Assembly: GCF_031624495.1 (NCBI RefSeq)
Contig: NZ_JAMQOP010000001.1
Coordinates: 310,001-374,000, forward strand
Direction of reading: 5' to 3'
Source: Halogeometricum sp. S1BR25-6
Lineage (GTDB): Archaea > Halobacteriota > Halobacteria > Halobacteriales > Haloferacaceae
DNA length: 64,000 bases
Shown here one piece after another: positions 1 through 64,000 of this stretch (positions are counted from its first letter, which is position 1; the number at the start of each line of letters is the position of its first letter). Below the pieces are notes generated by a model. It saw only the letters and a program-made list of their open reading frames with translations. It made no database searches and had not been told where the DNA came from. The position numbers and the translations under genes are program-made.

Positions 1-1
1 C

Positions 2-1075
2 CGCGACGAGCACGTCTTCGAGATAGACTACGTTCCGGAGACGTTCAACCACCGCGAGACGCAGTTGCAGAGTCTCAAGTACGCGCTGCGTCCGGCCGTC
101 CGGGGGTCCCGCCCGCTCAACACCACCGTCCGCGGTCCGCCGGGGACGGGCAAGACCACCGCCGTCCAGAAACTGTACGGCGAACTCGGCGCGCAGTCGG
201 GCGTCCGCGCCGTGCGCGTCAACTGCCAGGTCGACTCCACCAGATACGCCGTCTTCTCCCGCATCTTCGAGCACATCTTCGAGTACGAACCGCCCTCCTC
301 GGGCATCTCCTTCAAGAAGCTGTTCGGGCAGATAACCGACAGATTGGTCGAGGAGGACGAGGTGCTCGCCGTCGCGCTCGACGACGTGAACTACCTGTTC
401 TACGAGAACGAAGCTTCGGACACGCTGTACTCGCTGCTCCGCGCCCACGAGACGCACTCGGGGGCGCGCATCGGCGTCATCATCGTCTCTTCGGACCTCG
501 CCTTGGACGTCATCGACGAACTCGACGGGCGCGTTCAGAGCGTCTTCCGGCCCGAGGAGGTGTACTTCCCGGTGTACGGCGTCGACGAAATCGTCGACAT
601 CCTCCGCGGGCGGGCGAAACGCGGGTTCCACGACAGCGTCGTCGGCGCCCCCGAACTTGACCGGGTGGCCGAACTCACCGCCGAGAGCGGCGACCTCAGG
701 GTCGGAATCGACCTGCTCCGCCGCGCCGGCCTCCACGCCGAGATGCGCGCCAGTCGCACCGTGACGCTCGAAGACGTTGAGGCGGCCTACGACAAATCGA
801 AGTACGTCCACCTCTCGCGCTGTCTCCGCGGCCTCTCCGACTCCGAACGCGCCCTGGTGCGCGTCGTCGCCGAGTACGACGGCGAACAGGCCGGCACCGT
901 CTACGAGGGATTCCACGACGAGACCGGACTCGGCTACACGCGTTACTCCGAAATCGTCACCAAACTCGATCAACTCGGTATCATCGACACAGAGTACGCC
1001 GAGATAGACGGACGCGGCCGCTCCCGGTCGCTCTCCCTGGCGTACGACGCCGATGCGGTTCTCGACCGGCTCTGA
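2..1075 (+). CDS. Orc1/Cdc6 family replication initiator (5' end outside window)
   Basis: AAA+ ATPase that binds origin repeats and helps load the MCM helicase. The reading frame is open from base 2, so the N-terminus lies outside; 357 residues are visible. Seen: Walker A GPPGTGKT (bases 136-159), a Walker B-like ALDDVNYL with Asp where most family members have Glu, a sensor-1 stretch VIIVSSDLALDVIDELDGR, an AAA+ lid (about 200-245) and a C-terminal winged-helix region. Haloarchaea carry many Orc paralogues and this one cannot be assigned to an origin from the visible part. No origin repeats are seen downstream, where a convergent gene follows 21 nt away. Confidence 0.93.
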   Translation, partial: RDEHVFEIDYVPETFNHRETQLQSLKYALRPAVRGSRPLNTTVRGPPGTGKTTAVQKLYGELGAQSGVRAVRVNCQVDSTRYAVFSRIFEHIFEYEPPSSGISFKKLFGQITDRLVEEDEVLAVALDDVNYLFYENEASDTLYSLLRAHETHSGARIGVIIVSSDLALDVIDELDGRVQSVFRPEEVYFPVYGVDEIVDILRGRAKRGFHDSVVGAPELDRVAELTAESGDLRVGIDLLRRAGLHAEMRASRTVTLEDVEAAYDKSKYVHLSRCLRGLSDSERALVRVVAEYDGEQAGTVYEGFHDETGLGYTRYSEIVTKLDQLGIIDTEYAEIDGRGRSRSLSLAYDADAVLDRL

Positions 1076-1096
1076 ATCCGGCTTCGACCCCCGTGC

Positions 1097-1876
1097 TCAC
1101 TGCGTGTTCGCCATTCCGCCGTCCACCGAGAGGGACTCGCCGTTCACGTACCCCGAGAGGTCGGACGCGAGGTAGAGCGCCACGTCGGCGACGTCCTCGG
1201 GCGTTCCGCTCCGCCGACTCGGAATCGACTGCGTGTACGCGTCCTCGGCGTCCGTTCCGAATATCGGCACGTCGTCGGTGGTCATCGCCGTCTCGATGAG
1301 GCCGGGGTGGACGGCGTTGACGCGGACGCCCTCGGGTCCGAGGCGGGCCGCGAGCGCGTACGTCATCAGACGAACCGCGCCCTTCGAGGTGCAGTAGCTC
1401 ACGAAGTCGGCCGACCCGCGCAGGCCGGCGACGCTGGAGAGGTTGATGATGCTGCCGCCGTCGCCGCCGTCCTCGACCATTCGATTCGCCGCCGCGCGCG
1501 CCCCGTAGTAGACGCCGCGGACGTTGACGTCCATCGTCCGGTCGAACACCTCGTCGTCCTCGTCGAGGAACGTCTCGGCGCGGAAGATGCCCGCGTTGTT
1601 CACCATCACGTCGACGCCGCCGAACTCGTCGGCGACGTCCATCGCGTCGAGGTGGTCGTCGTATCGGCTCACGTCGCACTCGACGAACGCCGCGCTCGCG
1701 TCCGTCTCGGCCTCGATTCGCTCGTGAGTCGGCTCGTCTCCCTCCCGCGGTTCCTCCTGTACGTCCGCGACGACCACGTCGCACCCCTCCTCGGCGAAGA
1801 GTAGCGATATCGCCCGTCCGATTCCGCTCGCACCGCCTGTTACGACCGCCGTCTCGTCTGTCAGTAGTTCTCGCAC
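1097..1876 (-). CDS. SDR family oxidoreductase (classical)
   Basis: Short-chain NAD(P)-dependent dehydrogenase, substrate unknown. The Rossmann motif VTGGASGIGRA is near the N-terminus, NNAG lies mid-protein, and the catalytic Ser (INLSSVAGL) and YxxxK (SYCTSKGA) are present, so an active enzyme is expected. Length 259 aa fits the family. I chose the GTG at 1876 over a longer frame reaching 1921, because a TATA-like element centred near 1903 sits about 27 nt upstream, as for leaderless haloarchaeal mRNAs, and because the extra N-terminal residues do not resemble the family. Convergent with the Orc1/Cdc6 gene. Confidence 0.88.
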   Translation of the reverse strand: MRELLTDETAVVTGGASGIGRAISLLFAEEGCDVVVADVQEEPREGDEPTHERIEAETDASAAFVECDVSRYDDHLDAMDVADEFGGVDVMVNNAGIFRAETFLDEDDEVFDRTMDVNVRGVYYGARAAANRMVEDGGDGGSIINLSSVAGLRGSADFVSYCTSKGAVRLMTYALAARLGPEGVRVNAVHPGLIETAMTTDDVPIFGTDAEDAYTQSIPSRRSGTPEDVADVALYLASDLSGYVNGESLSVDGGMANTQ

Positions 1877-1897
1877 GACTCCCGGTACCGCACCGCG

Positions 1898-1910
1898 GTA
1901 GAAGTATCTA
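1898..1910 (-). promoter_or_regulatory. TATA-like element of the SDR gene
   Basis: The minus strand reads GTAGATACTTCTACC around 1898-1912, about 27 nt before the GTG at 1876. The spacing supports a leaderless transcript and decides the start. Confidence 0.45.
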
Positions 1911-1975
1911 CCCGAAAACATTTGTCTTCTGCCACGACCGGCTCGACGAGGCCCGGCCCGCCGCGGACGCCGACC

Positions 1976-2704
1976 CTACAGGAACTCGATGTCGCCCGTC
2001 CCGTTCGTGACGTGCGTCTCGAACGTCATCGTATCCGTGTCCTGTTCGACGAGGTGCCAGTACGTCTCGGCGATGTCGTCGGGGTCGAGATAGTCGGATT
2101 CGTCGTCCACCTCCCGGTTCGGCGGGAGAATCCCGCCATCGAGGACGACGTGCGCGACGTGGACGCCCGCCGACCCGAGTTCCTTCGCCATCGACTCGGC
2201 CATCCCGCGTGCGCCGAACTTCGCCGCCGAGAAGCCGAGCGCACCCTCGCGTCCCCGGACGGCGGAGGTAGCGCCCGTGAACAGCACCGTCCCGGCCTTC
2301 TCGTCGCTCTCCGTCTCGCCTCGCTCCAGCATGTCGTCGACGGCCTCCTGCGCGCAGACGAACGCACCGCGGACGCCGACGGCCGTCGCGTGGTCGAGTT
2401 CCTCGACGGAGAGTTCCCGCAGGCCCTTCCACGAACCGCTGCTGGCGTGATTGACGAGCACGTCCACGGGGCCGAACGTCCCGCGCACCTCGTCGAACGC
2501 CGCCCGAATCTCGTCGGGTTCGGCGAGGTCCGTCGGCACCGCGAGCGCCTCGCCCGGCCCCTCTTCCAACTCCGCGGCGAGTTCGTCGAGGTAGGACGCC
2601 GACCGCGCGAGCAGGGCGACCGAACAGCCCTCCGCGGCGAACCTGCGGGCGATAGACGCTCCGAGTCCCGGACCGACACCTGCGACGACGGCGACGCGTG
2701 TCAT
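1976..2704 (-). CDS. SDR-fold protein lacking the catalytic tyrosine
   Basis: A 242-aa Rossmann-fold protein of the short-chain dehydrogenase superfamily. The cofactor loop reads VAGVGPGLGASIARRF and the catalytic-serine region GATSAVRG is present. At the YxxxK position it reads GFSAAKFG, with Phe in place of Tyr. This variant is, from memory, typical of a distinct SDR subgroup, so the reaction is uncertain: non-classical oxidoreductase or ligand-binding protein. The ATG at 2704 is chosen because residues before it are unlike the family and lie in the promoter of the divergent rpiA. Confidence 0.85.
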   Translation of the reverse strand: MTRVAVVAGVGPGLGASIARRFAAEGCSVALLARSASYLDELAAELEEGPGEALAVPTDLAEPDEIRAAFDEVRGTFGPVDVLVNHASSGSWKGLRELSVEELDHATAVGVRGAFVCAQEAVDDMLERGETESDEKAGTVLFTGATSAVRGREGALGFSAAKFGARGMAESMAKELGSAGVHVAHVVLDGGILPPNREVDDESDYLDPDDIAETYWHLVEQDTDTMTFETHVTNGTGDIEFL

Positions 2705-2803
2705 ATTTTCGGGGAAGACGGCCAGCACCAAAACGGTGGGCGAGGCGTGCGCGGTCGGCGCGAGAGCGCAACGCTTGTGCGGGCCTGTCGCGACGCACCG
2801 GGT

Positions 2804-3499
2804 ATGAAGACGACCGGCGGAAGCGACGACCAGAAGCGCCGCGCGGCCGAACGCGCGGCCGACCTCGTCTCCGCGGGCGAGACGGTCGGACTCGGCACCG
2901 GAAGCACCGCGGCGTTCGCCATCCGCGCCCTCGGACGGGCGGTCGAGGCGGGCGACCTCGACGGCGTCCGCGGCGTCGCCACCTCGTTCGCCTCGCGCCA
3001 ACTCGCCCGTGAATCCGGCGTCCCCCTCCTTGACCTCGACGAGGTGGAGGCCCTCGATATCGCCATCGACGGGGCGGATCAGGTCGATTCAGCGGGACAT
3101 CTGATAAAGGGCGGCGGCGCGGCCCACGCCCGCGAGAAGGTGGTCGACGCGGCGGCCGACCGCTTCGTCGTCGTCGCCGACCCCTCCAAGGTCGCGGAAA
3201 CGCTCGACCGGGCGGTGCCGCTCGAAGTGCTCCCCGCCGCCCGGACGCTCGTCTCGGCGGGCGTCGAGGACCTCGGCGGTGACCCGGTCCTCCGGACCGC
3301 GGAGAGAAAGGACGGACCGGTCGTCACCGACAACGGCAACCTCGTGTTGGACTGCGACTTCGGCGAGCTATCGGACCCCGAATCGCTCGCCGCCGACCTC
3401 TCGGCGACGCCGGGCGTCGTCGAACACGGTCTGTTCGTCGGACTCGCCGACGAAGTGCACGTCGGTACCGCGGACGGCGTGGACGTGCGGACCTACTGA
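2804..3499 (+). CDS. rpiA: ribose-5-phosphate isomerase A
   Basis: Interconverts ribose 5-phosphate and ribulose 5-phosphate, supplying ribose for PRPP and nucleotides; the PRPP synthase prs is at 44.5-45.4 kb. RpiA hallmarks: GLGTGSTAAFAI near residue 30, DIAIDGADQVD, and KGGGAAHAREK with the active-site Lys. Length 231 aa is normal. The ATG at 2804 starts just before the conserved N-terminal helix; in-frame sequence upstream is the shadow of the divergent SDR gene. Cytoplasmic and probably monocistronic. Confidence 0.95.
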   Translation: MKTTGGSDDQKRRAAERAADLVSAGETVGLGTGSTAAFAIRALGRAVEAGDLDGVRGVATSFASRQLARESGVPLLDLDEVEALDIAIDGADQVDSAGHLIKGGGAAHAREKVVDAAADRFVVVADPSKVAETLDRAVPLEVLPAARTLVSAGVEDLGGDPVLRTAERKDGPVVTDNGNLVLDCDFGELSDPESLAADLSATPGVVEHGLFVGLADEVHVGTADGVDVRTY

Positions 3500-3684
3500 C
3501 CGCGGGACTCGCGCAGTCCACGGAGCGTCGCGGCGAGACCGAGGGCGAACTTCGGTGGACGGGACACCGGCGGCGCTACGTGGAGGCGACTTCTGTAGCT
3601 GTCGGTGGAGTAACTAGTTCGCCGGGCGGCGGAGTGGCTCGTCGGTCGGCGTCCAAAGAAAGATACGGGGTTTGGGGACCCGGA

Positions 3685-3852
3685 TTACAGGTCGCGGGGC
3701 TGGACCGTCTTCCGGTCGTTCTCTTCCGCGCGGCGGGCGGCGTCTTCGAGCAGTTCCTTCACTTCCTCGTCGAGCGCGTCGTAGAAGTCAGAAGCGACGT
3801 TCTTGTCGTTGAGCGCTTCCTTGACGGCTGCCTTGACAATAAGGTCTGCCAT
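3685..3852 (-). CDS. DUF1931-type single histone-fold protein (55 aa)
   Basis: A short gene encoding 55 aa: MADLIVKAAVKEALN... ending ...RKTVQPRDL. It looks like the haloarchaeal DUF1931 family (histone-fold/CBF-NF-Y-like), in which a helix-strap-helix carries DNA-binding or dimerising residues; KTVQPRDL resembles the end of the histone alpha2-L2-alpha3 region. At 55 aa it is shorter than an archaeal histone, so probably a partial fold that dimerises. The start is supported by a TATA at 3874-3885 about 27 nt upstream. Function unknown; a transcription or chromatin role is inference. Confidence 0.85.
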   Translation of the reverse strand: MADLIVKAAVKEALNDKNVASDFYDALDEEVKELLEDAARRAEENDRKTVQPRDL

Positions 3853-3873
3853 ACACGCCTCCCTTCTGGGGCC

Positions 3874-3885
3874 TACTTAATAAGA
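3874..3885 (-). promoter_or_regulatory. TATA box of the histone-fold gene
   Basis: The minus strand reads TCTTATTAAGTA, centred about 27 nt from the ATG at 3852, so the mRNA should begin at or next to the start codon. Confidence 0.6.
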
Positions 3886-3945
3886 TTTCCCAAATCGGCC
3901 GCCTCTCCGCTCATATCCGCGAGATATGGCCTTTGGGAGGGGACG

Positions 3946-3958
3946 GATTTATATATAG
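3946..3958 (+). promoter_or_regulatory. strong TATA box ahead of larB, implying a ~110-nt leader
   Basis: GATTTATATATAG is the best TATA match near larB but lies about 135 nt before its ATG. Transcription from it would start near 3978. The implied leader contains a hairpin at 4026-4048 (TTCGGG...CCCGAA). A weaker element GCGATAGGTA (about 4050-4059) sits at the leaderless distance from the larB ATG. Confidence 0.5.
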
Positions 3959-4086
3959 GGAGGTCGCATAAGGGGGTTCGGCCGCTTACGGGCGTCTCGG
4001 ACCCAGTGTCGCCCGTGAACTCGGTTTCGGGGGGTCGGTCGGCCCGAAGCGATAGGTAGGTGGGCCTCGGCCGCGAACGCACGTCC

Positions 4087-4890
4087 ATGCGAGACATCTT
4101 GGAAGCCGTCGCGGCGGGCGACCTCGACCCGGCCGTCGCGGAGGCGCGCCTCTCGGGGTACGCGACGACGGGCGCCGGGCGGTTCGACGCCGCCCGCGAG
4201 ACGCGACGCGGCGTTCCGGAGGCCATCCTCGCCGAGGGAAAGACGCCCGAGGAGGCGGCGACGCTGGCGACGGCGGCCGTCCGGTCGACCGGACGGGCCA
4301 TCCTCACCCGCGCGACCGACGCCCACGTCGACGCCGTCGCGGACGAACTGGACGAGACGGCGACGCTCGACCGGGACCACCGGGCGAGGACGCTCGTCGC
4401 GCGCGCCCCCGACTTCGAGGGGCCGACGCTGGACGCGACGGTCGGTCTAGTGACGGGCGGCACCTCGGACGCCGAGGCGGCGGGCGAGGCGGCCGTCATC
4501 CTCGAAGCGATGGGGGCGTCGGTGACGCGCGTCGAGGACGTCGGCGTCGCCCACCTCGGCCGCGTTCTCGACCACCTCGATACTCTCCGTGACGCGGACG
4601 TTCTCATCGTCGCCGCCGGCCGCGAGGGCGCCCTTCCCACCGTGGTCGCCGGCCTCGTCGACACGCCGGTTATCGGTCTCCCGGTCTCGACCGGATACGG
4701 TCACGGCGGCGCGGGGGAGGCGGCCCTCGCGGGGATGCTCCAGTCCTGCACCGTCATCTCGACGGTCAACGTCGACGCCGGATTCGTCGCGGGCGCGCAG
4801 GCCGGCCTCGTCGCCCGGGCCGTGAGCGACGCACGCGGGGCGACCGAGGGAGACGGCGAGGCGGACCGGAGCGACGCCGACGAGCGCTGA
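4087..4890 (+). CDS. larB: nickel-pincer cofactor biosynthesis protein LarB
   Basis: LarB carboxylates nicotinic acid adenine dinucleotide in the first step of the nickel-pincer nucleotide cofactor of lactate racemase-type enzymes. The 267-aa protein has an N-terminal region typical of LarB (MRDILEAV..., with EAILAEGKTPE near residue 45) and a C-terminal AIR-carboxylase (PurE-like) domain with GLVTGGTSDAEAAGEAA, EDVGVAHLGR and LPVSTGYGHGG. The ATG at 4087 immediately precedes the conserved start. larC, larE and a lactate racemase gene are not in the window, so it is an orphan here. Confidence 0.92.
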   Translation: MRDILEAVAAGDLDPAVAEARLSGYATTGAGRFDAARETRRGVPEAILAEGKTPEEAATLATAAVRSTGRAILTRATDAHVDAVADELDETATLDRDHRARTLVARAPDFEGPTLDATVGLVTGGTSDAEAAGEAAVILEAMGASVTRVEDVGVAHLGRVLDHLDTLRDADVLIVAAGREGALPTVVAGLVDTPVIGLPVSTGYGHGGAGEAALAGMLQSCTVISTVNVDAGFVAGAQAGLVARAVSDARGATEGDGEADRSDADER

Positions 4891-5084
4891 GCATCCGTCC
4901 CGACGGTCGCCCGCAGGACCTCTCTGACGTTCCGCGCTGCCGTGCCACACCGTATCAGACATACGTCCGATTACGACCCCTCTCACTGGACGATTCGCAA
5001 CGTTGCGCGCACGCGCGCGAAGGCCTTTACGTGCGGCGGTCGTATCCGAGGTACCGGCACACGTGGTGGCTGCCGGACTCAACA

Positions 5085-5234
5085 ATGCCAACTTGCGACC
5101 ACTGCGGGTCGCACGTGTCTGAGCGCTTCGCGCGCGTGTTCACCGACGGTAACGGGCGTCTGCTCGCCTGTCCAAACTGTTCGGCGAACGCGGGCATCGC
5201 TGAAGTCGCACGACACCGAACCCGCACTGTCTGA
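5085..5234 (+). CDS. small CxxC zinc protein (49 aa, DUF7563-like)
   Basis: A 49-aa protein beginning MPTCDHCGSHVSERFARVF with a second pair CPNCS, giving a four-Cys zinc knuckle (CxxC, about 22 residues, CxxC). It resembles the haloarchaeal small zinc-finger proteins annotated as DUF7563; that name is from memory. The ATG at 5085 puts the first CxxC at residues 4-7. A TATA-like GGCCTTTACG lies near 5021-5030. Function unknown: metal-dependent nucleic-acid or protein binding is the usual guess. The gene stands alone between larB and surE. Confidence 0.8.
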   Translation: MPTCDHCGSHVSERFARVFTDGNGRLLACPNCSANAGIAEVARHRTRTV

Positions 5235-5393
5235 GCCGCTGAAGCGGAGGAAAGACCACCACGCGAAGCCGTAACCTCTTGTACGCGGCCGGCCTGAACC
5301 ACCGGCCCGTCTTCGACTGACCAGCGACGCCTCGGTCCGTTCCCCCAGAGACCAGAAGCGCTACTTGACTCCCCGCGTACCCTCCGGTATCCG

Positions 5394-6236
5394 ATGAGCG
5401 ACGGACACTCCATCCTGCTGACGAACGACGACGGCATCGACGCGCCGGGCATCGCCACCCTCCGCGAGGAACTCACCGCCCTCGGCGACGTCACCGTCGT
5501 CGCCCCCGACGGCAACCAGAGCGGCGTCGGCCGCACGCGCACCCACACCGCCGTCGTCCGCGAGCACCCCTGGGGGTACGCCCTCGGCGGCACGCCCGCC
5601 GACTGCGTCGCCTACGGCCTCCGCGGACTGGATACCGACTTCGACGTCGTCGTCTCCGGCGTCAACGACGGTCCGAACGCCGGCAACTACGTCGTCGGTC
5701 GCTCCGGCACCGTCGGCGCGGGCATCGAGGCGGCGTTCCTCGGCACGCCCGCCCTCGCCGTCTCCGCGTACCACTCGACGGACTTCTTCCTCTCGCCGCC
5801 CGAGGAGTACGACTTCGGCCGCCCCGCCCGCGTCGCCGTCGCCCTCGTCGAACGCGCCCTCTTGTCGGGCGTCTACGAGGATGTGGACCTCCTGAACGTC
5901 AACGCGCCCGTCGACTCCCCGGAACCGCCGGTGATGCTCACCGAACCGCACCACGACTACGGGCAGGAGGTCGTCGAAATCGACGAGGAGGAGGGGGAGG
6001 GGGAACTCGCGCCCGACGAACACCGCGTCGAACTGCACGACCGGACGTGGCCCGACGCCGTCGGGTGGGAGAACCCCTTCCCCCTCGCGGAGACGCACCG
6101 CGACCGGTACCCCGTCGGGTCGGACCGCCGCGCGATGGTCGACGCCGCCGTCAGCGTCTCGCCGCTGACGGTCACCCACGCCGTCCCCGACAGCGCCCGC
6201 CTCGCGGACGTGGTGGAGACGCTCGAAGTCGAGTGA
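5394..6236 (+). CDS. surE: 5'/3'-nucleotidase SurE
   Basis: Metal-dependent nucleotidase that dephosphorylates nucleoside monophosphates; cytoplasmic. Diagnostic motifs: LLTNDDGIDAPGI at residues 8-20 (metal-binding Asp pair), PDGNQSGVG (about 40), GTPADCV (about 65) and SGVNDGPNAG (about 88). Length 280 aa matches archaeal SurE. An acidic Glu-rich insertion (EIDEEEGEGEL, around residue 200) is typical of halophile adaptation. The GIY-YIG gene follows 2 nt after the stop, probably co-transcribed. Confidence 0.95.
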   Translation: MSDGHSILLTNDDGIDAPGIATLREELTALGDVTVVAPDGNQSGVGRTRTHTAVVREHPWGYALGGTPADCVAYGLRGLDTDFDVVVSGVNDGPNAGNYVVGRSGTVGAGIEAAFLGTPALAVSAYHSTDFFLSPPEEYDFGRPARVAVALVERALLSGVYEDVDLLNVNAPVDSPEPPVMLTEPHHDYGQEVVEIDEEEGEGELAPDEHRVELHDRTWPDAVGWENPFPLAETHRDRYPVGSDRRAMVDAAVSVSPLTVTHAVPDSARLADVVETLEVE

Positions 6237-6238
6237 GG

Positions 6239-6481
6239 ATGGGAGCGCACTACGTCTACGTCCTCCGCTGTTCGGACGACTCGCTGTACACGGGGTACAC
6301 GACGGACGTGGCGCGACGCGTCGAGGAACACGACGCCGACGAGGGGGCGAAGTATACCCGCGGACGCACGCCCGTCGAACTCGTCCACACCGAGTCCTAC
6401 GAGTCGAAGTCGGCTGCGATGTCGCGCGAGTACGAGATAAAACAGCTCTCGCGGCCGCAGAAGGAGCGGTTGGTGGAGTGA
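6239..6481 (+). CDS. GIY-YIG nuclease superfamily protein (YhbQ/UPF0213-like)
   Basis: An 80-aa single-domain GIY-YIG protein. The signature reads HYVYVLRCSDDSLYTGYT, followed by DVARRVEEH (catalytic Arg helix), KYTRGRTPVELV and the terminal SREYEIKQLSRPQK with the metal-binding Glu. This is the UPF0213/SLX1-like catalytic fold alone, with no DNA-binding domain. It starts 2 nt after surE stops, suggesting translational coupling. Its substrate is unknown; a role in DNA repair or damage tolerance is inference from the family. Confidence 0.92.
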   Translation: MGAHYVYVLRCSDDSLYTGYTTDVARRVEEHDADEGAKYTRGRTPVELVHTESYESKSAAMSREYEIKQLSRPQKERLVE

Positions 6482-6490
6482 CTCGGCGGC

Positions 6491-7051
6491 TCAGTCGTCC
6501 GCGCTGGGGGCGCGCGTCCGTCCGCCCTGCAGTCGTTCGGCCTCTTCGACGACCGATTCCGCGAGGGAGACGAGACGGCGGCGCACGTCCTCGTCGGTGA
6601 GTTCCTCGCCGTCGTAGACGTTGTACGCGCCGCGGACCCCGACCTGTTCGGGAACGACGCGGCCGTGGACGCCGCGGACGGTGCTCCGCATGTGCTCCAA
6701 CGTCGCACCGTAGGACCCTCCCCCGGCGGTGGCGAGGAGGCCGATGGCGGTGTTCTCGAACTCCTCTTTCGAGCAGTAGTCGTGAAAGTTCCGCCACGTC
6801 GAGGAGTACGACCCGTGGTAGACGGGCGACCCGATGAGGAGGCCGTCCGCCTCGCGGACGAGTCGAGTGAGACGTTCGGAGTCGCCCTGTTCGTCGATGT
6901 CCGGGTGGTAGAGCGGGAGGTCCACGTCGCCCAGGTCGAGCATCTCCGTCTCGGCGCCGGCCGCTTCGGCGGCGTCGAGGGCGATACGGAGCGACTTCAG
7001 GGTGTGACTCCCCTCGCGTCTGCTCCCGCAGACGGCGACGATACGTACCAT
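6491..7051 (-). CDS. NADPH-dependent FMN reductase / flavodoxin-fold protein
   Basis: A 186-aa flavodoxin-like NAD(P)H:FMN or quinone reductase. Beginning MVRIVAVCGSRREGSHT, the phosphate-binding loop GSRREGSHT binds FMN; SPVYHGSYSSTWRNFHDY and the Gly-rich TAGGGSYG are the other flavin-contacting segments of the SsuE/ArsH-like family. The ATG at 7051 is chosen over an in-frame extension to 7078, because the cofactor loop should lie within the first 15 residues. Convergent with the GIY-YIG gene. The electron acceptor is unknown. Confidence 0.92.
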   Translation of the reverse strand: MVRIVAVCGSRREGSHTLKSLRIALDAAEAAGAETEMLDLGDVDLPLYHPDIDEQGDSERLTRLVREADGLLIGSPVYHGSYSSTWRNFHDYCSKEEFENTAIGLLATAGGGSYGATLEHMRSTVRGVHGRVVPEQVGVRGAYNVYDGEELTDEDVRRRLVSLAESVVEEAERLQGGRTRAPSADD

Positions 7052-7133
7052 TGGATTCGGTGAGTGACCGACGAGCAAAAGCCCGTCGGCTCCCGGTCGA
7101 TGCGGCCGGTTCCGGCGCGGTTCCGACCGCCGC

Positions 7134-7187
7134 GCGGTCCGCGTCGCGTTCGCCGACGACGCGGTCCGCGTCGCGTTCGCCGACGAC
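7134..7187. repeat. tandem duplication, 2 x 27 bp, in a promoter region
   Basis: GCGGTCCGCGTCGCGTTCGC... is repeated exactly at 7134-7160 and 7161-7187, followed by a partial GCGG third copy. It lies between the divergent flavin reductase and phosphohexomutase genes. The unit length is a multiple of three but no conserved frame is evident. Confidence 0.9.
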
Positions 7188-7233
7188 GCGGCCGCGGCGT
7201 ACCTTTTTGCCCGGCCGCGGCGTCGGTGCCCGC

Positions 7234-8607
7234 ATGGACGCCATCTCTTTCGGAACGGACGGCTGGCGCGCGACCTTGGACACGTTCACGGACGACCGGG
7301 TCCGCATCGTGGGACAGGCCGTTGCCGACTACCTCTCGGACGAGGGGTTCGACGCGCCCGTCCTCGTCGGCTACGACGCGCGGGAGACGTCGCCCGGGTT
7401 CGCCGACTCGCTCGCGGAGGTGCTCGCGGGCAACGGGTTCGACGTGCTGCTCCCCGACCGGGACCGACCGACGCCGCTGGTCGCCCACGCCATCGTGGAC
7501 CGCGGCCTCTCCGGCGCGCTGATGGTCACGGCGTCGCACAACCCCGCGGAGTACAACGGCGTGAAGTTCATCCCATCCGACGGCGCGCCGGCGCTCCCGG
7601 AGGTCACCGAGGCCATCGAGGAACGCCTCGCCGAACCCGACCTGCTCTCCGAGGACGAACGCGGGACGATAGAGGAGGTCGACATCGTGACGCCGCACTT
7701 CGAGGCGGCCCGCGAACTCGTCGACGCAGACCTCTCGGGGCTGACGGTCGCCTACGACGCCATGCACGGGAGCGGCCGCGGCGTCACCGACGCCCTCCTC
7801 GAATCGGCGGGCGCGGAGGTGGTGAGCATCCGCGACGAACGGGATCCGGACTTCGGCGGCACGCCGCCGGAACCGAGCGCCGAGAACCTCGAACGCCTCG
7901 TGGAGACCGTCGATGAGCACGACGCTGACCTCGGCGTCGCCAACGACGGCGACTCCGACCGCGTCGCGTTCGTCACCCCCGAGCGAGGCCACCTCGACGA
8001 GAACCTCTTCTTCGCGGCCGCCTACGACTACATGCTCGAATCGGACGCCGGACCGGCCGTCCGCACCGTCTCGACGACGTTCCTCATCGACCGCATCGCC
8101 GAGGAACACGGCGAGGAGGTGTTCGAGACGGCTGTCGGCTTCAAGTGGGTTGCGAACGGGATGAAAGAGCACGACGCGCTGATGGGCGGCGAGGAGTCCG
8201 GCGGCTTCTCCATCCGGAACCACGTCCGCGAGAAGGACGGCGTCCTCATGGGACTGCTCGGCGCCGCCGCCACGGCCGAGGAACCGATGGACGAACGCGT
8301 GGACCGACTCCTCGACACCCACGGCGACATCGTCGCGGACAAGATAGGCTTGGAGTGCCCCGACGCGGAGAAAGACCGCGTCATCGACGAGTTGGACGAC
8401 GAACTGCCCGAGCAGGTGGCCGGTCGCGACATCGCGGAGGTCGTCACGCTCGACGGCTTCAAACTCCTCCTCGAAGACGGCTCGTGGCTCCTCGTCCGGC
8501 CCTCGGGCACGGAGCCGAAGATGCGCGTCTACGCCGAGGCGTCGAGCGAAGAGGACGTCCGCGAACTCCTCGAAGCGGGCCGCGAACTCGTCGCACCGCT
8601 CATCTGA
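7234..8607 (+). CDS. phosphohexomutase (phosphoglucomutase/phosphomannomutase family)
   Basis: Alpha-D-phosphohexomutase converting hexose 1- and 6-phosphates (Glc, Man or GlcN), which feeds nucleotide-sugar synthesis. The four domain signatures are in order: N-terminal FGTDGWRA; the phosphoserine loop TASHNPAEYNG near residue 97; metal-binding NDGDSDR near residue 235; sugar-binding GEESGGFS near residue 320; and phosphate-binding RPSGTEPKMR at the C-terminus. Length 457 aa is standard for archaeal members. Which hexose is preferred cannot be told. TACCTTTTTG about 30 nt upstream is the likely TATA. Confidence 0.93.
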   Translation: MDAISFGTDGWRATLDTFTDDRVRIVGQAVADYLSDEGFDAPVLVGYDARETSPGFADSLAEVLAGNGFDVLLPDRDRPTPLVAHAIVDRGLSGALMVTASHNPAEYNGVKFIPSDGAPALPEVTEAIEERLAEPDLLSEDERGTIEEVDIVTPHFEAARELVDADLSGLTVAYDAMHGSGRGVTDALLESAGAEVVSIRDERDPDFGGTPPEPSAENLERLVETVDEHDADLGVANDGDSDRVAFVTPERGHLDENLFFAAAYDYMLESDAGPAVRTVSTTFLIDRIAEEHGEEVFETAVGFKWVANGMKEHDALMGGEESGGFSIRNHVREKDGVLMGLLGAAATAEEPMDERVDRLLDTHGDIVADKIGLECPDAEKDRVIDELDDELPEQVAGRDIAEVVTLDGFKLLLEDGSWLLVRPSGTEPKMRVYAEASSEEDVRELLEAGRELVAPLI

Positions 8608-9037
8608 GTCGACCCCGGAATCTTCCGTTTTCGTTTTCGTCTTCGTCCTCGTCCTCGTCTTCCGGTTCGACCTCGAACCCCACCGCCTCGTAGAACGGCC
8701 GTACCTGTCCTCGGAACGTCGCCGTCAGCGGCCCGTCGGTCCGCGCCGCGGCGGCCTCGACCAGTTTTCGCCCCAGTCCCCGCGCCCGCCGAGAGCGGTG
8801 GACGGCGACGTGGGTTATCTCGCTCTCGTTCCCTCGCTCGCCTCCTCCCGGCTTCAGCACGCAGACGCCCACGAGTCGCGTCTCGGCGTCGGCGACGAGG
8901 ACGTCCCCCGCCTCGATTCGTCGCCGCACCTCCCCGGAGTCGACTTCGAGCATCGCCGCGTCCAGCAGTTCGACGGCGGCGTCGCGGTCGGCGGGGCGGG
9001 CCGGACGTACCTCGGGTCTCTCGGGTTTCTCGGGCAA
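8600..9037 (-). CDS. GNAT family N-acetyltransferase
   Basis: About 145 aa. The acetyl-CoA-binding motif is VHRSRRARGLGRKLVEAA (a Q/RxxGxG/A variant), preceded by ITHVAV (beta4) and followed by FYEAVGFEVE. The protein ends in an acidic Asp/Glu run, unusual for a GNAT tail. No ATG precedes the conserved PEVRPARPADRDA; TTG at 9037 is the best start, 11 nt after the SAMP2 stop, so the two are probably one transcript with coupled translation. Its 3' end overlaps the convergent phosphohexomutase by 8 nt. Substrate unknown. Confidence 0.82.
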   Translation of the reverse strand: MPEKPERPEVRPARPADRDAAVELLDAAMLEVDSGEVRRRIEAGDVLVADAETRLVGVCVLKPGGGERGNESEITHVAVHRSRRARGLGRKLVEAAAARTDGPLTATFRGQVRPFYEAVGFEVEPEDEDEDEDENENGRFRGRLR

Positions 9038-9048
9038 GTCTCGGCCCT

Positions 9049-9255
9049 TCAGGCAGCCCCGCCCTTGATGAGGCGCAGGATTTTCACGCGGTCGGCCTCG
9101 ACGGGTTGGTCCTCGGGGACGGGCGACCCGTCGACGAGGACGGACACCTCGTGAGGGCTGAGGTCGACGGCGCGCACGAGGTCGGCGTACGTGCCGTCCG
9201 CGTCGACGGACACCTCCTCGACCCCCTCGCCGACGACTTCGACGGTGACGTGCAT
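9049..9255 (-). CDS. samp2: ubiquitin-like small archaeal modifier protein SAMP2, with two residues after GlyGly
   Basis: A 68-aa beta-grasp protein ([11 protein letters not shown]...YADLVRAV...[11 protein letters not shown]...[12 protein letters not shown]). SAMP2 is activated by the E1 UbaA, conjugated to lysines of target proteins and used in tRNA thiolation. As I recall, the Haloferax protein ends exactly at GlyGly; here Ala-Ala and a stop follow (AAG GGC GGG GCT GCC TGA at about 9049-9066), so the diglycine would need exposure by a protease. The GNAT gene lies downstream on the same strand and the RFC gene is divergent. Confidence 0.92.
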
Positions 9256-9335
9256 ATTCCCTCTCCGCACGGCGTGGCTTTGCCCGTTTCGCTCTCCGGT
9301 CCGGCCTTCCGACCCCGTGCGGAGCCAACGCGGGT

Positions 9336-9346
9336 GCTTTATCACT
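9336..9346 (+). promoter_or_regulatory. TATA box of the RFC small-subunit gene
   Basis: GCTTTATCAC is centred 27 nt before the ATG at 9368, predicting a leaderless mRNA. Confidence 0.6.
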
Positions 9347-9367
9347 CGCCGGACCCGACTCCGGCGT

Positions 9368-10348
9368 ATGAGCGAGGCCGCGGATGCGGAGGGCACGACG
9401 GGTCGCGAAATCTGGATCGAGAAGTACCGACCGCAGACGCTCGAGGACGTGTACGGGCAGGAGGACATCGTCGACCGACTCCGCTCGTACATCGAGCAAG
9501 ACGACCTGCCGCACCTGCTATTCGCGGGACCGGCGGGCGTCGGCAAGACAACCTCCGCGACGGCCATCGCCCGCGCCGTCTACGGCGACGACTGGCGCGG
9601 CAACTTCCTCGAACTCAACGCCTCCGACGAGCGCGGTATCGACGTGGTACGAGATAGAATAAAGAACTTCGCCCGCGCCTCCTTCGGCGGCTACGACTAC
9701 CGCATCATCTTTCTCGACGAGGCCGACTCGCTCACCTCGGACGCGCAGTCGGCCCTCCGCCGGACGATGGAGCAGTTCTCCGACAACACGCGCTTCATCC
9801 TCTCGTGTAACTACTCCTCGAAGATAATCGACCCCATCCAATCCAGATGCGCCGTCTTCCGCTTTTCGCCCCTCGGCGACGACGCCGTCCGCAAGCAGGT
9901 GGAGGCCATCGCCGAGACGGAGGGCATCGAACTCACCGAGGACGGCCTCGACGCCCTCGTCTACGCCGCCGGCGGCGACATGCGCCGCGCCATCAACTCC
10001 CTGCAGGCGGCGGCGACGACGGGCGAGGTGGTCGACGAGGAGGCCGTCTACCTCATCACCTCCACCGCCCGCCCCGAGGACATCGAGGAGATGGTCCAGT
10101 CCGCCATCGGCGGCGACTTCCTCGCCGCGCGGTCGAAACTGGAGACGCTCCTCGTCGACACCGGGATGGCCGGCGGCGACATCATCGACCAACTCCACCG
10201 CTCGGTGTGGGAGTTCGACCTCGACGAACGCGCCACCGTCCGCCTGATGGAGCGCATCGGCGAGGCGGACTACCGCATCACCGAGGGGGCGAACGAGCAG
10301 GTGCAGTTGGAAGCGCTGCTCGCGTCGCTGGCGGCCGCCGACGAGTAG
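9368..10348 (+). CDS. rfcS: replication factor C small subunit
   Basis: AAA+ subunit of the clamp loader that opens PCNA rings onto primer-template DNA, acting with the large subunit RfcL (not in the window). Seen: RFC box II ([17 protein letters not shown]), Walker [10 protein letters not shown] near residue 55, Walker [11 protein letters not shown] near 115, sensor 1 LSCNYSSKI, the SRC arginine-finger motif ([10 protein letters not shown]) and sensor 2 [12 protein letters not shown]. Length 326 aa is typical, and no intein is present. The gene is divergent from samp2. Confidence 0.96.
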
Positions 10349-10351
10349 AAC

Positions 10352-12652
10352 TCAGACCCGGAACTCGAAGCGCGCGCCGCCTGTCTCTGATTCGGTCACC
10401 GACACCGACCAGCCGTGCGCGTCGCTGATGCGGGAGACGATGGCGAGTCCGTAGCCGATACCGTCCTCGCCCGTCGTCTCGCCGGGGTCGAAGACGCGTT
10501 CGCGGCGTTCGGGCGGGATGCCGACGCCGTCGTCCTCGACGTAGAACCCCTCGTCGCCTCCCTCTCCGCTCCCGTCGACCGGGTTATTTCCGCCGAGCGG
10601 ACCCACGCGGACGGTGACCGACTCGCCGTCATCGGCGGCGCGCCGCCCATCCGTCGAACCGTGCTCCAGCGCGTTCCGGAAGAGGTTCCCGAGCAGTTCG
10701 GCGAGTCGCTCCTCGTCGGCGTCCACCGTCACCCCCGCCGCCTCCAGCGACGCCCCGCCCGTCTCGACGGTCGCCCACGCGCGCCGGGCGGTCGCCGCCA
10801 CGTCGACGGCGGCCGTCTCGCCCACCACGTTTCCCTGTCGGGCGAGCGATAGCAGGTCGTCGATGAGTCGCTCCATCTGCCCGAGGGCGTCGGCGACCGT
10901 CTCGAAGGACTCCTCGCGGCCCGTCTCGCGACCGAGGTCGAGGTGACCCTGCGCGACGGCCAGCGGGTTCCGCAGGTCGTGGCTCACGATGTTTGCGAAC
11001 TCCTCCAACCGTTCGTTCTGCCGCTCTAGCTCCGACTCGCGGCGCTTGCGCTCGGTGATGTCGGTGTACAGCGCGTACCCCTGTCCGTCGTTCGCGTCGG
11101 GGTCGAGGGGGACGACGTTGAGGATGAACTCCCGCGTGCCGTCGGTGGCGAGGCGCCGTACCTCCCCTCGGTGACGCTCTCCCCCGGCGACGCGCAGTTC
11201 GGGCGGGTCGGACTCGTCGTCGGGGACGATTTCGCCGACGAGGTCGCCGCCCACGACGTCGACCGCGCGGCGTCCGAACCGCTCCTCGAAGGCGCGGTTG
11301 ACGCTCTGGACGCGCGCGGTGCCCTCATCGTCCACCGCGTAGGCGACGGCGGCGTCCGAGACGTGCTCGAAGAGCGCCGTCGAGCGGTCGCGTTCGTCGC
11401 GGAGACTCTCCTCCGCGCGGATGCGTTCGGCGGTCACGGCGACGTGCGCCATCAGCAGTTCGGTGAGTTCCACGTCCGCCTCGTCGAACGCGTTCGGGGT
11501 GTACGCGGCCGCCTGAAAGACGGCGATGTCGCCGACGGGGACGCTCACCCCCGAGCGGTAGGCCTCCTTCGTCGGCCGGGCGTCTTCCGCCTCGGCCATG
11601 TCCGTGACGAGGCGCGTCCGTCCCGTGCGGTGGACGTGCGCGGCGACGCCGCCGTCTTCGAGCGATTTCACCTCCGCGCCGTCCTTAGGGAACTCCTCGG
11701 ACGTCGCCGCGGGGACGATGTACCCTTCTTCGACGACGCCGATGTAGCTCAGGTCGAACGAGAGGATGTCGTCGGTTATCCCGACGGTCCGCTCGAACAG
11801 TTCTTCGAGGTCGGTGACGGCGGCGAGTTCGACCGTTCCGCGGTGAAGCGCCTCGATACGCCCGCGACTCTCCCGGAGGGCCGCCTCCGAGGCGATGCGC
11901 GCGGCCGTCTCGGCGACGTAGGAGACGAGCAGTTCCGCCAGTCGGCGGTCGGTCTCGTCGTACGCGCCCACCTCCGTCGAGATAGCTTGGAAGACGCCGA
12001 TGTCGCCGATGGGGACGCTGACGACCGACCGGAACGCGGGGTCGTCGGGCGCGGCGGCGTCGTGTTCGCGAACGTCGTCGATGAGTTTCGACTCGCCGGT
12101 CCGGTACGTTTCGCCGAGGATGCCCTGATTCAGCGGAATCAGGTCGCCCTCGTCCGTCGCCGTGTCGGTGGCGGAGACCCGGAAGCTCCCGCCCACGTCG
12201 ATGCTGATGGAGGAGTTGTCGAACGCGAGGATGCGCTCGGCGATATCTATCGTCCGGGCGAACAGTTCGTCGGTCGTCTCGGCGGCGATGAGCGTCGAGG
12301 TTCCCTCGTAGAGCCGTTTGAGACGGGTCTGGCTGTCCCCCCTCCGCCCCGAACGCGAGCGGAGCCAGCGGATCTGCGTGCGGAGCGACGCTTCGTCGCC
12401 CCGCGGCACGAACGCGTCGAACCGTTCGGGCCGCGGCACCGACTCGGGGTCGCAGTCGGCGTAGCAGACGACGGGAACGCTCAGGTCGAACTCCCCGTCG
12501 GGGTCGGTAACGACGGCGACGTCGACGTCTCGGTCGCCGGCTTCCGCGGCCGCCAGCGTCGCTATCGTCGTCCCCGCCGCGACGTCGGACGCGACGCCGC
12601 CGAGAGCAGTCGCGTCGTCCGTCGCGAGCCGCACATGTTCAACGATTTTCAC
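10352..12652 (-). CDS. multi-domain sensor histidine kinase (GAF-GAF-PAS-HisKA-HATPase)
   Basis: A 766-aa cytoplasmic kinase with no membrane segments. It has an N-terminal receiver-like region (to about 105), two GAF domains (about 115-260 and 275-415), a PAS/PAC domain (about 425-540, ending YTDITERKRR), HisKA with the phospho-acceptor in VSHDLRNP (H558) and a HATPase domain with N box NLFRNALEH, G1 VEDDGVGIP and G2 GIGYGLAIV. The two GAFs share a GDI-VFQA segment, suggesting internal duplication. No cognate regulator is adjacent. The GTG at 12652 has a TATA (GAATATTCC on the minus strand) about 27 nt upstream. Confidence 0.92.
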   Translation of the reverse strand: MKIVEHVRLATDDATALGGVASDVAAGTTIATLAAAEAGDRDVDVAVVTDPDGEFDLSVPVVCYADCDPESVPRPERFDAFVPRGDEASLRTQIRWLRSRSGRRGDSQTRLKRLYEGTSTLIAAETTDELFARTIDIAERILAFDNSSISIDVGGSFRVSATDTATDEGDLIPLNQGILGETYRTGESKLIDDVREHDAAAPDDPAFRSVVSVPIGDIGVFQAISTEVGAYDETDRRLAELLVSYVAETAARIASEAALRESRGRIEALHRGTVELAAVTDLEELFERTVGITDDILSFDLSYIGVVEEGYIVPAATSEEFPKDGAEVKSLEDGGVAAHVHRTGRTRLVTDMAEAEDARPTKEAYRSGVSVPVGDIAVFQAAAYTPNAFDEADVELTELLMAHVAVTAERIRAEESLRDERDRSTALFEHVSDAAVAYAVDDEGTARVQSVNRAFEERFGRRAVDVVGGDLVGEIVPDDESDPPELRVAGGERHRGEVRRLATDGTREFILNVVPLDPDANDGQGYALYTDITERKRRESELERQNERLEEFANIVSHDLRNPLAVAQGHLDLGRETGREESFETVADALGQMERLIDDLLSLARQGNVVGETAAVDVAATARRAWATVETGGASLEAAGVTVDADEERLAELLGNLFRNALEHGSTDGRRAADDGESVTVRVGPLGGNNPVDGSGEGGDEGFYVEDDGVGIPPERRERVFDPGETTGEDGIGYGLAIVSRISDAHGWSVSVTESETGGARFEFRV

Positions 12653-12738
12653 GTCGGTCTGACTAAGGAATATTCAGGATTCACATAACTGTTGCGGGAC
12701 GTTGCCGCGGGTCTCGGTGTGACGTCCCACGCCCCGGT

Positions 12739-13227
12739 TCAGTTCAGCACCCAGAACCGGTAGTTGAGCGCCGTCGCGAACGTCACCCACGCGAGGTACG
12801 GGAGCATGAGCGCCGCGGCGCGGCGGTCGATGCGACCGAACAGGACGGTCACCCCGGCGATAGCCCCGAGGAGGGGGACGATGACGACGAGACCGTACAG
12901 CGGCGACTGCAGGCCGAAGAACGCCAGCGACCACGCCACGTTGAGGAGGAGGTGTCCGACGAAAGCGAACAGCGCGCCCCGAGCGCGGGGGTCGGCGGAA
13001 CGGGAGACGAGAAACGCCGCCGTCCCCATGAGGGCGTACAGCGTCGTCCACACCGGTCCGAACACCCAACTCGGCGGGGCGAACGACGGCTGTACGAGCG
13101 TCACGTACCAGGTTCCGACGGCCGACGCCGTCGCCACGCCGCCGACGACGCCGGCCAGTTCGGAGAGCAGTACCCACGCCGCCCACTCGACGGCGGGTCT
13201 CTGGCGGATGGATTCGCGTATTCTCAC
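12739..13227 (-). CDS. tspO: TspO/MBR family tryptophan-rich sensory protein
   Basis: A 162-aa membrane protein with five predicted helices. TspO hallmarks: the W-P rich loop [32 protein letters not shown] and the C-terminal [20 protein letters not shown]. Family members bind porphyrins and are linked to tetrapyrrole or stress signalling. The sensor kinase gene follows downstream on the same strand after an 86-nt gap, but a functional link is unproven. The GGGACGT...ACGTCCC inverted repeat in that gap may act as a terminator. Confidence 0.95.
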
Positions 13228-13475
13228 GAAAGAGCGGACGTCCGCGACGACGTTATAGTCAGCCCCTGCACCCGAGTACTCGTTTCGCCGACGGCGCCGT
13301 GCGGCCGAACGAGCGAGGCGTCGCAGACGTTCTCGGAGCGTCGGCGACGGACAGACGTCGTCCGCGCGTCAGACGCTCCTTTCGCCCGACTGCGGGGAGA
13401 AACGAGGCCGAAACCGTCGTCTCCTGCGCTCCCTACCCGGAACTGTTTTACCCGGCCGTGGGTCAATCTGGGGTA

Positions 13476-16244
13476 ATGAGTGAACTCGAAGAGGAGTACC
13501 GCCTCGACTACTTCGAGGAGGAGGGGTTCCACCGGAAGCAGTGTCCGGTGACCGACGCGTACTTCTGGACGCGCGACCCCGACCGCGAGACCTGCGGGGA
13601 ACCGCCCGCCGACGACTACTCGTTCATCGACAACCCCGGCTTCGCCGAGGAGTACACCTTAGAGGAGATGCGAGAGGAGTTCCTCTCGTTCTTCGAAGAG
13701 CACGGGCACGAGCGAATCGAACCCTACCCGGTCGCGGCGAACCGCTGGCGCGACGACGTGCTGTTGACGCAGGCTTCTATCTACGACTTCCAACCCCTCG
13801 TCACCAGCGGGCAGACGCCGCCGCCGGCGAATCCCCTGACCATCTCCCAGCCCTGCATCCGGATGCAGGATATCGACAACGTGGGGAAGACGGGGCGGCA
13901 CACGATGGCGTTCGAGATGATGGCCCACCACGCGTTCAACGCCCGCGAGGAGGTGGGCGACGAGTACGCCTACTCCGGCGAGGTGTACTGGAAGGACGAG
14001 ACGGTCGAACTCTGCGACGAGTTCTTCGAGCACATGGGCGCCGACTTGGAGGAGATAACCTACATCGAGGACCCGTGGGTCGGCGGGGGTAACGCCGGTC
14101 CCGCCTTCGAGGTGCTGTACCGCGGCGCCGAACTCGCCACCCTCGTCTTCATGTCGATGGAGCAGGACCCCGAGGGCGACTACGAGATGAAGGACGGCAA
14201 CCGGTACTCGCCGATGGATACCTACATCGTCGACACCGGTTACGGCCTCGAACGCTGGGCGTGGGTGTCGCAGGGCACCGCCACCGTCTACGAGGCGGTG
14301 TACCCCGACATGATAGAGTTCCTGAAGAAGAACGCCAACGTCACGCTGTCCGAGGAGGACGAAGAACTCGTCCACCGCGCGGCGAAACTGTCGGGCTATC
14401 TGGATATCGACGAGGTGGACGACGTCTACGAGGCCCGCGGCGACATCGCCGACGAACTCGGCGTCGACGTCGACGAACTCACGAGCCTCCTGCGCCCCCT
14501 CGAAGATATCTACGCCATCGCGGACCACTGCCGTACTCTTGCATACATGTTCGGCGACGGCATCGTCCCCTCGAACGTCGGAACGGGCTACCTCGCGCGC
14601 ATGGTGCTCCGCCGGACGAAGCGCCTCGTCGACAACGTCGGCGTCGACGCGCCCCTCGACGAACTCGTGGACATGCAGGCCGAACGCCTCGACTACGAGA
14701 ACCGCGACACCATCCGCGACATCGTGCGCACCGAGGAGCGAAAGTACCGCGAGACGCTCGAACGCGGCACGCGGAAGGTGCAGTCGCTGGCCGACGAGTA
14801 CGCCGGGCGAGAGGAACCGATTCCGCTGGACGACCTCGTCGAACTGTACGACTCCCACGGCATCCAACCCGACATGGTGCGCGAGATAGCCGAGGAACGC
14901 GGCGCGACGGTGGACGTGCCGGACAACTTCTACTCGCTCGTCGCGGACCGCCACGAGGGAGAGGGCGCCTCCGAGGAGGCCGAGGAACGCGAGAAGCGAC
15001 TCGCGGACCTGCCCGACACCGAGAAACTCTACTACGACGACCAGGAGCGCACGGAGTTCGAAGCCGTCGTCCTCGACGTCATCGAACGCGAGGAGGGGTA
15101 CGACGTGGTGCTCGACCAGACGATGTTCTACCCCGAGGGCGGGGGCCAACCCGCCGACCACGGGACGCTGTCGACGGACGACGCCACGGTTCAAGTCTCC
15201 GACGTGCAGATACGCGACGGCGTCGTCCTGCACCGCACGGACGCCGACCCCGGCAAGGGCGAGTTCGTCCGCGGGCAACTCGACGTGCAGCGCCGCCGCC
15301 GCCTGATGCGACACCACACGGCGACGCACGTCGTCGGCCACGCCGCGCGGCAGGTGCTCGGTGACCACGTCCGACAGGCCGGCGCGCAGAAGGGCGTCGA
15401 CCGGGCGCGCTTCGACATCTCCCACTACGAGCGCATCACGCGCGAGGAGGTCAAGGAGATAGAGCGGGTCGCCAACGACATCGTGATGGGTAACAGCACG
15501 GTGCGGGCCGAGTGGCCGGACCGCCACCAGGCCGAGGACAAGTACGGCTTCGACCTCTACCAAGGGGGTATCCCGCCGGGACGCAACGTCCGCGTCATCA
15601 CCGTCGGCGACGACGTACAGGCCTGCGGCGGCACGCACGTCAAGCGGACGGGCGACATCGGCGCCATCAAGATTCTGAACACCGAACCCGTTCAAGACGG
15701 CGTCGAGCGCATCGTCTTCGCCGCGGGTGACGCCGCTATCGCGGCGACCCAACGCACCGAGGACGCCCTCTACGACGCCGCCGACGTCCTCGACGTCAAC
15801 CCCGAGGACGTCCCGGAGACGGCCGAGCGGTTCTTCACCGAGTGGAAGGAGCGCGGCAAGACTGTCGACCGCCTGAAGTCCGAACTCGCGGAGGCGCGCG
15901 CCGCCGCGGAGACCGAAGAGATAGACGTCGACGGTACGCCCGCCGTCGTCCAACGAGTCGACGGCGACGCCGACGAACTCCGCGCGACGGCCAACGCCAT
16001 CGTCGGCGAGGGCAAGGTCGCCGTCCTCGGGTCCGCCGCGGGCGGCAGCGCCCAGTTCGTCGTCGGCGTCCCCGACGACGTGGGCATCAACGCCGGCGAC
16101 GTCGTCGGCGAACTCGCCTCCCGCGTCGGCGGCGGCGGCGGCGGCCCGCCGGACTTCGCGCAGGGCGGCGGTCCGGACGTCGACGCCCTCGACGACGTGT
16201 TGGAGGAGGCGCCCGACGTGCTCCGCCGCGTTCTCGACGCCTGA
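13476..16244 (+). CDS. alaS: alanyl-tRNA synthetase (archaeal type)
   Basis: Charges tRNA-Ala and edits mischarged Ser/Gly. The 922-aa protein begins [13 protein letters not shown], as in archaeal AlaRS, then [12 protein letters not shown] with the extra N-terminal Cys, class II motifs 1-3 in the first half, and the editing domain with [10 protein letters not shown] (near residue 612) and CGGTHV (C717, H721), which form the zinc site. The C-terminal DHHA1-like domain contains a [10 protein letters not shown] loop. ATG at 13476 lies about 28 nt after the TATA-like TGTTTTACCC. The longer in-frame start is rejected because it runs through that promoter. Confidence 0.97.
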
Positions 16245-16364
16245 ACGGGAGACACGTCGTTCCGGCCTCGACCGCACCGCACGCCGGCCCCCCGCCGCAG
16301 TCCGGTGAAATCTCGGCGAGTACGAGAAGAGTTATCACCGCCTGTCGACTTGCGTATCCGATAG

Positions 16365-17006
16365 ATGGAACTCACCGACCGGGTCACCCGCGAGACGCGT
16401 GATGCCGCCGGCGTCCTCGTTCTCAGGCCGCACTCGGAGTCCGACTCGGACTTGACGTGCAAGCGCCTCCTCGCGGGCGGGTCGCGCCCCGTCAACCTCT
16501 TCGGCGTCTGTTTCTCGCGGCCGCTCACGCGGTGGTACGACGACTGGGTCGCAGCCCTCGACGGCCCGCCCGAGAACGCCGCCGTCGTGACGACGCCGGA
16601 CCGCGCGACGGACGACGCGCCCGACGGCGTCGCCGTCGAGACGGTGCCGACGCCCGCCGACCTGACGAGCGTCGGGATGCAGGCGACGCGCTATACGGGT
16701 TCGTGGGCCGACGACTCGGACGCGGCGACGATCGTCTCGATGGAGTCGCTCGACCTGTTGCTCCGATACGTCCCCCTGAAGACGCTGTATCGGTTCCTGC
16801 ACGTCCTCGTCGGCCGCCTCGACGCCCTCGGCTTCGACGAACGGGACACCGCGAGTACCGACCGACCGCGCCCCGGCGCCCGCGGCCTGTTCTTCCTCGA
16901 CCCGACGACGCAGAAGGAGACGACGGTGACCACGCTGGAGAGCCTGTTTCACGGCGTATTGTCGTACGAGGGCGACGGTCAGTGGCGACTGCGGACGCAG
17001 TCGTAG
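16365..17006 (+). CDS. DUF7504-like RecA-fold protein without Walker motifs
   Basis: A 213-aa soluble protein. The segment NLFGVCFSRPLTRWYDDW, then TVPTPADLTSVGMQ, TIVSMESLDLLLRYV and TLYRFLHVLVGRLDAL resemble the haloarchaeal DUF7504 family, whose members look like the RecA/KaiC core (recalled, not searched). There is no GxxxxGK loop, so ATP binding is not expected. Function unknown; relatives often occur with signalling proteins. It stands 120 nt after alaS, with a TATA-like GAGTTATCACC near 16330. Confidence 0.75.
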   Translation: MELTDRVTRETRDAAGVLVLRPHSESDSDLTCKRLLAGGSRPVNLFGVCFSRPLTRWYDDWVAALDGPPENAAVVTTPDRATDDAPDGVAVETVPTPADLTSVGMQATRYTGSWADDSDAATIVSMESLDLLLRYVPLKTLYRFLHVLVGRLDALGFDERDTASTDRPRPGARGLFFLDPTTQKETTVTTLESLFHGVLSYEGDGQWRLRTQS

Positions 17007-17072
17007 CACCGCGCGGACCGTCGCTCCGCTTCGATGCCGCTAAGGCGGCGTCCCCCCGACTACGACCGTACT

Positions 17073-17843
17073 ATGCCAGTGGCCTCGAACGGCGGCGTCG
17101 CCTGCTACTACGAACGCGACGGCGGCGGCGACGGCGACTCGGTCGTCTTCGTCGGCGACGCGGGGTACGGCGCGTGGCAGTGGGGGTGGCAGCACGCGGC
17201 CGTCGCGGGGCCGTTCGAGAGCGTCGTCACCGACGTTCGCGGCGCGGGTCGCTCCGACGCGCCGCCCGGCCCCTATGCTATCTCCGACCTCGTCTCGGAT
17301 TTCACGACCGTCCTCTCGGACGCCGGTCTCCGCTCGACGTCCGTCGTCGGCGCGGGCCTTGGCGGGCTAGTCGGTCTCGAAGCAGCCCGGACCACCTCGC
17401 GCGTGGACCGCCTCGTCTGTCTCGGGTCGGGCGCCTCGGGGTCGGGTGTCGACCTCGATTCGCTCTACGCGCCGCCGACCGACCGCGAGGGCGTCGAGCG
17501 GACCACGAAGGCGGCGCTCTCGGCCGAGTTCGTCGACGAGCATCCCGACGCGGTCCGAGAGATAGTCGAGTGGCGCACCGCGGAGGACGCCGACCCGGCG
17601 GCGTGGGAGGCGCAGGCCGCGGCCGCCCGCGGGTACGCGCTCGACGCGCCCTATGAGGTGACGACGCCGACGCTGGTCGTCCACGGCACCGACGACGCGG
17701 CGTGGCCCGTCGAAGGCGCTCGAACGCTCACCGAGGACTTGCCTCGCGGGGAGTTCGTCGGCGTCGACGGCGCCGGGCACCTCGCGCACGTCGAACGCTC
17801 GAAGCGCGTGAACGACGAGTTGCTCGCGTTTCTCGAAGAATAG
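17073..17843 (+). CDS. alpha/beta-hydrolase-fold protein with missing nucleophile
   Basis: A 256-aa alpha/beta-hydrolase fold: VVFVGDAGYGAWQW oxyanion region, VTDVRGAGRSDAPPGPY, the nucleophile-elbow position, LVVHGTDDAAWPV (acid) and VDGAGHLAHVERS (His) are all in order. The elbow reads GAGLGG instead of GxSxG, so the catalytic Ser is absent while Asp and His remain. It may be non-hydrolytic, or use another residue. The start ATG at 17073 has no obvious ribosome site. No partner gene is apparent; the amidotransferase gene follows after 101 nt. Confidence 0.85.
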   Translation: MPVASNGGVACYYERDGGGDGDSVVFVGDAGYGAWQWGWQHAAVAGPFESVVTDVRGAGRSDAPPGPYAISDLVSDFTTVLSDAGLRSTSVVGAGLGGLVGLEAARTTSRVDRLVCLGSGASGSGVDLDSLYAPPTDREGVERTTKAALSAEFVDEHPDAVREIVEWRTAEDADPAAWEAQAAAARGYALDAPYEVTTPTLVVHGTDDAAWPVEGARTLTEDLPRGEFVGVDGAGHLAHVERSKRVNDELLAFLEE

Positions 17844-17944
17844 ATGAAATAAACTGTCGGTTGTTCGGCCGTCTGCGATTTTCGTGGTGACAACACGTAC
17901 CACGAGCGCAACTCTCTTCACGCCGGATTTCCTCGTATCCACCA

Positions 17945-18679
17945 ATGAGCCAGGGAACCGAGCGACTCCGTTTCGCTCTTCTCGACGCGTCGCACGGGGA
18001 CAGTAACACCCGGCGGAACTTCCGCCGCGAACTCGACGCCGACCTCGTCGAGTTCGACGTCACCGAGGGGCAGATACCCTCGCACTTCGACTTCGACGGC
18101 GTCGTCGTCACGGGGTCGCGCGCGTCCGTCTACTGGGACGAGGCGTGGATTCCGCCCCTCGTGTCGTACGTGAGCGACGCCGCCGAACGCGACGTGCCGG
18201 TCCTCGGCGTCTGTTACGGGCACCAGATTCTCGCGACGGCGCTCGGCGGCACCGTCGAGGGGATGGGCGAGTACGAAATCGGTTACCGAGAGGTACAGCA
18301 GACGACCGACAGCGAACTGTTCGAGGGTATCGACGACCGCTTCACCGTCTTTACGACCCACTCGGACGCCGTGACCGAACTCCCGGCGGGCGCGGACCTC
18401 ATCGCGGAGAACGAGTACGGCGTCCACGCCTTTCGGAAGGGCCACGCGTGGGGCGTGCAGTTCCACCCCGAGTACGACCCCGACACCGCCCGAGACGTGA
18501 CGATGGGGAAGGACCTCCCCGACGAGCGGATTCGGTCGGTCTTGGACGGCATCGACGAGGAGAACTACGGCGCCGCCTGCGAGGCCAAACGCCTGTTCGA
18601 GAACTTCGTCTCCTACGCGCGGCGGGTCCGCGCGAACGCGGCGGCCGACGTCGGAACCGACGTCGAGACGGCGTCCTGA
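17945..18679 (+). CDS. class I glutamine amidotransferase
   Basis: A 244-aa stand-alone GATase1 domain. The nucleophile elbow is GVCYGHQI near residue 90, and the catalytic His-Glu is VQFHPEYD near residue 178. It resembles the GMP-synthase-amidotransferase-like proteins (often named YfeJ or gamma-glutamyl hydrolase-like) rather than the GuaA subunit itself. The ammonia acceptor is unknown and no synthetase partner is adjacent. A poly-Ala acidic tail is added at the C-terminus. The acyl-CoA dehydrogenase gene lies 83 nt downstream in the same direction. Confidence 0.88.
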   Translation: MSQGTERLRFALLDASHGDSNTRRNFRRELDADLVEFDVTEGQIPSHFDFDGVVVTGSRASVYWDEAWIPPLVSYVSDAAERDVPVLGVCYGHQILATALGGTVEGMGEYEIGYREVQQTTDSELFEGIDDRFTVFTTHSDAVTELPAGADLIAENEYGVHAFRKGHAWGVQFHPEYDPDTARDVTMGKDLPDERIRSVLDGIDEENYGAACEAKRLFENFVSYARRVRANAAADVGTDVETAS

Positions 18680-18762
18680 ACGTCTCCGATACTCTTCTCT
18701 CTCTCCGCTCGCGCCGCCGGCCCGAACGAACACCTTTTGTCGCCCGCCGTCGAGCAACGTTC

Positions 18763-19974
18763 ATGCTCGATTATCTAGGTTTGGAGGCGGACCTCACGAC
18801 CGAAGAGCGGATGATTCGCGACGAGGCGCGGCGCTTCGTCGACGAGGAGGTCAAACCCGACGTCGGCGACCACTTCGAGGCGGGGACGTTCCCGATGGAC
18901 CTGATTCCGAAGATGGGCGAACTCGGCTTCTACGCGCCGACCATCGACGGCTACGGTCTGCCGGGCGTCGGCGACAGGGCGTACGGCATTCTGATGCAGG
19001 AGTTGGAGGCGGGCGACTCCGGCCTCCGGTCGATGGCGAGCGTGCAGGGTGCGCTCGTCATGTATCCCATCCACGCGTTCGGCTCCGAGGAGCAGAAGGA
19101 GCGGTGGCTCCCAGCGCTCGGAACCGGCGAGGCGGTGGGGTGTTTCGGCCTCACGGAACCCGAGCACGGGTCGAACCCCTCGGGGATGCAGACGCGAGCG
19201 GAGAAGAGCGAGGCGCAGAGCGCCTCGGAACGGAGCGGCACCGCCGCGGAGAAGGACGGCGACGAGTACGTCTTGAACGGTTCGAAGACGTGGATAACCA
19301 ACTCACCCATCGCGGACGTGGCTCTCGTCTGGGCGCGCGACATCTCCGCTGAGGAGTCGCCCGTCCGCGGGTTCCTCGTGGAGACGGACCGCGACGGCGT
19401 GACGACCGACGAGATACACGACAAACTCTCGATGCGCGCGTCGATAACGGGCGGCATCGGCCTCGACGACGTGCGCGTCCCCGAGGCGGACGTGCTGCCG
19501 GGCGTCGAGGGGATGAAGGGGCCGCTGTCGTGTCTCACGCAGGCCCGCTACGGCATCTCGTGGGGCGTCGTCGGCGCCGCGCGCGATGCCTTCGAGACGG
19601 CGCTGTCGTACGCGAAAGAGCGCGACCAGTTCGGCGGCCCCATCGCCCGGTTCCAACTGCAGCAGGACAAACTCGCGGAGATGGCGACGAAGATAACGAA
19701 CGGGCAGTTGATGGCCTACCGCCTCGCCGAGTTGAAAGAGCGCGGCGAACTCCGCAACCAGCAGGTGTCGATGGCCAAGCGGCACAACGTCCGGATGGCC
19801 CGGCAGGTGTCGCGGACGGCCCGCGAGATGCTCGGCGGCAACGGAATCACCACCGACTACTCCCCGATGCGGCACCTCGCCAACATGGAGACGGTGTACA
19901 CCTACGAGGGAACCCACGACATCCACACACTGGTGTTGGGGGCGGACCTCACCGGAATCGCGGCCTTCGAGTGA
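18763..19974 (+). CDS. acyl-CoA dehydrogenase (glutaryl-CoA dehydrogenase-like)
   Basis: A 403-aa FAD flavoenzyme oxidising acyl-CoA thioesters. FAD/substrate segments CFGLTEPEHGSNP and KTWITNSPIADV are present, and the base lies in the C-terminal VYTYEGTHDIHTLV; the EGTHDIH pattern and the PEHGSNP loop point to the glutaryl-CoA dehydrogenase branch. A 16-residue insertion (SEAQSASERSGTAAEK, bases 19207-19254) splits the usual AEKDGDEY; it is encoded by a palindromic, direct-repeat-flanked segment and looks acquired. The 3' end and stop codon lie in a duplicated 47-bp block. Confidence 0.92.
   Translation: MLDYLGLEADLTTEERMIRDEARRFVDEEVKPDVGDHFEAGTFPMDLIPKMGELGFYAPTIDGYGLPGVGDRAYGILMQELEAGDSGLRSMASVQGALVMYPIHAFGSEEQKERWLPALGTGEAVGCFGLTEPEHGSNPSGMQTRAEKSEAQSASERSGTAAEKDGDEYVLNGSKTWITNSPIADVALVWARDISAEESPVRGFLVETDRDGVTTDEIHDKLSMRASITGGIGLDDVRVPEADVLPGVEGMKGPLSCLTQARYGISWGVVGAARDAFETALSYAKERDQFGGPIARFQLQQDKLAEMATKITNGQLMAYRLAELKERGELRNQQVSMAKRHNVRMARQVSRTAREMLGGNGITTDYSPMRHLANMETVYTYEGTHDIHTLVLGADLTGIAAFE
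19198..19254. repeat. palindromic 48-nt in-frame insertion flanked by 9-bp direct repeats
   Basis: GCGGAGAAG at 19198-19206 recurs at 19246-19254. Between them lies a perfect palindrome CGAGGCGC-AGA-GCGCCTCG (about 19209-19227) followed by GGAACGGAGCGGCACC. The insertion is a multiple of three and keeps the acyl-CoA dehydrogenase frame. Confidence 0.7.
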
Positions 19975-20059
19975 CTCCGTTCAGTTGATTCGGTGCGATT
20001 TCGGTGAGTGGGACCGGAATCGCGGCCTTCGAGTGACTCCGTTCAGTTGATTCGGTGCG
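19951..20059. repeat. tandem duplication of 47 bp (62-bp period) covering the stop codon
   Basis: The block ACCGGAATCGCGGCCTTCGA... at 19951-19997 is repeated exactly at 20013-20059. The first copy includes the last codons and stop of the acyl-CoA dehydrogenase; the second is non-coding and ends in GTTTTTG, a possible archaeal T-run terminator. Confidence 0.9.
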
Positions 20060-20282
20060 TTTTTGCCGAACTCGCTCTGGCATCCCGATTTGTGAGTGAC
20101 TATCTCTCTCAAATTCTTCTCTCAGAGTAAATATGAAGATAGAGAAAGTTCTTACAGCTGTCTATATCGGCTCTGTCCCATTCTCCTGTCGAAACATCAA
20201 TCTTTGCCGGGCGTGCGCGGACTATGCCACTCACGCACACACTTTATATCAATGCAGACGTACGTCCGACCAGAGATAGAGC
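19975..20282. other. 308-nt intergenic region, AT-rich centre
   Basis: Contains the second 47-bp duplicate, a TTTTT run at about 20060-20064, a noticeably AT-rich stretch (about 20085-20210) unlike its surroundings, and a TATA at 20241-20250. I see no convincing gene. The AT-rich part could be a remnant of acquired DNA, which is inference. Confidence 0.5.
20241..20250 (+). promoter_or_regulatory. TATA box for the 96-aa protein gene
   Basis: ACTTTATATC is centred about 37 nt before the ATG at 20283, predicting a leader of roughly 10 nt. Confidence 0.55.
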
Positions 20283-20573
20283 ATGACCGCTTCGGCCCAC
20301 AACTACCCGACTCCGCTCGACCTTTCGCTCGAGGAACTGTGGGTGGTGCACGCCGCCCTCCTGAGCGACGCCGAACGCACCGTCGACGACGGTGACGACC
20401 CCCAGCAAGCCCTCTCGCTCCTCGCGCGCCTTGAGGACGACGACACGTTCGAGCGCGACGAACTGGCGTTCTTCGTCCGCGTGCTCCGCGACTACGCGGA
20501 CGAACACGCCCCGACCCGCGACCGCAGACCCGCGCGGGACGTCATCGACGACATCGAGACGGCGCTCGCGTGA
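20283..20573 (+). CDS. small conserved haloarchaeal protein (96 aa, DUF7853-like)
   Basis: An acidic, helical 96-aa protein: LSLEELWVVHAALLSDAE near the start, a central LARLEDDDTFERDELAFFVRVLRDYAD, and a C-terminal DVIDDIETALA helix. It resembles a haloarchaea-only family I recall as DUF7853, not confirmed. No metal or catalytic motif is visible. Three amphipathic helices suggest a small bundle or partner-binding protein. It has its own TATA box. Monocistronic, with the convergent cupin gene ending 53 nt downstream. Confidence 0.75.
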   Translation: MTASAHNYPTPLDLSLEELWVVHAALLSDAERTVDDGDDPQQALSLLARLEDDDTFERDELAFFVRVLRDYADEHAPTRDRRPARDVIDDIETALA

Positions 20574-20625
20574 ACTTCGCCCGGCCGACGGCCGCCCTCC
20601 CGTTCGACCGACGGCGCTCCGACGG

Positions 20626-21108
20626 TTACGACTCGCCCTCCCAGTAGTCCACCGCGTCGTCCCGCTCGAAGTACCCCGAGACGACGCGCTCTCCGTCGCC
20701 GCCCGGCGGTGCCCCGGCGAACACGCCCACCTTCTCCGAATCCGGATAGACGGTCACGTCCGGGTCCCGCATCGTGGAGACGGCGAGGTAGCGGAGCGGT
20801 TCGTCGCCGTCGTTTCGGAGTCGGTGCGCGCCCGAGGGGTCCGCGGGGAACGCGAGGAAATCGCCCGCGCGGACCGCTTCCTCGCCGTCGGGCGTCCTGA
20901 GCGTCCCGGTCCCGGAGAGCACGTACGCCGCCTCCTCGTTACCCGTGTGGTAGTGGTACGGCCACGAGGCGGCCCCCGGCGGCAGTTCGTACAGGCTCGC
21001 GCCGAGACGCTCCGCGCCCGCCGCCGACCCGAGTTTCTTCCGTTTGAACGATGTCTCGCCGTGTGCCGTCTCCGACCACTCGAGGTCGGACTCGCTGATT
21101 CGCGGCAT
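20626..21108 (-). CDS. cupin domain protein
   Basis: A 160-aa single-cupin protein. Cupin motif 1 is WPYHYHTGNEEAAYVLSGTGTL (the two His and Glu are metal ligands) and motif 2 ends with PSGAHRLRNDGDEP (third His). The family covers dioxygenases, isomerases and sugar-binding proteins, so the substrate is undetermined. The ATG at 21108 (MPRISESDLEW) is preferred over the in-frame upstream region, which reads into the divergent VOC gene's promoter. Confidence 0.9.
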   Translation of the reverse strand: MPRISESDLEWSETAHGETSFKRKKLGSAAGAERLGASLYELPPGAASWPYHYHTGNEEAAYVLSGTGTLRTPDGEEAVRAGDFLAFPADPSGAHRLRNDGDEPLRYLAVSTMRDPDVTVYPDSEKVGVFAGAPPGGDGERVVSGYFERDDAVDYWEGES

Positions 21109-21253
21109 GGGACACGTGAGGACGGCGGCGAAGTTAACTCTCGTTCGCTGTCGACGCGCCGTTCGACCCGAATTTGGGTTCGTCGACCGTCGGACCGCGC
21201 CCGCCGAACGAGCATCCACGGTCTATTTTACCCGCGCGTCCGAGCGGACCGCT

Positions 21254-21625
21254 ATGCGTCTGATACACACGGCGATAACCGTTTCGGACCTCGATGCGAT
21301 GCTGGAGTTCTACGGCGAACTCGGCCTCTCGAAGACGGGCGAGTTCACGCTGAACGGCGTCGAGAACGTCTACGTCGGGAGCGGCGACGGACTGGAACTC
21401 CAGTTCAAACACGACCCCGACTCGGAGGAAGGGGTCGACCCCGCGGGCATCGACCACCTCGCCGTCGAAGTCGACGACGTCGACGAGGCGTTCGAGGAAC
21501 TCGTCGACGCCACCGACTGCCCGGTCGTCCGCGACCCCTTCGACGTCGACCCCGCCGGCGCCCGCGCGGCGTTCGTTGAGGACCCCGACGGCTACGTCGT
21601 CGAACTGGTCGAGTACCTGGAGTAG
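21254..21625 (+). CDS. VOC superfamily protein (glyoxalase/dioxygenase fold)
   Basis: A 123-aa paired beta-alpha-beta-beta-beta protein. The N-terminal motif MRLIHTAITVSDLDAMLEFY provides a His ligand, GIDHLAVEVDDVDEAF starts the second module, and the terminal EDPDGYVVELVEY carries the Glu ligand. This matches lactoylglutathione lyase-like VOC proteins of the glyoxalase I group, though haloarchaea lack glutathione, so the true thiol or substrate differs (inference). The ferritin-like gene follows 49 nt downstream in the same direction. Confidence 0.88.
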   Translation: MRLIHTAITVSDLDAMLEFYGELGLSKTGEFTLNGVENVYVGSGDGLELQFKHDPDSEEGVDPAGIDHLAVEVDDVDEAFEELVDATDCPVVRDPFDVDPAGARAAFVEDPDGYVVELVEYLE

Positions 21626-21674
21626 CGTCCGCCGGCGGGTACCTATTTTTACCTTCGGGACGAACGTTCGGGCG

Positions 21675-22151
21675 ATGCCAGAAACCGAGCAAGCGACGGA
21701 CAACGACGAGGCCATCGAACTGCTGAAGAAGGCGTATCTCGACGAACTGGAGACGGTGATGAACTACCTGACGAACTCCATTGTCCTCGACGGCGTCCGC
21801 GCCGAGGAGATAAAGGGGTCGCTGCAGGAGGACATCCAGGAGGAACTCGGCCACGCCGAACAGATCGGTCAGCGCCTCAAGCAACTCGACGAGGTGCCGC
21901 CCGGGTCGGCCGACTTCCAGGCCGCTCAGACGAACCTCCAACCCCCCGAGGACAGCACCAGCGTCATCTCCGTCATCGAAGGCGTCATCGAGGCCGAGAA
22001 CGACGCCATCGAGACCTACCGCGCGCTCATCGACGCCGCCGAAGAGGCCAACGACCCGGTGACCGAGGACCTCGCGGTCACCCTCCTCGCCGACGAGGAG
22101 GCCCACCGGGCCGAGTTCCGCGGCTTCCGCAAAGAGTACAAGAGCGACTGA
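21675..22151 (+). CDS. ferritin-like diiron protein
   Basis: A 158-aa four-helix bundle with two ExxH-type iron-binding sites: AYLDELETVMNYL (Glu, helix 1), EELGHAEQI (ExxH, helix 2), VIEAENDAIETYR (helix 3) and LADEEAHRAEF (ExxH, helix 4). It matches the bacterioferritin/DPS-like or rubrerythrin-like clade used for iron storage or oxidative-stress protection. Cytoplasmic. Tandem with the VOC gene, possibly co-transcribed; it is followed by an 88-bp inverted-repeat element that may terminate it. Confidence 0.9.
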   Translation: MPETEQATDNDEAIELLKKAYLDELETVMNYLTNSIVLDGVRAEEIKGSLQEDIQEELGHAEQIGQRLKQLDEVPPGSADFQAAQTNLQPPEDSTSVISVIEGVIEAENDAIETYRALIDAAEEANDPVTEDLAVTLLADEEAHRAEFRGFRKEYKSD

Positions 22152-22222
22152 ACGACGGAACGCCGACCGGTCGCCTCGGTTCGTCGTCCCGGCTTGCCGC
22201 GCCCTCCTCTCGCCACTGCGTC

Positions 22223-22310
22223 GCTATAGTAGCGTCTGCAAGTCATCACACACTCGACCGCACGACTGCGGGCGGTCGGATGAGTACACAGTTGTAGACG
22301 CTACTATAGC
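22223..22310. repeat. 88-bp inverted-repeat element (MITE-like) between convergent genes
   Basis: Arms GCTATAGTAGCGTCTGCAA (22223-22241) and TTGTAGACGCTACTATAGC (22292-22310) are 19-bp inverted repeats with one mismatch; a second pair CGACCGC...GGCGGTCG (about 22256-22279) nests inside. There is no ORF. It could be a non-autonomous mobile element or a large bidirectional terminator hairpin. I see no clear target-site duplication. Confidence 0.7.
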
Positions 22311-22342
22311 TTCGGCGCCGAAGTTCGCGTTCGCGTTCACGT

Positions 22343-24472
22343 TCACGGCGCTCCGGTATCCGTTCTCTCGGCGCCGGCAGCGGTCCCGGACCCGCCGGCC
22401 CCACGCTTCGACTCCAGCGCTTCCACCAGCAACTCGGCCACGTCGATTATCTCGATGTCGTCCTCGTAGTCGCCCGTCTTTCGTCCGTCCTCGTACATCG
22501 TTGCACACATCGGACAGGCGACGACGAACTTCTCGACCGCTCCTCCGGCGGCGGTGTCTTCGAGGGCCTCCCGCAACCGCTCCTCGCTCGGTTTCGTCTC
22601 CTCTTCGTGCTCCATCCAGAGACCGCCGCCGCCCCCACCGCAACAGAAGGAGTCCGAGCGGTTGCGCGGCATCTCTGCGAGCGTCGCGCCCGTTGCGCGC
22701 ACCAACTCCCTCGGGGCCTCGTACTCGTCGTTGAACCGTCCGAGGTGACAGGGGTCGTGGTAAGTGACGGCGTAGTCTATCTCGGACCCGTCGAGGCCGA
22801 CGCGCCCCTCGCGGACGAGCGTCTCGACCACCTGCGTGTAGTGGTAGACCGGGTAGTCGAACTCCGGGTCCATCTCGGGGTACTCGTTCAGGAACGTGTT
22901 GTACGAGTGCGGGTCCGTGCAGACGATTTTGTCGAACTCGCAGTCGTGGACGGCCTCGCCGTTGTCCTCAACGAGCATCTCGTAGAGTCCCTCCTCGCCG
23001 ACGCGGCGCACGTCGTTGCCGTCGTTCTGTTCGTCCTCGTAGAGGATGCCGTAGGAGACGCCCGCGAGTTCGAAGAGGCGAGCGAGCGACCGCGCGACGC
23101 GGCGGTTTCGCTCGTCGTAGGAGGGGTAGTCGCCGACGTACCAGAGAAACTCGACGTCCTCCTCGCGAGCGTCCGGCACCTCGAAGTCGAGGTCCTCCGT
23201 CCAGTCGGGGCGCTTTCTCGCCGGGTCGCCGAAGGCGTTGCCGTTCTGGAAGACGTTCATCATCGCCTCCTGGACGGGTTCCTGCATCTGTCCCGTCTCG
23301 GTCAGGCGGCGGTTCATCTCGGTGAAGTGGCTCAGGTGTTCGATGTCGACCGGACAGGAGTCCATGCAGGCCATGCAGGCCATGCAGGACTCCATCGTCT
23401 CCGCGTCGATGACGGAGGTTCCGCCGTCGGCGATAATGTCCACCTCTTCGGTCCGCCCCGCGTCCAACTCCTCGCGGTAGCGCTTCAGGTCGAGGATGAC
23501 GTCCCGCGGGTCGAGGGGTCTCCCCGACGCTTTCGCGGGGCAGACCGCCGAACACCGGCCGCACTTCGTGCAGGCGTCGGTGTCGAGCAGTTGCTTCCAC
23601 GAGAGGTCCTCGATGGACGTGTAGCCTATCTCCTCGGGGCTCTCGTCGGCGGGGACGCCCGGCAGTCGCACGCCCGCTTTCTCGTCGGCGGTGACGACGT
23701 TGGCGAACGAGGATATCATGTGGAACGGTTTCGCGGCGGGGACGAACGCGACGAACCCGAGGGCGATGATGGCGTGGGACCACCACGCGGGCCAGTAGAG
23801 CGTCTCGGCGAGGCCCGCCGACATCCCCGCGGCGTCGAAGCCGAGGGCGAGGAAGTAGCCGACGAACGACACCGTCTCCCACTCGGGGAACTCGGTGCCG
23901 ACGATGCGGAGCGCTTCGAGGAGATAGCCGCCGACGCCGAGGACGAACAGCGTCCAGACGAACACGTCGTCCTCGCGGCCGGTGTGTCTGCCCCACAGAC
24001 GCTCCTCGCGGACGGCGTAGCGCCGGTAGAGGGCCATGCCGACGCCGACGACGAACAGGAAGCCGAGGGCGTCCATCACGAACGAGTACGAGAGGTAGAA
24101 GTCGCCGACGAAGAACGACTCGCCCGTGATGCGGCGATAGAAGTCGATGTCGATGGCGAGGATGGTCGTCCCGATGAGCAGGGTGAGAAAGCCCCATAGG
24201 ATGAACGCGTGCATGATTCCCCCGTACAGGTCGCGGTCGAACTGCTTCTCGTTCGAGAGGACGATTCGCGAGGCCCGACGGACGCGCCCCGAGAAGTCGT
24301 CGAGTCGGTCAAACGCATCGGCCTCGCCCTCCGCGTAGCGGGCGAACCGCTCGTAGACCCCGTACAGAAAGACAACCACGGCCATCGCGGCGAGGGCGTA
24401 GAATACCGCCTCACCCACCGGCGAGATGGTCCAGAACGTCTCCCGAGTCGGTTCCGACTGCAAGAGTATCAT
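22343..24472 (-). CDS. membrane Fe-S electron-transfer protein (HdrD/GlpC-like with NarI-type anchor)
   Basis: A 709-aa fusion. Residues 1-260 form about six membrane helices of a NarI/HdrE-type cytochrome b domain. Then come two [4Fe-4S] ferredoxin motifs, CTKCGRCSAVCP and CMACMACMDSCP, and two CCG domains of the HdrB/GlpC type (CHLGRF...FCCGGGGGG; CPMC). It should pass electrons between a soluble flavoprotein or thiol partner and the quinone pool. In haloarchaea such proteins are often placed near ETF or acyl-CoA dehydrogenase genes; one lies 2.4 kb away here, so a fatty-acid-oxidation link is plausible but inferred. Confidence 0.9.
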   Translation of the reverse strand: MILLQSEPTRETFWTISPVGEAVFYALAAMAVVVFLYGVYERFARYAEGEADAFDRLDDFSGRVRRASRIVLSNEKQFDRDLYGGIMHAFILWGFLTLLIGTTILAIDIDFYRRITGESFFVGDFYLSYSFVMDALGFLFVVGVGMALYRRYAVREERLWGRHTGREDDVFVWTLFVLGVGGYLLEALRIVGTEFPEWETVSFVGYFLALGFDAAGMSAGLAETLYWPAWWSHAIIALGFVAFVPAAKPFHMISSFANVVTADEKAGVRLPGVPADESPEEIGYTSIEDLSWKQLLDTDACTKCGRCSAVCPAKASGRPLDPRDVILDLKRYREELDAGRTEEVDIIADGGTSVIDAETMESCMACMACMDSCPVDIEHLSHFTEMNRRLTETGQMQEPVQEAMMNVFQNGNAFGDPARKRPDWTEDLDFEVPDAREEDVEFLWYVGDYPSYDERNRRVARSLARLFELAGVSYGILYEDEQNDGNDVRRVGEEGLYEMLVEDNGEAVHDCEFDKIVCTDPHSYNTFLNEYPEMDPEFDYPVYHYTQVVETLVREGRVGLDGSEIDYAVTYHDPCHLGRFNDEYEAPRELVRATGATLAEMPRNRSDSFCCGGGGGGLWMEHEEETKPSEERLREALEDTAAGGAVEKFVVACPMCATMYEDGRKTGDYEDDIEIIDVAELLVEALESKRGAGGSGTAAGAERTDTGAP

Positions 24473-24550
24473 AGTTTATTAGCCGGAAACGGAGCGGTTA
24501 AATCTTGTCTCCGGACGTCCCGCGAACGCGGCGTCGTCCCCCGGAACCGG

Positions 24551-25273
24551 TCAGAGAACCGCCGACGCGGCGAGGGCGACGGCGAGACAGAGCGCCGGGT
24601 AGTCCCGGCGCGCGAACCGCAACTCGGGGAGCGTCGGGTTCCACGCGAAGCACCGGGCGCGGAGCGCCAGCGCCAGTCGGTCCGACCGGGCGAACGCGCG
24701 GCGGACGCCCGCGGCGGCGACGGCGCGCATCCGCGCTCGGAGGGGTCGCCGGTCGCCCAGACGCGCCGTCGACGCCTCGCGGACGCGTCGGAGGTCCGCG
24801 AGGAGGAGCGGGAAAAAGCGGAAGACGAGGCCGACGCCGACGCCGAGGAAGCGGCCGACGCGGCCCGGCACGACGCGCTCTATCGCGGCGCGGGAGTCGC
24901 GGACCGGCGTCGTCCGGAGGTACGTCGCCGAGACGAGGAGGACCAGGAGAACGCGATAGCTCGCCAGCGCGGGTTCGACGGCCGCGGACGGGTCGACGCC
25001 GACGGGGAGCGGTCCGGCCGAGGAGAGCGTCACCGTCCGCGCGAGGGGGGCGACGACGAGGAAGGGAAGCGCCGGCGCGAACCCGCGGAGGGCGTCGACA
25101 GGCGAGACGCGCCCCGCGAGGAGGATTCCGGCCGCGAGGGCGGTGCACGTGGCGAGTCCGGCCGGCTCGGTCCGCGCGAACACGGCGAGGGCGAAGGCGG
25201 CCTGCACGAACAGTTTCGTCCGCGGGTCGAGTCGGTGAGCGACGGAGTCGCCCGGGCAGTACGTCAGCGGCAT
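24551..25273 (-). CDS. bioN: ECF transporter transmembrane component (T subunit)
   Basis: A 240-aa membrane protein of the CbiQ/BioN family, with about five hydrophobic segments and the EcfT coupling helices (RVREASTARLGDRR, and ARCFAWNP with the conserved Ala-Arg motif). It couples ATP hydrolysis by the A subunit to substrate release from the S subunit. Its start overlaps the end of the ATPase gene by 10 nt, so translation is coupled. As bioY is the first gene, it is assigned to biotin uptake. Third gene of the bioY-bioM-bioN operon. Confidence 0.9.
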   Translation of the reverse strand: MPLTYCPGDSVAHRLDPRTKLFVQAAFALAVFARTEPAGLATCTALAAGILLAGRVSPVDALRGFAPALPFLVVAPLARTVTLSSAGPLPVGVDPSAAVEPALASYRVLLVLLVSATYLRTTPVRDSRAAIERVVPGRVGRFLGVGVGLVFRFFPLLLADLRRVREASTARLGDRRPLRARMRAVAAAGVRRAFARSDRLALALRARCFAWNPTLPELRFARRDYPALCLAVALAASAVL

Positions 25274-25992
25274 CGGCCGGTGGAGCGGCGGCGCGGCGCG
25301 CGCACGTCGTACGCCTCCAACTCGTCGACGACCCGATCCGGCGTTCCGTCCGCGACGACCCGAGCGTCGGCCATCACGACGGCCCTGTCCGCGAGTCCGA
25401 GCACGTCGCGCACGTCGTGCGTGACGACGACGACGCTCGTCCCCGCGTCGTTCAGGGTTTCGAGTCTGTCGAGCACCGCCTCGCGCGCGGGCGCGTCGAG
25501 TCCGGTGAACGGTTCGTCGAGGACGAGGTGGCTCGGCCGCATCGCCAGCGCCCCCGCGATGGCGGCGCGTTCCTGCTCGCCGCCGGAAAGTTCGTCCACG
25601 CGGGCGTCCCTTCTCTCGCTCAGGTTCACGGCGTTGAGGGCGTCCGCGACGCGTTCGTCTATCTCGTCTCGGGGCAGGCCGAGGTTCTCCGGACCGAACG
25701 CCACGTCCCCGCCCACCGTCGCGGCGACGAACTGGTCGCGCGGTTCTTGAAACACCATCCCGACGGCGGTTCTGGCGGCGACGGGGTGCTCTGAGACCGA
25801 GCGACCGTCGACGAATACCTCCCCCGAATCGGGTTCGAGGAGGCCGTTGAAGTGGCGCACGAGCGTGGTCTTGCCGGACCCGTTCGCGCCGGCCAGCAGG
25901 ACGAACTCGCCGTCGTCGATGTCCAGCGTCACGCCGTCGACGGCGACGCTGTCGCCGTAGTGGTGGACCAGCGACTCGGTGCGGACGGTCAC
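25264..25992 (-). CDS. bioM: ECF transporter ATP-binding protein
   Basis: A 242-aa ABC ATPase. Walker A GANGSGKTT near residue 35, Q-loop MVFQEPRDQ, signature LSGGEQERAAIAGAL, Walker B HLVLDEPFT and the switch His (VVTHD) are all present. It is an ECF A subunit (CbiO/BioM type). It follows bioY by 19 nt, and the T subunit overlaps its 3' end, so one transporter is encoded by three adjacent genes. The second A-subunit copy seen in some ECF systems is absent; one ATPase may homodimerise. Confidence 0.92.
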   Translation of the reverse strand: MTVRTESLVHHYGDSVAVDGVTLDIDDGEFVLLAGANGSGKTTLVRHFNGLLEPDSGEVFVDGRSVSEHPVAARTAVGMVFQEPRDQFVAATVGGDVAFGPENLGLPRDEIDERVADALNAVNLSERRDARVDELSGGEQERAAIAGALAMRPSHLVLDEPFTGLDAPAREAVLDRLETLNDAGTSVVVVTHDVRDVLGLADRAVVMADARVVADGTPDRVVDELEAYDVRAPRRRSTGRCR

Positions 25993-26011
25993 CGTTCGAC
26001 CCTCCGCCCCG

Positions 26012-26617
26012 TCATTCGGCCGTCGCGGCGTCGCTCCGGACGACGCCGACGGCGGCGGCCATCTTCACCGCCTCGAACGGGACGAACGCGAGGGCGCTGA
26101 CGACGAACGCGCGGGTGAGGGCCTCCGGAGCGAACGCGCCGGCGAGACCGTTCTCGACGATGGCGTAGCCGACGGTGCCGAGGGCGTAGATGACGACGGT
26201 GCCGGCGACCATACCACCGACGAGGCGAATCAGCCCCACCTCGGATGGGTCGCGCAGGTCGCCGACTCCGTGGACGATAGCCCCGATGAGGGCCGCCGCG
26301 AGCGGGTACGACCAGAGAAAGCCGGCGGTGTAGCTCACGAACGACCCGAGACCGGCGGACCCGCCGGCGAAGACGGGGGCGCCGGCGGCGCCGGCGACGA
26401 GGTAGAGAACGAGGGACGCGCCGCCCCAGACCGGCCCCAGAAAGATGCCAGCGAGGAAGACACCGAGTACCTGCAGGCTCACCGGGACGGGCGAGACGGG
26501 GTTCGGGAACGAGACGTAGGCGAACGCGCCCGTGAGTGCCGCGAACAGCGCCGCGCGGGCGACGTTGCCAACCACGTCGTCGCCGACGAGTTCGACCGAC
26601 TCCGCGTTAGTCGACAT
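26012..26617 (-). CDS. bioY: biotin transporter substrate-binding protein BioY
   Basis: A 201-aa membrane protein with six helices, the S component of an ECF transporter. Family traits are PVPVSLQVLGVFLAGIFLGP near residue 45 (helix 1-2 loop binding biotin), the Gly-rich YLVAGAAGAPVFAGG and RLVGGMVAGTVV. The ATG at 26617 is preceded by GGAGGAG (ribosome site) and by a BirA-type operator at 26631-26662, so expression should respond to biotin through BirA. Haloarchaea depend on biotin import or synthesis for biotin-dependent carboxylases. Confidence 0.93.
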   Translation of the reverse strand: MSTNAESVELVGDDVVGNVARAALFAALTGAFAYVSFPNPVSPVPVSLQVLGVFLAGIFLGPVWGGASLVLYLVAGAAGAPVFAGGSAGLGSFVSYTAGFLWSYPLAAALIGAIVHGVGDLRDPSEVGLIRLVGGMVAGTVVIYALGTVGYAIVENGLAGAFAPEALTRAFVVSALAFVPFEAVKMAAAVGVVRSDAATAE

Positions 26618-26630
26618 ACTCCTCCGTGTC

Positions 26631-26662
26631 TCGTAAACCACTATCAGTCGTTCGGTTTACGA
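26631..26662. promoter_or_regulatory. BirA-type biotin operator
   Basis: TCGTAAACC (26631-26639), 14 nt, then GGTTTACGA (26654-26662), a perfect 9-bp inverted repeat. It closely matches the bacterial BirA consensus TTGTAAACC-N14/15-GGTTTACAA, and sits directly over the bioY promoter region. Only the second base of each arm's outer end differs from that consensus. Confidence 0.75.
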
Positions 26663-26767
26663 AGCTGCTGGCCCAGTCGAGCGGTCGGCGCTCGGGTCGG
26701 CGTTCGCCCCGCGGACCGGCGGCGCGCCGGCAAAGTTTTGTACGTTCGCAGCGCCTACCGGGCGGTC

Positions 26768-27379
26768 ATGGACGAGAAGACGGCCGAACTCAGGGACATC
26801 TTCGTCGAGACGACGGGGTCGGAGTCGGTGACGGAGCGACAGGAGGAGTCGCCCGGGTCGTTGACGGACGCCCCCGACGACGAGGAGCGAAACCGCCGGG
26901 TTGCGGAACTCGTCGCGGCGATGCGGGAGCGCTACGAGTTCGAGTCGGACCTCTCGGGCGAGGACTTACGTCGGGTCGTCCGCGGGTTCTTCGACGGCGA
27001 CGCCGACGCGGAACTCGCGGCGGTTCTGGAGGCGAACGCCGACAAGGCGGACGTGTTCGTCGCGCGGACGGACCTCCACCTCCTCCGGGAGTCGGACGCC
27101 GACGCGCCGTTCTCGCTCGACGCGTTGCGGTCGCTCCTCGACGACGGCGCGGACGACGAGGCGTGCGCGGCCGCACTCGACGCCGACGCCGAGACGGTGG
27201 CGCGCGCCCGCCGCGTCGTCGAGGCGCGGCGCGAGGCGACGCGCGCGAACGACCGCTTCCGCGGCGAGTTCGAGGAACTGTTGACCGACTCGGACCTCTC
27301 GGCGCGACTCGCGGAGGACGCCCGCCGCGACGGCCTGCGCGAGGCCACCGAGGACATCGAGACGGACGTTTCGTTGTAG
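26768..27379 (+). CDS. conserved haloarchaeal helical protein (conditioned-medium-induced protein 4-like)
   Basis: A 203-aa, highly acidic, predicted all-helical protein beginning MDEKTAELRDIFVETTGSESVT. It has no catalytic motif, membrane segment or Cys. I recall close relatives annotated as conditioned medium-induced protein 4, a gene seen in haloarchaeal growth-phase studies; that name is from memory. It contains a Glu/Arg-rich central helix pair and a C-terminal segment TDSDLSARLAEDARRDGL. It lies 109 nt upstream of mcm on the same strand, and the two may be co-expressed. Confidence 0.75.
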   Translation: MDEKTAELRDIFVETTGSESVTERQEESPGSLTDAPDDEERNRRVAELVAAMRERYEFESDLSGEDLRRVVRGFFDGDADAELAAVLEANADKADVFVARTDLHLLRESDADAPFSLDALRSLLDDGADDEACAAALDADAETVARARRVVEARREATRANDRFRGEFEELLTDSDLSARLAEDARRDGLREATEDIETDVSL

Positions 27380-27488
27380 GTCGGCGCTCCGCCGCGGCTT
27401 CTCTCCGCGGGACCCGACGGCGACCACCTCTCCACTACTTCCGCTCCGAACGAAGACTCTTACCCGATGGGGGACTTACTCCGGTTCG

Positions 27489-30400
27489 ATGGCACAGGCC
27501 CCGCAGGACCCGGACGTGGACCTCACCGACCGGTTCGTCCAGTTCTACAGAAAGTACTACAGCGACGATATCGGCCGCCTCGCTCAGCGGTATCCGAACG
27601 AACAGCGCTCGTTGTACGTCGACTACGACGACCTGTTCCGCTTCGACGAGGACCTCGCGGAGGACTACCGCAAGAAACCCGACCAGATACGCGAGTACGC
27701 CGAGGAGGCCCTCCGCCTCTACGACCTCCCGGTCGACGTGAAACTCGGGCGCGCGCACGTCCGCCTCCACAACCTCCCGGACTCCGTCGACATCAGGAAC
27801 ATCCGCGTCCACGACGACCACATCGGACGGATGGTCTCGGTCAAAGGAATCGTCCGCAAGGCGACGGACGTCCGCCCGAAGATAACCGAGGCCGCCTTCG
27901 AGTGTCAGCGCTGCGGGACGATGACGTACATCCCGCAGACCGACAGCGGCTTTCAGGAACCCCACGAGTGTCAGGGCTGCGAGCGACAGGGACCGTTCCA
28001 CGTCGACTTCGACCAATCGGAGTTCGTCGACTCCCAGAAACTGCGCGTCCAAGAGAGCCCCGAGGGCCTGCGGGGCGGCGAGACGCCGCAGAGCATCGAC
28101 ATCGACACGGAAGACGACATCACGGGTAGAGTGACCGCCGGCGACCACGTCACCGTCACGGGCGTCCTCCACATCGAACAGCAGACTTCCAACCAAGAGA
28201 AGACGCCCATCTTCGACCTCTACATGGACGGCGTCGCCATCGAGATAGAGGACGAGGAGTTCGAGGACATGGACATCTCCGAGGAGGACGTCGCGGAGAT
28301 TATCGAACTCTCGAACGAGGAGAACATCTACGAGAAGATGGTCGGCTCCGTCGCTCCCTCCATCTACGGCTACGAACAGGAGAAACTCGCGATGATCCTC
28401 CAACTGTTCTCCGGCGTCACCAAACACCTCCCCGACGGGTCGCGGATTCGGGGGGACTTACACATGCTGCTGATAGGGGACCCGGGTACGGGGAAGTGCG
28501 TCGCCGGAGACACCCGGGTGACGATGGCCGACGGATCGGAGGTTCCCATCCGCGAACTCGTGGAGCGAAACCTCGACGACCCGAAACCAGTGGACGACGG
28601 CGTGTGGGACTCGGTCGACTTCGCGGTGCCGTCGATGGCGCACGACGGGTCGATATCGTCGCGGCGGGCGACGAAGGTCTGGAAGCGCGAGGCACCTGAG
28701 CGGATGTACGAGATTCGGACCGCCAGCGGGCGCGAACTCACCGTCACGCCGTCGCACCCGCTGTTCGTCGGTCGCGACGGCGGCACCGACGCCGTCGTCG
28801 CCGAGAACCTCGAACCGGGCGAGTTCGTCGCCGTCCCCCGGTCGCTCCCAGCCGAGGGCGACGACTCGCTCGACGTCTCGATACGCCGTTCGCAGTCGAA
28901 CAACGCCGTGCGACTCGACGTCCCCGACCGACTGACGCCGTCGCTCGCGCGTCTCCTCGGGTACGTCGCCGCCGAAGGCTACGTCGAGCGACGCGACTCG
29001 GGAAGCGCGTTCGTCTCGCTGACGAACAACGACCGCGAGATACTCGACGACGTCGCCGACGCACTCGCCGAACTCGGCCTCTCGGCGACCGAACGCTCCC
29101 CGCACGACGGAAAGACCGCGAGGGAACTCACCTGCTCGTCGTCCGAACTGGTGAGCCTCCTCGAAGCACTCGAACCGGCGCTGCTGGAGGGGTCCGGTGA
29201 ACAGCGCGTCCCCGGATCGATTCTCCGAGCGACGCGCCCCGTCAAGCGAGGGTTCCTCCGCGCCTTTGTCGACGCGGAAGGCACCGTCTCTCCGACGCAA
29301 CGAGAGGCGACCATCTCTTCGACGAGCCGCGACGTTCTCGAAGGGGTTCGGAGTCTTCTCCTCGCGTTCGGCGTCGACTCACAGCTTCGACCGAAGGCGG
29401 GCGGCAGTTTCCGCCTCCGAATCAGCGGCGACGACTTCGCCCGCTACACCGAACGAGTCGGCTTCGTCGTCGAACGGAAGAGCGAGGCCGCCGCAGCGGT
29501 CGTCGACGCCGACGGAAACACGAATCGAGACGTCGTTCCCGGCGTCGGTGGAACGCTCCGCGACCTGCGCGAATCGCTCGGACTGGCGCAGGCTGACTGC
29601 GGACTCCCGCGCAGTACGTACCAACACTACGAGCGCGGCGACCGGAATCCGAGTCGGGACAGCCTCCGGACGGTCGTGCAGACGTTCGCGAAGGCCGCCG
29701 AGGACGGACTCGCCGCCGACGGCGACGGCGGCGCGAGCGTCGAACGCCGACTCGCCTCGCTCCGCGCCCTCGCGGACGGCGATATCGCGTGGGACCGAAT
29801 CGAGGCCATTGAGCCGGTTGAATCCGACGAGGAGTGGGTGTACGACCTCGAAATCGAGGGGACGCACAACTTCCTCACGAACAACGTCGTCTCTCACAAC
29901 TCCCAGATGCTCCAGTATATCCGGAACATCGCGCCCCGGTCGGTGTACACCTCCGGGAAGGGTTCCTCCTCAGCGGGTCTTACTGCAGCGGCTGTACGCG
30001 ACGATTTCGGCGACGGGCAGCAGTGGACGCTCGAAGCAGGCGCCCTCGTCCTCGCCGACAAGGGTATCGCGGCCGTGGACGAACTGGACAAGATGCGGCC
30101 GGAAGACCGCTCTGCGATGCACGAGGGTCTCGAACAGCAGCAGATTTCGGTGTCGAAGGCCGGTATCAACGCCACGCTCAAAGCCAGATGTTCGCTGCTC
30201 GGCGCGGCGAACCCCAAGTACGGACGGTTCGACCAGTACGAACCCATCGGCGAGCAGATAGACCTCGAACCCGCGCTCATCTCGCGGTTCGACCTCATCT
30301 TCACGGTGACGGACGACCCCGACCCGGACACCGACGCCGAACTCGCGGACCACATCATCAACACGAACTACGCGGGCGAACTGCACACCCAGCGGACGAA

Positions 30401-31007
30401 GATAGCCAACTCCGAGTTCACCGAGGACGAGGTGAACGCGGTCACACAGGAGGTGGCCCCGGAGATAGACGCCGAACTCCTGCGGAAGTACATCGCCTAC
30501 GCGAAGCGCAACTGTTACCCGACGATGACGCAGGAGGCCAAAGAGACCATCCGCGACTTCTACGTCAACTTCCGCGCGAAGGGCTCCGACGAGGACTCGC
30601 CCATCCCCGTCACCGCCCGGAAACTCGAAGCGCTCGTCCGCCTCGCGGAGGCGTCGGCGCGTGTTCGTCTCTCGGACACCGTCAGCGAGGAGGACGCCGT
30701 CCGCGTCACCAACATCGTCGAGTCCTGCCTGCGCGACATCGGGATGGACCCCGAGACGGGCGAGTTCGACGCCGACATCGTTGAGACGGGTACCTCGAAG
30801 AACCAGCGGGACCGGATCAAGAACCTGAAGGCGCTCATCAACGAACTCGAAGACGAGTACGAGGGCGGTGCGCCCGTGGACGAGGTGCTCGCCCGCGCGG
30901 AGGCGGAACTCAACCTCAGCGAGGGCAAGGCCGAACAGGAGATAGAGAGCCTGCGTCGGAAGGGCGAGGTGTACGAACCGCGGACCGACCACCTGCGGAC
31001 GACGTAG
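27489..31007 (+). CDS. mcm: replicative helicase MCM, interrupted by an intein
   Basis: The homohexameric 3'-5' replicative helicase; loading involves Orc1/Cdc6. The precursor is 1172 aa and the mature protein is 704 aa after removal of the intein. It has an N-terminal domain with a zinc site C139, C142, C161, C164; Walker A IGDPGTGK interrupted after Lys336, resuming SQML after splicing; Walker B AAVDELDK near 862; sensor 1 LLGAANPKYG; arginine finger LISRFDLIF; and a winged-helix C-terminus. Splicing is needed because the intein splits the ATP-binding loop, so no function exists before it. Confidence 0.97.
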   Translation: MAQAPQDPDVDLTDRFVQFYRKYYSDDIGRLAQRYPNEQRSLYVDYDDLFRFDEDLAEDYRKKPDQIREYAEEALRLYDLPVDVKLGRAHVRLHNLPDSVDIRNIRVHDDHIGRMVSVKGIVRKATDVRPKITEAAFECQRCGTMTYIPQTDSGFQEPHECQGCERQGPFHVDFDQSEFVDSQKLRVQESPEGLRGGETPQSIDIDTEDDITGRVTAGDHVTVTGVLHIEQQTSNQEKTPIFDLYMDGVAIEIEDEEFEDMDISEEDVAEIIELSNEENIYEKMVGSVAPSIYGYEQEKLAMILQLFSGVTKHLPDGSRIRGDLHMLLIGDPGTGKCVAGDTRVTMADGSEVPIRELVERNLDDPKPVDDGVWDSVDFAVPSMAHDGSISSRRATKVWKREAPERMYEIRTASGRELTVTPSHPLFVGRDGGTDAVVAENLEPGEFVAVPRSLPAEGDDSLDVSIRRSQSNNAVRLDVPDRLTPSLARLLGYVAAEGYVERRDSGSAFVSLTNNDREILDDVADALAELGLSATERSPHDGKTARELTCSSSELVSLLEALEPALLEGSGEQRVPGSILRATRPVKRGFLRAFVDAEGTVSPTQREATISSTSRDVLEGVRSLLLAFGVDSQLRPKAGGSFRLRISGDDFARYTERVGFVVERKSEAAAAVVDADGNTNRDVVPGVGGTLRDLRESLGLAQADCGLPRSTYQHYERGDRNPSRDSLRTVVQTFAKAAEDGLAADGDGGASVERRLASLRALADGDIAWDRIEAIEPVESDEEWVYDLEIEGTHNFLTNNVVSHNSQMLQYIRNIAPRSVYTSGKGSSSAGLTAAAVRDDFGDGQQWTLEAGALVLADKGIAAVDELDKMRPEDRSAMHEGLEQQQISVSKAGINATLKARCSLLGAANPKYGRFDQYEPIGEQIDLEPALISRFDLIFTVTDDPDPDTDAELADHIINTNYAGELHTQRTKIANSEFTEDEVNAVTQEVAPEIDAELLRKYIAYAKRNCYPTMTQEAKETIRDFYVNFRAKGSDEDSPIPVTARKLEALVRLAEASARVRLSDTVSEEDAVRVTNIVESCLRDIGMDPETGEFDADIVETGTSKNQRDRIKNLKALINELEDEYEGGAPVDEVLARAEAELNLSEGKAEQEIESLRRKGEVYEPRTDHLRTT
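28497..29900 (+). mobile_element. MCM intein with LAGLIDADG homing endonuclease and HTH-like segment
   Basis: A 468-aa intein spanning residues 337-804 of the precursor. Block A starts CVAGDTRVTMADG, block B is ELTVTPSHPLFV (TxxH), and blocks F/G are VYDLEIEGTHNF...NNVVSHN with C-extein Ser. Two LAGLIDADG motifs are visible: LLGYVAAEGY (about 28951) and LRAFVDAEGT (about 29252), both with Glu at the catalytic-acid position. Around 29550-29700 a stretch LRESLGLAQADCGLPRSTY resembles an XRE-type helix-turn-helix, likely part of target recognition. Its integrity suggests ongoing homing ability, not shown. Confidence 0.93.
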
Positions 31008-31069
31008 TTACCGATTTCTCTTCGCGCGCCGTCGCTGTCGCCGCCGCCACCGAAGCCGACCTGACCGGC

Positions 31070-32308
31070 CTACAGCACCGCGTCCAACCCCCCCCGCACG
31101 TCAGCGACGAGGTCCGACTCGCGTTCGATGCCGACGCTCAGTCTGACGAGTCCGGGGTCGATGCCGGCGGCGCGGAGTTCCTCCGCCGTGAAGTCCTGAT
31201 GCGTCATCGCCGCCGGCACCTCCACGAGGCTCTCGACGCCGCCGAGGCTCTCGGCGATGGTGACTGTTTCCAGCGCCGCGACGAACTCGGTGGCGTCGTC
31301 GACACCCCCCGAGAGTTCGAACGCGAGCATGCCGCCGAAGTCGGCCATCTGTCGGGCCGCAACCTCGTGGCCGGGGTGGGTGTCGAGGCCGGGGTAGTAG
31401 ACGGTGTCGACGGCGGCGTGCGAGGCGAGGGCGTCCGCGACGGCCGCGGCGTTCCGGCAGTGGCGGTCCATCCGCGCCTGCAGCGTCTTCGCGCCGCGGC
31501 GGACGAGGAACGACTCGAACGGTCCGAGGACGGCGCCGCGGGTGTACTGGGTCTTCTCGAGTCGTCGCGCGAGATCCGCGTCGCGCGTGGCCACCGACCC
31601 GCCGATGGCGTCGGAGTGACCGTTGAGGTACTTCGTCAACGACTCCACGGAGAGGTCGGCGCCGAGTTCGAGCGGTCGCTGGAGGGCCGGGGAGGCGAAC
31701 GTGTTGTCCACCGCCGCGACGGCGTCTACCTCGTGGGCGGCGTCCGCGACGGCGGCGATATCGACGACTCTGAGAAGCGGGTTCGTCGGCGTCTCGACGT
31801 AGACGAGGGCCGTCTCGTCGCGGACGGCCTCGCGAACGGCCGCTGAATCCGTCGCGTCGACGTGGGTGACCGAGACGCCGTAGCGCGGGTAGACGTCCGC
31901 CAACAGGTCGTACGTCTCCGCGTAGAGGCTGGACCCGGTGACGACGTGGTCGCCCGCGGAGAGCAGCGAGAAGACGGCGTCGATTGCGGCCATGCCGCTG
32001 GCGAACGCGTAGGCGTGCGTCGCGCCTTCGAGGTCCGCGACGACCGATTCGAGGTCGCCGCGCGTCGGCGCCGACATCCGGGAGTAGCGGTAGCGCCCGC
32101 CGAGCGCCGTCGACGACTCGTACTCGTACGTCGCGTTGGCGTAGATGGGCGTCACCAGGGCGTTGTCCGGTTTTTCCTCGCCGGCGTGGATGGCGCGGGT
32201 GTCGAGCGTTTCGGAGTTTCCCCCGTCAGTCCGTCCGTTCTCGACCCGTTCGTCGTTCGCCGGGTCGTTCGCGCGTCCGTCTTCCTCCGACGACTCTTCG
32301 CTGGGCAT
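31070..32308 (-). CDS. Cys/Met-metabolism PLP enzyme (cystathionine gamma-synthase/lyase type)
   Basis: A 412-aa fold-type I PLP enzyme of sulfur amino-acid metabolism. RYRYSRMSAPTRGDLE and FASGMAAIDAVF are family-typical, DNTFASPALQRP lies before the PLP lysine in ESLTKYLNGHSDAIGG, and PGLDTHPGHEVAARQM follows. Whether it acts as gamma-synthase, gamma-lyase or methionine gamma-lyase cannot be decided. The ATG at 32308 gives a Glu/Ser-rich disordered N-terminus of about 35 residues; a TTG further up at 32338 is less likely. Convergent with mcm; no sulfur gene is adjacent. Confidence 0.9.
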   Translation of the reverse strand: MPSEESSEEDGRANDPANDERVENGRTDGGNSETLDTRAIHAGEEKPDNALVTPIYANATYEYESSTALGGRYRYSRMSAPTRGDLESVVADLEGATHAYAFASGMAAIDAVFSLLSAGDHVVTGSSLYAETYDLLADVYPRYGVSVTHVDATDSAAVREAVRDETALVYVETPTNPLLRVVDIAAVADAAHEVDAVAAVDNTFASPALQRPLELGADLSVESLTKYLNGHSDAIGGSVATRDADLARRLEKTQYTRGAVLGPFESFLVRRGAKTLQARMDRHCRNAAAVADALASHAAVDTVYYPGLDTHPGHEVAARQMADFGGMLAFELSGGVDDATEFVAALETVTIAESLGGVESLVEVPAAMTHQDFTAEELRAAGIDPGLVRLSVGIERESDLVADVRGGLDAVL

Positions 32309-32462
32309 TACCCGTCGTATCTCGAAGGCGGTTGTCAATCTATCGTTGTCGGTGTATGTCCCGCTTCATCGAACGTGTGGGTCGTCCGGCGGTTCGCGGG
32401 CCTCGACGGCGAGGCGACCACGAGCCTTCTTGTACCGAGACGCGGAACGACTCGCAAGGTAG

Positions 32463-32747
32463 ATGGACAGAATCTCCGCCCTGCGAAACGTCGAGGAGGC
32501 CCTCCGCGACTTCGAGTCCGGGGAGTCGGACCTCGCGGCGACCGAACGACGCGTCGTGGCCGTCCTGCGGACGTACGCGACCGACTTCGGGGGCGAGGCG
32601 GGCCTCGCCCCCTACCGGGCCGCCGGCGAGAACCGCGCGAACGGACTCGTCGTCGTCGCCGAGAGCGCCGACGAGGCCCGGGCCCGCGTGTACGACCTCC
32701 TGGACGAGACGCCCGGGTCGCTGACGTTCGACGTCGAACGCCTGTAA
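32463..32747 (+). CDS. small conserved haloarchaeal protein (94 aa, DUF7854-like)
   Basis: A 94-aa acidic protein: MDRISALRNVEEALRDFE at the start, TYATDFGGEAGLAPYR in the centre and VVAESADEARARVYDLLD at the end. It is probably the first of four consecutive genes (DUF7854-DUF7857 by my recollection of the names) leading into a MinD ATPase. Predicted helix-strand-helix with no catalytic motif. The cluster is collinear and tightly spaced later on, indicating shared function. What it does is unknown. Confidence 0.78.
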   Translation: MDRISALRNVEEALRDFESGESDLAATERRVVAVLRTYATDFGGEAGLAPYRAAGENRANGLVVVAESADEARARVYDLLDETPGSLTFDVERL

Positions 32748-32779
32748 CCGGGTCGGCGCCACACGAGTCAATTCGGGAG

Positions 32780-32790
32780 AGTTTTATCTC
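32780..32790 (+). promoter_or_regulatory. TATA box of the DUF7855-like gene
   Basis: AGTTTTATCTC is centred about 28 nt before the GTG at 32814, supporting both the GTG start and a separate, leaderless transcript. Confidence 0.6.
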
Positions 32791-32813
32791 GGAGTGATAG
32801 TTCTCTCGTAACT

Positions 32814-33152
32814 GTGTTGCTCGTCGTGACCTACTCGCGCCCCGCCCGCGAGACGCTCCGGAACGTCTGTCGAACGCACGAGGAGACCGTCGTGCGGCGG
32901 TTCGGTCGCGCGGCCCTCCTCGCGGAGACGGAGTTCGGCGCCTTTCTCGCCTGCCGCCTCCGGGAGAAGCACGCCGCCGACGTGCAGGTCGAACGGACCG
33001 AACCGTTCAACGAGTTCGCCGACGCGCCCGCCTCGGTCCGGACGGCCGCCGCGGCCTACGAGGCCCGCGACTCCCCGAGCACGCCGTACGACAAGTTCGC
33101 CGCCGGCACCGACCACCCCTCGTCGGCGGCGATGCGCGACGGCGACCTGTGA
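32814..33152 (+). CDS. conserved haloarchaeal protein (112 aa, DUF7855-like)
   Basis: Starts at a GTG (MLLVVTYSRPARETL...), which the TATA at 32780 supports. The 112-aa protein has a strand-helix opening, RRFGRAALLAETEFGAFLACRLREKH in the middle and the C-terminal YEARDSPSTPYDKFAAGTDHPS. It resembles a haloarchaea-only family with no known role. The next gene begins at a GTG that overlaps its stop (GTGA), so the two are translationally coupled. Second member of the MinD-linked cluster. Confidence 0.78.
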   Translation: MLLVVTYSRPARETLRNVCRTHEETVVRRFGRAALLAETEFGAFLACRLREKHAADVQVERTEPFNEFADAPASVRTAAAAYEARDSPSTPYDKFAAGTDHPSSAAMRDGDL

Positions 33153-34042
33153 CCGCGGCCCTCCGCCGACCGATTCGCGTCCGCCTCCCTGACGGGAGCC
33201 TCCACGTCGGTCCGGTCGTCGACCTTCGGAGGGTCGAGGCGGCCCCCGACGCCGCGACGCTCCGCCGGGCGGTCGCGGGCGGACTCCCGGCCGAACCCGC
33301 CGCGCCGAGCGTCGTCCGCCCCCCGCCGACGCCGGTGCACCCGTTCGTCTCGCACCTCGCCGCGGGGATTGGACTCGACCGACGCGGCGCGCTGGCGGCC
33401 CTCGCGCGTCTCCGCGGTCACGACGCCGACGGGGCGCTGGCTGAACTCGACCGGGTTCGGAAGGCGATAGCCGATGCGGCGCCCGCGGAGACGGCCGACC
33501 TCGCCGCCGCGCGCCGTCGGGCGGCCGAGGCGGGCGTCGAAACCGACCGTCTCCGCGAACGCGCCGCGACGATTCGCGGTCGCGTCGAGGCTACTCGGGA
33601 CACCGGCGGCGACGTCGCCGCCGCCGAAACCGACCTCGCGGAGACGATGCGGCGACTCTCGGAGGTGGCGACCGAACGCGTGGCCGCCAGACAGCGACTC
33701 GCCGCTCTGGAGGCGGAGGTGCGCCGGTCCCGTGACACCCGCGAGGCGCGTATGCGACTCGAAGACCGAGCGGCGAACCTCGAACGCGACGCGCGACGGG
33801 CACTCGCCGCCGCCGCCTACGACGCCTTCGCCGCCGCCGTGACTGCGCTCCCGCCGACGTTCGATGCCGACGCGGGGACTGGACCGGGCGAATTCGACGG
33901 CGACCCGCTCTCGGCCGCCCTCGCCGTGGCCCGGGCGGCCTCCCTCCGCGCTCCCGTCGTCGTTGACCCGACCGTCGTCGACCGGTTCGGCGGCCTCGCT
34001 CCCTCTGTCCGCTACCTCTCGGGGCCGGTCGTGGTCCGCTGA
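33149..34042 (+). CDS. coiled-coil conserved haloarchaeal protein (297 aa, DUF7856-like)
   Basis: Starts at a GTG inside the GTGA overlap with the previous gene. The N-terminal half (about 1-110) is globular, with VRLPDGSLHVGPVVDLRRV and a P-rich linker; residues about 130-235 form a long Ala/Arg/Glu coiled coil with heptads (ETADLAAARRRAAEAGVETD, EARMRLEDRAANLERDAR); the end is a small globular segment. No enzymatic motif. It could scaffold the neighbouring MinD ATPase, which is inference from gene order. The next gene starts 47 nt downstream. Confidence 0.78.
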   Translation: MTAALRRPIRVRLPDGSLHVGPVVDLRRVEAAPDAATLRRAVAGGLPAEPAAPSVVRPPPTPVHPFVSHLAAGIGLDRRGALAALARLRGHDADGALAELDRVRKAIADAAPAETADLAAARRRAAEAGVETDRLRERAATIRGRVEATRDTGGDVAAAETDLAETMRRLSEVATERVAARQRLAALEAEVRRSRDTREARMRLEDRAANLERDARRALAAAAYDAFAAAVTALPPTFDADAGTGPGEFDGDPLSAALAVARAASLRAPVVVDPTVVDRFGGLAPSVRYLSGPVVVR

Positions 34043-34089
34043 CGCCGACTGATGTAGGTTAAAATACCAGCGCGCGGCCAGACCGGTCC

Positions 34090-34827
34090 ATGGAGCACGA
34101 CTGCACGACGGAATCGGTCGCCGGCGCGACGCTCGTAACGGTTCGCGTCCGCAACGAGGCGCCCGTTCCGCGCCGCGTCCGCGTCCGCAACGAACTCCCC
34201 GGTCCCGTCCTCCCGCCGCGGCGCGAAGGCGTCCCCGAACGGGGGTGGGACGAGAGCGGATTCGAGGGCGTCCTCGACGCCGGCGAGGAGCGAACGCTCG
34301 GATACGCCTGCCCGGTCGCCTCCGAGGGCGACCGCCCGGTCTCCGTGGCGTCGCTCGGCCGGGCGGAGGGGGAGAGAGAGGACGACCGGGAGAACGAAGC
34401 CATCCGCGCTCTGGGTCGGGCGCGACCGCCCGCCGACGCCGTTCCGGTTTCGGTTCCGGATTCGTCGCTCGCGTCCGAGTCGCCTTCCGACGGAGACGCT
34501 TTCGAACCTGCCGAGTCGGACGTCTCCGCGGAAAACAGCTCAGAACCGGACGTCAACGGCTCGAATCCGAAGCCCCGTCCGCCCGCGGTCGCCTCGTGGT
34601 TCGACGCGGTCGAGACGCGGGTGCGCCTCGCGGAGCGACTGACCGACGCCACGGCGGCGGATGCTGCGTCGGCGCTCGAAACCGCGGGCGACGTGTCCGG
34701 CCTGGCCTCGGCCGTCGCCGCCGACGAGGCGGCGCTCCGGGCCGTCGCGGCCCGCGCCGACGAACTCGCCGACCGGGCGGCCGAGACGGAGGCCGGTCCG
34801 GTCGTCGCCGCGTTGGAGGCGCCGTGA
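34090..34827 (+). CDS. conserved haloarchaeal protein (245 aa, DUF7857-like)
   Basis: A 245-aa protein with a beta-rich N-terminal domain of about 100 residues (TLVTVRVRNEAPVPRRVRVRNEL, ERTLGYACPVAS), a low-complexity Ser/Pro/Asp linker (about 115-165), then a C-terminal helical domain (FDAVETRVRLAERLTDATAADA...). The opening resembles an immunoglobulin-like or CARDB-type fold, unconfirmed. Its stop overlaps the GTG start of the MinD gene (GTGA), giving translational coupling and making it the strongest candidate partner of that ATPase. Confidence 0.78.
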   Translation: MEHDCTTESVAGATLVTVRVRNEAPVPRRVRVRNELPGPVLPPRREGVPERGWDESGFEGVLDAGEERTLGYACPVASEGDRPVSVASLGRAEGEREDDRENEAIRALGRARPPADAVPVSVPDSSLASESPSDGDAFEPAESDVSAENSSEPDVNGSNPKPRPPAVASWFDAVETRVRLAERLTDATAADAASALETAGDVSGLASAVAADEAALRAVAARADELADRAAETEAGPVVAALEAP

Positions 34828-35495
34828 TACTCGCCGTGACGGGCGGGAAGGGCGGCGTCGGCAAGTCGACGCTGGCCTTCGAACTCGGTGCCGCGACGAG
34901 CGCCGTCGTCGTCGACGCGGACGTCGGCATGGCCGACCTGCCCGCGGCCGCCGGCCCCGGTCCGGACCTCCACGACGTGCTCGCCGGTCGGGCGTCGGCC
35001 GTCGAGGCCGTCCGAGAGGGCGGAGCGGTGACGCTGCTCCCGTGCGGGCGGTCGCTCGCCGGTGCGCGGGCCGCCGACGTGGGCCGACTGGGCGAGGCGC
35101 TCCGCGATGTCGAACGGGCCTACGGCGACGTGGTGGTCGACTGCCCGGCGGGGATGAAGGCCGACGCGGGCGTTCCCCTCGCCGTCGTCGACGCCTGCGT
35201 CGTCGTCGCGTCGCCCCAACCGTACGCGCTGGCCGACGCCGTCCGAACGCGAGAGTTGGCGCGCGAACTCGACGCCGGACTCGTCGCCGTCGCGGTCAAC
35301 CGCGCCGTCGACGACCCGCCCGAGGCCGTCTTCGAGGAGGTGCTCGGCGCCCCCGCGGTCACGGTTCCGTCGGATCCCCGCGTCGCCCGCGCCGTCGAGA
35401 CCGGTCGCCCCGTCTGTCGCGTCGCCCCGTCGAGTCGCGCCGGGCGGGCGGTTCTGTCGCTCGCGCGGGCGGTCGACCGCTGTTCGAACGACTGA
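34824..35495 (+). CDS. MinD/ParA-type P-loop ATPase
   Basis: A 223-aa deviant-Walker ATPase starting at GTG in the overlap with the preceding gene. The P-loop is GGKGGVGKST (signature Lys at residue 8), VVVDADVGMADL is the A' motif, and VVDCPAGM is Walker B. From memory it is the MinD1 orthologue of H. volcanii, whose family members position cell-pole structures such as archaella and chemosensory arrays rather than the division ring. There is no visible C-terminal amphipathic membrane-targeting helix; the tail is RAGRAVLSLARAVDRC. Last gene of its transcript. Confidence 0.9.
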   Translation: MILAVTGGKGGVGKSTLAFELGAATSAVVVDADVGMADLPAAAGPGPDLHDVLAGRASAVEAVREGGAVTLLPCGRSLAGARAADVGRLGEALRDVERAYGDVVVDCPAGMKADAGVPLAVVDACVVVASPQPYALADAVRTRELARELDAGLVAVAVNRAVDDPPEAVFEEVLGAPAVTVPSDPRVARAVETGRPVCRVAPSSRAGRAVLSLARAVDRCSND

Positions 35496-35602
35496 GCGGC
35501 CGCTTGGTTCTCCGGTCGCTCCGGTCCGCCGACTCCATCGCTCGGGAAAAATAGCCCTCGTCGCGCTCGGACCCTCGTAGTCGACCGCTTCGCCCGGTCC
35601 GT

Positions 35603-36493
35603 TCAGTTCTCCCGTTCCCGGAGCGCAGCGTACGTCTTCCGCAGGGTGACGGGCGTCACGTCGGCAACGGCGGCCGCCTCGGCCTGCGTCACGTCCGCGC
35701 CGACGTCGCGCGCGGCGGTGTACAGACACCCCGCGGCGACGCCGCCGGGGTTTCGTCCCGTCGAGAGGCCCGCCTCGGCCGCCTCCGCGACGTACTCGCG
35801 GGCGCGGCGTTCCGCCTCGCGCGAGAGGTCGAGGCGGGTGGCGAACCGCGGGACGTACTCCGCGGGGTCGACGGGACCCACGGGGAGTCCGAGTTCGCGG
35901 TTCAAGGCGTCGTAGGCGGCCGTCTGCTCGGCTCTCGTCGCCTTCGCCTCCGCGACGACTTCGCCGACGGTGCGCGAGACGTTCGCTGCGCGGCAGGCGG
36001 CGTAGACGCACGCGGCCGCGAACCCCTCCAGCGACCGCCCGCGAAGCAGGTCCTCCTTCTGCGCCGACCGGAACAACGAGCAGGCGTGGTCGCGGATGCG
36101 CTCGGGAAGCGACAACGCGCTCGTGAGACGGCGTATCTCGGTGAACGCGTACACCTGATTCCGCTCGCGTTTCGTGGAGATGCGAGCGCGGTTATGCTGG
36201 CGGCGGAGACGAGCCATCTGGCGGCGCTTCCGTCCCTTGAGACGCGTTGAACGACCGATTTCGGTCGAGAGGCCGCGGTCGTGGCGCGACCGGGTGAGCG
36301 GCGCGCCCGTGCGCTTGGGGTCGCCGGCGTCGTCGGCGAACGACCGCCACTCGGGACCGTGGTCGATGGCGTACTCGGAGACGACCAACCCGCAGTCGCC
36401 GCAGACCGTCTCGCGCCCGTCGGCGTGGAGTCGGCCGTCGCACTCGGGGCAGGCGTTCGTCGTCGTCGCGTCGTCGGCGCGTGCTTCAGTCAT
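35603..36493 (-). CDS. tfb: transcription initiation factor IIB (TFB)
   Basis: A 296-aa TFB that bridges TBP-DNA and RNA polymerase. The N-terminal zinc ribbon is CPECDG...CGDCG, the B-reader/B-linker is RTGAPLTRSRHDRGLSTEIG, then two cyclin-like repeats, ending with HTH-containing VTQAEAAAVADVTPVTLRKTY. Haloarchaea have several TFBs with different promoter preference, and this one has no special motif. ATG at 36493 is preferred over a GTG one codon upstream. A TATA (TGTTTAAATACC, minus strand) lies at 36520-36531. Convergent with the MinD gene. Confidence 0.95.
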   Translation of the reverse strand: MTEARADDATTTNACPECDGRLHADGRETVCGDCGLVVSEYAIDHGPEWRSFADDAGDPKRTGAPLTRSRHDRGLSTEIGRSTRLKGRKRRQMARLRRQHNRARISTKRERNQVYAFTEIRRLTSALSLPERIRDHACSLFRSAQKEDLLRGRSLEGFAAACVYAACRAANVSRTVGEVVAEAKATRAEQTAAYDALNRELGLPVGPVDPAEYVPRFATRLDLSREAERRAREYVAEAAEAGLSTGRNPGGVAAGCLYTAARDVGADVTQAEAAAVADVTPVTLRKTYAALREREN

Positions 36494-36519
36494 CACAATT
36501 GATTCTTGGCTCCGAATGG

Positions 36520-36531
36520 GTATTTAAACAC
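36520..36531 (-). promoter_or_regulatory. TATA box of the TFB gene
   Basis: The minus strand reads TGTTTAAATACC, about 30 nt before the ATG at 36493. It lies in an AT-rich spacer shared with the divergent 173-aa gene. Confidence 0.6.
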
Positions 36532-36654
36532 TGGAATATATGCGCTTTCAGGCCTCGAAATAGCGCTCTAACCTACCGGTCACTGGTACGTACCGATATC
36601 AAATTTGAAAACAAATCGAAATCGATTACTACCGCTTCGTCGTAGACACTGCCG

Positions 36655-37176
36655 ATGGGACTGGCGGATATCGCGGCGGAAACGGCGGTGACGACGAGCA
36701 AACAGGAGGTGCGCGGCGTCGCGACGGTGGACGACACCGACGTGGACCTCGCCGCCCGACTGCGCGACTGCGCGGACGCGCTTCCCTGCGCGCCGGCGGC
36801 CGCGGCCACGGTCGTCGAGCACTACGTCGACGGCGACGGCGTCGGCGACGCGGGACGGGCGGCCGGCGTCGCCCCCGTGACGGCAGCGAAGGTGCTCCAC
36901 CGCGTCGGCGTCGAGGGCGTCACTCCGCTCGCGCCGACGGCGCGAAGGGTTCTCCGCGACTGGCTATCGGGGATGCTCTCCCGCGCAGACGCGCTCGAAC
37001 TCACGGGCGCGGACGAGGCCGAGTTCGCCCTCGCGGCCTACGTCGAGACGCACGACCCGGTGCCGGAACTCGCCGAGGCGACGCGGCGGGACGCGGCGCG
37101 ACCGCTCGGCGGCGACGCCCTCGTCCGCAAACGCGACGTGCTCGGGGAGACGATGAGCGCGTCGACGGATTTCTAA
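36655..37176 (+). CDS. haloarchaeal HTH-like protein (173 aa, DUF7858-like)
   Basis: A 173-aa protein with a possible helix-turn-helix in DGVGDAGRAAGVAPVTAAKVLHRVGVEG (about residues 60-87), similar to domains of transposase-type or sigma-like regulators. N-terminal MGLADIAAETAVTTSKQEVRG and C-terminal DALVRKRDVLGETM have no known motif. It resembles a haloarchaea-only family I recall as DUF7858. It sits between TFB (divergent) and the degenerate ParA protein, whose coding end lies 2 nt beyond its stop. A regulatory role is inference. Confidence 0.75.
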   Translation: MGLADIAAETAVTTSKQEVRGVATVDDTDVDLAARLRDCADALPCAPAAAATVVEHYVDGDGVGDAGRAAGVAPVTAAKVLHRVGVEGVTPLAPTARRVLRDWLSGMLSRADALELTGADEAEFALAAYVETHDPVPELAEATRRDAARPLGGDALVRKRDVLGETMSASTDF

Positions 37177-37177
37177 C

Positions 37178-37966
37178 TCACTTCACGTACCGTTCGACGC
37201 CCGCGAGGAGGCCGCCGCTTCCCACGGCCTCGCTCACGTCGCGGCCCGTCGCGCCCGCCGCGAGGCGCGCGACGCCCTCGGCGAACGCCCCGCCCTCGTC
37301 GAGACACGAGGGCACCGACGCGGGGTCGGTCACCTCCGAGGCGGGCACCTCGCAGTCGGCCGCCTCGAACGTCCCGCGCGTCGCGACGACGAAGTCGGCT
37401 CCGCTCCCCACATGTTCGAGCCGCGTCCGCATCCGCTGGACGGCGTCCGCCCCGCGCGTCGTCCCCGGCGCGACGAGGACCACTCGGTCGGCCGCGTTCA
37501 CCGCCGCGATGGCCTGATTGGCGGCGACCGGCGGCACGTCGACCAGCACGTGGTCGAACCGCTCGCTCGCCCGGTCCAACCGCGCCTCGAACCGCCGCGC
37601 GGCGTCCGGCGCCTTCGCCCGCGCGAACCGTTCGAGGGGGGCGAACGCCGGGCAGACGGAGACGCGGCCGGGAGTGTCGCAGTCGAGCGCCGTCAGCGCG
37701 TCCGACAGGGGCGCGTCGGCCGCGTCGGTCACGAGCGCCGTCAGGTCGGGTTCGATGCGGCCGTTGAGGTGGTCCGCGAGCCCCTGCGTCGCGTACGCGG
37801 CGTCGAACACGCCCACGTCCGCGCCGTCCGCGGCGAGGGCCGCGGCGGCCTCCAGCGTGCACCGCGTCGTCCCCGCGCCGCCGACGGCGCCGACGAGCGC
37901 TCCGACGTTCGCGTCGCCCGTCCGGTCACCGTCACCCGCTCCGCCCGCACTCTCTACATCGTGCAT
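37178..37966 (-). CDS. MinD/ParA-fold protein with degenerate P-loop
   Basis: A 262-aa protein with the MinD/ParA fold: VGALVGAVGGAGTTRCTLE at the P-loop position, DVGVFDAAYATQGLADHL, VLVDVPPVAANQAI and VVLVAPGTTRGADA all align. The loop has Ala/Val and Thr where GGKGGVGKTT requires Lys, so neither the signature Lys nor the Walker Lys is present. ATP hydrolysis is therefore doubtful. Its convergent neighbour ends 1 nt away. It resembles proteins commonly annotated in haloarchaea as ParA domain or chromosome partitioning; function unknown. Confidence 0.85.
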   Translation of the reverse strand: MHDVESAGGAGDGDRTGDANVGALVGAVGGAGTTRCTLEAAAALAADGADVGVFDAAYATQGLADHLNGRIEPDLTALVTDAADAPLSDALTALDCDTPGRVSVCPAFAPLERFARAKAPDAARRFEARLDRASERFDHVLVDVPPVAANQAIAAVNAADRVVLVAPGTTRGADAVQRMRTRLEHVGSGADFVVATRGTFEAADCEVPASEVTDPASVPSCLDEGGAFAEGVARLAAGATGRDVSEAVGSGGLLAGVERYVK

Positions 37967-38106
37967 GCGTTCGATGGTCGCCTCCCCCTCCTAAAACGTC
38001 CGGTTGTGGAGAATGTATCCACCACGGTTATGTTCCGCGGCTCCCGCGACGTCGGGAATCCGACGGCTCAAAACACTTAACAGCGCTGACCCTCTCCTAA
38101 AACAAC

Positions 38107-40353
38107 ATGACTCGCGGTGCGGATGGTATCTCGATTCTCTGCGTCGACGACGACCCCCACTCCGCCGAGCGCACCGCTTCCTCGCTCGAACGCGCCGACG
38201 ACCGCTTCTCCGTCACCGTCGCGACCGACGTCCCGGAGGGACTGGACGCCCTGACCGGCGGCGCGTTCGACTGCGTCGTCAGCGCCCACGACGAGTCGGG
38301 CACGGACGGACTGGCGTTCCTCGAAGCGGTCCGGGACGACCGTCCCTCACTCCCGTTCGTTCTCTTCACCGCCGACGGGGACGAGGACGTGGCGAGCGAG
38401 GCCATCTCGGCCGGCGTCACCGATTACGTGCGCATGGACGGCGCGGACTCGTACCGGACGCTCGCCGACGGTATCCGCGACGCCGTCGACTCCCACCGGG
38501 AGAACGGCGGGGAGGCGATACCCCACGCGCAGGCGGAAGCGATTCTCGACAGTTCGCCGGACGCCATCCTCGTAACCGTCGACGGACGTATCGTCTTCGC
38601 CAACTCCGCCGCGGTCGAACTGCACGAGGCCGACGACGCGACCGACCTGCTGGGACGGTCCGCCGAGGAACTAGTTCCCCCGGACAGTAGAGCGACGGCC
38701 GAGAGAGACATCTCGCGGATTCGGAGCGGCGACGAACGGATGACCCGGGCCCGCCGAACCCGACAGACGCTCGACGGGGAGACGCTCGCCGTCGAGGTGA
38801 CCGCGCGGGCCATCACGTGGGACGGTGCGGACGGCATCGTCTCCGTCGTCCGCGACGTCTCCGAACGGGAGACGCGAGAGGACGAACGGACGCGCTACGC
38901 TGCCGCCTTCGCCGGGGCGATGGACGCCATCGTCGTCGCCGACAATGACGGCACGTACGTCGACGCCAACCGGAGCGCCTGCGACCTGTTCGGCGTCCCC
39001 CGGGAGGAACTGCTCGGCATGCGCATCGACGACTTCGCGGACGAGAGCTACGAGACGGACGACGCGTGGTCGGAGTTCCTGTCGGCGGGCGAAGAGAGGG
39101 GGATCTTCTCGCTCCGCAGACCCGACGGCGAGCGGCGAATCGTCGAGTACGCGGCGACGCGAGACGTCGTCCCCGGCGAGCATCTCTCGGTGCTGCGGGA
39201 CGTGACCGACCGCGTCCGACTGATGCAGCGGCGACAGGCCGAGCACGACGCCTTAGAGCGGATGTATCGCGTCACCGCCGACCGGGAGGCCGCCTTCGAG
39301 GAGAAGGTGCGGCGCCTGCTCGAACTGGGGACGGAGTATCTGGACGTACCCTACGGCTTTCTGACGCGCATCGAAGACGGGACGCAGACCATCGTCCACG
39401 CCGTCGGCGACCACGAGTCGCTCAGTCCCGGCGAGTCGGCCCCGCTCTCGCGGGCGTACTGCCGGAAGGTCGTCGGCGACGAGGGACTCGTCGCGGTGCG
39501 GGACGCGGAGGCGGAGGGCTGGGGGGAGGACCCGGCCTACGAGGCGTTCGACCTCGGCTGTTACATCGGCGCGCGGGTCGTCACCGCCGACGACCTGTAC
39601 GGGACGTTCTGTTTCGCGGGGACCGACCCGCGTTCCGAACCGTTCTCCGACGGCGAGCAGGCCATCGTGGAACTGATGGCGCGGTGGGTCGCCTACGAAC
39701 TGGAGCGCCGAGAGCACACGCGCGAACTGCGGAGCCAGACCGACCGCTTGGACGAGTTCGCCTCGATGGTGAGCCACGACCTCAGGAACCCCCTCTCGGT
39801 CGCCAACGGCTATCTCGAACTCGTCCGGGAGGACGGCGACCCCGAGAAGTTCGACCGCATCGAGACGGCACTGGACCGGATGGACCGCATCGTCGGTGAC
39901 CTGCTGTACCTCGCGCGGGAGAACGAGCAGATACGGGAACTCGAACCCGTCGACCTCGCGGGGGCGGTCCGACGGGCCTGGGAGACGGTCGACGGCGCCG
40001 ACGGGGAGGCGACGCTCGCCGTCGATGGCGACCTCGGCGTGGTCACCGCCGACCCGAACCGACTGGCCCAACTGCTGGAGAACGTCTTCCGGAACAGCCT
40101 CGAACACGTCGGCCCCGCCGTCGGCGTTCGCGTCGTTCCCACGGACGACGGCTTCGCAATCGAGGACGACGGCCCCGGCATCCCGCCGGAGCGACGCGAG
40201 CAGGTGTTCGAGCAGGGGTTCACCACGCACCGCGAGGGCACCGGGTTCGGCCTCGCAATCGTCAAGCAGATAGCCGACGGCCACGGCTGGACCGTCTCCG
40301 TCGCCGAGAGCGAGGCGGGCGGCGCGCGCTTCGAGTTGGGCGACGTCAGGTGA
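38107..40353 (+). CDS. hybrid-type sensor histidine kinase (receiver-PAS-PAS-GAF-HisKA-HATPase)
   Basis: A 748-aa soluble kinase. It has a receiver-like domain (1-120), PAS (about 140-255), PAS (about 265-375), GAF (about 390-540), HisKA with H557 in VSHDLRNP, and HATPase with N box ENVFRNSLEH, G1 IEDDGPGIP and G2 GTGFGLAIV. In the receiver, the acidic cluster (VDDDP) is intact but the phospho-acceptor Asp is Ala60 (CVVSAHDESG instead of SDYxMPG), so it cannot be phosphorylated there. The TATA-like AAACACTTAACA lies about 30 nt before the ATG. Confidence 0.92.
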   Translation: MTRGADGISILCVDDDPHSAERTASSLERADDRFSVTVATDVPEGLDALTGGAFDCVVSAHDESGTDGLAFLEAVRDDRPSLPFVLFTADGDEDVASEAISAGVTDYVRMDGADSYRTLADGIRDAVDSHRENGGEAIPHAQAEAILDSSPDAILVTVDGRIVFANSAAVELHEADDATDLLGRSAEELVPPDSRATAERDISRIRSGDERMTRARRTRQTLDGETLAVEVTARAITWDGADGIVSVVRDVSERETREDERTRYAAAFAGAMDAIVVADNDGTYVDANRSACDLFGVPREELLGMRIDDFADESYETDDAWSEFLSAGEERGIFSLRRPDGERRIVEYAATRDVVPGEHLSVLRDVTDRVRLMQRRQAEHDALERMYRVTADREAAFEEKVRRLLELGTEYLDVPYGFLTRIEDGTQTIVHAVGDHESLSPGESAPLSRAYCRKVVGDEGLVAVRDAEAEGWGEDPAYEAFDLGCYIGARVVTADDLYGTFCFAGTDPRSEPFSDGEQAIVELMARWVAYELERREHTRELRSQTDRLDEFASMVSHDLRNPLSVANGYLELVREDGDPEKFDRIETALDRMDRIVGDLLYLARENEQIRELEPVDLAGAVRRAWETVDGADGEATLAVDGDLGVVTADPNRLAQLLENVFRNSLEHVGPAVGVRVVPTDDGFAIEDDGPGIPPERREQVFEQGFTTHREGTGFGLAIVKQIADGHGWTVSVAESEAGGARFELGDVR

Positions 40354-40378
40354 GGCGACGGCCGCCCCTTCGCGGCGC

Positions 40379-40735
40379 TCACGCCTCGAACCGGAGGTAC
40401 GACGTCCTGTTCCGGTAGTTGTACAGTTCGACGGCGACGCCGACGAGCGCCAGACAGGCGAGCGCGAGGAAGAACGGACCGCCGACGCCGACGTACAGCA
40501 GTCCGAACAGGAGCGCCGTCTCGACGGTCGACGCGAGGGCGTAGAGCGGGTGCGACCGCACGGCGTCGAAGGCGCTCGCGAGCGCGAACCCGAGGATGAG
40601 CGCCGCCAGCGCGACGAACTCGACTGTCAGCGGCCGGTCGAAGACGAGCACCAGCGTCGCGAGTAGCGCCGCGGCGAGGAAGAACGCACCGACCCGATAC
40701 GGGCTGACCCGCTCTGGGAGAGACGCAGAAGGCAC
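40379..40735 (-). CDS. small membrane protein (118 aa), unknown
   Basis: A 118-aa protein with four hydrophobic segments (about 14-32, 36-55, 63-82 and 86-103), Leu/Val/Ala-rich, followed by an aromatic, basic tail YNYRNRTSYLRFEA. Beginning MPSASLPERVSPYRVGAFFL, it has no signal sequence, metal site or conserved catalytic residue that I recognise. It resembles small haloarchaeal membrane proteins of unknown function. Convergent with the sensor-kinase gene; the intergenic run AAAAAAA at about 40760 lies upstream of it. Confidence 0.7.
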   Translation of the reverse strand: MPSASLPERVSPYRVGAFFLAAALLATLVLVFDRPLTVEFVALAALILGFALASAFDAVRSHPLYALASTVETALLFGLLYVGVGGPFFLALACLALVGVAVELYNYRNRTSYLRFEA

Positions 40736-40817
40736 GGTACTGGCGCGATTCGCGGTGTCGAAAAAAATGTCTTCTGCCGGACCGGTGTCGGCTCCGCGTC
40801 CGGCGTTCGGCGGACGA

Positions 40818-42398
40818 CTACCGCGGAATCGGCACCGCGACCAGCGCCATCTCGTCGCTCTCGACGGCCTCCGTCAGCGCCGCGTCGACCTCCTCCCAGG
40901 ACTCGGGCCGGTGGCTCTCGATGCCGAAACTCTCCGCGAACGTCTCGAAGTCGGGGTTGGTCAACTCGGTGCCGAAGTGCTCGCCGGTGTGTTCGGCCTG
41001 CTTCTCCGAGATGAGGCCGTAGTCGTCGTCGGTGAAGACGACGACGGTGAACCCGAGGTCGAGACGGGTGGCCGTCTCCAACTCCGCGGCGTTCATCATG
41101 AACCCGCCGTCGCCGGTGGCGACGACGACGTTTCCGTCCACCGCGAGGTCCGCGGCGACGCCGCCGGGGACGCCGATGCCCATCGACGCGAGACCGTTCG
41201 AGATGATGCAGGTGTTCGGCTCGTACGTCGGATAGTTCTGCGCGATGGCCATCTTGTGGCTCCCCACGTCGGAGATGAGCACGTCCTCGTCGGCGAGGAT
41301 GTCGCGGAGAAACGGCAGTGCCCCCTTCACCGACAGGGGGTCGCCCGCGTCGGGTTTCTCCGTGACGTGGTCGAGTATCGTCTCGCGGTACTCCTCGCAC
41401 CAGTCGGTGTTAGGAACGTCCTCCAACCGCTCGGCCAACCCTTCGAGCGTTGCGGAGATGTCGGCGACGATTTCGACGTCGGGGTTGTAGTGTTCGTACA
41501 CCTCGGCGGGTTCGTGGTCGACGTGGACGATGTCGGTGTCGAGGTGGGGGTTCCACGACTTCGGGTCGTGTTCGGCGATGTCGTAGCCGACGGCGACGAC
41601 GCAGTCGGCGCGTTCGATGGCGTCGCCCGCCTCCTCGTTCGGCCCCGAGTCCAGCGTCAGAAGCGAGTTGTCGAGGCGGTCCGACACCGCGCCCTTACCC
41701 ATGTAGGTGGCGACGACGGGCATCCCGGCGCGTTCGACGAGTTCGCGGAGGCCCTCCGCCGTGCGGGTGCGGACCGCGCCGTTGCCCGCGAGGACCAGGG
41801 GATTCTCCGCCTCGTCGATGCGGTCGGCCGCGCGTTCGAGCGACTGTTCGTCGGGGTCGGCGCGGCGGACGGGTTCGCGCGTCGGCAGGGGTTCGCCCTC
41901 GACGGAACCGGCGGCCACGTCCTCGGGGAACTCGACGTGCGTCGCGCCGGGCTTCTCGTACTCGGCGAGTTTGAACGCCTTCCGAACCGACTCGGCGACC
42001 GTCTCGCCCTCGGCTATCTGCGTGTTCCACTTCACCACCGGTTCGAACATGTCGACGACGTCCAGCGCCTGGTGGCTCTCCTTGTGGAGTCGCTCGCGGC
42101 CGCCCTGCCCCGTGATGGCGACGAGGGGGGACTTGTCGAGGTGGGCGTCGGCGACGCCCGTGAGGAGGTTCGTCGCGCCCGGCCCGAGCGTGGACAGGCA
42201 GACGCCCGCCTCGCCCGTGAGACGGCCGTGCACGTCGGCCATGAACGCCGCTCCCTGCTCGTGTCTGACGGGAATAAAGCGGATGTCGGAGTCCCGGAGG
42301 GCGAACAGCAGGTCCTGGAGTTCCTCGCCGGGGACGCCGAACACGTCCTCGACGCCCTCGGCCTCCAGACACTCGACGAGGAGGTCGGCGGCGCTCAT
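40818..42398 (-). CDS. ThDP-dependent acetolactate synthase-type enzyme
   Basis: A 526-aa thiamin-diphosphate enzyme. The catalytic Glu is in VRHEQGAAFMA near residue 47, FAD/ThDP-adjacent GQGGRERLHKESHQALDV and TYMGKGAVSD are typical, and the ThDP motif is GDGGFMMNAAELETA near residue 430. This fits the AlsS/IlvB group converting pyruvate to acetolactate. No small regulatory subunit is adjacent, so a catabolic AlsS-like enzyme or a related 2-oxo acid enzyme is possible. A 26-codon leader ORF ends in an ATGA overlap with its start. Confidence 0.85.
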   Translation of the reverse strand: MSAADLLVECLEAEGVEDVFGVPGEELQDLLFALRDSDIRFIPVRHEQGAAFMADVHGRLTGEAGVCLSTLGPGATNLLTGVADAHLDKSPLVAITGQGGRERLHKESHQALDVVDMFEPVVKWNTQIAEGETVAESVRKAFKLAEYEKPGATHVEFPEDVAAGSVEGEPLPTREPVRRADPDEQSLERAADRIDEAENPLVLAGNGAVRTRTAEGLRELVERAGMPVVATYMGKGAVSDRLDNSLLTLDSGPNEEAGDAIERADCVVAVGYDIAEHDPKSWNPHLDTDIVHVDHEPAEVYEHYNPDVEIVADISATLEGLAERLEDVPNTDWCEEYRETILDHVTEKPDAGDPLSVKGALPFLRDILADEDVLISDVGSHKMAIAQNYPTYEPNTCIISNGLASMGIGVPGGVAADLAVDGNVVVATGDGGFMMNAAELETATRLDLGFTVVVFTDDDYGLISEKQAEHTGEHFGTELTNPDFETFAESFGIESHRPESWEEVDAALTEAVESDEMALVAVPIPR

Positions 42399-42475
42399 CG
42401 CGACCGCGCCCCCTCGGGTTCGAGAGTCAGTAGGAGGGCGCTCGCGGCGTCGTCGCTGCGGCTACGTCGGTTCAT
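42395..42475 (-). CDS. 26-aa leader ORF overlapping the ThDP enzyme start
   Basis: The ORF reads MNRRSRSDDAASALLLTLEP, ending EGARSR, then TGA within the ATGA overlap (bases 42395-42398) with the downstream ATG. It includes three consecutive Leu codons (CTC CTA CTG), one of them CTA, rare in such genomes. A TATA-like GTTCTTGTC lies about 27-30 nt upstream, so the mRNA probably begins at this ATG and the enzyme is translated by coupling. It resembles branched-chain biosynthesis leader peptides in layout only. Confidence 0.55.
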   Translation of the reverse strand: MNRRSRSDDAASALLLTLEPEGARSR

Positions 42476-42567
42476 ACCTCACACCTCGCGCGGCGGCGAC
42501 AAGAACGTGTTCGCCGTTCGAGCGTCGGTCCCCGCCGCCGGTCCGTTCCCCCGTCGACCCGCCCCGC

Positions 42568-42987
42568 TCAGCCCTCGATTCGCCCGGCGATGTCGTCCAG
42601 TTCCTCCTCCGAGAGGTCCGGCCGGGACCCGACGACCCCGTGGATGGGACCGCCGCCGTCGCCGTCGAACCGCGGCACGAGGTGGACGTGGACGTGCGGC
42701 ACCTCCTGTCCGGCCGCCTCGCCGTCGTTGACGCCGACGGTGAGGGCGTCCGCGTCGACGGCGTCCTCCACGCGCGGCCCGAGTTCGTCGACGGCGGCCC
42801 ACAGTTCGGTCGCCACGTCGTCGGGCAGGTCACGAAGTCGCTCGTGCGCCTCCTTCGGGACGACGAGCGTGTGGCCCGGCGCGAGGGGGTTCGCGTCGAG
42901 GAACGCGAGCACCGAGTCCGTCTCGTAGACGATTCGCGCGGGGATGTCGCCCGCGGCTATCTGCTCGAAGATGGTGGGTTCGCTCAT
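42568..42987 (-). CDS. HIT-family hydrolase (histidine-triad)
   Basis: A 139-aa HIT protein: the triad HVHVHLVPR near residue 98 and LAPGHTLVVPKE near residue 36. Family members hydrolyse nucleotide phosphoramidates or dinucleoside polyphosphates; HINT-type length fits. The ATG at 42987 (MSEPTIFEQIAAG) is preferred over a longer frame. A Gly-rich GDGGGPIHGVVG follows the triad, a variation of the usual linker. The uracil-DNA glycosylase gene starts 703 nt upstream (3' ends 47 nt from this gene's start) on the same strand. Confidence 0.93.
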   Translation of the reverse strand: MSEPTIFEQIAAGDIPARIVYETDSVLAFLDANPLAPGHTLVVPKEAHERLRDLPDDVATELWAAVDELGPRVEDAVDADALTVGVNDGEAAGQEVPHVHVHLVPRFDGDGGGPIHGVVGSRPDLSEEELDDIAGRIEG

Positions 42988-43033
42988 GTGGAAGCCGTCG
43001 ACCGGATTCGGCAAAGAGGTTCGGGTGGACGGG

Positions 43034-43690
43034 TCAGGGCAGGTGCGCTCGAATCTCGTCGACGTACTCCGACTCCGAGTAGCCGAGGCGCGAGAGCCAC
43101 ACCTCCTGATAGGAGGGATGTAAGAGCGGCAAAAGCGTCGCGTCGAACGCGTCGAGGTCAACCGGGTCCAAGACCGAATCGAGGAACCCGTCCACGTCGC
43201 GCCCCTCGAAGGCGAGCATCGTCGCCGTCGCGTGCTTTCCGGTCGAGACGACCACCTCGGGCGCTATCGCGTCCAGTTCGGTTTCGAGGTGCGGCCGGCA
43301 GTTCGCCCGCTCTTCGTCCGTCGGTTCGCGGTTCGACCCCTCACCGTCGCACGGAAAGCACTTCACCGCGTTCGTGTAGTAGGCGTCGGGGTGGCCGGCG
43401 TCGGCCAGTAGTCGGCGGACGCGGCCGCCCGAGTGGCGCGTCGTGTACGCCATCCCGGTGTAGTTGCCCCCGCGCCACGTCTCGGCGTCGGGGTTCCCCG
43501 CGCCGGGCGCCTCGCCGACCACCACTACCGAGGCGTCCCGCGGGCCGTTCCCCCACGAGATTCGGTTCCGGCAGGCGACGAGGTCCGGACACCGCGAACA
43601 GCCCTCCTCGACGACGAACGCCGACGCGGAGTTCGGGAGGGACGGCTCTCCGGACGCGCGCGGTCCGTCGGGTCGGTCCGAGTCGGTCAT
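43034..43690 (-). CDS. uracil-DNA glycosylase (family 4/5-type, Fe-S)
   Basis: A 218-aa uracil-DNA glycosylase that removes uracil from deaminated DNA. Fe-S ligands: CSRCPDLVAC near residue 32 and CRPHLETEL near 143. Motif A is VVVGEAPGAGNPD, with YYTNAVKC and the C-terminal motif LLHPSYQE. The GEAPGAGN context and the HPS end fit family 4 rather than UNG. Archaeal members work in base-excision repair at high temperature or salt. The ATG at 43690 is preferred; a longer frame is not conserved. Confidence 0.92.
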   Translation of the reverse strand: MTDSDRPDGPRASGEPSLPNSASAFVVEEGCSRCPDLVACRNRISWGNGPRDASVVVVGEAPGAGNPDAETWRGGNYTGMAYTTRHSGGRVRRLLADAGHPDAYYTNAVKCFPCDGEGSNREPTDEERANCRPHLETELDAIAPEVVVSTGKHATATMLAFEGRDVDGFLDSVLDPVDLDAFDATLLPLLHPSYQEVWLSRLGYSESEYVDEIRAHLP

Positions 43691-43859
43691 CGACCGTATC
43701 GAGGACGCCCGAGCGTCATAGGCATCCCGGCACGGTCGGACGCGGGTCGTCGGGGCGGCCGTCCGCCGAGCGGACCGGCGCGCCGAACTGCCCGTATGTA
43801 GTTTTTGGCCCACTTTCTTTACCGTCTCCGCCGGCAGTACAGACGACCCAGCCCCTCCG

Positions 43860-44174
43860 ATGTACCGCTACCAGTTCGGTCCCCTCCTCCACACGGAACG
43901 CATCGCGGCCGACGACAGTCCGGCCACGGCGCTCCTCCGCGCGTTCGAGGCCGCGGACGTGGACGTCGAACCCGACTCGACCGACGCCCTCTACAACTAC
44001 GTCGACCCCGGCGCGCTTGACCGCCTGTTCTGCGGGCCGCACTCCGCGCGGGACTCGGGGTTCGTCGTCCTCGAACTCTGGGACGTGGCGGTGCAGGTGT
44101 CGCGGCACGAAGTCGCCGTCTACGACTCTCTGGCCGTCGAGTCGCCGGCGGCGTCGGACACGACGACCGACTGA
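43860..44174 (+). CDS. HalOD1-like output domain protein (104 aa)
   Basis: A 104-aa protein with the haloarchaeal output-domain pattern: an N-terminal strand-helix, ALYNYVDPGALDRLFCG near residue 42, and FVVLELWDVAVQVSRHEVAVY near 70. It is a single-domain version; larger members follow sensor domains in haloarchaeal signalling proteins. Its role is unknown, plausibly as a stand-alone response element. The TATA-like CTTTCTTTACC (about 43813-43823) lies about 40 nt upstream. The uracil-DNA glycosylase gene is divergent. Confidence 0.78.
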   Translation: MYRYQFGPLLHTERIAADDSPATALLRAFEAADVDVEPDSTDALYNYVDPGALDRLFCGPHSARDSGFVVLELWDVAVQVSRHEVAVYDSLAVESPAASDTTTD

Positions 44175-44209
44175 CGTCGGCCCTTCGCTCTCTCCGTCCC
44201 CAACCCGCT

Positions 44210-44434
44210 CTACTCGATGAGCGGGAGCAATATGCCGAAGACGAACGGCGACAGCAGCGTGAGGACGACGCCGAGGGCCTCCGCGTCGAGGAGCAGCGTC
44301 CGCTCCCAGGCCGGGAGCGGTCCGACGACGGCGGGGGCGACGAGCAGTCCCACGGCGCCGATGGTGAACAGTGTGAGGCCGGAGCCGATTCCGAGTTTGG
44401 TGAGTCGCGAGTAGTCCAGATTTCCGTGTGCCAT
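44210..44434 (-). CDS. small two-helix membrane protein (74 aa, DUF7860-like)
   Basis: A 74-aa protein: MAHGNLDYSRLTKLGIG then a hydrophobic helix (about 17-35), PLPAWERTLLLDAEALG and a second helix (about 52-72). It resembles a haloarchaeal family recalled as DUF7860, with no known function. I chose ATG 44434 because the region up to 44461 looks non-conserved. It sits between the HalOD1-like gene (convergent) and prs, whose stop lies 61 nt upstream on the same strand. Confidence 0.8.
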   Translation of the reverse strand: MAHGNLDYSRLTKLGIGSGLTLFTIGAVGLLVAPAVVGPLPAWERTLLLDAEALGVVLTLLSPFVFGILLPLIE

Positions 44435-44494
44435 ACCTCGACGAAACCTTGTCGAAGACAAGAACGTTTCTCTCCGACGAGACGGTGCGCCGTG

Positions 44495-45358
44495 CTACTG
44501 TGTGACTGCGTCCACCGCGGCGGCGACGTTCGGCGCGACGCTGACGGCGCTCACGTCGCGTTCGACGGTGTCGGTGCCGACGATGCGTTCGATACCGGCG
44601 CGTTCGAGTTTCGTGCGGGCGTTTCTGACCAGCAGCGGGTGGACGCAGGCGGCGAACACGCGGGCGGCGCCGTCCGACTGGAGGTGCGAGACGGCCTCGC
44701 TCATCGTCGACCCGGTGGCGACGATGTCGTCGACGATGACCACGTCGCGGCCGGCGGCGTCGGCGTCGCTCGGCGTCACCTCCACCTCCGTCCCCGAATG
44801 TCTGACCTTCTCGAAGTAGTCCGTCTCGCCGCGACCGTACGCCTCGTGGACGCTCCGGGCGAGTTCGACGGCGCCGGCGTCCGGCGAGAGAAAGAGGGGG
44901 TCCTCCAGGTCGTCCGGGAGCGGTGCGGCGAGGCGGGCGGCGGCGTCGACGACGGTGACGTGTGCGTCGAAGAACGAGGTGAGAGCCTGCTCGTGGGGGT
45001 TGACGAGCACCACACGGTCGGCGCCCGTCGAGACGGCCTTCGCCATCGCGCGGGCGGAGACGGGGTGGCCGTCCTCGAACGCGGCGTCCTGTCTGGCGTA
45101 CCCCATGTACGGGAGGACCGTCACGACTTCGTCGGCGCCGGCCTCGCGGACGGCGTCCTGCAGTTGGAGCAGTTCGACCCACGCGTCGTTCGAGTCCGTC
45201 GCCGCCACGACGACGGCGCGGTCGCCGTCGAACTCTGGGACGGCCGCGAGCGTCTCGCCGTCGGGAAAGCGGTCGTACTCGACGGCCGCCAGCGGTTCGT
45301 CCATCGCCGTCGCCACCGCGGCGGCCAGCGCCTGCGAGGATGCGCCGGGTACAATCAT
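44495..45358 (-). CDS. prs: ribose-phosphate pyrophosphokinase (PRPP synthase)
   Basis: Makes PRPP from ribose 5-phosphate (made by rpiA in this window) and ATP. Archaeal-type, 287 aa. Signatures: YDRFPDGETLAAVPE near residue 27, VLPYMGYARQDAAFEDG near 82 (Pyrophosphate-loop region) and the PRPP-binding DVVIVDDIVATGSTM near 205. The ATG at 45358 (MIVPGASSQ) has no N-terminal extension. Downstream is the small DUF7860-like gene. The HVO_0234-like beta-propeller gene ends 102 nt upstream. Confidence 0.95.
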   Translation of the reverse strand: MIVPGASSQALAAAVATAMDEPLAAVEYDRFPDGETLAAVPEFDGDRAVVVAATDSNDAWVELLQLQDAVREAGADEVVTVLPYMGYARQDAAFEDGHPVSARAMAKAVSTGADRVVLVNPHEQALTSFFDAHVTVVDAAARLAAPLPDDLEDPLFLSPDAGAVELARSVHEAYGRGETDYFEKVRHSGTEVEVTPSDADAAGRDVVIVDDIVATGSTMSEAVSHLQSDGAARVFAACVHPLLVRNARTKLERAGIERIVGTDTVERDVSAVSVAPNVAAAVDAVTQ

Positions 45359-45459
45359 ACTCGCAACTCTCCGTCGCGCGTTAAACCCGTTTTCGTCTCG
45401 CGCGGACGGGTCAGCGGCCGGCCTCGCGGCGTCCGCCCCGTGGCCGGGGCTCCCTCGAC

Positions 45460-46326
45460 TCAGACCGCCACCGCGGCGGCGACGTCGCGCAACCCGAGGA
45501 TCTGGTGGCGCCACTCCTCGCCGGGCAGGCGGACGAGGAACGTCCCGGCGTCGGTGACGGCGTACGTCGCGTCCCTCCCGTGGGTCACGGCGGCCACGTC
45601 ACCCGCCACCGGAAGGGGGACGCGCGACCACTCGCCGCCGTCGCCGCGGGCGTACAGGTCGCCGTCGCCCGCGGCGTGCGCCCGTCCGCCGTCGACGCTC
45701 ACGGCGTCGAACTCGCCGGACAGCACGTCCATCCAGCCGTTTCCGAGTTTGTACAGCCCGGCCCCCGTCGCCGCGAGCGGTTCGCTCCCGGCCACGTCGC
45801 GCGCGTCGTCCAATCCGACGTGCGAGAGGCCGTCCCCGATTCGGTACACGCCGTCCGCGGCCGCGACGAGGGGGCCGTCGGCGGCCCGGACGCCCCCGAC
45901 GCGTCCGAGGTCGGTCCACTCGCCGTTCTCTCCGCTCTCTCCGCCGTCGAACCGGGCCACGCGGCCCTCGTCGTCGCCCGCGAGGAGCGACCCGTCGCCG
46001 AAGCCGACGGCGGCCGCGGGACCGAAGCCGGCGGCCTCGAACGCGAGGGCCTCGGCCGCCTCCGTTCCGCCTCCGTCCGCGTCCGCGTTGACCCCGTCGT
46101 CCCCGGCGGCCGTCAGGTCCGCCCGGAACACGTCCTCGTCGGTGGCGACGGCGAGGGTTCCGCCGCCGGCGGCCACGTCACGGGCCGTACAGCGGTGGGC
46201 GATGCCGAACCCGCCCACGAGGTCGTCCGAGACGGAGACGGCGACGACGCCCGCGCCGGTGGCGACGAACACCGTCTCCGTCCCGGTGTTGTCGGTGTAG
46301 ACCCGTTTCTCGTCGATAGTGGGCAT
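45460..46326 (-). CDS. beta-propeller protein (HVO_0234-like)
   Basis: A 288-aa protein made of repeated short blades: GAGVVAVSVSD, TLAVATDEDVFRADL, GDDEGRVARFDGG, ADGVYRIGDGLSHVGL, AAGDGDLYARGDGGEWSRV and DAGTFLVRLPGEEW. It is annotated by my recollection as the HVO_0234 family. The repeats suggest a propeller binding another protein or ligand. Short acidic linker after about residue 65. No signal peptide, so cytoplasmic. It stands between prs and a SWIM-type protein on the same strand. Confidence 0.82.
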   Translation of the reverse strand: MPTIDEKRVYTDNTGTETVFVATGAGVVAVSVSDDLVGGFGIAHRCTARDVAAGGGTLAVATDEDVFRADLTAAGDDGVNADADGGGTEAAEALAFEAAGFGPAAAVGFGDGSLLAGDDEGRVARFDGGESGENGEWTDLGRVGGVRAADGPLVAAADGVYRIGDGLSHVGLDDARDVAGSEPLAATGAGLYKLGNGWMDVLSGEFDAVSVDGGRAHAAGDGDLYARGDGGEWSRVPLPVAGDVAAVTHGRDATYAVTDAGTFLVRLPGEEWRHQILGLRDVAAAVAV

Positions 46327-46394
46327 CTCGTCCGAAGTTCGGCGAGGGGTCGTGAAAACGTTGCGGAGACGGCGGTCGTGGGTCGGGGGACCGG

Positions 46395-46955
46395 TCAGAT
46401 GAACTCGCGCACGTCGGAGTACCACATGTCGTGGTGGTCGACCTCGCCGATTCGCTCGGCGACGGCGGCCGCGAGGACGTGCCAGCAGCGCTCGTCGTCC
46501 TCTGTGGGGTCGAGGTTGTACGAACTGTCCTTGCAGGTACAACCGCCGTCCTCGATGACGTACTCCTCGGCGTAGCCGACGACGACGGTGAAGTCGCGGT
46601 AGCGCTTCACCCGACCCTCGGAGACGGCCTCGACGGCCCGCACGCCGCGACCCCCGTGGAGGCCGACCAGCGCGTCGACCACCTCGGCGGTGAGTTCGCC
46701 GGTCCGAGCGAGGGTCCGCCGCCACGCCGTCCCCCGGTCGCTGTCCGTCTCGGTGGGCACGACGAACGCGGCTGATTCGCCGTCCGTCGGGGTCGAGTCC
46801 GCGTCCGGATCCGCTTCCGACGCGGCCTCCTCGGCGTCGGCGCAGTCACCGACGGCTTCTCCGTCTCTGTCTCCGTCGCCGGCGTCGGCGCCGTCGTCGT
46901 CGCTGTCGGCGGCGTCCTCTCCCCGTCCGTCGGCGTCGTCACCCACCTCTCGCAC
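46395..46955 (-). CDS. SWIM-type zinc finger protein
   Basis: A 186-aa protein with a long disordered acidic N-terminus (about 1-75, Asp/Ala/Glu), then a globular part with SWIM zinc motif CTCKDSSY...[11 protein letters not shown] (CxC...CxH) near residue 140-165. SWIM domains bind DNA or proteins and are found with Rad51/Shu-like partners and transposases. GTG at 46955 is chosen over the TTG at 46982, since a TATA-like CGTTTTGTC is centred about 28 nt from it. Divergent from trm1. Role unknown. Confidence 0.75.
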
Positions 46956-47086
46956 GCCCGGACGTTGGGCCGTGGCGGACAAAACGCCACCGATGGCCGG
47001 ACCACCGACCGCCGTCCACGGTCATCGGCCGCCGCCCCGGCGCTCGCATCGCATCGCTTTTCGCCGCGGGGGTCGCTCCTCGGGAC

Positions 47087-48211
47087 ATGGACGTACGCGA
47101 GGGAGGCCTCACGGTCGAGGTGCCTGGCGCCCGCGACGGCGCCTCCGAGGGGGCCGGCGACGACGTGTTCTACAACCCGACGCAGGAACTCAACCGCGAC
47201 GTGACGGTGGCGACGCTCCGCGCCTACCGCGAACGCGACGACCGGGCGTCGTCGTACCTCGACGCGATGGCCGCGAGCGGGATTCGGGGGGTTCGCGCCG
47301 CCGCCGAGGGGTTCGAGGTGACCTGCGCCGACTTGGACGAGGACGCGGTCGAACTCGCAAGCGAGAACCTCGCGCGCAACGGCCTCGACGGCGAGGCCGT
47401 TCACAGAAACGCCAACGCGCTCATGCACGAGTCGGTGTTCGACGTCGTCGACCTGGACCCATTCGGCACGCCCGTTCCCTTCGCGGACGCGGCGTTCGCC
47501 AACACGCGCGACCTGGTCTGCGTCACCGCCACGGACACCGCGCCGCTCTGCGGCGCGCACCAGAACTCCGGCATCCGCAAGTACTCGACGCTCCCGCAGA
47601 ACACCGACTACCACCCCGAGATGGGGCTTCGCGTCCTCCTCTCGGCGATGGTCCGCACCGCCGCGCGCTACGACAAGGCGGCGGTGCCGATTCTCTCGCA
47701 CGTGACGCGCCACTACGCGCGGGCGTACCTCGAACTCGACGCGCGGGCGACGAAGGCGGACGAACTCCTCGAAGACCTGGGCCACGTCTACCACTGCGAG
47801 GACTGCCTCGAACGCGACCACGAGTTCGGACTCGTCGCCCACCCGCCCGAGACCTGTCCCGCCTGCGGGAGTTCGCGCACGCTCGTCGCCGGACCGCTCT
47901 ACCTCGGCCCCATCTGCGACCCGGCGTTCGCCGAGTCGGTCCGCGAGCGCGTGACTGAGGAGATGGGCGAGAAGAAGCGCGCTCGGTCGATGCTCGACAC
48001 CGTCGCCGGCGAACTCGACACGCCGACGCACTACGACCAACACCGCCTGTGCAAACTGTGGAACCGCTCGGCGACGGGGATGGACGAGTTCCTCGGCGAA
48101 CTCCGCGACGCCGGCTACGAGGCGACGCGGGCGCACTACTCCGGGACGGCGTTTAAGACGGACGCGACCATCGCGGAGGCGCGCGAGGCGACGACCGACG
48201 GCGACGGTTGA
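47087..48211 (+). CDS. trm1: tRNA (guanine26-N2)-dimethyltransferase Trm1
   Basis: SAM-dependent methyltransferase producing m2(2)G at tRNA position 26. 374 aa. [20 protein letters not shown] is the N-terminal motif, [17 protein letters not shown] binds [17 protein letters not shown] is motif IV, and a C-terminal zinc-ribbon CEDC...CPACG follows. Archaeal Trm1 lacks the long eukaryotic extensions, consistent here. The ATG at 47087 ([12 protein letters not shown]) directly follows the promoter region shared with the SWIM protein. Confidence 0.96.
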
Positions 48212-48312
48212 GGAGGGCGAGTCGCCGTCCGCTCACGAAACCGGACGACGACGGCCGAGAGCGCCGTCCGAGCGCTCTCGGAGGCAAGTAGCTTCTTGTG
48301 CGTCTCCTCCGA

Positions 48313-49605
48313 ATGGGGAGCGTGAGCGTTCGGACCCGGAACCCTATTCCCGTGATTCGCTCGGTGGCCACGACCGTCCAAGAGCGGGAGGTGACGTTCC
48401 TGGCGGCGAGCATCTCCTACTACACGCTCGTCTCCCTCGTTCCTCTCCTCACGCTCGGCCTCCTCGTCGCGTCGTTCGTCGGCGGCGAGGCGCTCCGACA
48501 GCAGGTGATGATGCTGGCCCAGCAGTACCTCCTCCCCTCGGGTTCGGACATCGTCGGGAACGCCCTCGGCGACCCGACCGGACAGGGGGCGCTCTCGGTC
48601 GTGAGCCTCGGCGTCACCCTGTGGGGGGCGTTGAAGCTCTTCAGAGGCTTGGACATCGCCTTCTCGCGCATCTACGGCTCCGAGGCCGGCGGCATCGTCG
48701 ACCAACTCAGAGACGGCATCGTCGCGCTCGGATCGCTCGGCGCGGGCACCCTCGGCGTCGGACTCCTCACCGTCGTCATCGCGATTCTCGACGTCCCGTT
48801 CGTCGACTTCCTGAGCCCGTTTCTGCTTCTCGGACTGCTCGCCGCGGCGTTCTTCCCGCTCTACTACGTCTTCCCTGACTCCGGCCTCTCGCCGCGCGAG
48901 GCGCTCCCCGGAACCGTCTTCGCGGCCGTCGGCTGGGTCGTCCTCGGCGTCGTCTTCGGCACCTACGCCGCCACCGCGAGTGGGTCCGTCGCGGGGGCTC
49001 TCGGGGCCATCCTTCTGCTCGTGACGTGGTTCTACTTCTCGGGCATTCTCGTCCTCACGGGCGCGGTGGTGAACGCCGTCCTCGCCGACCGGGTGTCCTC
49101 CGGACCGAGCGACGGCGGCGCACCGGACCGGCAGGTACAACACGGCCCCGCCCGACAGACAGACCGGACGATGAGCGTGGACGACGCAACCGTAGACGAG
49201 TCGGGCGAGGCGGACGTCGACCCCCGCGGGGCGCCCGACATCGAACAACTCGAGGACCGCGTCGAGGAACTTCGCGCGGACCTCGATTCGTTCGAGTCGG
49301 ACGTACAGGAGCGGACGGTCGAACGCCCCGACGTGGAGTCCGAACTCAAGCGCTACGTGCGCAACCAGATGCGCCAGGGCAAGGCGCGCGGATGGGGGCC
49401 GTACCTCGTACTGCTGTACGGCACCGCCGTGACCATCGCGGCGTTCTTCCTCATCCAAGACGACCTGCTCGCCGTCGTCGCCATGCTCGTCACGTATCTC
49501 TCGACACTCGGTCTCTACGTCATCTTCGTCGTGTTCGGCGCCGGACTCGGGGCGCTCGGTGTCCCCGGCCGCCTCGTCGACTGGATTCGCGACCGTCGGT
49601 CCTGA
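48313..49605 (+). CDS. YihY/BrkB-type membrane protein
   Basis: A 430-aa membrane protein. The N-terminal domain has about six helices with the family motif FLAASISYYTLVSLVPLLTL near residue 30; then an acidic, disordered cytoplasmic section (about 270-340), and a C-terminal pair of helices (about 365-415) that is unusual for plain YihY. Once called ribonuclease BN by mistake, the family's role is unclear. The ATG at 48313 is chosen. The PAP2 gene follows with 19 nt between, suggesting an operon concerned with membrane or lipids. Confidence 0.88.
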   Translation: MGSVSVRTRNPIPVIRSVATTVQEREVTFLAASISYYTLVSLVPLLTLGLLVASFVGGEALRQQVMMLAQQYLLPSGSDIVGNALGDPTGQGALSVVSLGVTLWGALKLFRGLDIAFSRIYGSEAGGIVDQLRDGIVALGSLGAGTLGVGLLTVVIAILDVPFVDFLSPFLLLGLLAAAFFPLYYVFPDSGLSPREALPGTVFAAVGWVVLGVVFGTYAATASGSVAGALGAILLLVTWFYFSGILVLTGAVVNAVLADRVSSGPSDGGAPDRQVQHGPARQTDRTMSVDDATVDESGEADVDPRGAPDIEQLEDRVEELRADLDSFESDVQERTVERPDVESELKRYVRNQMRQGKARGWGPYLVLLYGTAVTIAAFFLIQDDLLAVVAMLVTYLSTLGLYVIFVVFGAGLGALGVPGRLVDWIRDRRS

Positions 49606-49624
49606 CTCCGACCCGCCGCGACCG

Positions 49625-50542
49625 ATGACCGGACCACCGACCGTCGCCGCGGCCGCCGCTCTCCTTCCCCTCCCACTTACCGCCCGCGGTCTGGGCGAAC
49701 TCGACGCCGCGGCGTCGCTGCCGGACGCCGTCGTGACGCTGTTCTCCGTGCTCACCCACCTCGGAAACCCGTGGGTCTGTCTGTTCGCCGTCTGCCTCGC
49801 CTACGTCGTCGGTGACCGAGCGGGCATCGCGCGCCCCTCCGCGGCGTTCCTCCTCGCCCTCGGACTCGGCGCCGTCGGACTCACTCTCGGTCTCAAGACG
49901 GCCTTCGCGCTCCCCCGTCCGCCGGGCGCGGCCGAAACGGGGTACGGCTTTCCCAGCGGCCACGCCCTCGGGACGACGGTGTTCTGGGGCGGCGCGGCGC
50001 TCCTCGCGGACGCGGGGCGCCGCCGCGTTCGCCTCGGCGTCGCCGTCGCCGTCGTCGCCGTCGTCGCCGTCTCGCGCGTCGTCCTCGGCGTCCACTACCT
50101 TGCGGACGTGGTCGCGGGCGTCGCCGTCGGCGCCCTCTTCGTCGCCGCCGCCGTCGGCGTCGGCCCCGGCCTCCGCCGCCCGTCGGTCCCCTCGAACCGC
50201 GCCGTCGTCGCCTGCTTTCTCGTCGGCGGCGTCCTCGCTGCGGCCGCCGCCGCCGCGGACCCCGTCGAACGGGAGGTGCTCCTCGCCGTCGGGACGGCGG
50301 TCGGCGGCACGGCGACGTGGGCCTGGCTCGGCGACACCCTCTCCGGACGGTCGGCGGGTGACGCCCTCTCGCTGTCTCCCCGGTCGCTCGTCGTCGGCGT
50401 TCTCGCCGTTCCGGTGCCGCTGGTCGCGATGGCCGCCGTCGCCGAACTGCCGGTCCGGTCGCTCGCCCTCGCGGGGGCGGGCGCCGTCGGCGGGGCGGCG
50501 CTGCTGTCGCTCCCCGTCGCGGCGGCGGCGCTGTTCGAGTGA
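49625..50542 (+). CDS. PAP2 superfamily membrane phosphatase
   Basis: A 305-aa membrane protein with about nine hydrophobic segments. The three PAP2 phosphatase motifs are all seen: KTAFALPRP near residue 90, FPSGHALG near 108 and SRVVLGVHYLADV near 147 (catalytic His). It dephosphorylates isoprenyl or lipid phosphates at the membrane surface; the substrate is not decided. A longer C-terminal four-helix section (about 190-305) exceeds the usual domain. It starts 19 nt after the YihY-like gene. Confidence 0.9.
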   Translation: MTGPPTVAAAAALLPLPLTARGLGELDAAASLPDAVVTLFSVLTHLGNPWVCLFAVCLAYVVGDRAGIARPSAAFLLALGLGAVGLTLGLKTAFALPRPPGAAETGYGFPSGHALGTTVFWGGAALLADAGRRRVRLGVAVAVVAVVAVSRVVLGVHYLADVVAGVAVGALFVAAAVGVGPGLRRPSVPSNRAVVACFLVGGVLAAAAAAADPVEREVLLAVGTAVGGTATWAWLGDTLSGRSAGDALSLSPRSLVVGVLAVPVPLVAMAAVAELPVRSLALAGAGAVGGAALLSLPVAAAALFE

Positions 50543-50630
50543 GCGACGAGTGAAAAACGGAGACAGCCGGGTCGCATCCGAGGTGATTCGGTCGGCGTCG
50601 GGACCGAGGTCGCCCCGCGGTCGTCCGGCC

Positions 50631-52007
50631 TCAGAACGTCTCGAGGTACTGGTCGAGTTCCCACTGCGAGACGTCGACGCGGAACTCGTCGTACTCGTAG
50701 GACTTCGCCTCGTGGAACTTCTCGTAGATGTGCTCGCCGAGGGCGTCCTGGATGACCTCGTCCTCTTCGAGGGCGGTGAGCGCCTCGCCGAGGTTCGAGG
50801 GGAGCGTGTCGATGCCGTACTCCTCGCGCTTCTCCTCGTCGAACTCGTAGATGTTCTCGCGGACCGGGTCCGGCGCCTCCAGGTCCTGTTCGACGCCCTC
50901 GAGACCGGCGTGGATGAGCGCGGCGAACGCGAGGTATGGGTTGCACGACGGGTCGGGGAAGCGGGCCTCGATACGGCTGGCGACCGGGACGCGCGCGGCC
51001 GGCTTCCGGATGAGCGCCGAGCGGTTGCGGTCGGACCACGCGACGTAGACGGGCGCTTCGTAGCCGGGGACAAGGCGCTTGTAGGAGTTCACCGTCGGGT
51101 TGGTGACCGCCGAGAGGGCGGGGGCGTGTTCGAGGATGCCCGCGAGGAACGAGTGGGCCGTCTCCGAGAGGTCGAACTCGTCCTCCTCGTCGTGGAACAC
51201 GTTCTCGCCGTCCTCGTCGAACAGCGAGATGTGCGTGTGCATGCCGGAGCCGTTGACGCGGGAGATGGGCTTGGGCATGAACGTCGCGTGCAGGTCGTGC
51301 TGGGCCGCGATGGCGCGGACGACCGTCCGGAACGTCCCCACGTTGTCCGCCGTCGTGAGCGCGTCGTCGTACTCGAAGTTGATCTCGTGTTGGCCCTCGG
51401 CGACCTCGTGGTGGCTGGCCTCTATCTCGAAGTCCATCTGTTCGAGGCCGTAGATGATGTCGCGCCGGACGTCGGACGCGAGGTCCTTCGGCGCGAGGTC
51501 GAAGTAGCCGCCGGCGTCGTTCGTGTTCGTCGTCGCGCGACCCTCCTCGTCCTCCTCGAAGAGGAAGAACTCGGGTTCGGGGGCGACGTTGACTGTATAG
51601 CCCATCTCCTCGGCGCGGTCGAGCGCGTCTTTCAGCACGTAGCGCGGGTCACCGACGAACGGTTCGCCCGTGCTGGTGTCGATCACGTCGCAGATGAGAC
51701 GCGCGGAGCGACCGTCACGCCACGGGAGAATCGCGAACGTGTCCGGGTCGGGCTTGAGGCGCATGTCGGATTCCTGGATGCGCACGAAGCCCTCGATAGA
51801 AGAACCGTCGAAGTAGATTCCCTCGGTAAATGCCTTCTCGGCCTGCGTGGCGGGGATAGCCACGTTCTTGACCGTGCCGAGAATATCAGTAAACTGGAGG
51901 CGGAGGAAGTCCACGTCGCTGGACTCGATCTCGTCGACGACTGCCTGCGCTTTCGTCGAAAGTCCGCCGTCCGTTGCCACATTCGTGTTCGCGTTATCGT
52001 CCGTCAT
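50631..52007 (-). CDS. glnA: glutamine synthetase (type I)
   Basis: Assimilates ammonia into glutamine with ATP. 458 aa. The active-site Asp region is [11 protein letters not shown] near residue 47, [17 protein letters not shown] (metal Glu), [11 protein letters not shown] (His) and [18 protein letters not shown]. Tyr of the adenylylation loop is absent by sequence inspection (no bacterial NLYDLP motif recognised), consistent with archaeal GS-Ia-like control. ATG at 52007 is used. A divergent Lrp/AsnC regulator gene lies 126 nt upstream, a probable regulator. Confidence 0.97.
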
Positions 52008-52133
52008 CTTACTGGACACGGGTTCCGTCAACGTCCATCTTTATGACGTTATCGCTTAGCGCAACTCGCGAGTGACTCCCCTAGAACTGGATATTCGTAA
52101 AATTCTAATGCCCCGAGCGAGTGGGTCGCTGTG

Positions 52134-52592
52134 ATGACGTACGAAAACCTCGACGCAAAACTCATCAACGCTCTGCTGGGAGACGGACGCGCGAGCCTCC
52201 GAAGCCTCGCTGAGGAGCTCGACGTGTCGGTTACGACCGTCTCCAACCATCTCCGCGATTTGGAAGACGAAGGCGTCATTGAGGGATATACCCCCCGGGT
52301 GAACTACGACGCACTCGGCTACGACGTCACCGCCATCATTCAACTGAAAGTGGAGGGAAGCGCGCTCCCGCAGATAACCGACCGACTGCGCGAGCAGAAG
52401 CAGATGGTCTCGGTTTACGAAGTCACCGGCGACTACGACATCATCGCCGTCGGTAAGTTCACCGACACCGACGGCATGAACAGCCAGATTAAGGCGCTCC
52501 TGACCGACGAGGACATCCGCGAGTCCAACACGAGCGTCGTCCTCAACGCCGTCGTCGAGAACCAGCAGTTCGAACTCGACGTCGACGAGTAA
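52134..52592 (+). CDS. lrp: Lrp/AsnC family transcriptional regulator
   Basis: A 152-aa regulator: N-terminal winged HTH ([40 protein letters not shown]) and a C-terminal RAM/AsnC effector domain ([16 protein letters not shown]). In haloarchaea the Lrp next to glnA is thought to control its transcription in response to nitrogen supply. It is divergent from glnA with a 126-nt spacer where both promoters overlap (TATA-like GTAAAATTCTAAT about 52097-52109). ATG at 52134 is preferred over the GTG one codon earlier. Confidence 0.93.
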
Positions 52593-52669
52593 GCGCGGCG
52601 TCGCCGTTCGACCGCCCGACCATTCTCCGAGACGCCCCTCCCCGAGCAACTGCGCTCCCGAGCGACTGC

Positions 52670-52822
52670 TCAGACGAACCGACTCGCCACCTCCTCCATG
52701 TCAGTTTGGCAGTACGGACAGCGATACCGCGTGTCGAAACCGTCTCGTCGCGTGGTCGTCTTCGCCTCCAGTTCGTGCATCCCCACGTCCCGGCCGCACT
52801 CGGTACAGAGTACCTTCGGCAT
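52670..52822 (-). CDS. small zinc-ribbon protein (50 aa)
   Basis: A 50-aa protein starting MPKVLCTECGRDVGMHELE and ending RCPYCQTDMEEVASRFV. Two CxxC pairs (C6, C9 and C35, C38) form a zinc ribbon, comparable to transcription-factor type ribbons. The start is supported by a TATA at 52844-52857 about 27 nt upstream, giving a leaderless mRNA. It lies 78 nt beyond the Lrp gene's end, convergent with it. Function unknown; a nucleic-acid-binding or regulatory role is an inference from the fold. Confidence 0.82.
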   Translation of the reverse strand: MPKVLCTECGRDVGMHELEAKTTTRRDGFDTRYRCPYCQTDMEEVASRFV

Positions 52823-52843
52823 AGCTAACAGTTCACGAACCAA

Positions 52844-52857
52844 CGCCAATAAATCAC
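52844..52857 (-). promoter_or_regulatory. TATA box of the small zinc-ribbon gene
   Basis: The minus strand reads GGTGATTTATTGGC, centred about 28 nt before the ATG at 52822. Confidence 0.6.
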
Positions 52858-52934
52858 CCGGTGTCTGTGAACGTTTCGCACGATATCGGAGTTCGTCCTC
52901 GCTCGCAAAAGCTGGACCAAAATGGGGAACGAAG

Positions 52935-54020
52935 CTACTCGAAGTCGTCCTCGAAAACGAACGTGCCGTCTCGCTGGACGACGTCCCCGTCCACCTCGAT
53001 GACGGACTTTTCGGACATGTCCAGAATCATGTCGACGTGTTCGGCGCTCTGGTTCACCTCGTTCTCCTCACCCACCGTGTCCGGGTACGCGGACCCGACG
53101 GCCATGTGAACGGTGTCGCCCATCTTCTCGTCGAACAGCATGTTGTACGTGAACGTGTCGATGGCGCGGTTCATTCCGATGCCGAGTTCGCCGAGGTAGC
53201 GGGCGCCCTCGTCGGTGTCGAACACGCCGTCGAGCACTTCCTCGTTGCGTCCGGCGCTGTAGGACTCGACGCGGCCGTCCTCGAAGCGCACGCGGACGTC
53301 CTCGATTTCGCGGCCCTGCCGGTAGAGAGGCATGTCGAAGTGCACCTCGCCCTCGACGCTGTCGCGGACGGGTGCGGTGAACACCTCGCCGCCGGGGAGG
53401 TTCTTCTCGCCCTTGTCGTTGATTGCGGCGTTGCCCGCGACGCTCATCGTCACGTCCGTCTCCTCGCCGGCGGCGATGCGCACCTCGTCGGCGTCGTCCA
53501 GAATCTCGACCATCTGCTGTTGATGTTCGTACTGTTCGTCCCAGTCGAGGCTGACGGCGTCCCAGACGAAGTTCTGGTAGGCGTCGGTGCTCATGCCGGC
53601 GAGTTGGGCGTTGCCGGAGGTGGGGAACTGCGTGAGACACCACGTCTTCGAGAGGCGTTCCTGCAGAACGGGTTGCATCGCGCGGCGGTAGGCGGCGTTC
53701 GTCTCGGGGTCCACGTCCGCCGTCTCGGAGGCGTTCGCGTCGCCGCGAACCGCGATGTAGACGTCCATCTCCTCGTACATCGCGAGGAGGTGCTCCGGCG
53801 TCTCGAAGTCGCCCTCGCGGTTCCGGAGGAACGCGCGGGAGGCGCGGGAACTGCTGTTCGTGTAGACGGGGTTGGCGCCGCGTTCGGCGCACTCCTCGTG
53901 GAGGGCGACGACCAACTCCTCGGCGGCGGCGGGCGCCGCGATGACGACGTTGTCGCCGGACTCGATGCCCGTCGAGTGCTCGGCGATGGTCTGGGCGTGT
54001 TCCCGGATGCGTGGGTCCAT
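52935..54020 (-). CDS. M29-family aminopeptidase
   Basis: A 361-aa leucyl/thermophilic-type metallo-aminopeptidase. Metal-binding region: the Glu in PGGEVFTAPVRDSVEGEV (near 247), the Glu/His cluster ELGIGMNRAI, and the terminal HVDMILDM (HxD). Such enzymes release N-terminal amino acids from peptides. The ATG at 54020 (MDPRIREHAQTIAEH) matches family starts; a longer frame from 54119 is not conserved. Cytoplasmic, no signal sequence. Divergent from the DoxX gene, and the 194-nt spacer carries that gene's TATA. Confidence 0.9.
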   Translation of the reverse strand: MDPRIREHAQTIAEHSTGIESGDNVVIAAPAAAEELVVALHEECAERGANPVYTNSSSRASRAFLRNREGDFETPEHLLAMYEEMDVYIAVRGDANASETADVDPETNAAYRRAMQPVLQERLSKTWCLTQFPTSGNAQLAGMSTDAYQNFVWDAVSLDWDEQYEHQQQMVEILDDADEVRIAAGEETDVTMSVAGNAAINDKGEKNLPGGEVFTAPVRDSVEGEVHFDMPLYRQGREIEDVRVRFEDGRVESYSAGRNEEVLDGVFDTDEGARYLGELGIGMNRAIDTFTYNMLFDEKMGDTVHMAVGSAYPDTVGEENEVNQSAEHVDMILDMSEKSVIEVDGDVVQRDGTFVFEDDFE

Positions 54021-54164
54021 ACCACGAGGTGTCGCGTCGGGGTGAAACCGCTTTCGCACCGGTGTCGCCGTTCGTCGCTCGCAATCCGTGAGACACAGTA
54101 ACCGCTGCAAATAGTTCACAGCGAGCGTGACACTCTCGTTCTGAAGAACCGAGAATCACGCTCT

Positions 54165-54175
54165 CTTTATATAAT
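54165..54175 (+). promoter_or_regulatory. TATA box of the DoxX gene
   Basis: CTTTATATAAT lies about 45 nt before the ATG at 54215. The predicted short leader carries AGAGGT (54201-54206), a plausible ribosome-binding site, which is uncommon here. Confidence 0.6.
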
Positions 54176-54214
54176 ATCTCCGGGCGAGTTTACAACTGTA
54201 AGAGGTAATAAATT

Positions 54215-54748
54215 ATGAACACTCCTACCACCACCACCCGAACCGCCGTCGAGGACGTCCTCGAGTTCGACCTGCAGGGGACCATCGCCGGTTACTGGCT
54301 GGTCGCCCTTCGTCTCATCACGGGCTACTGGTTCCTCCACGCCGGGTGGACCAAGTTCGCCTTCGTCTCGGGCGAGGCGTTCGACGCCAGCGGCTACCTT
54401 GCGAACAACTCGGGGCCCATCCAGGGCTTCTTCGCGTGGGTCGCGGCGACGCCTTGGCTGATGGACGTCACGAACGTCATGATTCCCGCCGGGGAGTTCC
54501 TCATCGGCCTCGGACTCATCGTCGGCGCTCTCGTCCGACTGGCCTCGTTCTTCGGGGCCCTGCTGATGGCGTTCTTCTATCTGGGGAACGCCGACTGGGC
54601 GCACGGCCTGGTCAACGGTGACCTGTTCGGCCTCGTGCTGTTCGTCACCCTCGCGACGTTCGGCGCGGGCCGCATCCTCGGCCTCGACGCCTACCTCGAA
54701 AAACTCGACCTGGCCGACAACCGCGTCGCGAAGTTCATCCTCGGGTGA
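54215..54748 (+). CDS. DoxX/TQO-type membrane protein
   Basis: A 177-aa membrane protein with four predicted helices. Typical DoxX features: RLITGYWFLHAGWTKF near residue 35, IPAGEFLIGLGLIVGALVRL near 92 and FFGALLMAFFYLGN. Related DoxD proteins form a thiosulfate:quinone oxidoreductase subunit in sulfur oxidisers, but without the DoxA partner here the role is open (quinone-linked redox or membrane stress). The ATG is preceded by a short leader with AGAGGT. Its own TATA at 54165 suggests strong expression. Confidence 0.9.
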   Translation: MNTPTTTTRTAVEDVLEFDLQGTIAGYWLVALRLITGYWFLHAGWTKFAFVSGEAFDASGYLANNSGPIQGFFAWVAATPWLMDVTNVMIPAGEFLIGLGLIVGALVRLASFFGALLMAFFYLGNADWAHGLVNGDLFGLVLFVTLATFGAGRILGLDAYLEKLDLADNRVAKFILG

Positions 54749-54869
54749 ACCGCGAGCGAGCGCCCTCTTTCTGCCGTCGTCCGTCGCTTCGAGACGCGCG
54801 TCTCCATACCGACGACGCACGGACCGCCGCGACCACCGCCTATAACCCCGACGCCCGATACCGTCTGGC

Positions 54870-55895
54870 ATGGCCATCGACCTTCGCAGCGATACGGTGA
54901 CGCGCCCCTCGGCGGCGATGCGGGAGGCGGCGCGGGACGCCCCCGTCGGCGACGACGTGTACGGCGACGACCCGACGGTGAACGAACTCGAAGCCGCGGC
55001 GGCCGAGCGCGTGGGGATGGAGGACGCCCTCTACGTTCCGACGGGGACGATGGGCAACCAGATAGCCGCCCGCGTCCACGCCGACCGGGGGGAGGAGATT
55101 CTGCTCGACGAACAGGCGCACATCTACAAGTGGGAGGTCGGCGGCCTCGCACAACTCTCGGGTCTGCAGGTTCGCACGTTCGACGCGGGTCCCTCGGCCG
55201 TCCCGACGCCCGAACAGGTCCGCGAGCGATACGTGGAGGAGGACCTCCACAGGGCCGGGACGGGCCTCCTCGCACTCGAAAACACGCACAACGCGCGCGG
55301 CGGCGTCGCCGTCCCGCCCGAGGCTATCGACGCCGTGGCCGAGGCGGCGCACGACCTCGGCGTGCCGGTCCATCTCGACGGCGCCCGCCTGTTCAACGCC
55401 TGCGTCGCCCTCGACGTCGACCCGACGCGGATGACGCGGAACGCCGACTCGGTGATGTTCTGCCTCTCGAAGGGTCTCGGCGCGCCCGTCGGGTCGATGC
55501 TCGCCGGCAGCGAGGACTACGTCGAACGCGCCCGCCGCGTCCGCAAACTGTTCGGCGGCGGGATGCGGCAGGCGGGAATCATCGCCGCGCCGGGCCTCCG
55601 CGCCCTCGATAACGTCGAGCGACTGGCCGAGGACCACGAGAACGCGGCGCGACTCGCCGCCGGACTTGACGACATCGACGGCCTCAGCGCGCCCGACCCC
55701 GACACGAACATCGTGCAGGTGTTCTCCGAGGAGGCGGGCCTGACCGCCGAGGAGTTCGAAAGCCGCTGCGGGGACGCGGGCGTCCTCGCGGGTGCGCACG
55801 GCGAGTACCTGACGCGCTTCTGTACCCACCTCGACGTCTCCGCCGACGACGTGGAGGAGGCTATCGACCGAATCGACGCGGCGATGCCGGCGTAG
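54870..55895 (+). CDS. low-specificity threonine aldolase-type PLP enzyme
   Basis: A 341-aa fold-type I PLP enzyme cleaving L-threonine or allo-threonine to glycine and acetaldehyde. IDLRSDTVTRPSAAMREAA at the N-terminus, GDDVYGDDPTVNELE, LENTHNARGG near 130, HLDGARLFNA near 165 and the PLP lysine in CLSKGLGAPVGS near 198 all match. The terminal region TRFCTHLDVSADDVEEA is typical. CCTATAACC, 27 nt before the ATG, supports a leaderless start. Cytoplasmic, separate transcription unit. Confidence 0.93.
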   Translation: MAIDLRSDTVTRPSAAMREAARDAPVGDDVYGDDPTVNELEAAAAERVGMEDALYVPTGTMGNQIAARVHADRGEEILLDEQAHIYKWEVGGLAQLSGLQVRTFDAGPSAVPTPEQVRERYVEEDLHRAGTGLLALENTHNARGGVAVPPEAIDAVAEAAHDLGVPVHLDGARLFNACVALDVDPTRMTRNADSVMFCLSKGLGAPVGSMLAGSEDYVERARRVRKLFGGGMRQAGIIAAPGLRALDNVERLAEDHENAARLAAGLDDIDGLSAPDPDTNIVQVFSEEAGLTAEEFESRCGDAGVLAGAHGEYLTRFCTHLDVSADDVEEAIDRIDAAMPA

Positions 55896-55914
55896 GAGGG
55901 AGCGACGAGTCCGC

Positions 55915-56856
55915 TCAGAGTTCGGGTTCGATGTAGACGAACTTCACCCGAGCGTCCTCGCGCTTGAGTTTCTCCTCGATTCGCGTGATATCGGTGTCGA
56001 TATCGTCGGTGTCGAGGTCGGATTCGAAGCTGACGTCCGCGTTGACGAGCACCTTCTCCGGGCCGACGTGGACGGTCCGGAAGTTGTCGACGTGGACGAC
56101 GCCGGGGTGGTTCCGGACGACGTCCCGTAGTCGGTCTTCTACGTCCTTCGGGAGGCTCTCGCCGAGGAGGAGGCGCTTGTTCTCCCACGCGAGGGCGAGG
56201 GCGAACCCCATGAGGAGGACGCCGATGAGTGCGGCGGAGACGGCGTCGTAGATGTAGTTGCCCGTCACCTGCGTGAGGACGACGCCGACGAGGGCGATGG
56301 CCGCGCCCGCGAGGGCGATGCCGTCCTCGGTGAACGCCGTCAGTGTCGTCACGTCGCTCGTCTTCCTGAACGCCTCCCTGACGCCGCTCCACCCGTACTC
56401 GCGTATCTGCCGCTGGAGTTCGGCGTTGGCCTTCTTCATCGCGTACGTCTCGAAGGCGATGGCCCCGAGGAGGACGACGACGTTGACGTACCAGGCGGGG
56501 AACTGATAGCCCGCGAACGACACCAGTCCGGCGGCGGCGTGACTGCCGTGCAGGATGGCGTCGTAGCCGTGTTTCAGCGACTCCCAGCCGGCGATGCCGA
56601 ACAGCAGCACCGAGACGAGGAACGCGTAGAAGAACTGCGCCTTCCCGTAGCCGAACGGGTGCGCTCTGTTCGCCTCCCTGTCGCTGTAGCGGATGCCGAT
56701 GAGGAGGAACACCTGATTGCCCGTATCGGAGAGGGAGTGGTACGTCTCCGACAGCATCGAGGGACTCTGCGTCAGGAGATATCCGAGGAACTTCAGGACG
56801 GCGATGGCGCCGTTCGCGACGAGGGCCGCGATGACGACGCCTCTGCTTCCTGCCAT
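55915..56856 (-). CDS. cation diffusion facilitator (CDF) transporter
   Basis: A 313-aa six-helix metal/proton antiporter with a C-terminal metal-binding cytoplasmic domain. The first binding motif is YHSLSDTGNQ (HxxxD, helix 2). The helix-5 motif reads TAFTEDGIALAG, lacking the usual His and giving an ED pair; this alternative pattern resembles the ZnT9-like branch rather than canonical Zn exporters (recalled). Substrate might be Zn, Fe, Mn or none. The C-terminal VHVGPEKVLVNADVSFES is the CDF cytoplasmic fold. ATG at 56856. Confidence 0.9.
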   Translation of the reverse strand: MAGSRGVVIAALVANGAIAVLKFLGYLLTQSPSMLSETYHSLSDTGNQVFLLIGIRYSDREANRAHPFGYGKAQFFYAFLVSVLLFGIAGWESLKHGYDAILHGSHAAAGLVSFAGYQFPAWYVNVVVLLGAIAFETYAMKKANAELQRQIREYGWSGVREAFRKTSDVTTLTAFTEDGIALAGAAIALVGVVLTQVTGNYIYDAVSAALIGVLLMGFALALAWENKRLLLGESLPKDVEDRLRDVVRNHPGVVHVDNFRTVHVGPEKVLVNADVSFESDLDTDDIDTDITRIEEKLKREDARVKFVYIEPEL

Positions 56857-56968
56857 GCTTTCACCTCAAGAGTCTCCCGTAAGAGCGTTTCCACGCGAGT
56901 CTCTCGCGTCTCGCCGCCGCGGCGACCGAGCGGAACGTTCCTATCCCCCCGATTCGTAGCCCGACCCG

Positions 56969-57490
56969 ATGCTGACCGTCGTCTCCGACACCCACAGCAC
57001 GGACTCGCACCGACTCACCGGTCGGACGCTGGACGCCGTCCGCGAGGCGGAACTCGTCGTCCACCTCGGCGACTTCATGCGCGAACTCGTCCTCGACGCC
57101 TTCGAGTCGGAGTCCTCGCGGCTCCTCGGTGTGTACGGCAATAACGACGACGCGGAGATACGGGACCGACTGCCGGAGGCTCGCAACTTCACCTTCGCGG
57201 GATTGACGTTCGCGGCGACGCACACGCGCCGCGGCGGGTCGACGGCGCTCTCGATGTTCGGCCGCGAACGTGACGCCGACGTGGTTCTGTTCGGCCACAG
57301 CCACCGGCCGACGTTCGAGGCGACGGGCGAGGCGACGCTCCTGAATCCGGGGAGCCACGCGCAACCGCGCGGACACCGCGCCGCGCACGCCGAACTCGAA
57401 GCCATGACGGACGGCGGCGTCTCCGGACGACTCGTCACCGTCGAGGGCGACGCCTTCGAGACGTTCACTATCCCGCCGTCCGAGGGGTGA
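56969..57490 (+). CDS. metallophosphoesterase (YfcE/MJ0936-type)
   Basis: A 173-aa calcineurin-like phosphodiesterase: VVSDTHSTDS (DxH), HLGDF (GD), GVYGNNDD (GNxD), THTRRGGS (TH) and FGHSHRPTFE (GHxH), all five metal-site motifs. Related archaeal enzymes hydrolyse phosphodiesters. The ATG at 56969 starts right before the first motif. Convergent with the ArsR-like gene (20 nt between the ends). Cytoplasmic, single domain, no accessory. Confidence 0.93.
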   Translation: MLTVVSDTHSTDSHRLTGRTLDAVREAELVVHLGDFMRELVLDAFESESSRLLGVYGNNDDAEIRDRLPEARNFTFAGLTFAATHTRRGGSTALSMFGRERDADVVLFGHSHRPTFEATGEATLLNPGSHAQPRGHRAAHAELEAMTDGGVSGRLVTVEGDAFETFTIPPSEG

Positions 57491-57509
57491 GGAGTGACCC
57501 GTCGCTCCG

Positions 57510-58400
57510 TCAGCGGGTGACCCACCAGTAGGCCGTCGCGCAGACCAACGTCGCGACGCCGCCGAGGAAGAACAGTTCCGCGGGCGCGAGCGTCGACAGC
57601 GCGCCGACGACGGAGGAGCTGCCGGCGCCGGCGCCGGTGTCGGCCCCGGATCCGACGGCCGTCTCTATCGCCGTCCGGGTCGCCTCCGCGGCCCGAGTCG
57701 CGGTTTCCGTGCTCGTTGCCTCGCCAGCGGTCGTCGAGGGCGCCTCCGCGATACCGACTCCGCCCCCCCTGGCGTCCGTCGGCGTCGCGGTCGGGGCGGG
57801 AGCGGGTGTCGACGTCGACTCCGCCCCCGTCGCCCCCGTGGCGTTCGCGCCGTCCGAGGCGCCCGGTGCGGCCCCGCCTTCGCCTCCGCCTCCGCCACCG
57901 TCTCCGGCGAGCGAGACGGTCGGCCCCGCGGCCGTCCGCGTCAGTCGGTCGACGACGACGCTGCCGAGGGCGACGACGCCGAGGCCGCCGAGCAGTCGCG
58001 AGAGCACCGACCGGAGGCCGCTCGTGTCCTCTTCTCTCCCGGCGACGACGACCAGCGCCCGGTCGGCGGGCGCGTAGACGGTCATCTCCCGCCCCTTCTC
58101 GGAGTAGACCGTCCCGCCGGGTTCGATGAGGCCGGCGTCTTCGAGGCGGCCGAGGTGGTACTGGGCGTTCTGAATCGAGGTGTCGGCCCGGTCGGCGACT
58201 TCGGAGGGTGTCGCGGGTTCCTCGTGGAGCGACGAGAGGATGCTCCGGGCCGTCTCCGAGGAGATGGCCGAGAGCAGGTCCGACACCTCTTCGCCGTCGA
58301 GTCCGACGACGCGGGGTTCCTTGTCGTCGTCGTCGCCTGCGTCGGAGCGGAACGGGAGGATGTCGGCCACGTCGTGGCCCGGTTTCCGGTGCGTCGTCAT
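57510..58400 (-). CDS. membrane-anchored ArsR-like winged-HTH regulator
   Basis: A 296-aa protein. Residues about 40-110 form a winged HTH (LLSAISSETARSILSSLHEEP, PSEVADRADTSIQNAQYHL), followed by VYSEKGREMTVYAPA. Next, one hydrophobic stretch (about 145-165), a Gly/Ser/Ala/Thr-rich low-complexity linker and a C-terminal helix (AELFFLGGVATLVCATAYWWV). Haloarchaeal regulators of this kind sit on the membrane and bind DNA. The ATG at 58400 is chosen because the preceding frame has no conserved residues. Divergent from the small 58471 gene. Confidence 0.88.
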   Translation of the reverse strand: MTTHRKPGHDVADILPFRSDAGDDDDKEPRVVGLDGEEVSDLLSAISSETARSILSSLHEEPATPSEVADRADTSIQNAQYHLGRLEDAGLIEPGGTVYSEKGREMTVYAPADRALVVVAGREEDTSGLRSVLSRLLGGLGVVALGSVVVDRLTRTAAGPTVSLAGDGGGGGGEGGAAPGASDGANATGATGAESTSTPAPAPTATPTDARGGGVGIAEAPSTTAGEATSTETATRAAEATRTAIETAVGSGADTGAGAGSSSVVGALSTLAPAELFFLGGVATLVCATAYWWVTR

Positions 58401-58470
58401 GAGTGTTCTCCTCCCTCTCGGTCGGCGGAACGGCGAAACGGCTTTACCTCCGCCCATGAAAGCCTCGCCC

Positions 58471-58650
58471 ATGTTCTCCCGCCCCTTGCAGAGTTTCCTC
58501 GACGACGCCGTCGAGTTCGTCCTCTCGGAGCCGATTTTCGTCGGATTCGTCGTTCTCATCCTCCTGTTCGTCTTCTTCGGGTATCTCTTCGTCCGGCGGA
58601 CGGTACTGGGGATGCGCGAGGGGTTCGACGAGGGATACCGGGGGAAGTAG
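58471..58650 (+). CDS. small single-helix membrane protein (59-64 aa, DUF7859-like)
   Basis: MFSRPLQSFLDDAVEFVLSEP, then one membrane helix (about 22-43), then VRRTVLGMREGFDEGYRGK. The TATA-like GCTTTACC at 58441-58448 is about 27 nt before the ATG at 58471; an in-frame ATG at 58456 would give 64 aa. Similar very short proteins occur beside PiT-type phosphate permeases in haloarchaea (recalled). The permease begins 8 nt after the stop, so it may be an accessory or regulatory subunit of it. Confidence 0.78.
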   Translation: MFSRPLQSFLDDAVEFVLSEPIFVGFVVLILLFVFFGYLFVRRTVLGMREGFDEGYRGK

Positions 58651-58657
58651 CGGGTCG

Positions 58658-59857
58658 ATGGCCGCTTTTGGAACGCTCGCGACGCTCGTCGTCGCGGCGC
58701 TGGCCAGTCTGTTCATGGCGTGGGCCATCGGTGCGGGTTCTTCGGGCTCCACGCCGTTCGCCCCCGCCGTCGGCGCGAACGCCATCTCGGTCATGCGCGC
58801 GGGGTTCGTCGTCGGACTTCTCGGATTCGCCGGCGCCTTCCTGCAGGGCGCGAACGTCACGCAGGCCGTCGGCAACGACCTCGTCGTCGGCGACGTGCTG
58901 ACTGCGAGCGCCGCCACCGTCGCGCTCATCGTCGCCGCCGGCCTCGTCGCCCTCGGCGTGTTCGCGGGCTACCCCATCGCCACCGCGTTCACCGTCACCG
59001 GCGCCGTCGTCGGCGTCGGCCTCGCCAACGGCGGCGCGCCCGCGTGGGACAAATACCAACAGATCGTCTCGCTGTGGGTTCTCACGCCGTTCCTCGGCGG
59101 CGGCGCGGCGTACGGTACCGCGCGCCTGCTCCGCAACGAATCCGTGCCCGAACGGGTCGCCGTCCCAGTGCTCGGGGGCGTCGTCGGCGCCATCGTCGCG
59201 AACATCGACTTCGCCCTCCTCGCGGGCGACGGCGCCGACGCCGGGTCGATTGCAGGGTACGTAGCCCGCGCCCTGCCGGGCATCGACGCGGGCGGAGTGC
59301 TCGGCGTCGCCGCCGTGACACTCGGCGTCGCTCTCCTCTCCGGCGGCGCCGTCGCCCGCGAGATGCACCGCGACGAGGCGGCCGGCCAGCGTCGGTTCCT
59401 GCTCGTGCTCGGCGGTCTCGTCGCCTTCTCGGCGGGCGGGAGCCAGGTCGGCCTCGCCATCGGCCCGCTCGTCCCCCTGCTCGACGCGGTGACCATCCCG
59501 CTCCCGGCGTTGCTCGCCGGCGGCGGTATCGGCCTCCTCGTCGGGTCGTGGACCGGCGCGCCGCGGATGATAAAGGCGCTCGCGCAGGACTACTCCTCGC
59601 TCGGGCCGCGGCGCTCCATCGCGGCGATGATTCCCTCGTTCGCCATCGCGCAGGTGGCCGTCGCGCTCGGCATCCCCGTGTCGTTCAACGAGATAATCGT
59701 CAGCGCCATCGTCGGCAGCGGGTTCGCCGCCGGCGGCGCGGGCGTCAGTCGCGAGAAGATGGTGAAGACCGTGCTCGCGTGGGTCGGGTCGCTCGCCCTC
59801 GCGTTCGGACTCTCCTACGGCGTGTTCACGGCGCTGGCCGTCGCGTTCGGGCTGTGA
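58658..59857 (+). CDS. PiT-family inorganic phosphate transporter
   Basis: A 399-aa membrane permease with ten to eleven hydrophobic segments. The N-terminal repeat AWAIGAGSSGSTPFAPAVGANA and the C-terminal GLSYGVFTALAVAFGL follow PiT-family topology, though the classical GANDxxN is replaced by GANAIS. It should import phosphate by cation symport. It starts 8 nt after the small membrane protein, forming a two-gene operon. No PhoU-type regulator is adjacent. Confidence 0.88.
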   Translation: MAAFGTLATLVVAALASLFMAWAIGAGSSGSTPFAPAVGANAISVMRAGFVVGLLGFAGAFLQGANVTQAVGNDLVVGDVLTASAATVALIVAAGLVALGVFAGYPIATAFTVTGAVVGVGLANGGAPAWDKYQQIVSLWVLTPFLGGGAAYGTARLLRNESVPERVAVPVLGGVVGAIVANIDFALLAGDGADAGSIAGYVARALPGIDAGGVLGVAAVTLGVALLSGGAVAREMHRDEAAGQRRFLLVLGGLVAFSAGGSQVGLAIGPLVPLLDAVTIPLPALLAGGGIGLLVGSWTGAPRMIKALAQDYSSLGPRRSIAAMIPSFAIAQVAVALGIPVSFNEIIVSAIVGSGFAAGGAGVSREKMVKTVLAWVGSLALAFGLSYGVFTALAVAFGL

Positions 59858-59897
59858 GTTCGGAAAAAGAAGCTCCTCTCCTCGCTCCGCCGCGCTT

Positions 59898-61355
59898 CTA
59901 CTCCGTCTCGATTTCCTCGGCCTCGGACTCCTCTTCGCCCTGCGGGTCGTAGGACTCGTCGACGGTGATGCGCGCCTTCATGATGCGCGTGTTGTCCACC
60001 TGCTCGATGCGGATGGTGATGCCCTCGAACGCGATCTCCTCGCCCTCCTCGACCAGGCGGCCGGCGCGGTTGAAGATGAAGCCGGCGAGCGTCTCGAACT
60101 CCTCTCCTTCCGGTAAGTCGAGTTCCAAGACCTCGTTCACCTCGTCGATGTTCACCTCGCCGCGGACGAGCGTTTCGCGGTCGTTGACGAACTCGAAGGC
60201 CTCCTCCTCGTCGTCTTCGAGGATGTCTCCGACGATTTCCTCGACCATGTCCTCCAGCGTGAGGAGGCCCTCGGTCGTCCCGAACTCGTCGATGACGATG
60301 ACCATCTGCAGGCGGCTGTCCTGTATCTCCGCCAGCAGTTCGTCGACGTTCTTCGACTCGGGGACGTGCAGCGTCGGTTGGACGATGTCGGCGAGTTTGC
60401 CGCCGCCCTCGCCGTAGAACTGCTCGCGGACCAGGTCCCGGATGTTGACGATGCCGATGACGTTGTCGAGGTTGCCGTCGTAGACGGGGACGCGTTCGTG
60501 GTCCGACTGGATACAGGTCTCGATGGCCTCGTCGAGCGTCGCGTCCTTCGAGACGGCGGTCATGTCGAGACGCGGCGTCATCACCTCCTTGGCGATGGTG
60601 TTGTTGAAGCGGAAGATGCGGTCGAGCATCTCCCGTTCCTCCTCCTCGATGACGCCCTCGCGCTCGCCGGTCTGGATGAGGTCCTGAATCTCGTCGCGCG
60701 TGATGTAGGACGTCTCGATGGACGACCGGCCGCCGGTCACCTTGTTGATGACGCGCGTCAGGTAGTCGAAGAAGACGACCAAGGGGAACAGCACGTACTC
60801 GGAGTACTTCAGCGGGCGCGCGATGCGGAGCGACCACGACTCGGTGTTCTCGACGGCGTAGGACTTCGGCGCGCTCTCGCCGAACAGCAACACGAGCGTC
60901 GTGATGCCGAACGTCGAGATGAGGACCGCGAGGCCGGCGTCGTAGTAGATACCGACGATGGCCGTCGAGATTGACGACATCGCGATGTTGACGATGTTGT
61001 TCCCGACGAGAATGGTGATGAGCAGCCGGTGCGGGTCGGATTTGAGGTCGCTCACCGCCTTCGCCCCCGGTACGCCTCGCTCGACCAGCGAGTCGACGCG
61101 GTGCTTGGCCAGCGAGAACATGGCTATCTCCGAGGAGGAGAAGAACGCCGACAGGCCGATGAGAATCACGATGGCGACGGCGCCGCCGACGGTGATAGTG
61201 GTGTTGTCCACCGGGACCGTCGGCATCTGCAGGACGCCGGCCGCGACCGAGGAGGCCGCGTTACTCATCGAACTGGCGGGCTGAACGGAGGCTGCCGAAC
61301 CCGCCGAAGGGCGGTGCTGAGCAGCGAGAGATGGTACGAGCGACGACAAACCCAT
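59898..61355 (-). CDS. CNNM/CorC-type CBS-domain membrane protein
   Basis: A 485-aa protein of the hemolysin C/CNNM family. An N-terminal hydrophilic leader is followed by four helices of the DUF21 domain (LSAFFSSSEIAMFSL near residue 67), a cytoplasmic CBS pair (about 240-380; DHERVPVYDG and LQMVIVIDEFGTTEGLLTLEDMVEEIVGDI) and a C-terminal CorC/HlyC domain. It is thought to take part in Mg2+ or divalent-cation export. Upstream starts exist at 61355 (used), and the next at Met30 or Met44 in the same frame. Convergent with the permease. Confidence 0.92.
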   Translation of the reverse strand: MGLSSLVPSLAAQHRPSAGSAASVQPASSMSNAASSVAAGVLQMPTVPVDNTTITVGGAVAIVILIGLSAFFSSSEIAMFSLAKHRVDSLVERGVPGAKAVSDLKSDPHRLLITILVGNNIVNIAMSSISTAIVGIYYDAGLAVLISTFGITTLVLLFGESAPKSYAVENTESWSLRIARPLKYSEYVLFPLVVFFDYLTRVINKVTGGRSSIETSYITRDEIQDLIQTGEREGVIEEEEREMLDRIFRFNNTIAKEVMTPRLDMTAVSKDATLDEAIETCIQSDHERVPVYDGNLDNVIGIVNIRDLVREQFYGEGGGKLADIVQPTLHVPESKNVDELLAEIQDSRLQMVIVIDEFGTTEGLLTLEDMVEEIVGDILEDDEEEAFEFVNDRETLVRGEVNIDEVNEVLELDLPEGEEFETLAGFIFNRAGRLVEEGEEIAFEGITIRIEQVDNTRIMKARITVDESYDPQGEEESEAEEIETE

Positions 61356-61499
61356 GCAAATACGTCCACTTGTCCGGCCCCGGAATTAAGAGTTGCCCTC
61401 GGCCGCCGGTCCGAACGCCCGTCTCACCGGGTTTCGCCGCTCGCGGCGGGGGATTCCGGGGGCGAAGCGCTTAGGGACCGGACGGCCGTAGCGGCGAGC

Positions 61500-61793
61500 A
61501 TGACGGGCGACGAACCGGCGATTACGCTGTATCGACTGCAGGCGTGCCCCTTCTGCGAGCGGGTCGTCCGCGTGCTGGACGACCTCGACCTCGCCTACGA
61601 GTCGCGCTTCGTCGAACCGATGCACTCCGACCGGAACGTCGTCAAGCGCATCTCGGGCAAGCGGACCGTCCCGGCCATCGTCGACGACGAAACCGGCGTG
61701 ACGATGTCCGAATCCGCCAACATCGTCGACTACCTCGAAAACACCTACGGCGACGGCTCCGGGGCCGACGCCGCCGAGGGGGGTGCGGCTTGA
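61500..61793 (+). CDS. glutaredoxin-like/GST-N domain protein
   Basis: A 97-aa thioredoxin-fold protein: ITLYRLQACPFCERVVRVLD with active CxxC (C16, C19), then KRTVPAIVDDE (cis-Pro) and MSESANIVDYLE, as in glutaredoxins or GST N-terminal domains. In haloarchaea, gamma-glutamylcysteine rather than glutathione would be the reductant (inference). Its stop overlaps the ATG of the redoxin gene (TGATG), so both are translationally coupled and probably form one redox unit. Confidence 0.92.
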   Translation: MTGDEPAITLYRLQACPFCERVVRVLDDLDLAYESRFVEPMHSDRNVVKRISGKRTVPAIVDDETGVTMSESANIVDYLENTYGDGSGADAAEGGAA

Positions 61794-62308
61794 TGGTCGA
61801 CTTCGAAGTCGTCGACCTGCCCGACTCGGACCACCCCGACGTCGGCGACACCGCGCCCGACTTCACCCGGCCGCTCGTCGGCCCGGAGTACTGGGAGGAC
61901 GTCGCCCTCTCGGACCTCGCCGCCGAGGGGCCGGTGCTGCTCGTCTTCCACCCGATGGACGGCGCGTTCCCCTCGACGTACGTTTGGAACAACCTCCGCG
62001 ACGAGGGCGTCGTCGACCGGGTGACCACCGTCGGCGTCTCCGTCTCCTCGCCGTACGAGCACAAGACGCTCCTCGACGAACGCGACATCGAGGACTCGGT
62101 CCGCCTCTACTCGGACCCCGCCGCGGGCGTCGCCGAGGGGTACGGCATCGAGAACCCCCTCGACGGCATGACCGGCATCACCGAGCACCGCCCGGCCGTC
62201 TTCCTCCTCGACGAAGAGCGCACCGTGCAGTACGCCTGGGTCGCGAGCGAGTGGCCCGACTTCCCCGACTACGAGGACGTCGCGGCCGCCGTCGAAGAGC
62301 ACGCGTAA
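61793..62308 (+). CDS. peroxiredoxin-fold protein lacking cysteine
   Basis: A 171-aa AhpC/TSA-like fold: GDTAPDFTRPLVGPEYWEDVALSDL, VLLVFHPMDGAFPSTYVW and AVFLLDEERTVQYAWV align with the family. The peroxidatic-Cys position, usually PxxxTxxC, reads MDGAFPST, and there is no Cys at all in the protein, so it cannot be a thiol peroxidase. It may bind a partner, or handle a substrate through other residues. It is coupled to the glutaredoxin-like gene by a 1-nt overlap. Confidence 0.88.
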   Translation: MVDFEVVDLPDSDHPDVGDTAPDFTRPLVGPEYWEDVALSDLAAEGPVLLVFHPMDGAFPSTYVWNNLRDEGVVDRVTTVGVSVSSPYEHKTLLDERDIEDSVRLYSDPAAGVAEGYGIENPLDGMTGITEHRPAVFLLDEERTVQYAWVASEWPDFPDYEDVAAAVEEHA

Positions 62309-62355
62309 CGCTCCGGCACCCTCTTACTCCCGCGCCGTCTCCCACCCGACGAGCG

Positions 62356-62985
62356 ATGTCGAACCTCGATGACTCGATAGACGCGGCCGCGGCGGCCGTC
62401 CGCGCGGGCGAGGCCGTCGTCTATCCGACGGAGACGGTGTACGGCCTCGGCGCGGACGCGACGGACGCCAGCGCCGTCGAACGCGTGTTCGAACTGAAGG
62501 GGCGCGACCGTTCGAAGCCGCTCTCGGTCGGCGTCCCCGACGCGGCCGCCGCCCGCGAGTACGCCCGCCCGACGCCGTTCGAGACCCGGTTCATGGAGCG
62601 GTTCCTCCCCGGCCCCGTCACCGTCGTCGTCGAACGCGGCCCGGACCTCTCGGACGTACTCACCGCCGGCGGCGACCGCGTCGGCGTCCGCGTCCCCGAC
62701 TACGACGTGACGCTCGACTTCTACCGGCGCGCCGACCGGCCCGTGACGGCGACCAGCGCGAACCGGAGCGGCGCTCCGAGCGTCCGGACGCCCGCCGAAC
62801 TGGACCCGGAACTCCGCGACCGCGTCGGCGCCGTCGTCGACGCCGGCGAGACGCCCGGCGGCACCGAGAGCACCGTCGTCGACCCCGGACGGAACGTGAT
62901 TCACCGCCGCGGCGCGATGGCCGACGAGGTGGCGTCGTGGCTCGCCGAGGAGACGGGCGACCCGCCGAGCGTCGACTCCGAGTGA
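62356..62985 (+). CDS. Sua5/YciO/YrdC-family protein
   Basis: A 209-aa L-threonylcarbamoyladenylate synthase-type protein. Motifs VVYPTETVYGLGADATD near residue 20, KGRDRSKPLSVGV near 48, FLPGPVTVVVE near 88 and TSANRSGAPSV near 133 match the family; the C-terminal Sua5 domain is absent, as in TsaC/YrdC-type proteins. It makes the donor for t6A37 of ANN-decoding tRNAs. Starts 47 nt after the redoxin gene. Which paralogue serves tRNA modification cannot be told here. Confidence 0.92.
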   Translation: MSNLDDSIDAAAAAVRAGEAVVYPTETVYGLGADATDASAVERVFELKGRDRSKPLSVGVPDAAAAREYARPTPFETRFMERFLPGPVTVVVERGPDLSDVLTAGGDRVGVRVPDYDVTLDFYRRADRPVTATSANRSGAPSVRTPAELDPELRDRVGAVVDAGETPGGTESTVVDPGRNVIHRRGAMADEVASWLAEETGDPPSVDSE

Positions 62986-62994
62986 GGTGCGAGA

Positions 62995-63663
62995 TTACAA
63001 CCCGAGTAGCGTCTTCAGCGACCGCGTCTTCGTTCCGCAGGTCGTCCGATACTCGCAGGCGGCGCACTTCGTCGAGTCGCGCACGCGGGGCGGGACGCCC
63101 TCCGTTCGGCGAACCGTCCACAGCGTCCGCCGGTAGGCCCCCGCGTTCCGCGTCGTGACCCGGACCGTTCGAACGACGCCGTGCGCCGGATACTCCACCA
63201 GCGCGCGCGGAATCTCCCGCTCGCGCTCCCACGCCAACGCCTTGGCGACGGCGACGGCGCGGACGCGCTGGGGTTTCCAGACGCCGCGTTCGGGCGGGTC
63301 GCCGGGGGAGACGAGCGTCGGCGTCGGCGGGTCGCCGTCGAGCACCTTGTGCGCGATTCCGTGGCAGTCGCGCCCCCGAAGAAACACCTCGCGACCCGTG
63401 GGGTCGGCCAACGCCGCCCAGTCGTCGCGTTCGGTCAGGCGTTCGAGGTTCGCGCGGTACGTCTCGGGGTCGACCGCGAGGGGAAGTCCGGCGAGTTCGG
63501 CGTCGTCGGCCGCCAGCGACTCGTCGTACCTGAACGCGAGTTCCCGAACCGCTTCGACCTCGGGCGGCGGCGCGTGGTCGTCGTACTTCTCGGCGTAGTA
63601 CAGTTGCCGGGGGCAGTAGGCCGCCCGCGCGAGGTGCGAGAACGGCGTCGAGGGTCGTGACAC
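62995..63663 (-). CDS. Cas4-like protein with degraded nuclease motifs
   Basis: A 222-aa PD-(D/E)XK-type protein with the Cas4 cysteine pattern: C17 (HLARAAYCPRQLYY), C200, C203 and C209 (KCAACEYRTTCG), likely an Fe-S cluster. The nuclease motif region reads GIAHKVLDG where Cas4 has a GxxD, and the ExK segment is replaced by PTLVSPGD, so the Asp and Glu-Lys are missing. The VEYP-like ALVEYPAHGVV remains. No CRISPR array or cas gene is in the window. ATG at 63663 is assigned. Confidence 0.82.
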   Translation of the reverse strand: MSRPSTPFSHLARAAYCPRQLYYAEKYDDHAPPPEVEAVRELAFRYDESLAADDAELAGLPLAVDPETYRANLERLTERDDWAALADPTGREVFLRGRDCHGIAHKVLDGDPPTPTLVSPGDPPERGVWKPQRVRAVAVAKALAWEREREIPRALVEYPAHGVVRTVRVTTRNAGAYRRTLWTVRRTEGVPPRVRDSTKCAACEYRTTCGTKTRSLKTLLGL

Positions 63664-63749
63664 GGGGATGTTGGCGTCGCTCCCGTACTTGAACGTTCGT
63701 CGAACGGGGAAGCGCGGGGAGCGGCGGAGAAGCGGGGACGGGGGGACCC

Positions 63750-64000
63750 TCAGAGGTCGAATCCGGGTTCGTACGCGAGCAGTCCCGTCAGCGCCTCCTT
63801 CGTCGACCCCTCGCGCACGCCCAGTTCCGCGTCGGAGACGGCGGCCAGTCGCTCGACGGCGCGGCGTCGCTCGGGCACCTGCGAGGGGTGTTCGCGGGCG
63901 AAGTGGACGAGCGAGACGTACGCGTACGTCCGCACGTCCCCGTCGTCGTCAGACAGCGTCTCGGGAAGCGCCGTCACCGTCCGCGGGAACCGCCGGGGGT
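63750..64000 (-). CDS. HEAT-repeat-like protein, C-terminal part (5' end outside window)
   Basis: The frame is open to the window edge; 83 residues are visible. RTVTALPETLSDDDGDVRTYAYVSLVHFAREHP is helical and resembles a HEAT-type repeat, followed by SQVPERRRAVERLAAV and a terminal EALTGLLAYEPGFDL. The true start lies beyond base 64000. Function unknown. It ends 86 nt from the Cas4-like gene's start, same strand. Confidence 0.7.
   Translation of the reverse strand, partial: PRRFPRTVTALPETLSDDDGDVRTYAYVSLVHFAREHPSQVPERRRAVERLAAVSDAELGVREGSTKEALTGLLAYEPGFDL

Follow-up and report, generated by a model that had tools for sequence, protein, structure and literature searches.

BirA control of biotin genes in archaea is, as a general idea, not new: Rodionov, Mironov and Gelfand reportedly proposed in 2002 that the BirA regulatory signal is conserved in Eubacteria and Archaea. 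The archaeal promoter machinery (TBP, TFB, and a eukaryote-like polymerase) is entirely different from that of bacteria, and what is new here is how a BirA operator is built into archaeal promoters. For bacteria, PMC545781 gives the BirA consensus, with credit to Rodionov et al. 2002, as TTGTAAACC-[N14/15]-GGTTTACAA; BirA of Bacillus subtilis is reported to need both biotin and ATP for binding to its three operators (PMC4016012). Among haloarchaea, a BirA and a second biotin protein ligase (BPL) have been reported in Halobacterium (PMC3199775), and bioYMN has been reported in Natrialba magadii, where the excerpted text of the report does not mention an operator (PMC3403918). The haloarchaeal motifs given in PMC4983044 are TTWT for the TATA element and CGAAA for the BRE, and the same source puts 72% of the protein-coding transcripts of Haloferax volcanii as leaderless. 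The open-licence literature that we searched showed no experiments on the haloarchaeal BirA operator and no account of the two promoter geometries described below.

A predicted BirA operator upstream of bioYMN

The window analyzed here is a stretch of 64,000 nucleotides from Halogeometricum sp. S1BR25-6, in which a first-pass annotation had claimed a perfect 9-bp inverted repeat with a 14-bp spacer just upstream of bioY-bioM-bioN. Both the repeat and its position proved exact (Table 1). It reads TCGTAAACCACTATCAGTCGTTCGGTTTACGA, with two perfect 9-bp arms, a spacer of 14 bp, and 0 mismatches to the claimed pattern, and the minus-strand genes that follow are bioY, then an ABC ATPase, then a CbiQ-type permease, a predicted BioYMN biotin importer. 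The likeliest start codon of bioY is the ATG at 26617; the operator ends 13 bp 5′ of it, spans −14 to −45, and lies 5′ of the predicted transcription start.

Table 1. Features of the bioYMN locus and the BirA gene of the same genome
Feature	Position	Strand	Basis or remark
BirA operator (predicted), TCGTAAACC-N14-GGTTTACGA, perfect 9-bp inverted repeat	26631..26662	.	Site searches and comparative counts
TATA-like element of the bioY promoter, CTGATA, within the spacer of the operator at −30 to −25 relative to the ATG	26642..26647	-	TTnAW column conservation at −30..−26, position scan
Candidate BRE (CGAA), which overlaps the upstream half-site at its end	26651..26654	-	Inferred from operator positions 9–12 and haloarchaeal BRE CGAAA
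bioY, biotin transporter S component	26012..26617	-	Pfam BioY PF02632, E 5.5e-33
bioM-like ABC ATPase	25264..25992	-	Pfam ABC_tran, E 2.3e-29
bioN-like transmembrane T component, CbiQ-type permease	24551..25273	-	Pfam CbiQ, E 3.1e-16
Divergent gene without Pfam match	26768..27379	+	Operator ends 105 bp before its ATG
L002, BirA with N-terminal HTH	G000:C2:263292-264329		HTH_11 (residues 13–55), BPL_LplA_LipB, BPL_C

Two other genes near bioY were noted. The divergent gene begins MDEKTAELRDIF... and adjoins bioY in many haloarchaeal relatives. Beyond it lies an MCM helicase gene (27489–31007, plus strand), read as 1172 aa. Its product is interrupted between GDPGTGK-C and SHN-SQMLQ by an insertion that, by its MCM and intein junctions, resembles an intein; an XRE-like helix-turn-helix stretch lies within the insertion.

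The repeat is unique in its genome. In shuffled windows, 0.03 matches were expected at ≤3 mismatches, against one observed in the window, with 0 mismatches. We also searched the whole 4.5-Mb genome for further sites; the repeat was the sole match at ≤3 mismatches, and a reversed control pattern gave 0 matches at the same threshold. With a weight matrix derived from 99 haloarchaeal operator sites (bioY and bioB), the repeat scored 34.6 and the next best place in the window 2.3. The core pattern at ≤3 mismatches matched 43 places in the genome versus 27 for its reversed control, so weak sites there are indistinguishable from noise. A second match to the 14-base core, with 1 mismatch (G000:C2:380251-380278), was dropped as an operator, as its full-matrix score was 6.9 and neither bioY nor bioB is nearby. 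A plasmid-collection DNA search with the bio region returned a single 33-base match and nothing else.

Other targets were considered in the same genome. Autoregulation of birA was rejected because no site was found upstream of birA, the second BPL gene, or lplA (best matrix scores −7, −13, and −8, respectively). Likewise, bioB was rejected as a second target in this organism because a sequence search found no bioB relative in its genome; the same query matched G126, from which it was taken, and G187. By its gene content, the organism appears to be auxotrophic for biotin, and bioYMN is the sole BirA target found.

Comparison with the bacterial BirA operator

The first-pass annotation had further held that the repeat matches the bacterial BirA operator in half-site and spacing, and comparison with the consensus in PMC545781 bears this out. 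The consensus fits 16 of the 18 arm bases, with a mismatch only at position 2 of each arm (TC for TT), and the 14-bp spacer falls in the BirA operator range of 14 or 15 bp. This C is a haloarchaeal feature, present at position 2 in 192 of the 198 half-sites from the 99 sites. Position 5 is A in 113 half-sites and C in 78; the delta-proteobacterial sites tabulated in PMC545781 vary in this way too, many of them having GTcAACC. The half-site core GTAAACC and the 14-bp spacing are common to the haloarchaeal and bacterial operators, as are targets in biotin synthesis and uptake and the number of sites, one or two per genome. Unlike the bacterial operator, the haloarchaeal one has half-sites that start TC, not TT, is set around the archaeal BRE and TATA of apparently leaderless promoters, and at bioB takes in the first codons of the gene.

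At the level of the phylum, the exact two-arm pattern TNGTAAACC-N14-GGTTTACNA, which is strict and would miss most variants, occurred in 14 of 294 genomes. A non-halophilic archaeon of the same phylum (G300) has the exact bacterial form with TT, 4 bp 5′ of a bioY-like gene.

A BirA with a helix-turn-helix domain

Three proteins of the genome have the BPL/LplA/LipB fold: L002 (Table 1), the second BPL-like protein L003, with BPL and BPL_C domains and without an HTH, and L004, of the lipoate ligase type. A BirA with a DNA-binding domain, whose absence the first-pass annotation had named as evidence against its reading, is therefore present as L002 with its HTH_11 match. L002 aligns by sequence with the solved BirA structures of Escherichia coli (1bia) and Staphylococcus aureus (6apw/6ndl), starting at query residue 8 or 18, and the alignment takes in most of the HTH, which also matches several other HTH models weakly. 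Like E. coli BirA (1bia) and S. aureus BirA (6ndl), both of them Group II biotin protein ligases, L002 combines an N-terminal HTH with BPL catalytic and BPL_C domains, and on its domain content it is a bifunctional (Group II) BirA, a predicted ligase and repressor. Unlike in the E. coli and S. aureus enzymes, DNA binding by the haloarchaeal BirA is a prediction from sequence, and the genome encodes the HTH-less L003 besides it.

Conservation across Halobacteriales

Absence of the repeat before bioY in close relatives was the other finding named as contrary evidence; instead, the repeat recurs widely. Our named-genome set comprised 80 bioY loci, 40 haloarchaeal (L005–L043 and L052) and 40 bacterial. 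Of the haloarchaeal loci, 31 of 40 have a site at ≤3 mismatches, 12–13 bp before the match start save for two at 22 bp with a differing N-terminus. Six more (6/40) have 4–5 mismatches in the corresponding place, and 3/40 had no recognizable site in this mismatch scan, in which shuffled sequence seldom fell below 5 mismatches. Most of the 40 bacterial loci were without a site in the scan, which was untuned to bacteria (L062 was too short to scan); the bacterial locus L057 has a site with 1 mismatch.

Across 293 Halobacteriales genomes, the site was found at ≤2 mismatches in 192 and the reversed control pattern in 2. Among the 75 sites listed (more exist), 74 adjoin bioY or bioB (bioB 40, bioY 34, none 1). 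A second search of 13 genomes, all but one of which have two or three sites, gave 30 sites, 25 of which adjoin bioB (13) or bioY (12); every one of the five near neither gene was a 2-mismatch match. The distance from operator to bioY is 12–13 bp in 39 of 46 bioY sites. We then drew 40 further bioY upstream regions from genomes without a site at ≤2 mismatches, and 39 of them hold a weaker site, usually 12–14 bp 5′ of the start codon, with matrix scores of 13 to 31 versus a shuffle 99th percentile of 8.6 (400 shuffles). The lone exception, G015, has a BirA with a divergent N-terminus and no site. In a last set of 12 genomes, one without BioY, six of the 11 bioY loci have the site and five do not; G015 is again among this set.

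Operator and promoter geometry at bioY and bioB

We aligned 32 bioY loci of haloarchaea: that of the window, plus 31 of the 40 named ones selected because their start codons line up. Their half-sites hardly differ, in contrast to the flanks and the greater part of the spacer, which are variable. That contrast bears on whether the repeat could have arisen by chance, or be no more than a relic kept through common descent. Flanking DNA is common to related genomes, as descent would have it, but the half-sites stand out from those flanks and from most of the spacer, the same motif precedes an unrelated gene, bioB, and the expectation by chance is as low as 0.03 per window; we consider this explanation scarcely credible.

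Within the spacer, one block is conserved, with T at −30 in 26 of the 32 loci, T at −29 in 29, A at −27 in 30, and A or T at −26 in 31. In the window, the TATA-like element lies in this part of the spacer (Table 1), and the operator at bioY extends from about −45 to −14. A TATA centred near −28, counted from the start codon, agrees with a leaderless bioY mRNA. Because the spacer holds the TATA and the candidate BRE is partly covered by the upstream half-site, a bound dimer should exclude TBP and TFB. The operator sits between two divergent genes, and BirA might instead bind there to activate bioY or to control the divergent gene. However, its overlap with the bioY TATA is a position that fits TBP exclusion, and its distance to bioY is near constant (12–13 bp in 39/46), whereas that to the divergent gene ranged over 57–118 bp in the loci examined (105 in the window). 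We therefore judge activation or control of the divergent gene very unlikely, and the divergent gene is probably outside operator control; repression of bioY by exclusion of TBP and TFB is the reading that we follow below.

The geometry at bioB is different. The start codon falls at operator positions 22–24 in 51 of 53 bioB sites (GTG in 40, ATG in 11), so that the right arm encodes residues 2–4, and the first residues of BioB are V/M-V-Y-E in most. At L116 (1501–1577) and 50 other bioB loci, the right operator arm also opens the BioB reading frame, so that one DNA stretch is both operator and coding sequence. Directly 5′ of the operator, which covers about −21 to +11, are a TTTAT block and a CGAA-like block, and the TATA-like hexamer is commonest at −30 from the start codon, as at bioY. 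At bioY and bioB alike, TATA precedes the start codon by about 30 bp, a distance at which both mRNAs would be leaderless.

A possible case of joint loss of operator and BirA HTH

The site occurs in 192 of the 275 Halobacteriales genomes with BirA and in none of the 18 without a BirA match (Fisher 1.6e-9; the genomes are related). None of these 18 appears among the genomes with a BioY match either, so the correlation may be due simply to loss of the pathway as a whole, and for this reason, and because of relatedness, we give the Fisher result little weight.

The genome G251 is from the same family as the genome of the window. Its sole BirA locus matches from query residue 56, a search of that locus for the HTH segment found nothing, and the protein matches L002 at 51% over residues 57–342, better than it matches the second BPL. 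Its bioY is orthologous and keeps a TATA-like TTAATC upstream, while the operator is absent. The loci concerned are L255 and L270, with an HTH-less BirA ortholog and a bioY promoter that has TATA and is without an operator. As far as these sequences go, G251 fits operator loss paired with loss of the BirA HTH, and it is the single clean case. G019 has neither HTH nor operator; it is not a clean case because its BioY is from another subfamily. G016 has a BirA without HTH and has no bioY, and in G009, G011, and G013, both the BirA HTH and sites are present. Before a BioY of another subfamily, G026, whose BirA has the HTH (match from residue 1), and G038, which has a BirA match, have no operator. 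This second BioY subfamily was observed in some halophilic archaea (L271, L272, and L266, from G038, G026, and G019), with no BirA operator upstream.

The case of G251 also bears on which protein reads the site. Another winged-helix regulator could do so, with the BirA HTH serving elsewhere; other HTH proteins exist, and the weak matches of the BirA HTH to several other HTH models leave some room for this. But half-site and spacing both fit the BirA consensus as published, and G251 is without operator and without BirA HTH in the same genome, and we hold a different regulator to be improbable.

Discussion

We put at about 0.9 the probability that the repeat is the operator of a Group II BirA that would repress bioYMN when biotin is plentiful. 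Its uniqueness in the genome, the HTH-bearing BirA encoded there, and its conservation before bioY support the operator reading of the first-pass annotation; binding, the requirement for biotinyl-AMP, repression as the sign of control, and leaderless transcription are what we infer. By analogy with bacterial BirA, plentiful biotin would lead BirA to make biotinyl-AMP, dimerize, and bind the two half-sites. At bioY, the dimer bound over BRE and TATA would keep off TBP and TFB, and transcription of bioYMN would stop; when biotin is scarce, BirA would leave the site and uptake would be switched on. At bioB, where the operator lies between the TATA and the fourth codon, the dimer would block RNA polymerase loading or initiation.

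With less assurance, we lean toward a broader picture in which one repressor and one DNA code serve two archaeal promoter layouts: exclusion of TBP and TFB at bioY, and at bioB an operator 3′ of the TATA, over the predicted start and read as the first codons, with a lineage of HTH-less BirA that is without the bioY operator and has kept the promoter. The BirA-type signal shared by bacteria and archaea is common ground with what was reportedly proposed in 2002; the count across haloarchaea, the G251 case, and the two promoter geometries come from the present analysis. If the broader picture is true, one repressor would act on archaeal initiation at two distinct steps, blocking each. In archaea, a bacterial repressor that senses a ligand appears nearly unchanged, as does its DNA code. 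The bioY and bioB promoters would be a tractable place to compare blocking of TBP at one gene with blocking of initiation at the other, in workable hosts such as Haloferax, and they may yield a biotin-controlled promoter pair for haloarchaeal genetics.

What the first reader, a model, noticed from the sequence alone, without database searches (positions are those of the whole stretch)
32463..37966. MinD/TFB-centred cluster of uncharacterised haloarchaeal families
Four consecutive genes of haloarchaea-only families (DUF7854-7857-like), one coiled-coil, run into a MinD ATPase. The second and third genes, and the last DUF gene and MinD, are joined by GTGA overlaps. A TFB, an HTH-like protein and a second MinD/ParA-fold protein without P-loop Lys follow. 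The coupling shows a shared product; the presence of one active-looking and one dead-looking MinD beside a dedicated TFB suggests a positioning or partition machine with its own transcription factor. That function is inference.
Basis: partly seen in the sequence, partly recalled or inferred. Interest (0 to 1): 0.62.

Follow-up and report, generated by a model that had tools for sequence, protein, structure and literature searches.

The report
Haloarchaeal MinD-partner and TFB gene cluster
Salt-loving archaea keep, beside their replication-helicase gene, an ancient block of unknown genes around a MinD-type ATPase; the block proves to be two separable units, one of them a MinD with an almost inseparable unknown partner, plus a dedicated transcription factor with its own conserved DNA switch.

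Summary
All eight genes are there: DUF7854, 7855, 7856 and 7857, MinD, TFB, DUF7858 and a ParA-fold protein without the P-loop Lys. The block is real and ancient, but it is not one machine centred on MinD. Across 194 haloarchaeal genomes it splits into two profiles. Module B is DUF7857–MinD: Jaccard 0.96, the same 4-bp overlap in 44 of 47 loci, moved, lost and duplicated together. Module A is DUF7854/7855/7856/7858 plus the ParA-fold protein; DUF7856 and DUF7858 occur in identical sets of genomes. Either module is lost while the other stays in place. The TFB is its own orthologous clade (99/98), and TFBs of this clade also turn up where the pair sits beside a MinD–DUF7125 gene and type IV pilus-like genes. 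New here: a 23-bp dyad, AACGTACCGGTnACCGGTACGTT, at fixed distance upstream of TFB, present when DUF7858 is beside it (40/42) and mostly absent otherwise. By gene order the MinD is Haloferax MinD1; adding its deletion to ΔminD2/4 changed nothing visible. Joint function remains inference; a dedicated role in archaella or chemotaxis is disfavoured.

The parts
27489..31007 (+). mcm replicative helicase gene (interrupted by an intein): upstream end of the conserved block
   Evidence: translation; in 49 of 55 anchored loci; DUF7854 starts -1 to 6 bp after mcm in 34 of 45 loci
32463..32747 (+). DUF7854 protein (94 aa), module A; normally the gene right after mcm
   Evidence: Pfam PF25252 E 7e-37; class profile
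32814..33152 (+). DUF7855 protein (112 aa, length almost constant), module A
   Evidence: Pfam PF25253 E 6e-59
33149..34042 (+). DUF7856 coiled-coil protein (297 aa), module A; overlaps DUF7855 by GTGA
   Evidence: Pfam PF25254 E 9e-77
34090..34827 (+). DUF7857 protein (245 aa), module B: N-terminal beta-sandwich, disordered linker, C-terminal helices; inferred MinD partner
   Evidence: Pfam PF25256; model pLDDT 84.8
34824..35495 (+). MinD-type deviant Walker A ATPase (223 aa), by gene order the MinD1 of Haloferax; overlaps DUF7857 by GTGA
   Evidence: archaeal MinD structure 1hyq E 2e-40; class search
35603..36493 (-). TFB of a locus-specific orthologous clade
   Evidence: tree with 11 other TFBs of the same genome, 99/98 support
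36521..36528 (-). TATA-like box (TATTTAAA as read on the + strand) of the TFB promoter
   Evidence: sequence; conserved in the alignment of 36 intergenic regions
36570..36592 (.). conserved 23-bp dyad, consensus AACGTACCGGTnACCGGTACGTT, inferred operator of DUF7858
   Evidence: the only strong hit in the 64-kb window
36655..37176 (+). DUF7858 all-helical HTH-type protein (173 aa), module A; divergent from TFB
   Evidence: Pfam PF25257 E 8e-75; model pLDDT 85.1; weak HTH-type structural matches
37178..37966 (-). ParA/MinD-fold protein without Walker A Lys (262 aa), module A

Best explanation
The locus holds two functional units kept together next to mcm. (1) MinD plus DUF7857: MinD is an ATP-driven dimer switch and DUF7857 its dedicated partner, made from the same message in coupled translation; the DUF7857 beta-sandwich probably docks on MinD, and the variable linker and helices probably carry the cargo or anchor. 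(2) An accessory set (DUF7854, 7855, 7856, 7858 and the Lys-less ParA-fold protein). DUF7858 probably binds the 23-bp dyad between its own gene and the divergent TFB gene and sets the level of that TFB, which then directs a dedicated set of promoters. The Lys-less ParA-fold protein probably acts as a non-hydrolysing regulator. The output I think likeliest is control of assembly or placement of a cell-surface machine of the type IV pilus kind, because the MinD-DUF7857 pair, with TFBs of the same clade in several cases, also sits beside a MinD-DUF7125 gene and pilus-like secretion genes in other haloarchaea. Shown by sequence comparison: the conserved overlap, the co-inheritance of the pair, the two modules, the TFB clade, the dyad and its association with DUF7858. 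Inferred: co-translation, physical binding, DUF7858 as the dyad-binding protein, the regulon, the surface-machine role.
For: Pair: 44/47 loci with the same 4-bp overlap; class profiles 141 both, 5 and 1 discordant; lost together with flanks kept in G018, G054 and G183; moved together in G065, G013, G097, G142 and G136; second copies also come as pairs in G058, G161 and G141. Modules: DUF7856 and DUF7858 in identical sets of 119 genomes, DUF7854/7855/ParA-fold Jaccard 0.93-0.97, even where DUF7858 and the ParA-fold gene lie hundreds of kb away; G124 lost 7854/55/56/58 on both sides of a retained 7857-MinD-TFB. TFB clade 99/98, four pilus-context TFBs inside it. Dyad: 40/42 versus 2/10, Fisher p 2e-6; position 3 is G-C in 20 and C-G in 15 sites, symmetric in 36/40; no control hits in 1.5 Mb. 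Pilus context: 9 of 15 second-context loci carry genes grouped with T2SSE, T2SSF or DUF7283/7286/7310/7311, 13 a long MinD-like neighbour that is MinD-DUF7125 where tested. Makarova 2016 names MinD/FleN-like ATPases and a TFIIB homologue among the commonest regulators of archaeal pilus loci (PMC4858521).
Against: No pilus gene lies in the window's own block. Deleting minD1 together with minD2, 3 and 4 added no motility defect to the minD2/4 double mutant and no division defect. Genus g33 keeps DUF7857 without MinD1, so the pair is not absolute. The DUF7858 fold match is weak (Z under 5). Genomes are phylogenetically related, so the raw Fisher values overstate independence; recent whole-cluster losses (G056, G190) are single deletions.
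Confidence: 0.45

Rival explanations
1. A chromosome or replication-linked partition system: the block belongs to mcm, DUF7856 is an SMC-like coiled coil, DUF7858 a ParB/SegB-like centromere-binding protein, the dyad a parS-like site, and MinD and the ParA-fold protein the motor and its modulator.
For: DUF7854 follows mcm directly in 34 of 45 loci; mcm is in 49 of 55 loci; a dyad site next to an HTH-type gene and a ParA-fold gene recalls ParABS and SegAB loci (own knowledge); in most genomes listed the dyad occurs once at 0 mismatches; the coiled coil of DUF7856 weakly resembles an archaeal SMC-related protein (E 0.002).
Against: The dyad is at a fixed promoter position (74-79 bp upstream of TFB) and does not form a cluster of sites; the ParA-fold neighbour of DUF7858 lacks the P-loop Lys in nearly all rows; no ParB family match; the MinD pair lives far from mcm in many genomes; mutants lacking all four MinDs grow and divide normally.
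Confidence: 0.17
2. A FleN/FlhG-like arrangement: MinD1 works not in placement but as an ATP-dependent regulator that binds a transcription factor, here the neighbouring TFB or DUF7858, and so tunes transcription.
For: The MinD1 profile matches FleN and FlhG-type structures (5j1j E 2e-21, 4rz2 5e-18); a TFB of one clade stays next to MinD1 in two different genomic settings.
Against: In many second-context loci no TFB of this clade is in range; loci that lost MinD1 keep TFB and DUF7858 (L049, L058, L073).
Confidence: 0.2
3. Conserved neighbourhood without joint function: several independent, co-transcribed or merely adjacent genes stay next to mcm because haloarchaeal gene order changes slowly.
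For: Recent losses of the whole block are contiguous deletions (L108, L109); gaps between the sub-units vary; a DUF7504 gene is inserted in many species.
Against: The flanking genes of the window do not persist; DUF7856 and DUF7858 co-occur perfectly even when unlinked; the DUF7857-MinD pair moves and duplicates as a unit.
Confidence: 0.15

Closest known systems
Archaeal MinD/FleN-like ATPases, Haloferax MinD1-4
   Same: Deviant Walker A (GGKGGVGKS), DxPAG motif, best solved relatives are archaeal MinDs; mcm = HVO_0220, MinD1 = HVO_0225 and TFB = HVO_0226 leave exactly four genes between mcm and minD1, as here.
   Different: Shorter than the solved archaeal MinDs; scores below the curated minD_arch cut-off (127.6 versus 201.75 bits); carries an almost inseparable upstream partner, DUF7857, not described in the papers found.
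MinD2-HVO_0596 of Haloferax
   Same: A MinD with a conserved neighbouring unknown gene, likely in one operon and predicted to interact (PMC11588486).
   Different: There the unknown gene lies downstream of minD2; DUF7857 lies upstream and overlaps minD1. Homology of the two partners was not tested.
TadZ/CpaE-type atypical MinDs of Tad pili (own knowledge)
   Same: The Lys-less ParA-fold protein also lacks the Walker A Lys (GGAGTTR), and a second context of the MinD pair is pilus-like.
   Different: No receiver domain, and its own gene is not beside pilus genes in the window.
T4P-associated MinD and TFIIB genes (Makarova et al. 2016, PMC4858521)
   Same: MinD/FleN-like ATPases and a TFIIB homologue noted among the commonest regulators in archaeal T4P loci.
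   Different: The parts of that census that I read do not describe this mcm-linked block, the DUF7857 pairing or the operator.

Membership tests
MinD (archaeal) | Deviant Walker A KGGxGK[ST] | tested here: met
   GGKGGVGKST in the window; KGG[VI]GK[ST] in 45 of 48 locus entries
MinD (archaeal) | Closest solved relatives are MinD proteins | tested here: met
   1hyq E 2e-40, 1g3q 2e-38
MinD (archaeal) | Score over the NCBIfam minD_arch cut-off | tested here: not met
   127.6 bits versus 201.75: MinD-type, outside that curated subfamily model
MinD (archaeal) | C-terminal membrane-targeting amphipathic helix | not tested
   No obvious one by eye; not computed
MinCDE division-site system | minC and minE beside minD | tested here: not met
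   No MinC or MinE family match in the eight genes
ParABS / SegAB partition system | ParB or SegB homologue and a centromere site | tested here: inconclusive
   No ParB/SegB family match; one dyad beside an HTH-type gene, at a promoter position
TadZ/CpaE | ParA fold without Walker A Lys | tested here: met
   GGAGTTR and variants in 36 of 38 entries
TadZ/CpaE | N-terminal receiver domain and location in a Tad/pilus operon | tested here: not met
   262 aa with the P-loop near residue 24; no receiver match and no pilus genes in the window block
TFB (archaeal TFIIB) | Zn ribbon and two cyclin repeats | tested here: met
   PF08271 and two PF00382 stretches

The most novel reading that the evidence does not exclude
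A haloarchaeal partition or cell-cycle system tied to replication: DUF7858 binds the single conserved dyad as a centromere-like site, the Lys-less ParA-fold protein and MinD1-DUF7857 act as a two-motor pair, DUF7856 as a bridging coiled coil, with a dedicated TFB coupling it to transcription and DUF7854 to MCM.
Probability: 0.1. Interest if true: 0.85.

Novelty: new variant of a known kind. Interest (0 to 1): 0.55.

Why it matters
Several haloarchaeal MinDs, MinD1 among them, have no known role, and the papers read report no established MinE-like partner of an archaeal MinD. DUF7857 is a precise candidate partner: one gene, overlapping, co-inherited. The dyad gives a directly testable regulator-promoter pair (DUF7858 and TFB) and a simple way to find what the locus-specific TFB is for, in a group whose use of many TFBs is an open question. 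DUF7854 is a candidate accessory protein of the archaeal replicative helicase.

Tried and rejected
A dedicated chemotaxis/archaellum role: CheF is only loosely associated (odds ratio 2.5-3.3, not corrected for descent) and missing from 26 genomes with the complete cluster. A genome-wide regulon from the dyad: with a degenerate pattern and one mismatch most genomes give a few hits, including ones without the module; among the genomes listed, perfect matches are usually the one site beside TFB, and the one further perfect site looked at (G185) seems to lie inside coding sequence, so no regulon is claimed. Known folds: the DUF7857 N-domain matches many beta-sandwiches (best Z 7.8, delta-COP mu-homology domain), too unspecific to name; DUF7858 best Z 4.8 (TrpR), a list rich in HTH proteins but not significant. 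PDB sequence searches with DUF7854, 7855, 7856 and 7858 profiles gave nothing convincing. First TFB trees lacked some paralogues of the same genome and were redone. No paper in the library mentions DUF7854-7858 or DUF7125.
Full report
What is there. The window (nearest named relatives: Halogeometricum pallidum and H. limi) carries DUF7854, DUF7855, DUF7856, DUF7857, a MinD-type ATPase, a TFB on the opposite strand, DUF7858 and a ParA-fold protein on the opposite strand. Each DUF assignment is far over Pfam's cut-off. The MinD has GGKGGVGKST; the ParA-fold protein has GAVGGAGTTRCT and so no P-loop Lys.

Is the block real? I took 60 stretches of about 20 kb from genomes spread over the haloarchaeal families and searched them with profiles grown from the window's proteins. 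Of 55 loci anchored on DUF7855, 51 have DUF7855-7856, 43 have 7855-7856-7857-MinD, 36 go on to the reversed TFB, 35 to DUF7858 and 30 to the reversed ParA-fold protein; mcm is in 49. The window's other neighbours (a PLP enzyme, a histidine kinase) recur in only 2 and 1 loci, the window included, so the block has edges: mcm at one end, the ParA-fold gene at the other. DUF7854 starts within -1 to 6 bp of the mcm stop in 34 of 45 loci; the window and one relative of the same genus have the PLP gene in between.

Two modules. Seven searches over the same 194 genomes of the class gave presence tables (combined). DUF7856 and DUF7858 occur in exactly the same 119 genomes. DUF7854, DUF7855 and the ParA-fold protein follow them (Jaccard 0.93-0.97), including genomes of genus g2 where DUF7858 and the ParA-fold gene lie hundreds of kb from DUF7855. 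DUF7857 and MinD follow each other (141 both, 5 and 1 discordant) but not the rest (Jaccard 0.73-0.76): 29 genomes have only the pair. The gene order makes this telling, because the pair sits in the middle. In G124 the genes 7854, 7855, 7856 and 7858 are gone on both sides while mcm, 7857, MinD, TFB and the ParA-fold gene stay (L110); in G018, G054 and G183 the pair is gone and flanks stay. Some recent losses (G056, G190) are single contiguous deletions that leave mcm and the ParA-fold gene, and these say nothing about function. The statistics are not corrected for common descent; the argument rests on the independent events.

The pair. DUF7857 ends inside the first codons of MinD with the same 4-bp overlap in 44 of 47 loci; the other junctions of the block do not behave so (28/52 for 7855/7856; 7856/7857 is never -4). 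The pair relocates as a pair (G065, G013, G097, G142, G136), and three genomes hold a second copy, each time of both genes (G058, G161, G141). The exceptions: four species of genus g33 keep a weak DUF7857 without MinD1, and G192 has a fragment. DUF7857 is confined to haloarchaea in the phylum sample. Its model has a confident beta-sandwich (residues 1-92), a linker and confident helices (165-243); in several families the C-terminal part is short, so the beta-domain is the constant element.

The second context. In fifteen loci the pair lies away from mcm. In 13 of these a second, long MinD-like gene is close, which in the examples tested is a MinD fused to DUF7125; in nine there are genes that group with those of a type IV pilus-like system (T2SSE ATPase, T2SSF, DUF7283, 7286, 7310 or 7311). 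Four of the five TFBs found there fall into the same TFB clade as the TFBs of the mcm block (99/98 support) and away from the 11 other TFBs of the window's genome. A census of archaeal pili had already named MinD/FleN-like ATPases and a TFIIB homologue among the commonest regulators in or near such loci (PMC4858521). This is why I favour a surface-machine role. It is an argument from association.

The switch. Aligning 36 TFB-DUF7858 intergenic regions showed a dyad, AACGTACCGGTnACCGGTACGTT, in the window at 36570-36592 as AACCTACCGGTCACTGGTACGTA. It stands 74-79 bp upstream of the TFB start in nearly all, beyond a conserved TATTTAAA box. Across 40 sites the arms change together (position 3 is G-C in 20 and C-G in 15); profile scans find it once per locus and never in 1.5 Mb of reversed sequence. 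It scores 16 or more of 22 in 40 of 42 loci where DUF7858 stands beside TFB and in 2 of 10 TFB upstream regions without it (p 2e-6); of those two, L088 belongs to a genome that has DUF7858 elsewhere and L076 looks decayed. None of the other 11 TFB upstream regions of the window's genome scores above 14. The simplest reading is that DUF7858 binds it and controls TFB and itself. The DUF7858 model is all-helical with weak matches to HTH proteins. Whether there are further targets in the genome is open.

What is known. Published numbers put mcm at HVO_0220 (PMC3972481), MinD1 at HVO_0225 (PMC11621097, PMC11588486) and a TFB at HVO_0226 (PMC13286277, PMC7714728), so the four DUF genes should be HVO_0221-0224; Haloferax volcanii is positive for every DUF family in the control search. 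Deleting all four minD genes caused no division defect and the same motility as deleting minD2 and minD4. HVO_0226 is mentioned as a TFB variant in the motility/shape network of CsmR. None of the papers found treats the cluster, DUF7857 or the dyad.

Verdict. A true observation that becomes more interesting on analysis: an ancient haloarchaeal block made of two separable modules, with a nearly inseparable MinD partner, a dedicated TFB and a conserved operator. The mechanism beyond that is inference.

Noticed in passing
window 27489-31007: The mcm gene encodes a 1172-aa product interrupted by an intein (CVAGDTRV ... VVSHNS); inteins at several sites in haloarchaeal mcm are known.
   Followed up: no
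window 31070-32338: A PLP-dependent trans-sulfuration-type enzyme on the minus strand splits mcm from DUF7854; among the loci examined only the window and G158 (same genus) have it, so it looks like a recent insertion.
   Followed up: partly
L043, L067, L086 and other loci, between DUF7854 and DUF7855: Many loci have a gene of some 210 aa inserted here; the two tested match DUF7504/DUF7090. It is absent from the window.
   Followed up: partly
G000 contigs C5, C6, C7 (L118-L121): Four almost identical TFB paralogues on small contigs of the window's genome, suggesting recent spread of TFB genes, perhaps on plasmids.
   Followed up: no
G060, G069, G134, G165, G162, G172, G176: The dyad-like string CGTGCCGATAATCGGTACG recurs identically in distant genomes, up to three copies each, with or without the module; possibly part of a conserved RNA gene.
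   Followed up: no
L194 (G000:C1:1797000-1816500), 9316-10710: In the window's own genome the MinD and DUF7125-like parts that are fused in other species appear as two adjacent open frames.
   Followed up: partly
L064 (genus g33): DUF7857 persists after loss of MinD1, its reading frame overlapping the DUF7856 assignment; a natural test of what DUF7857 does alone.
   Followed up: partly
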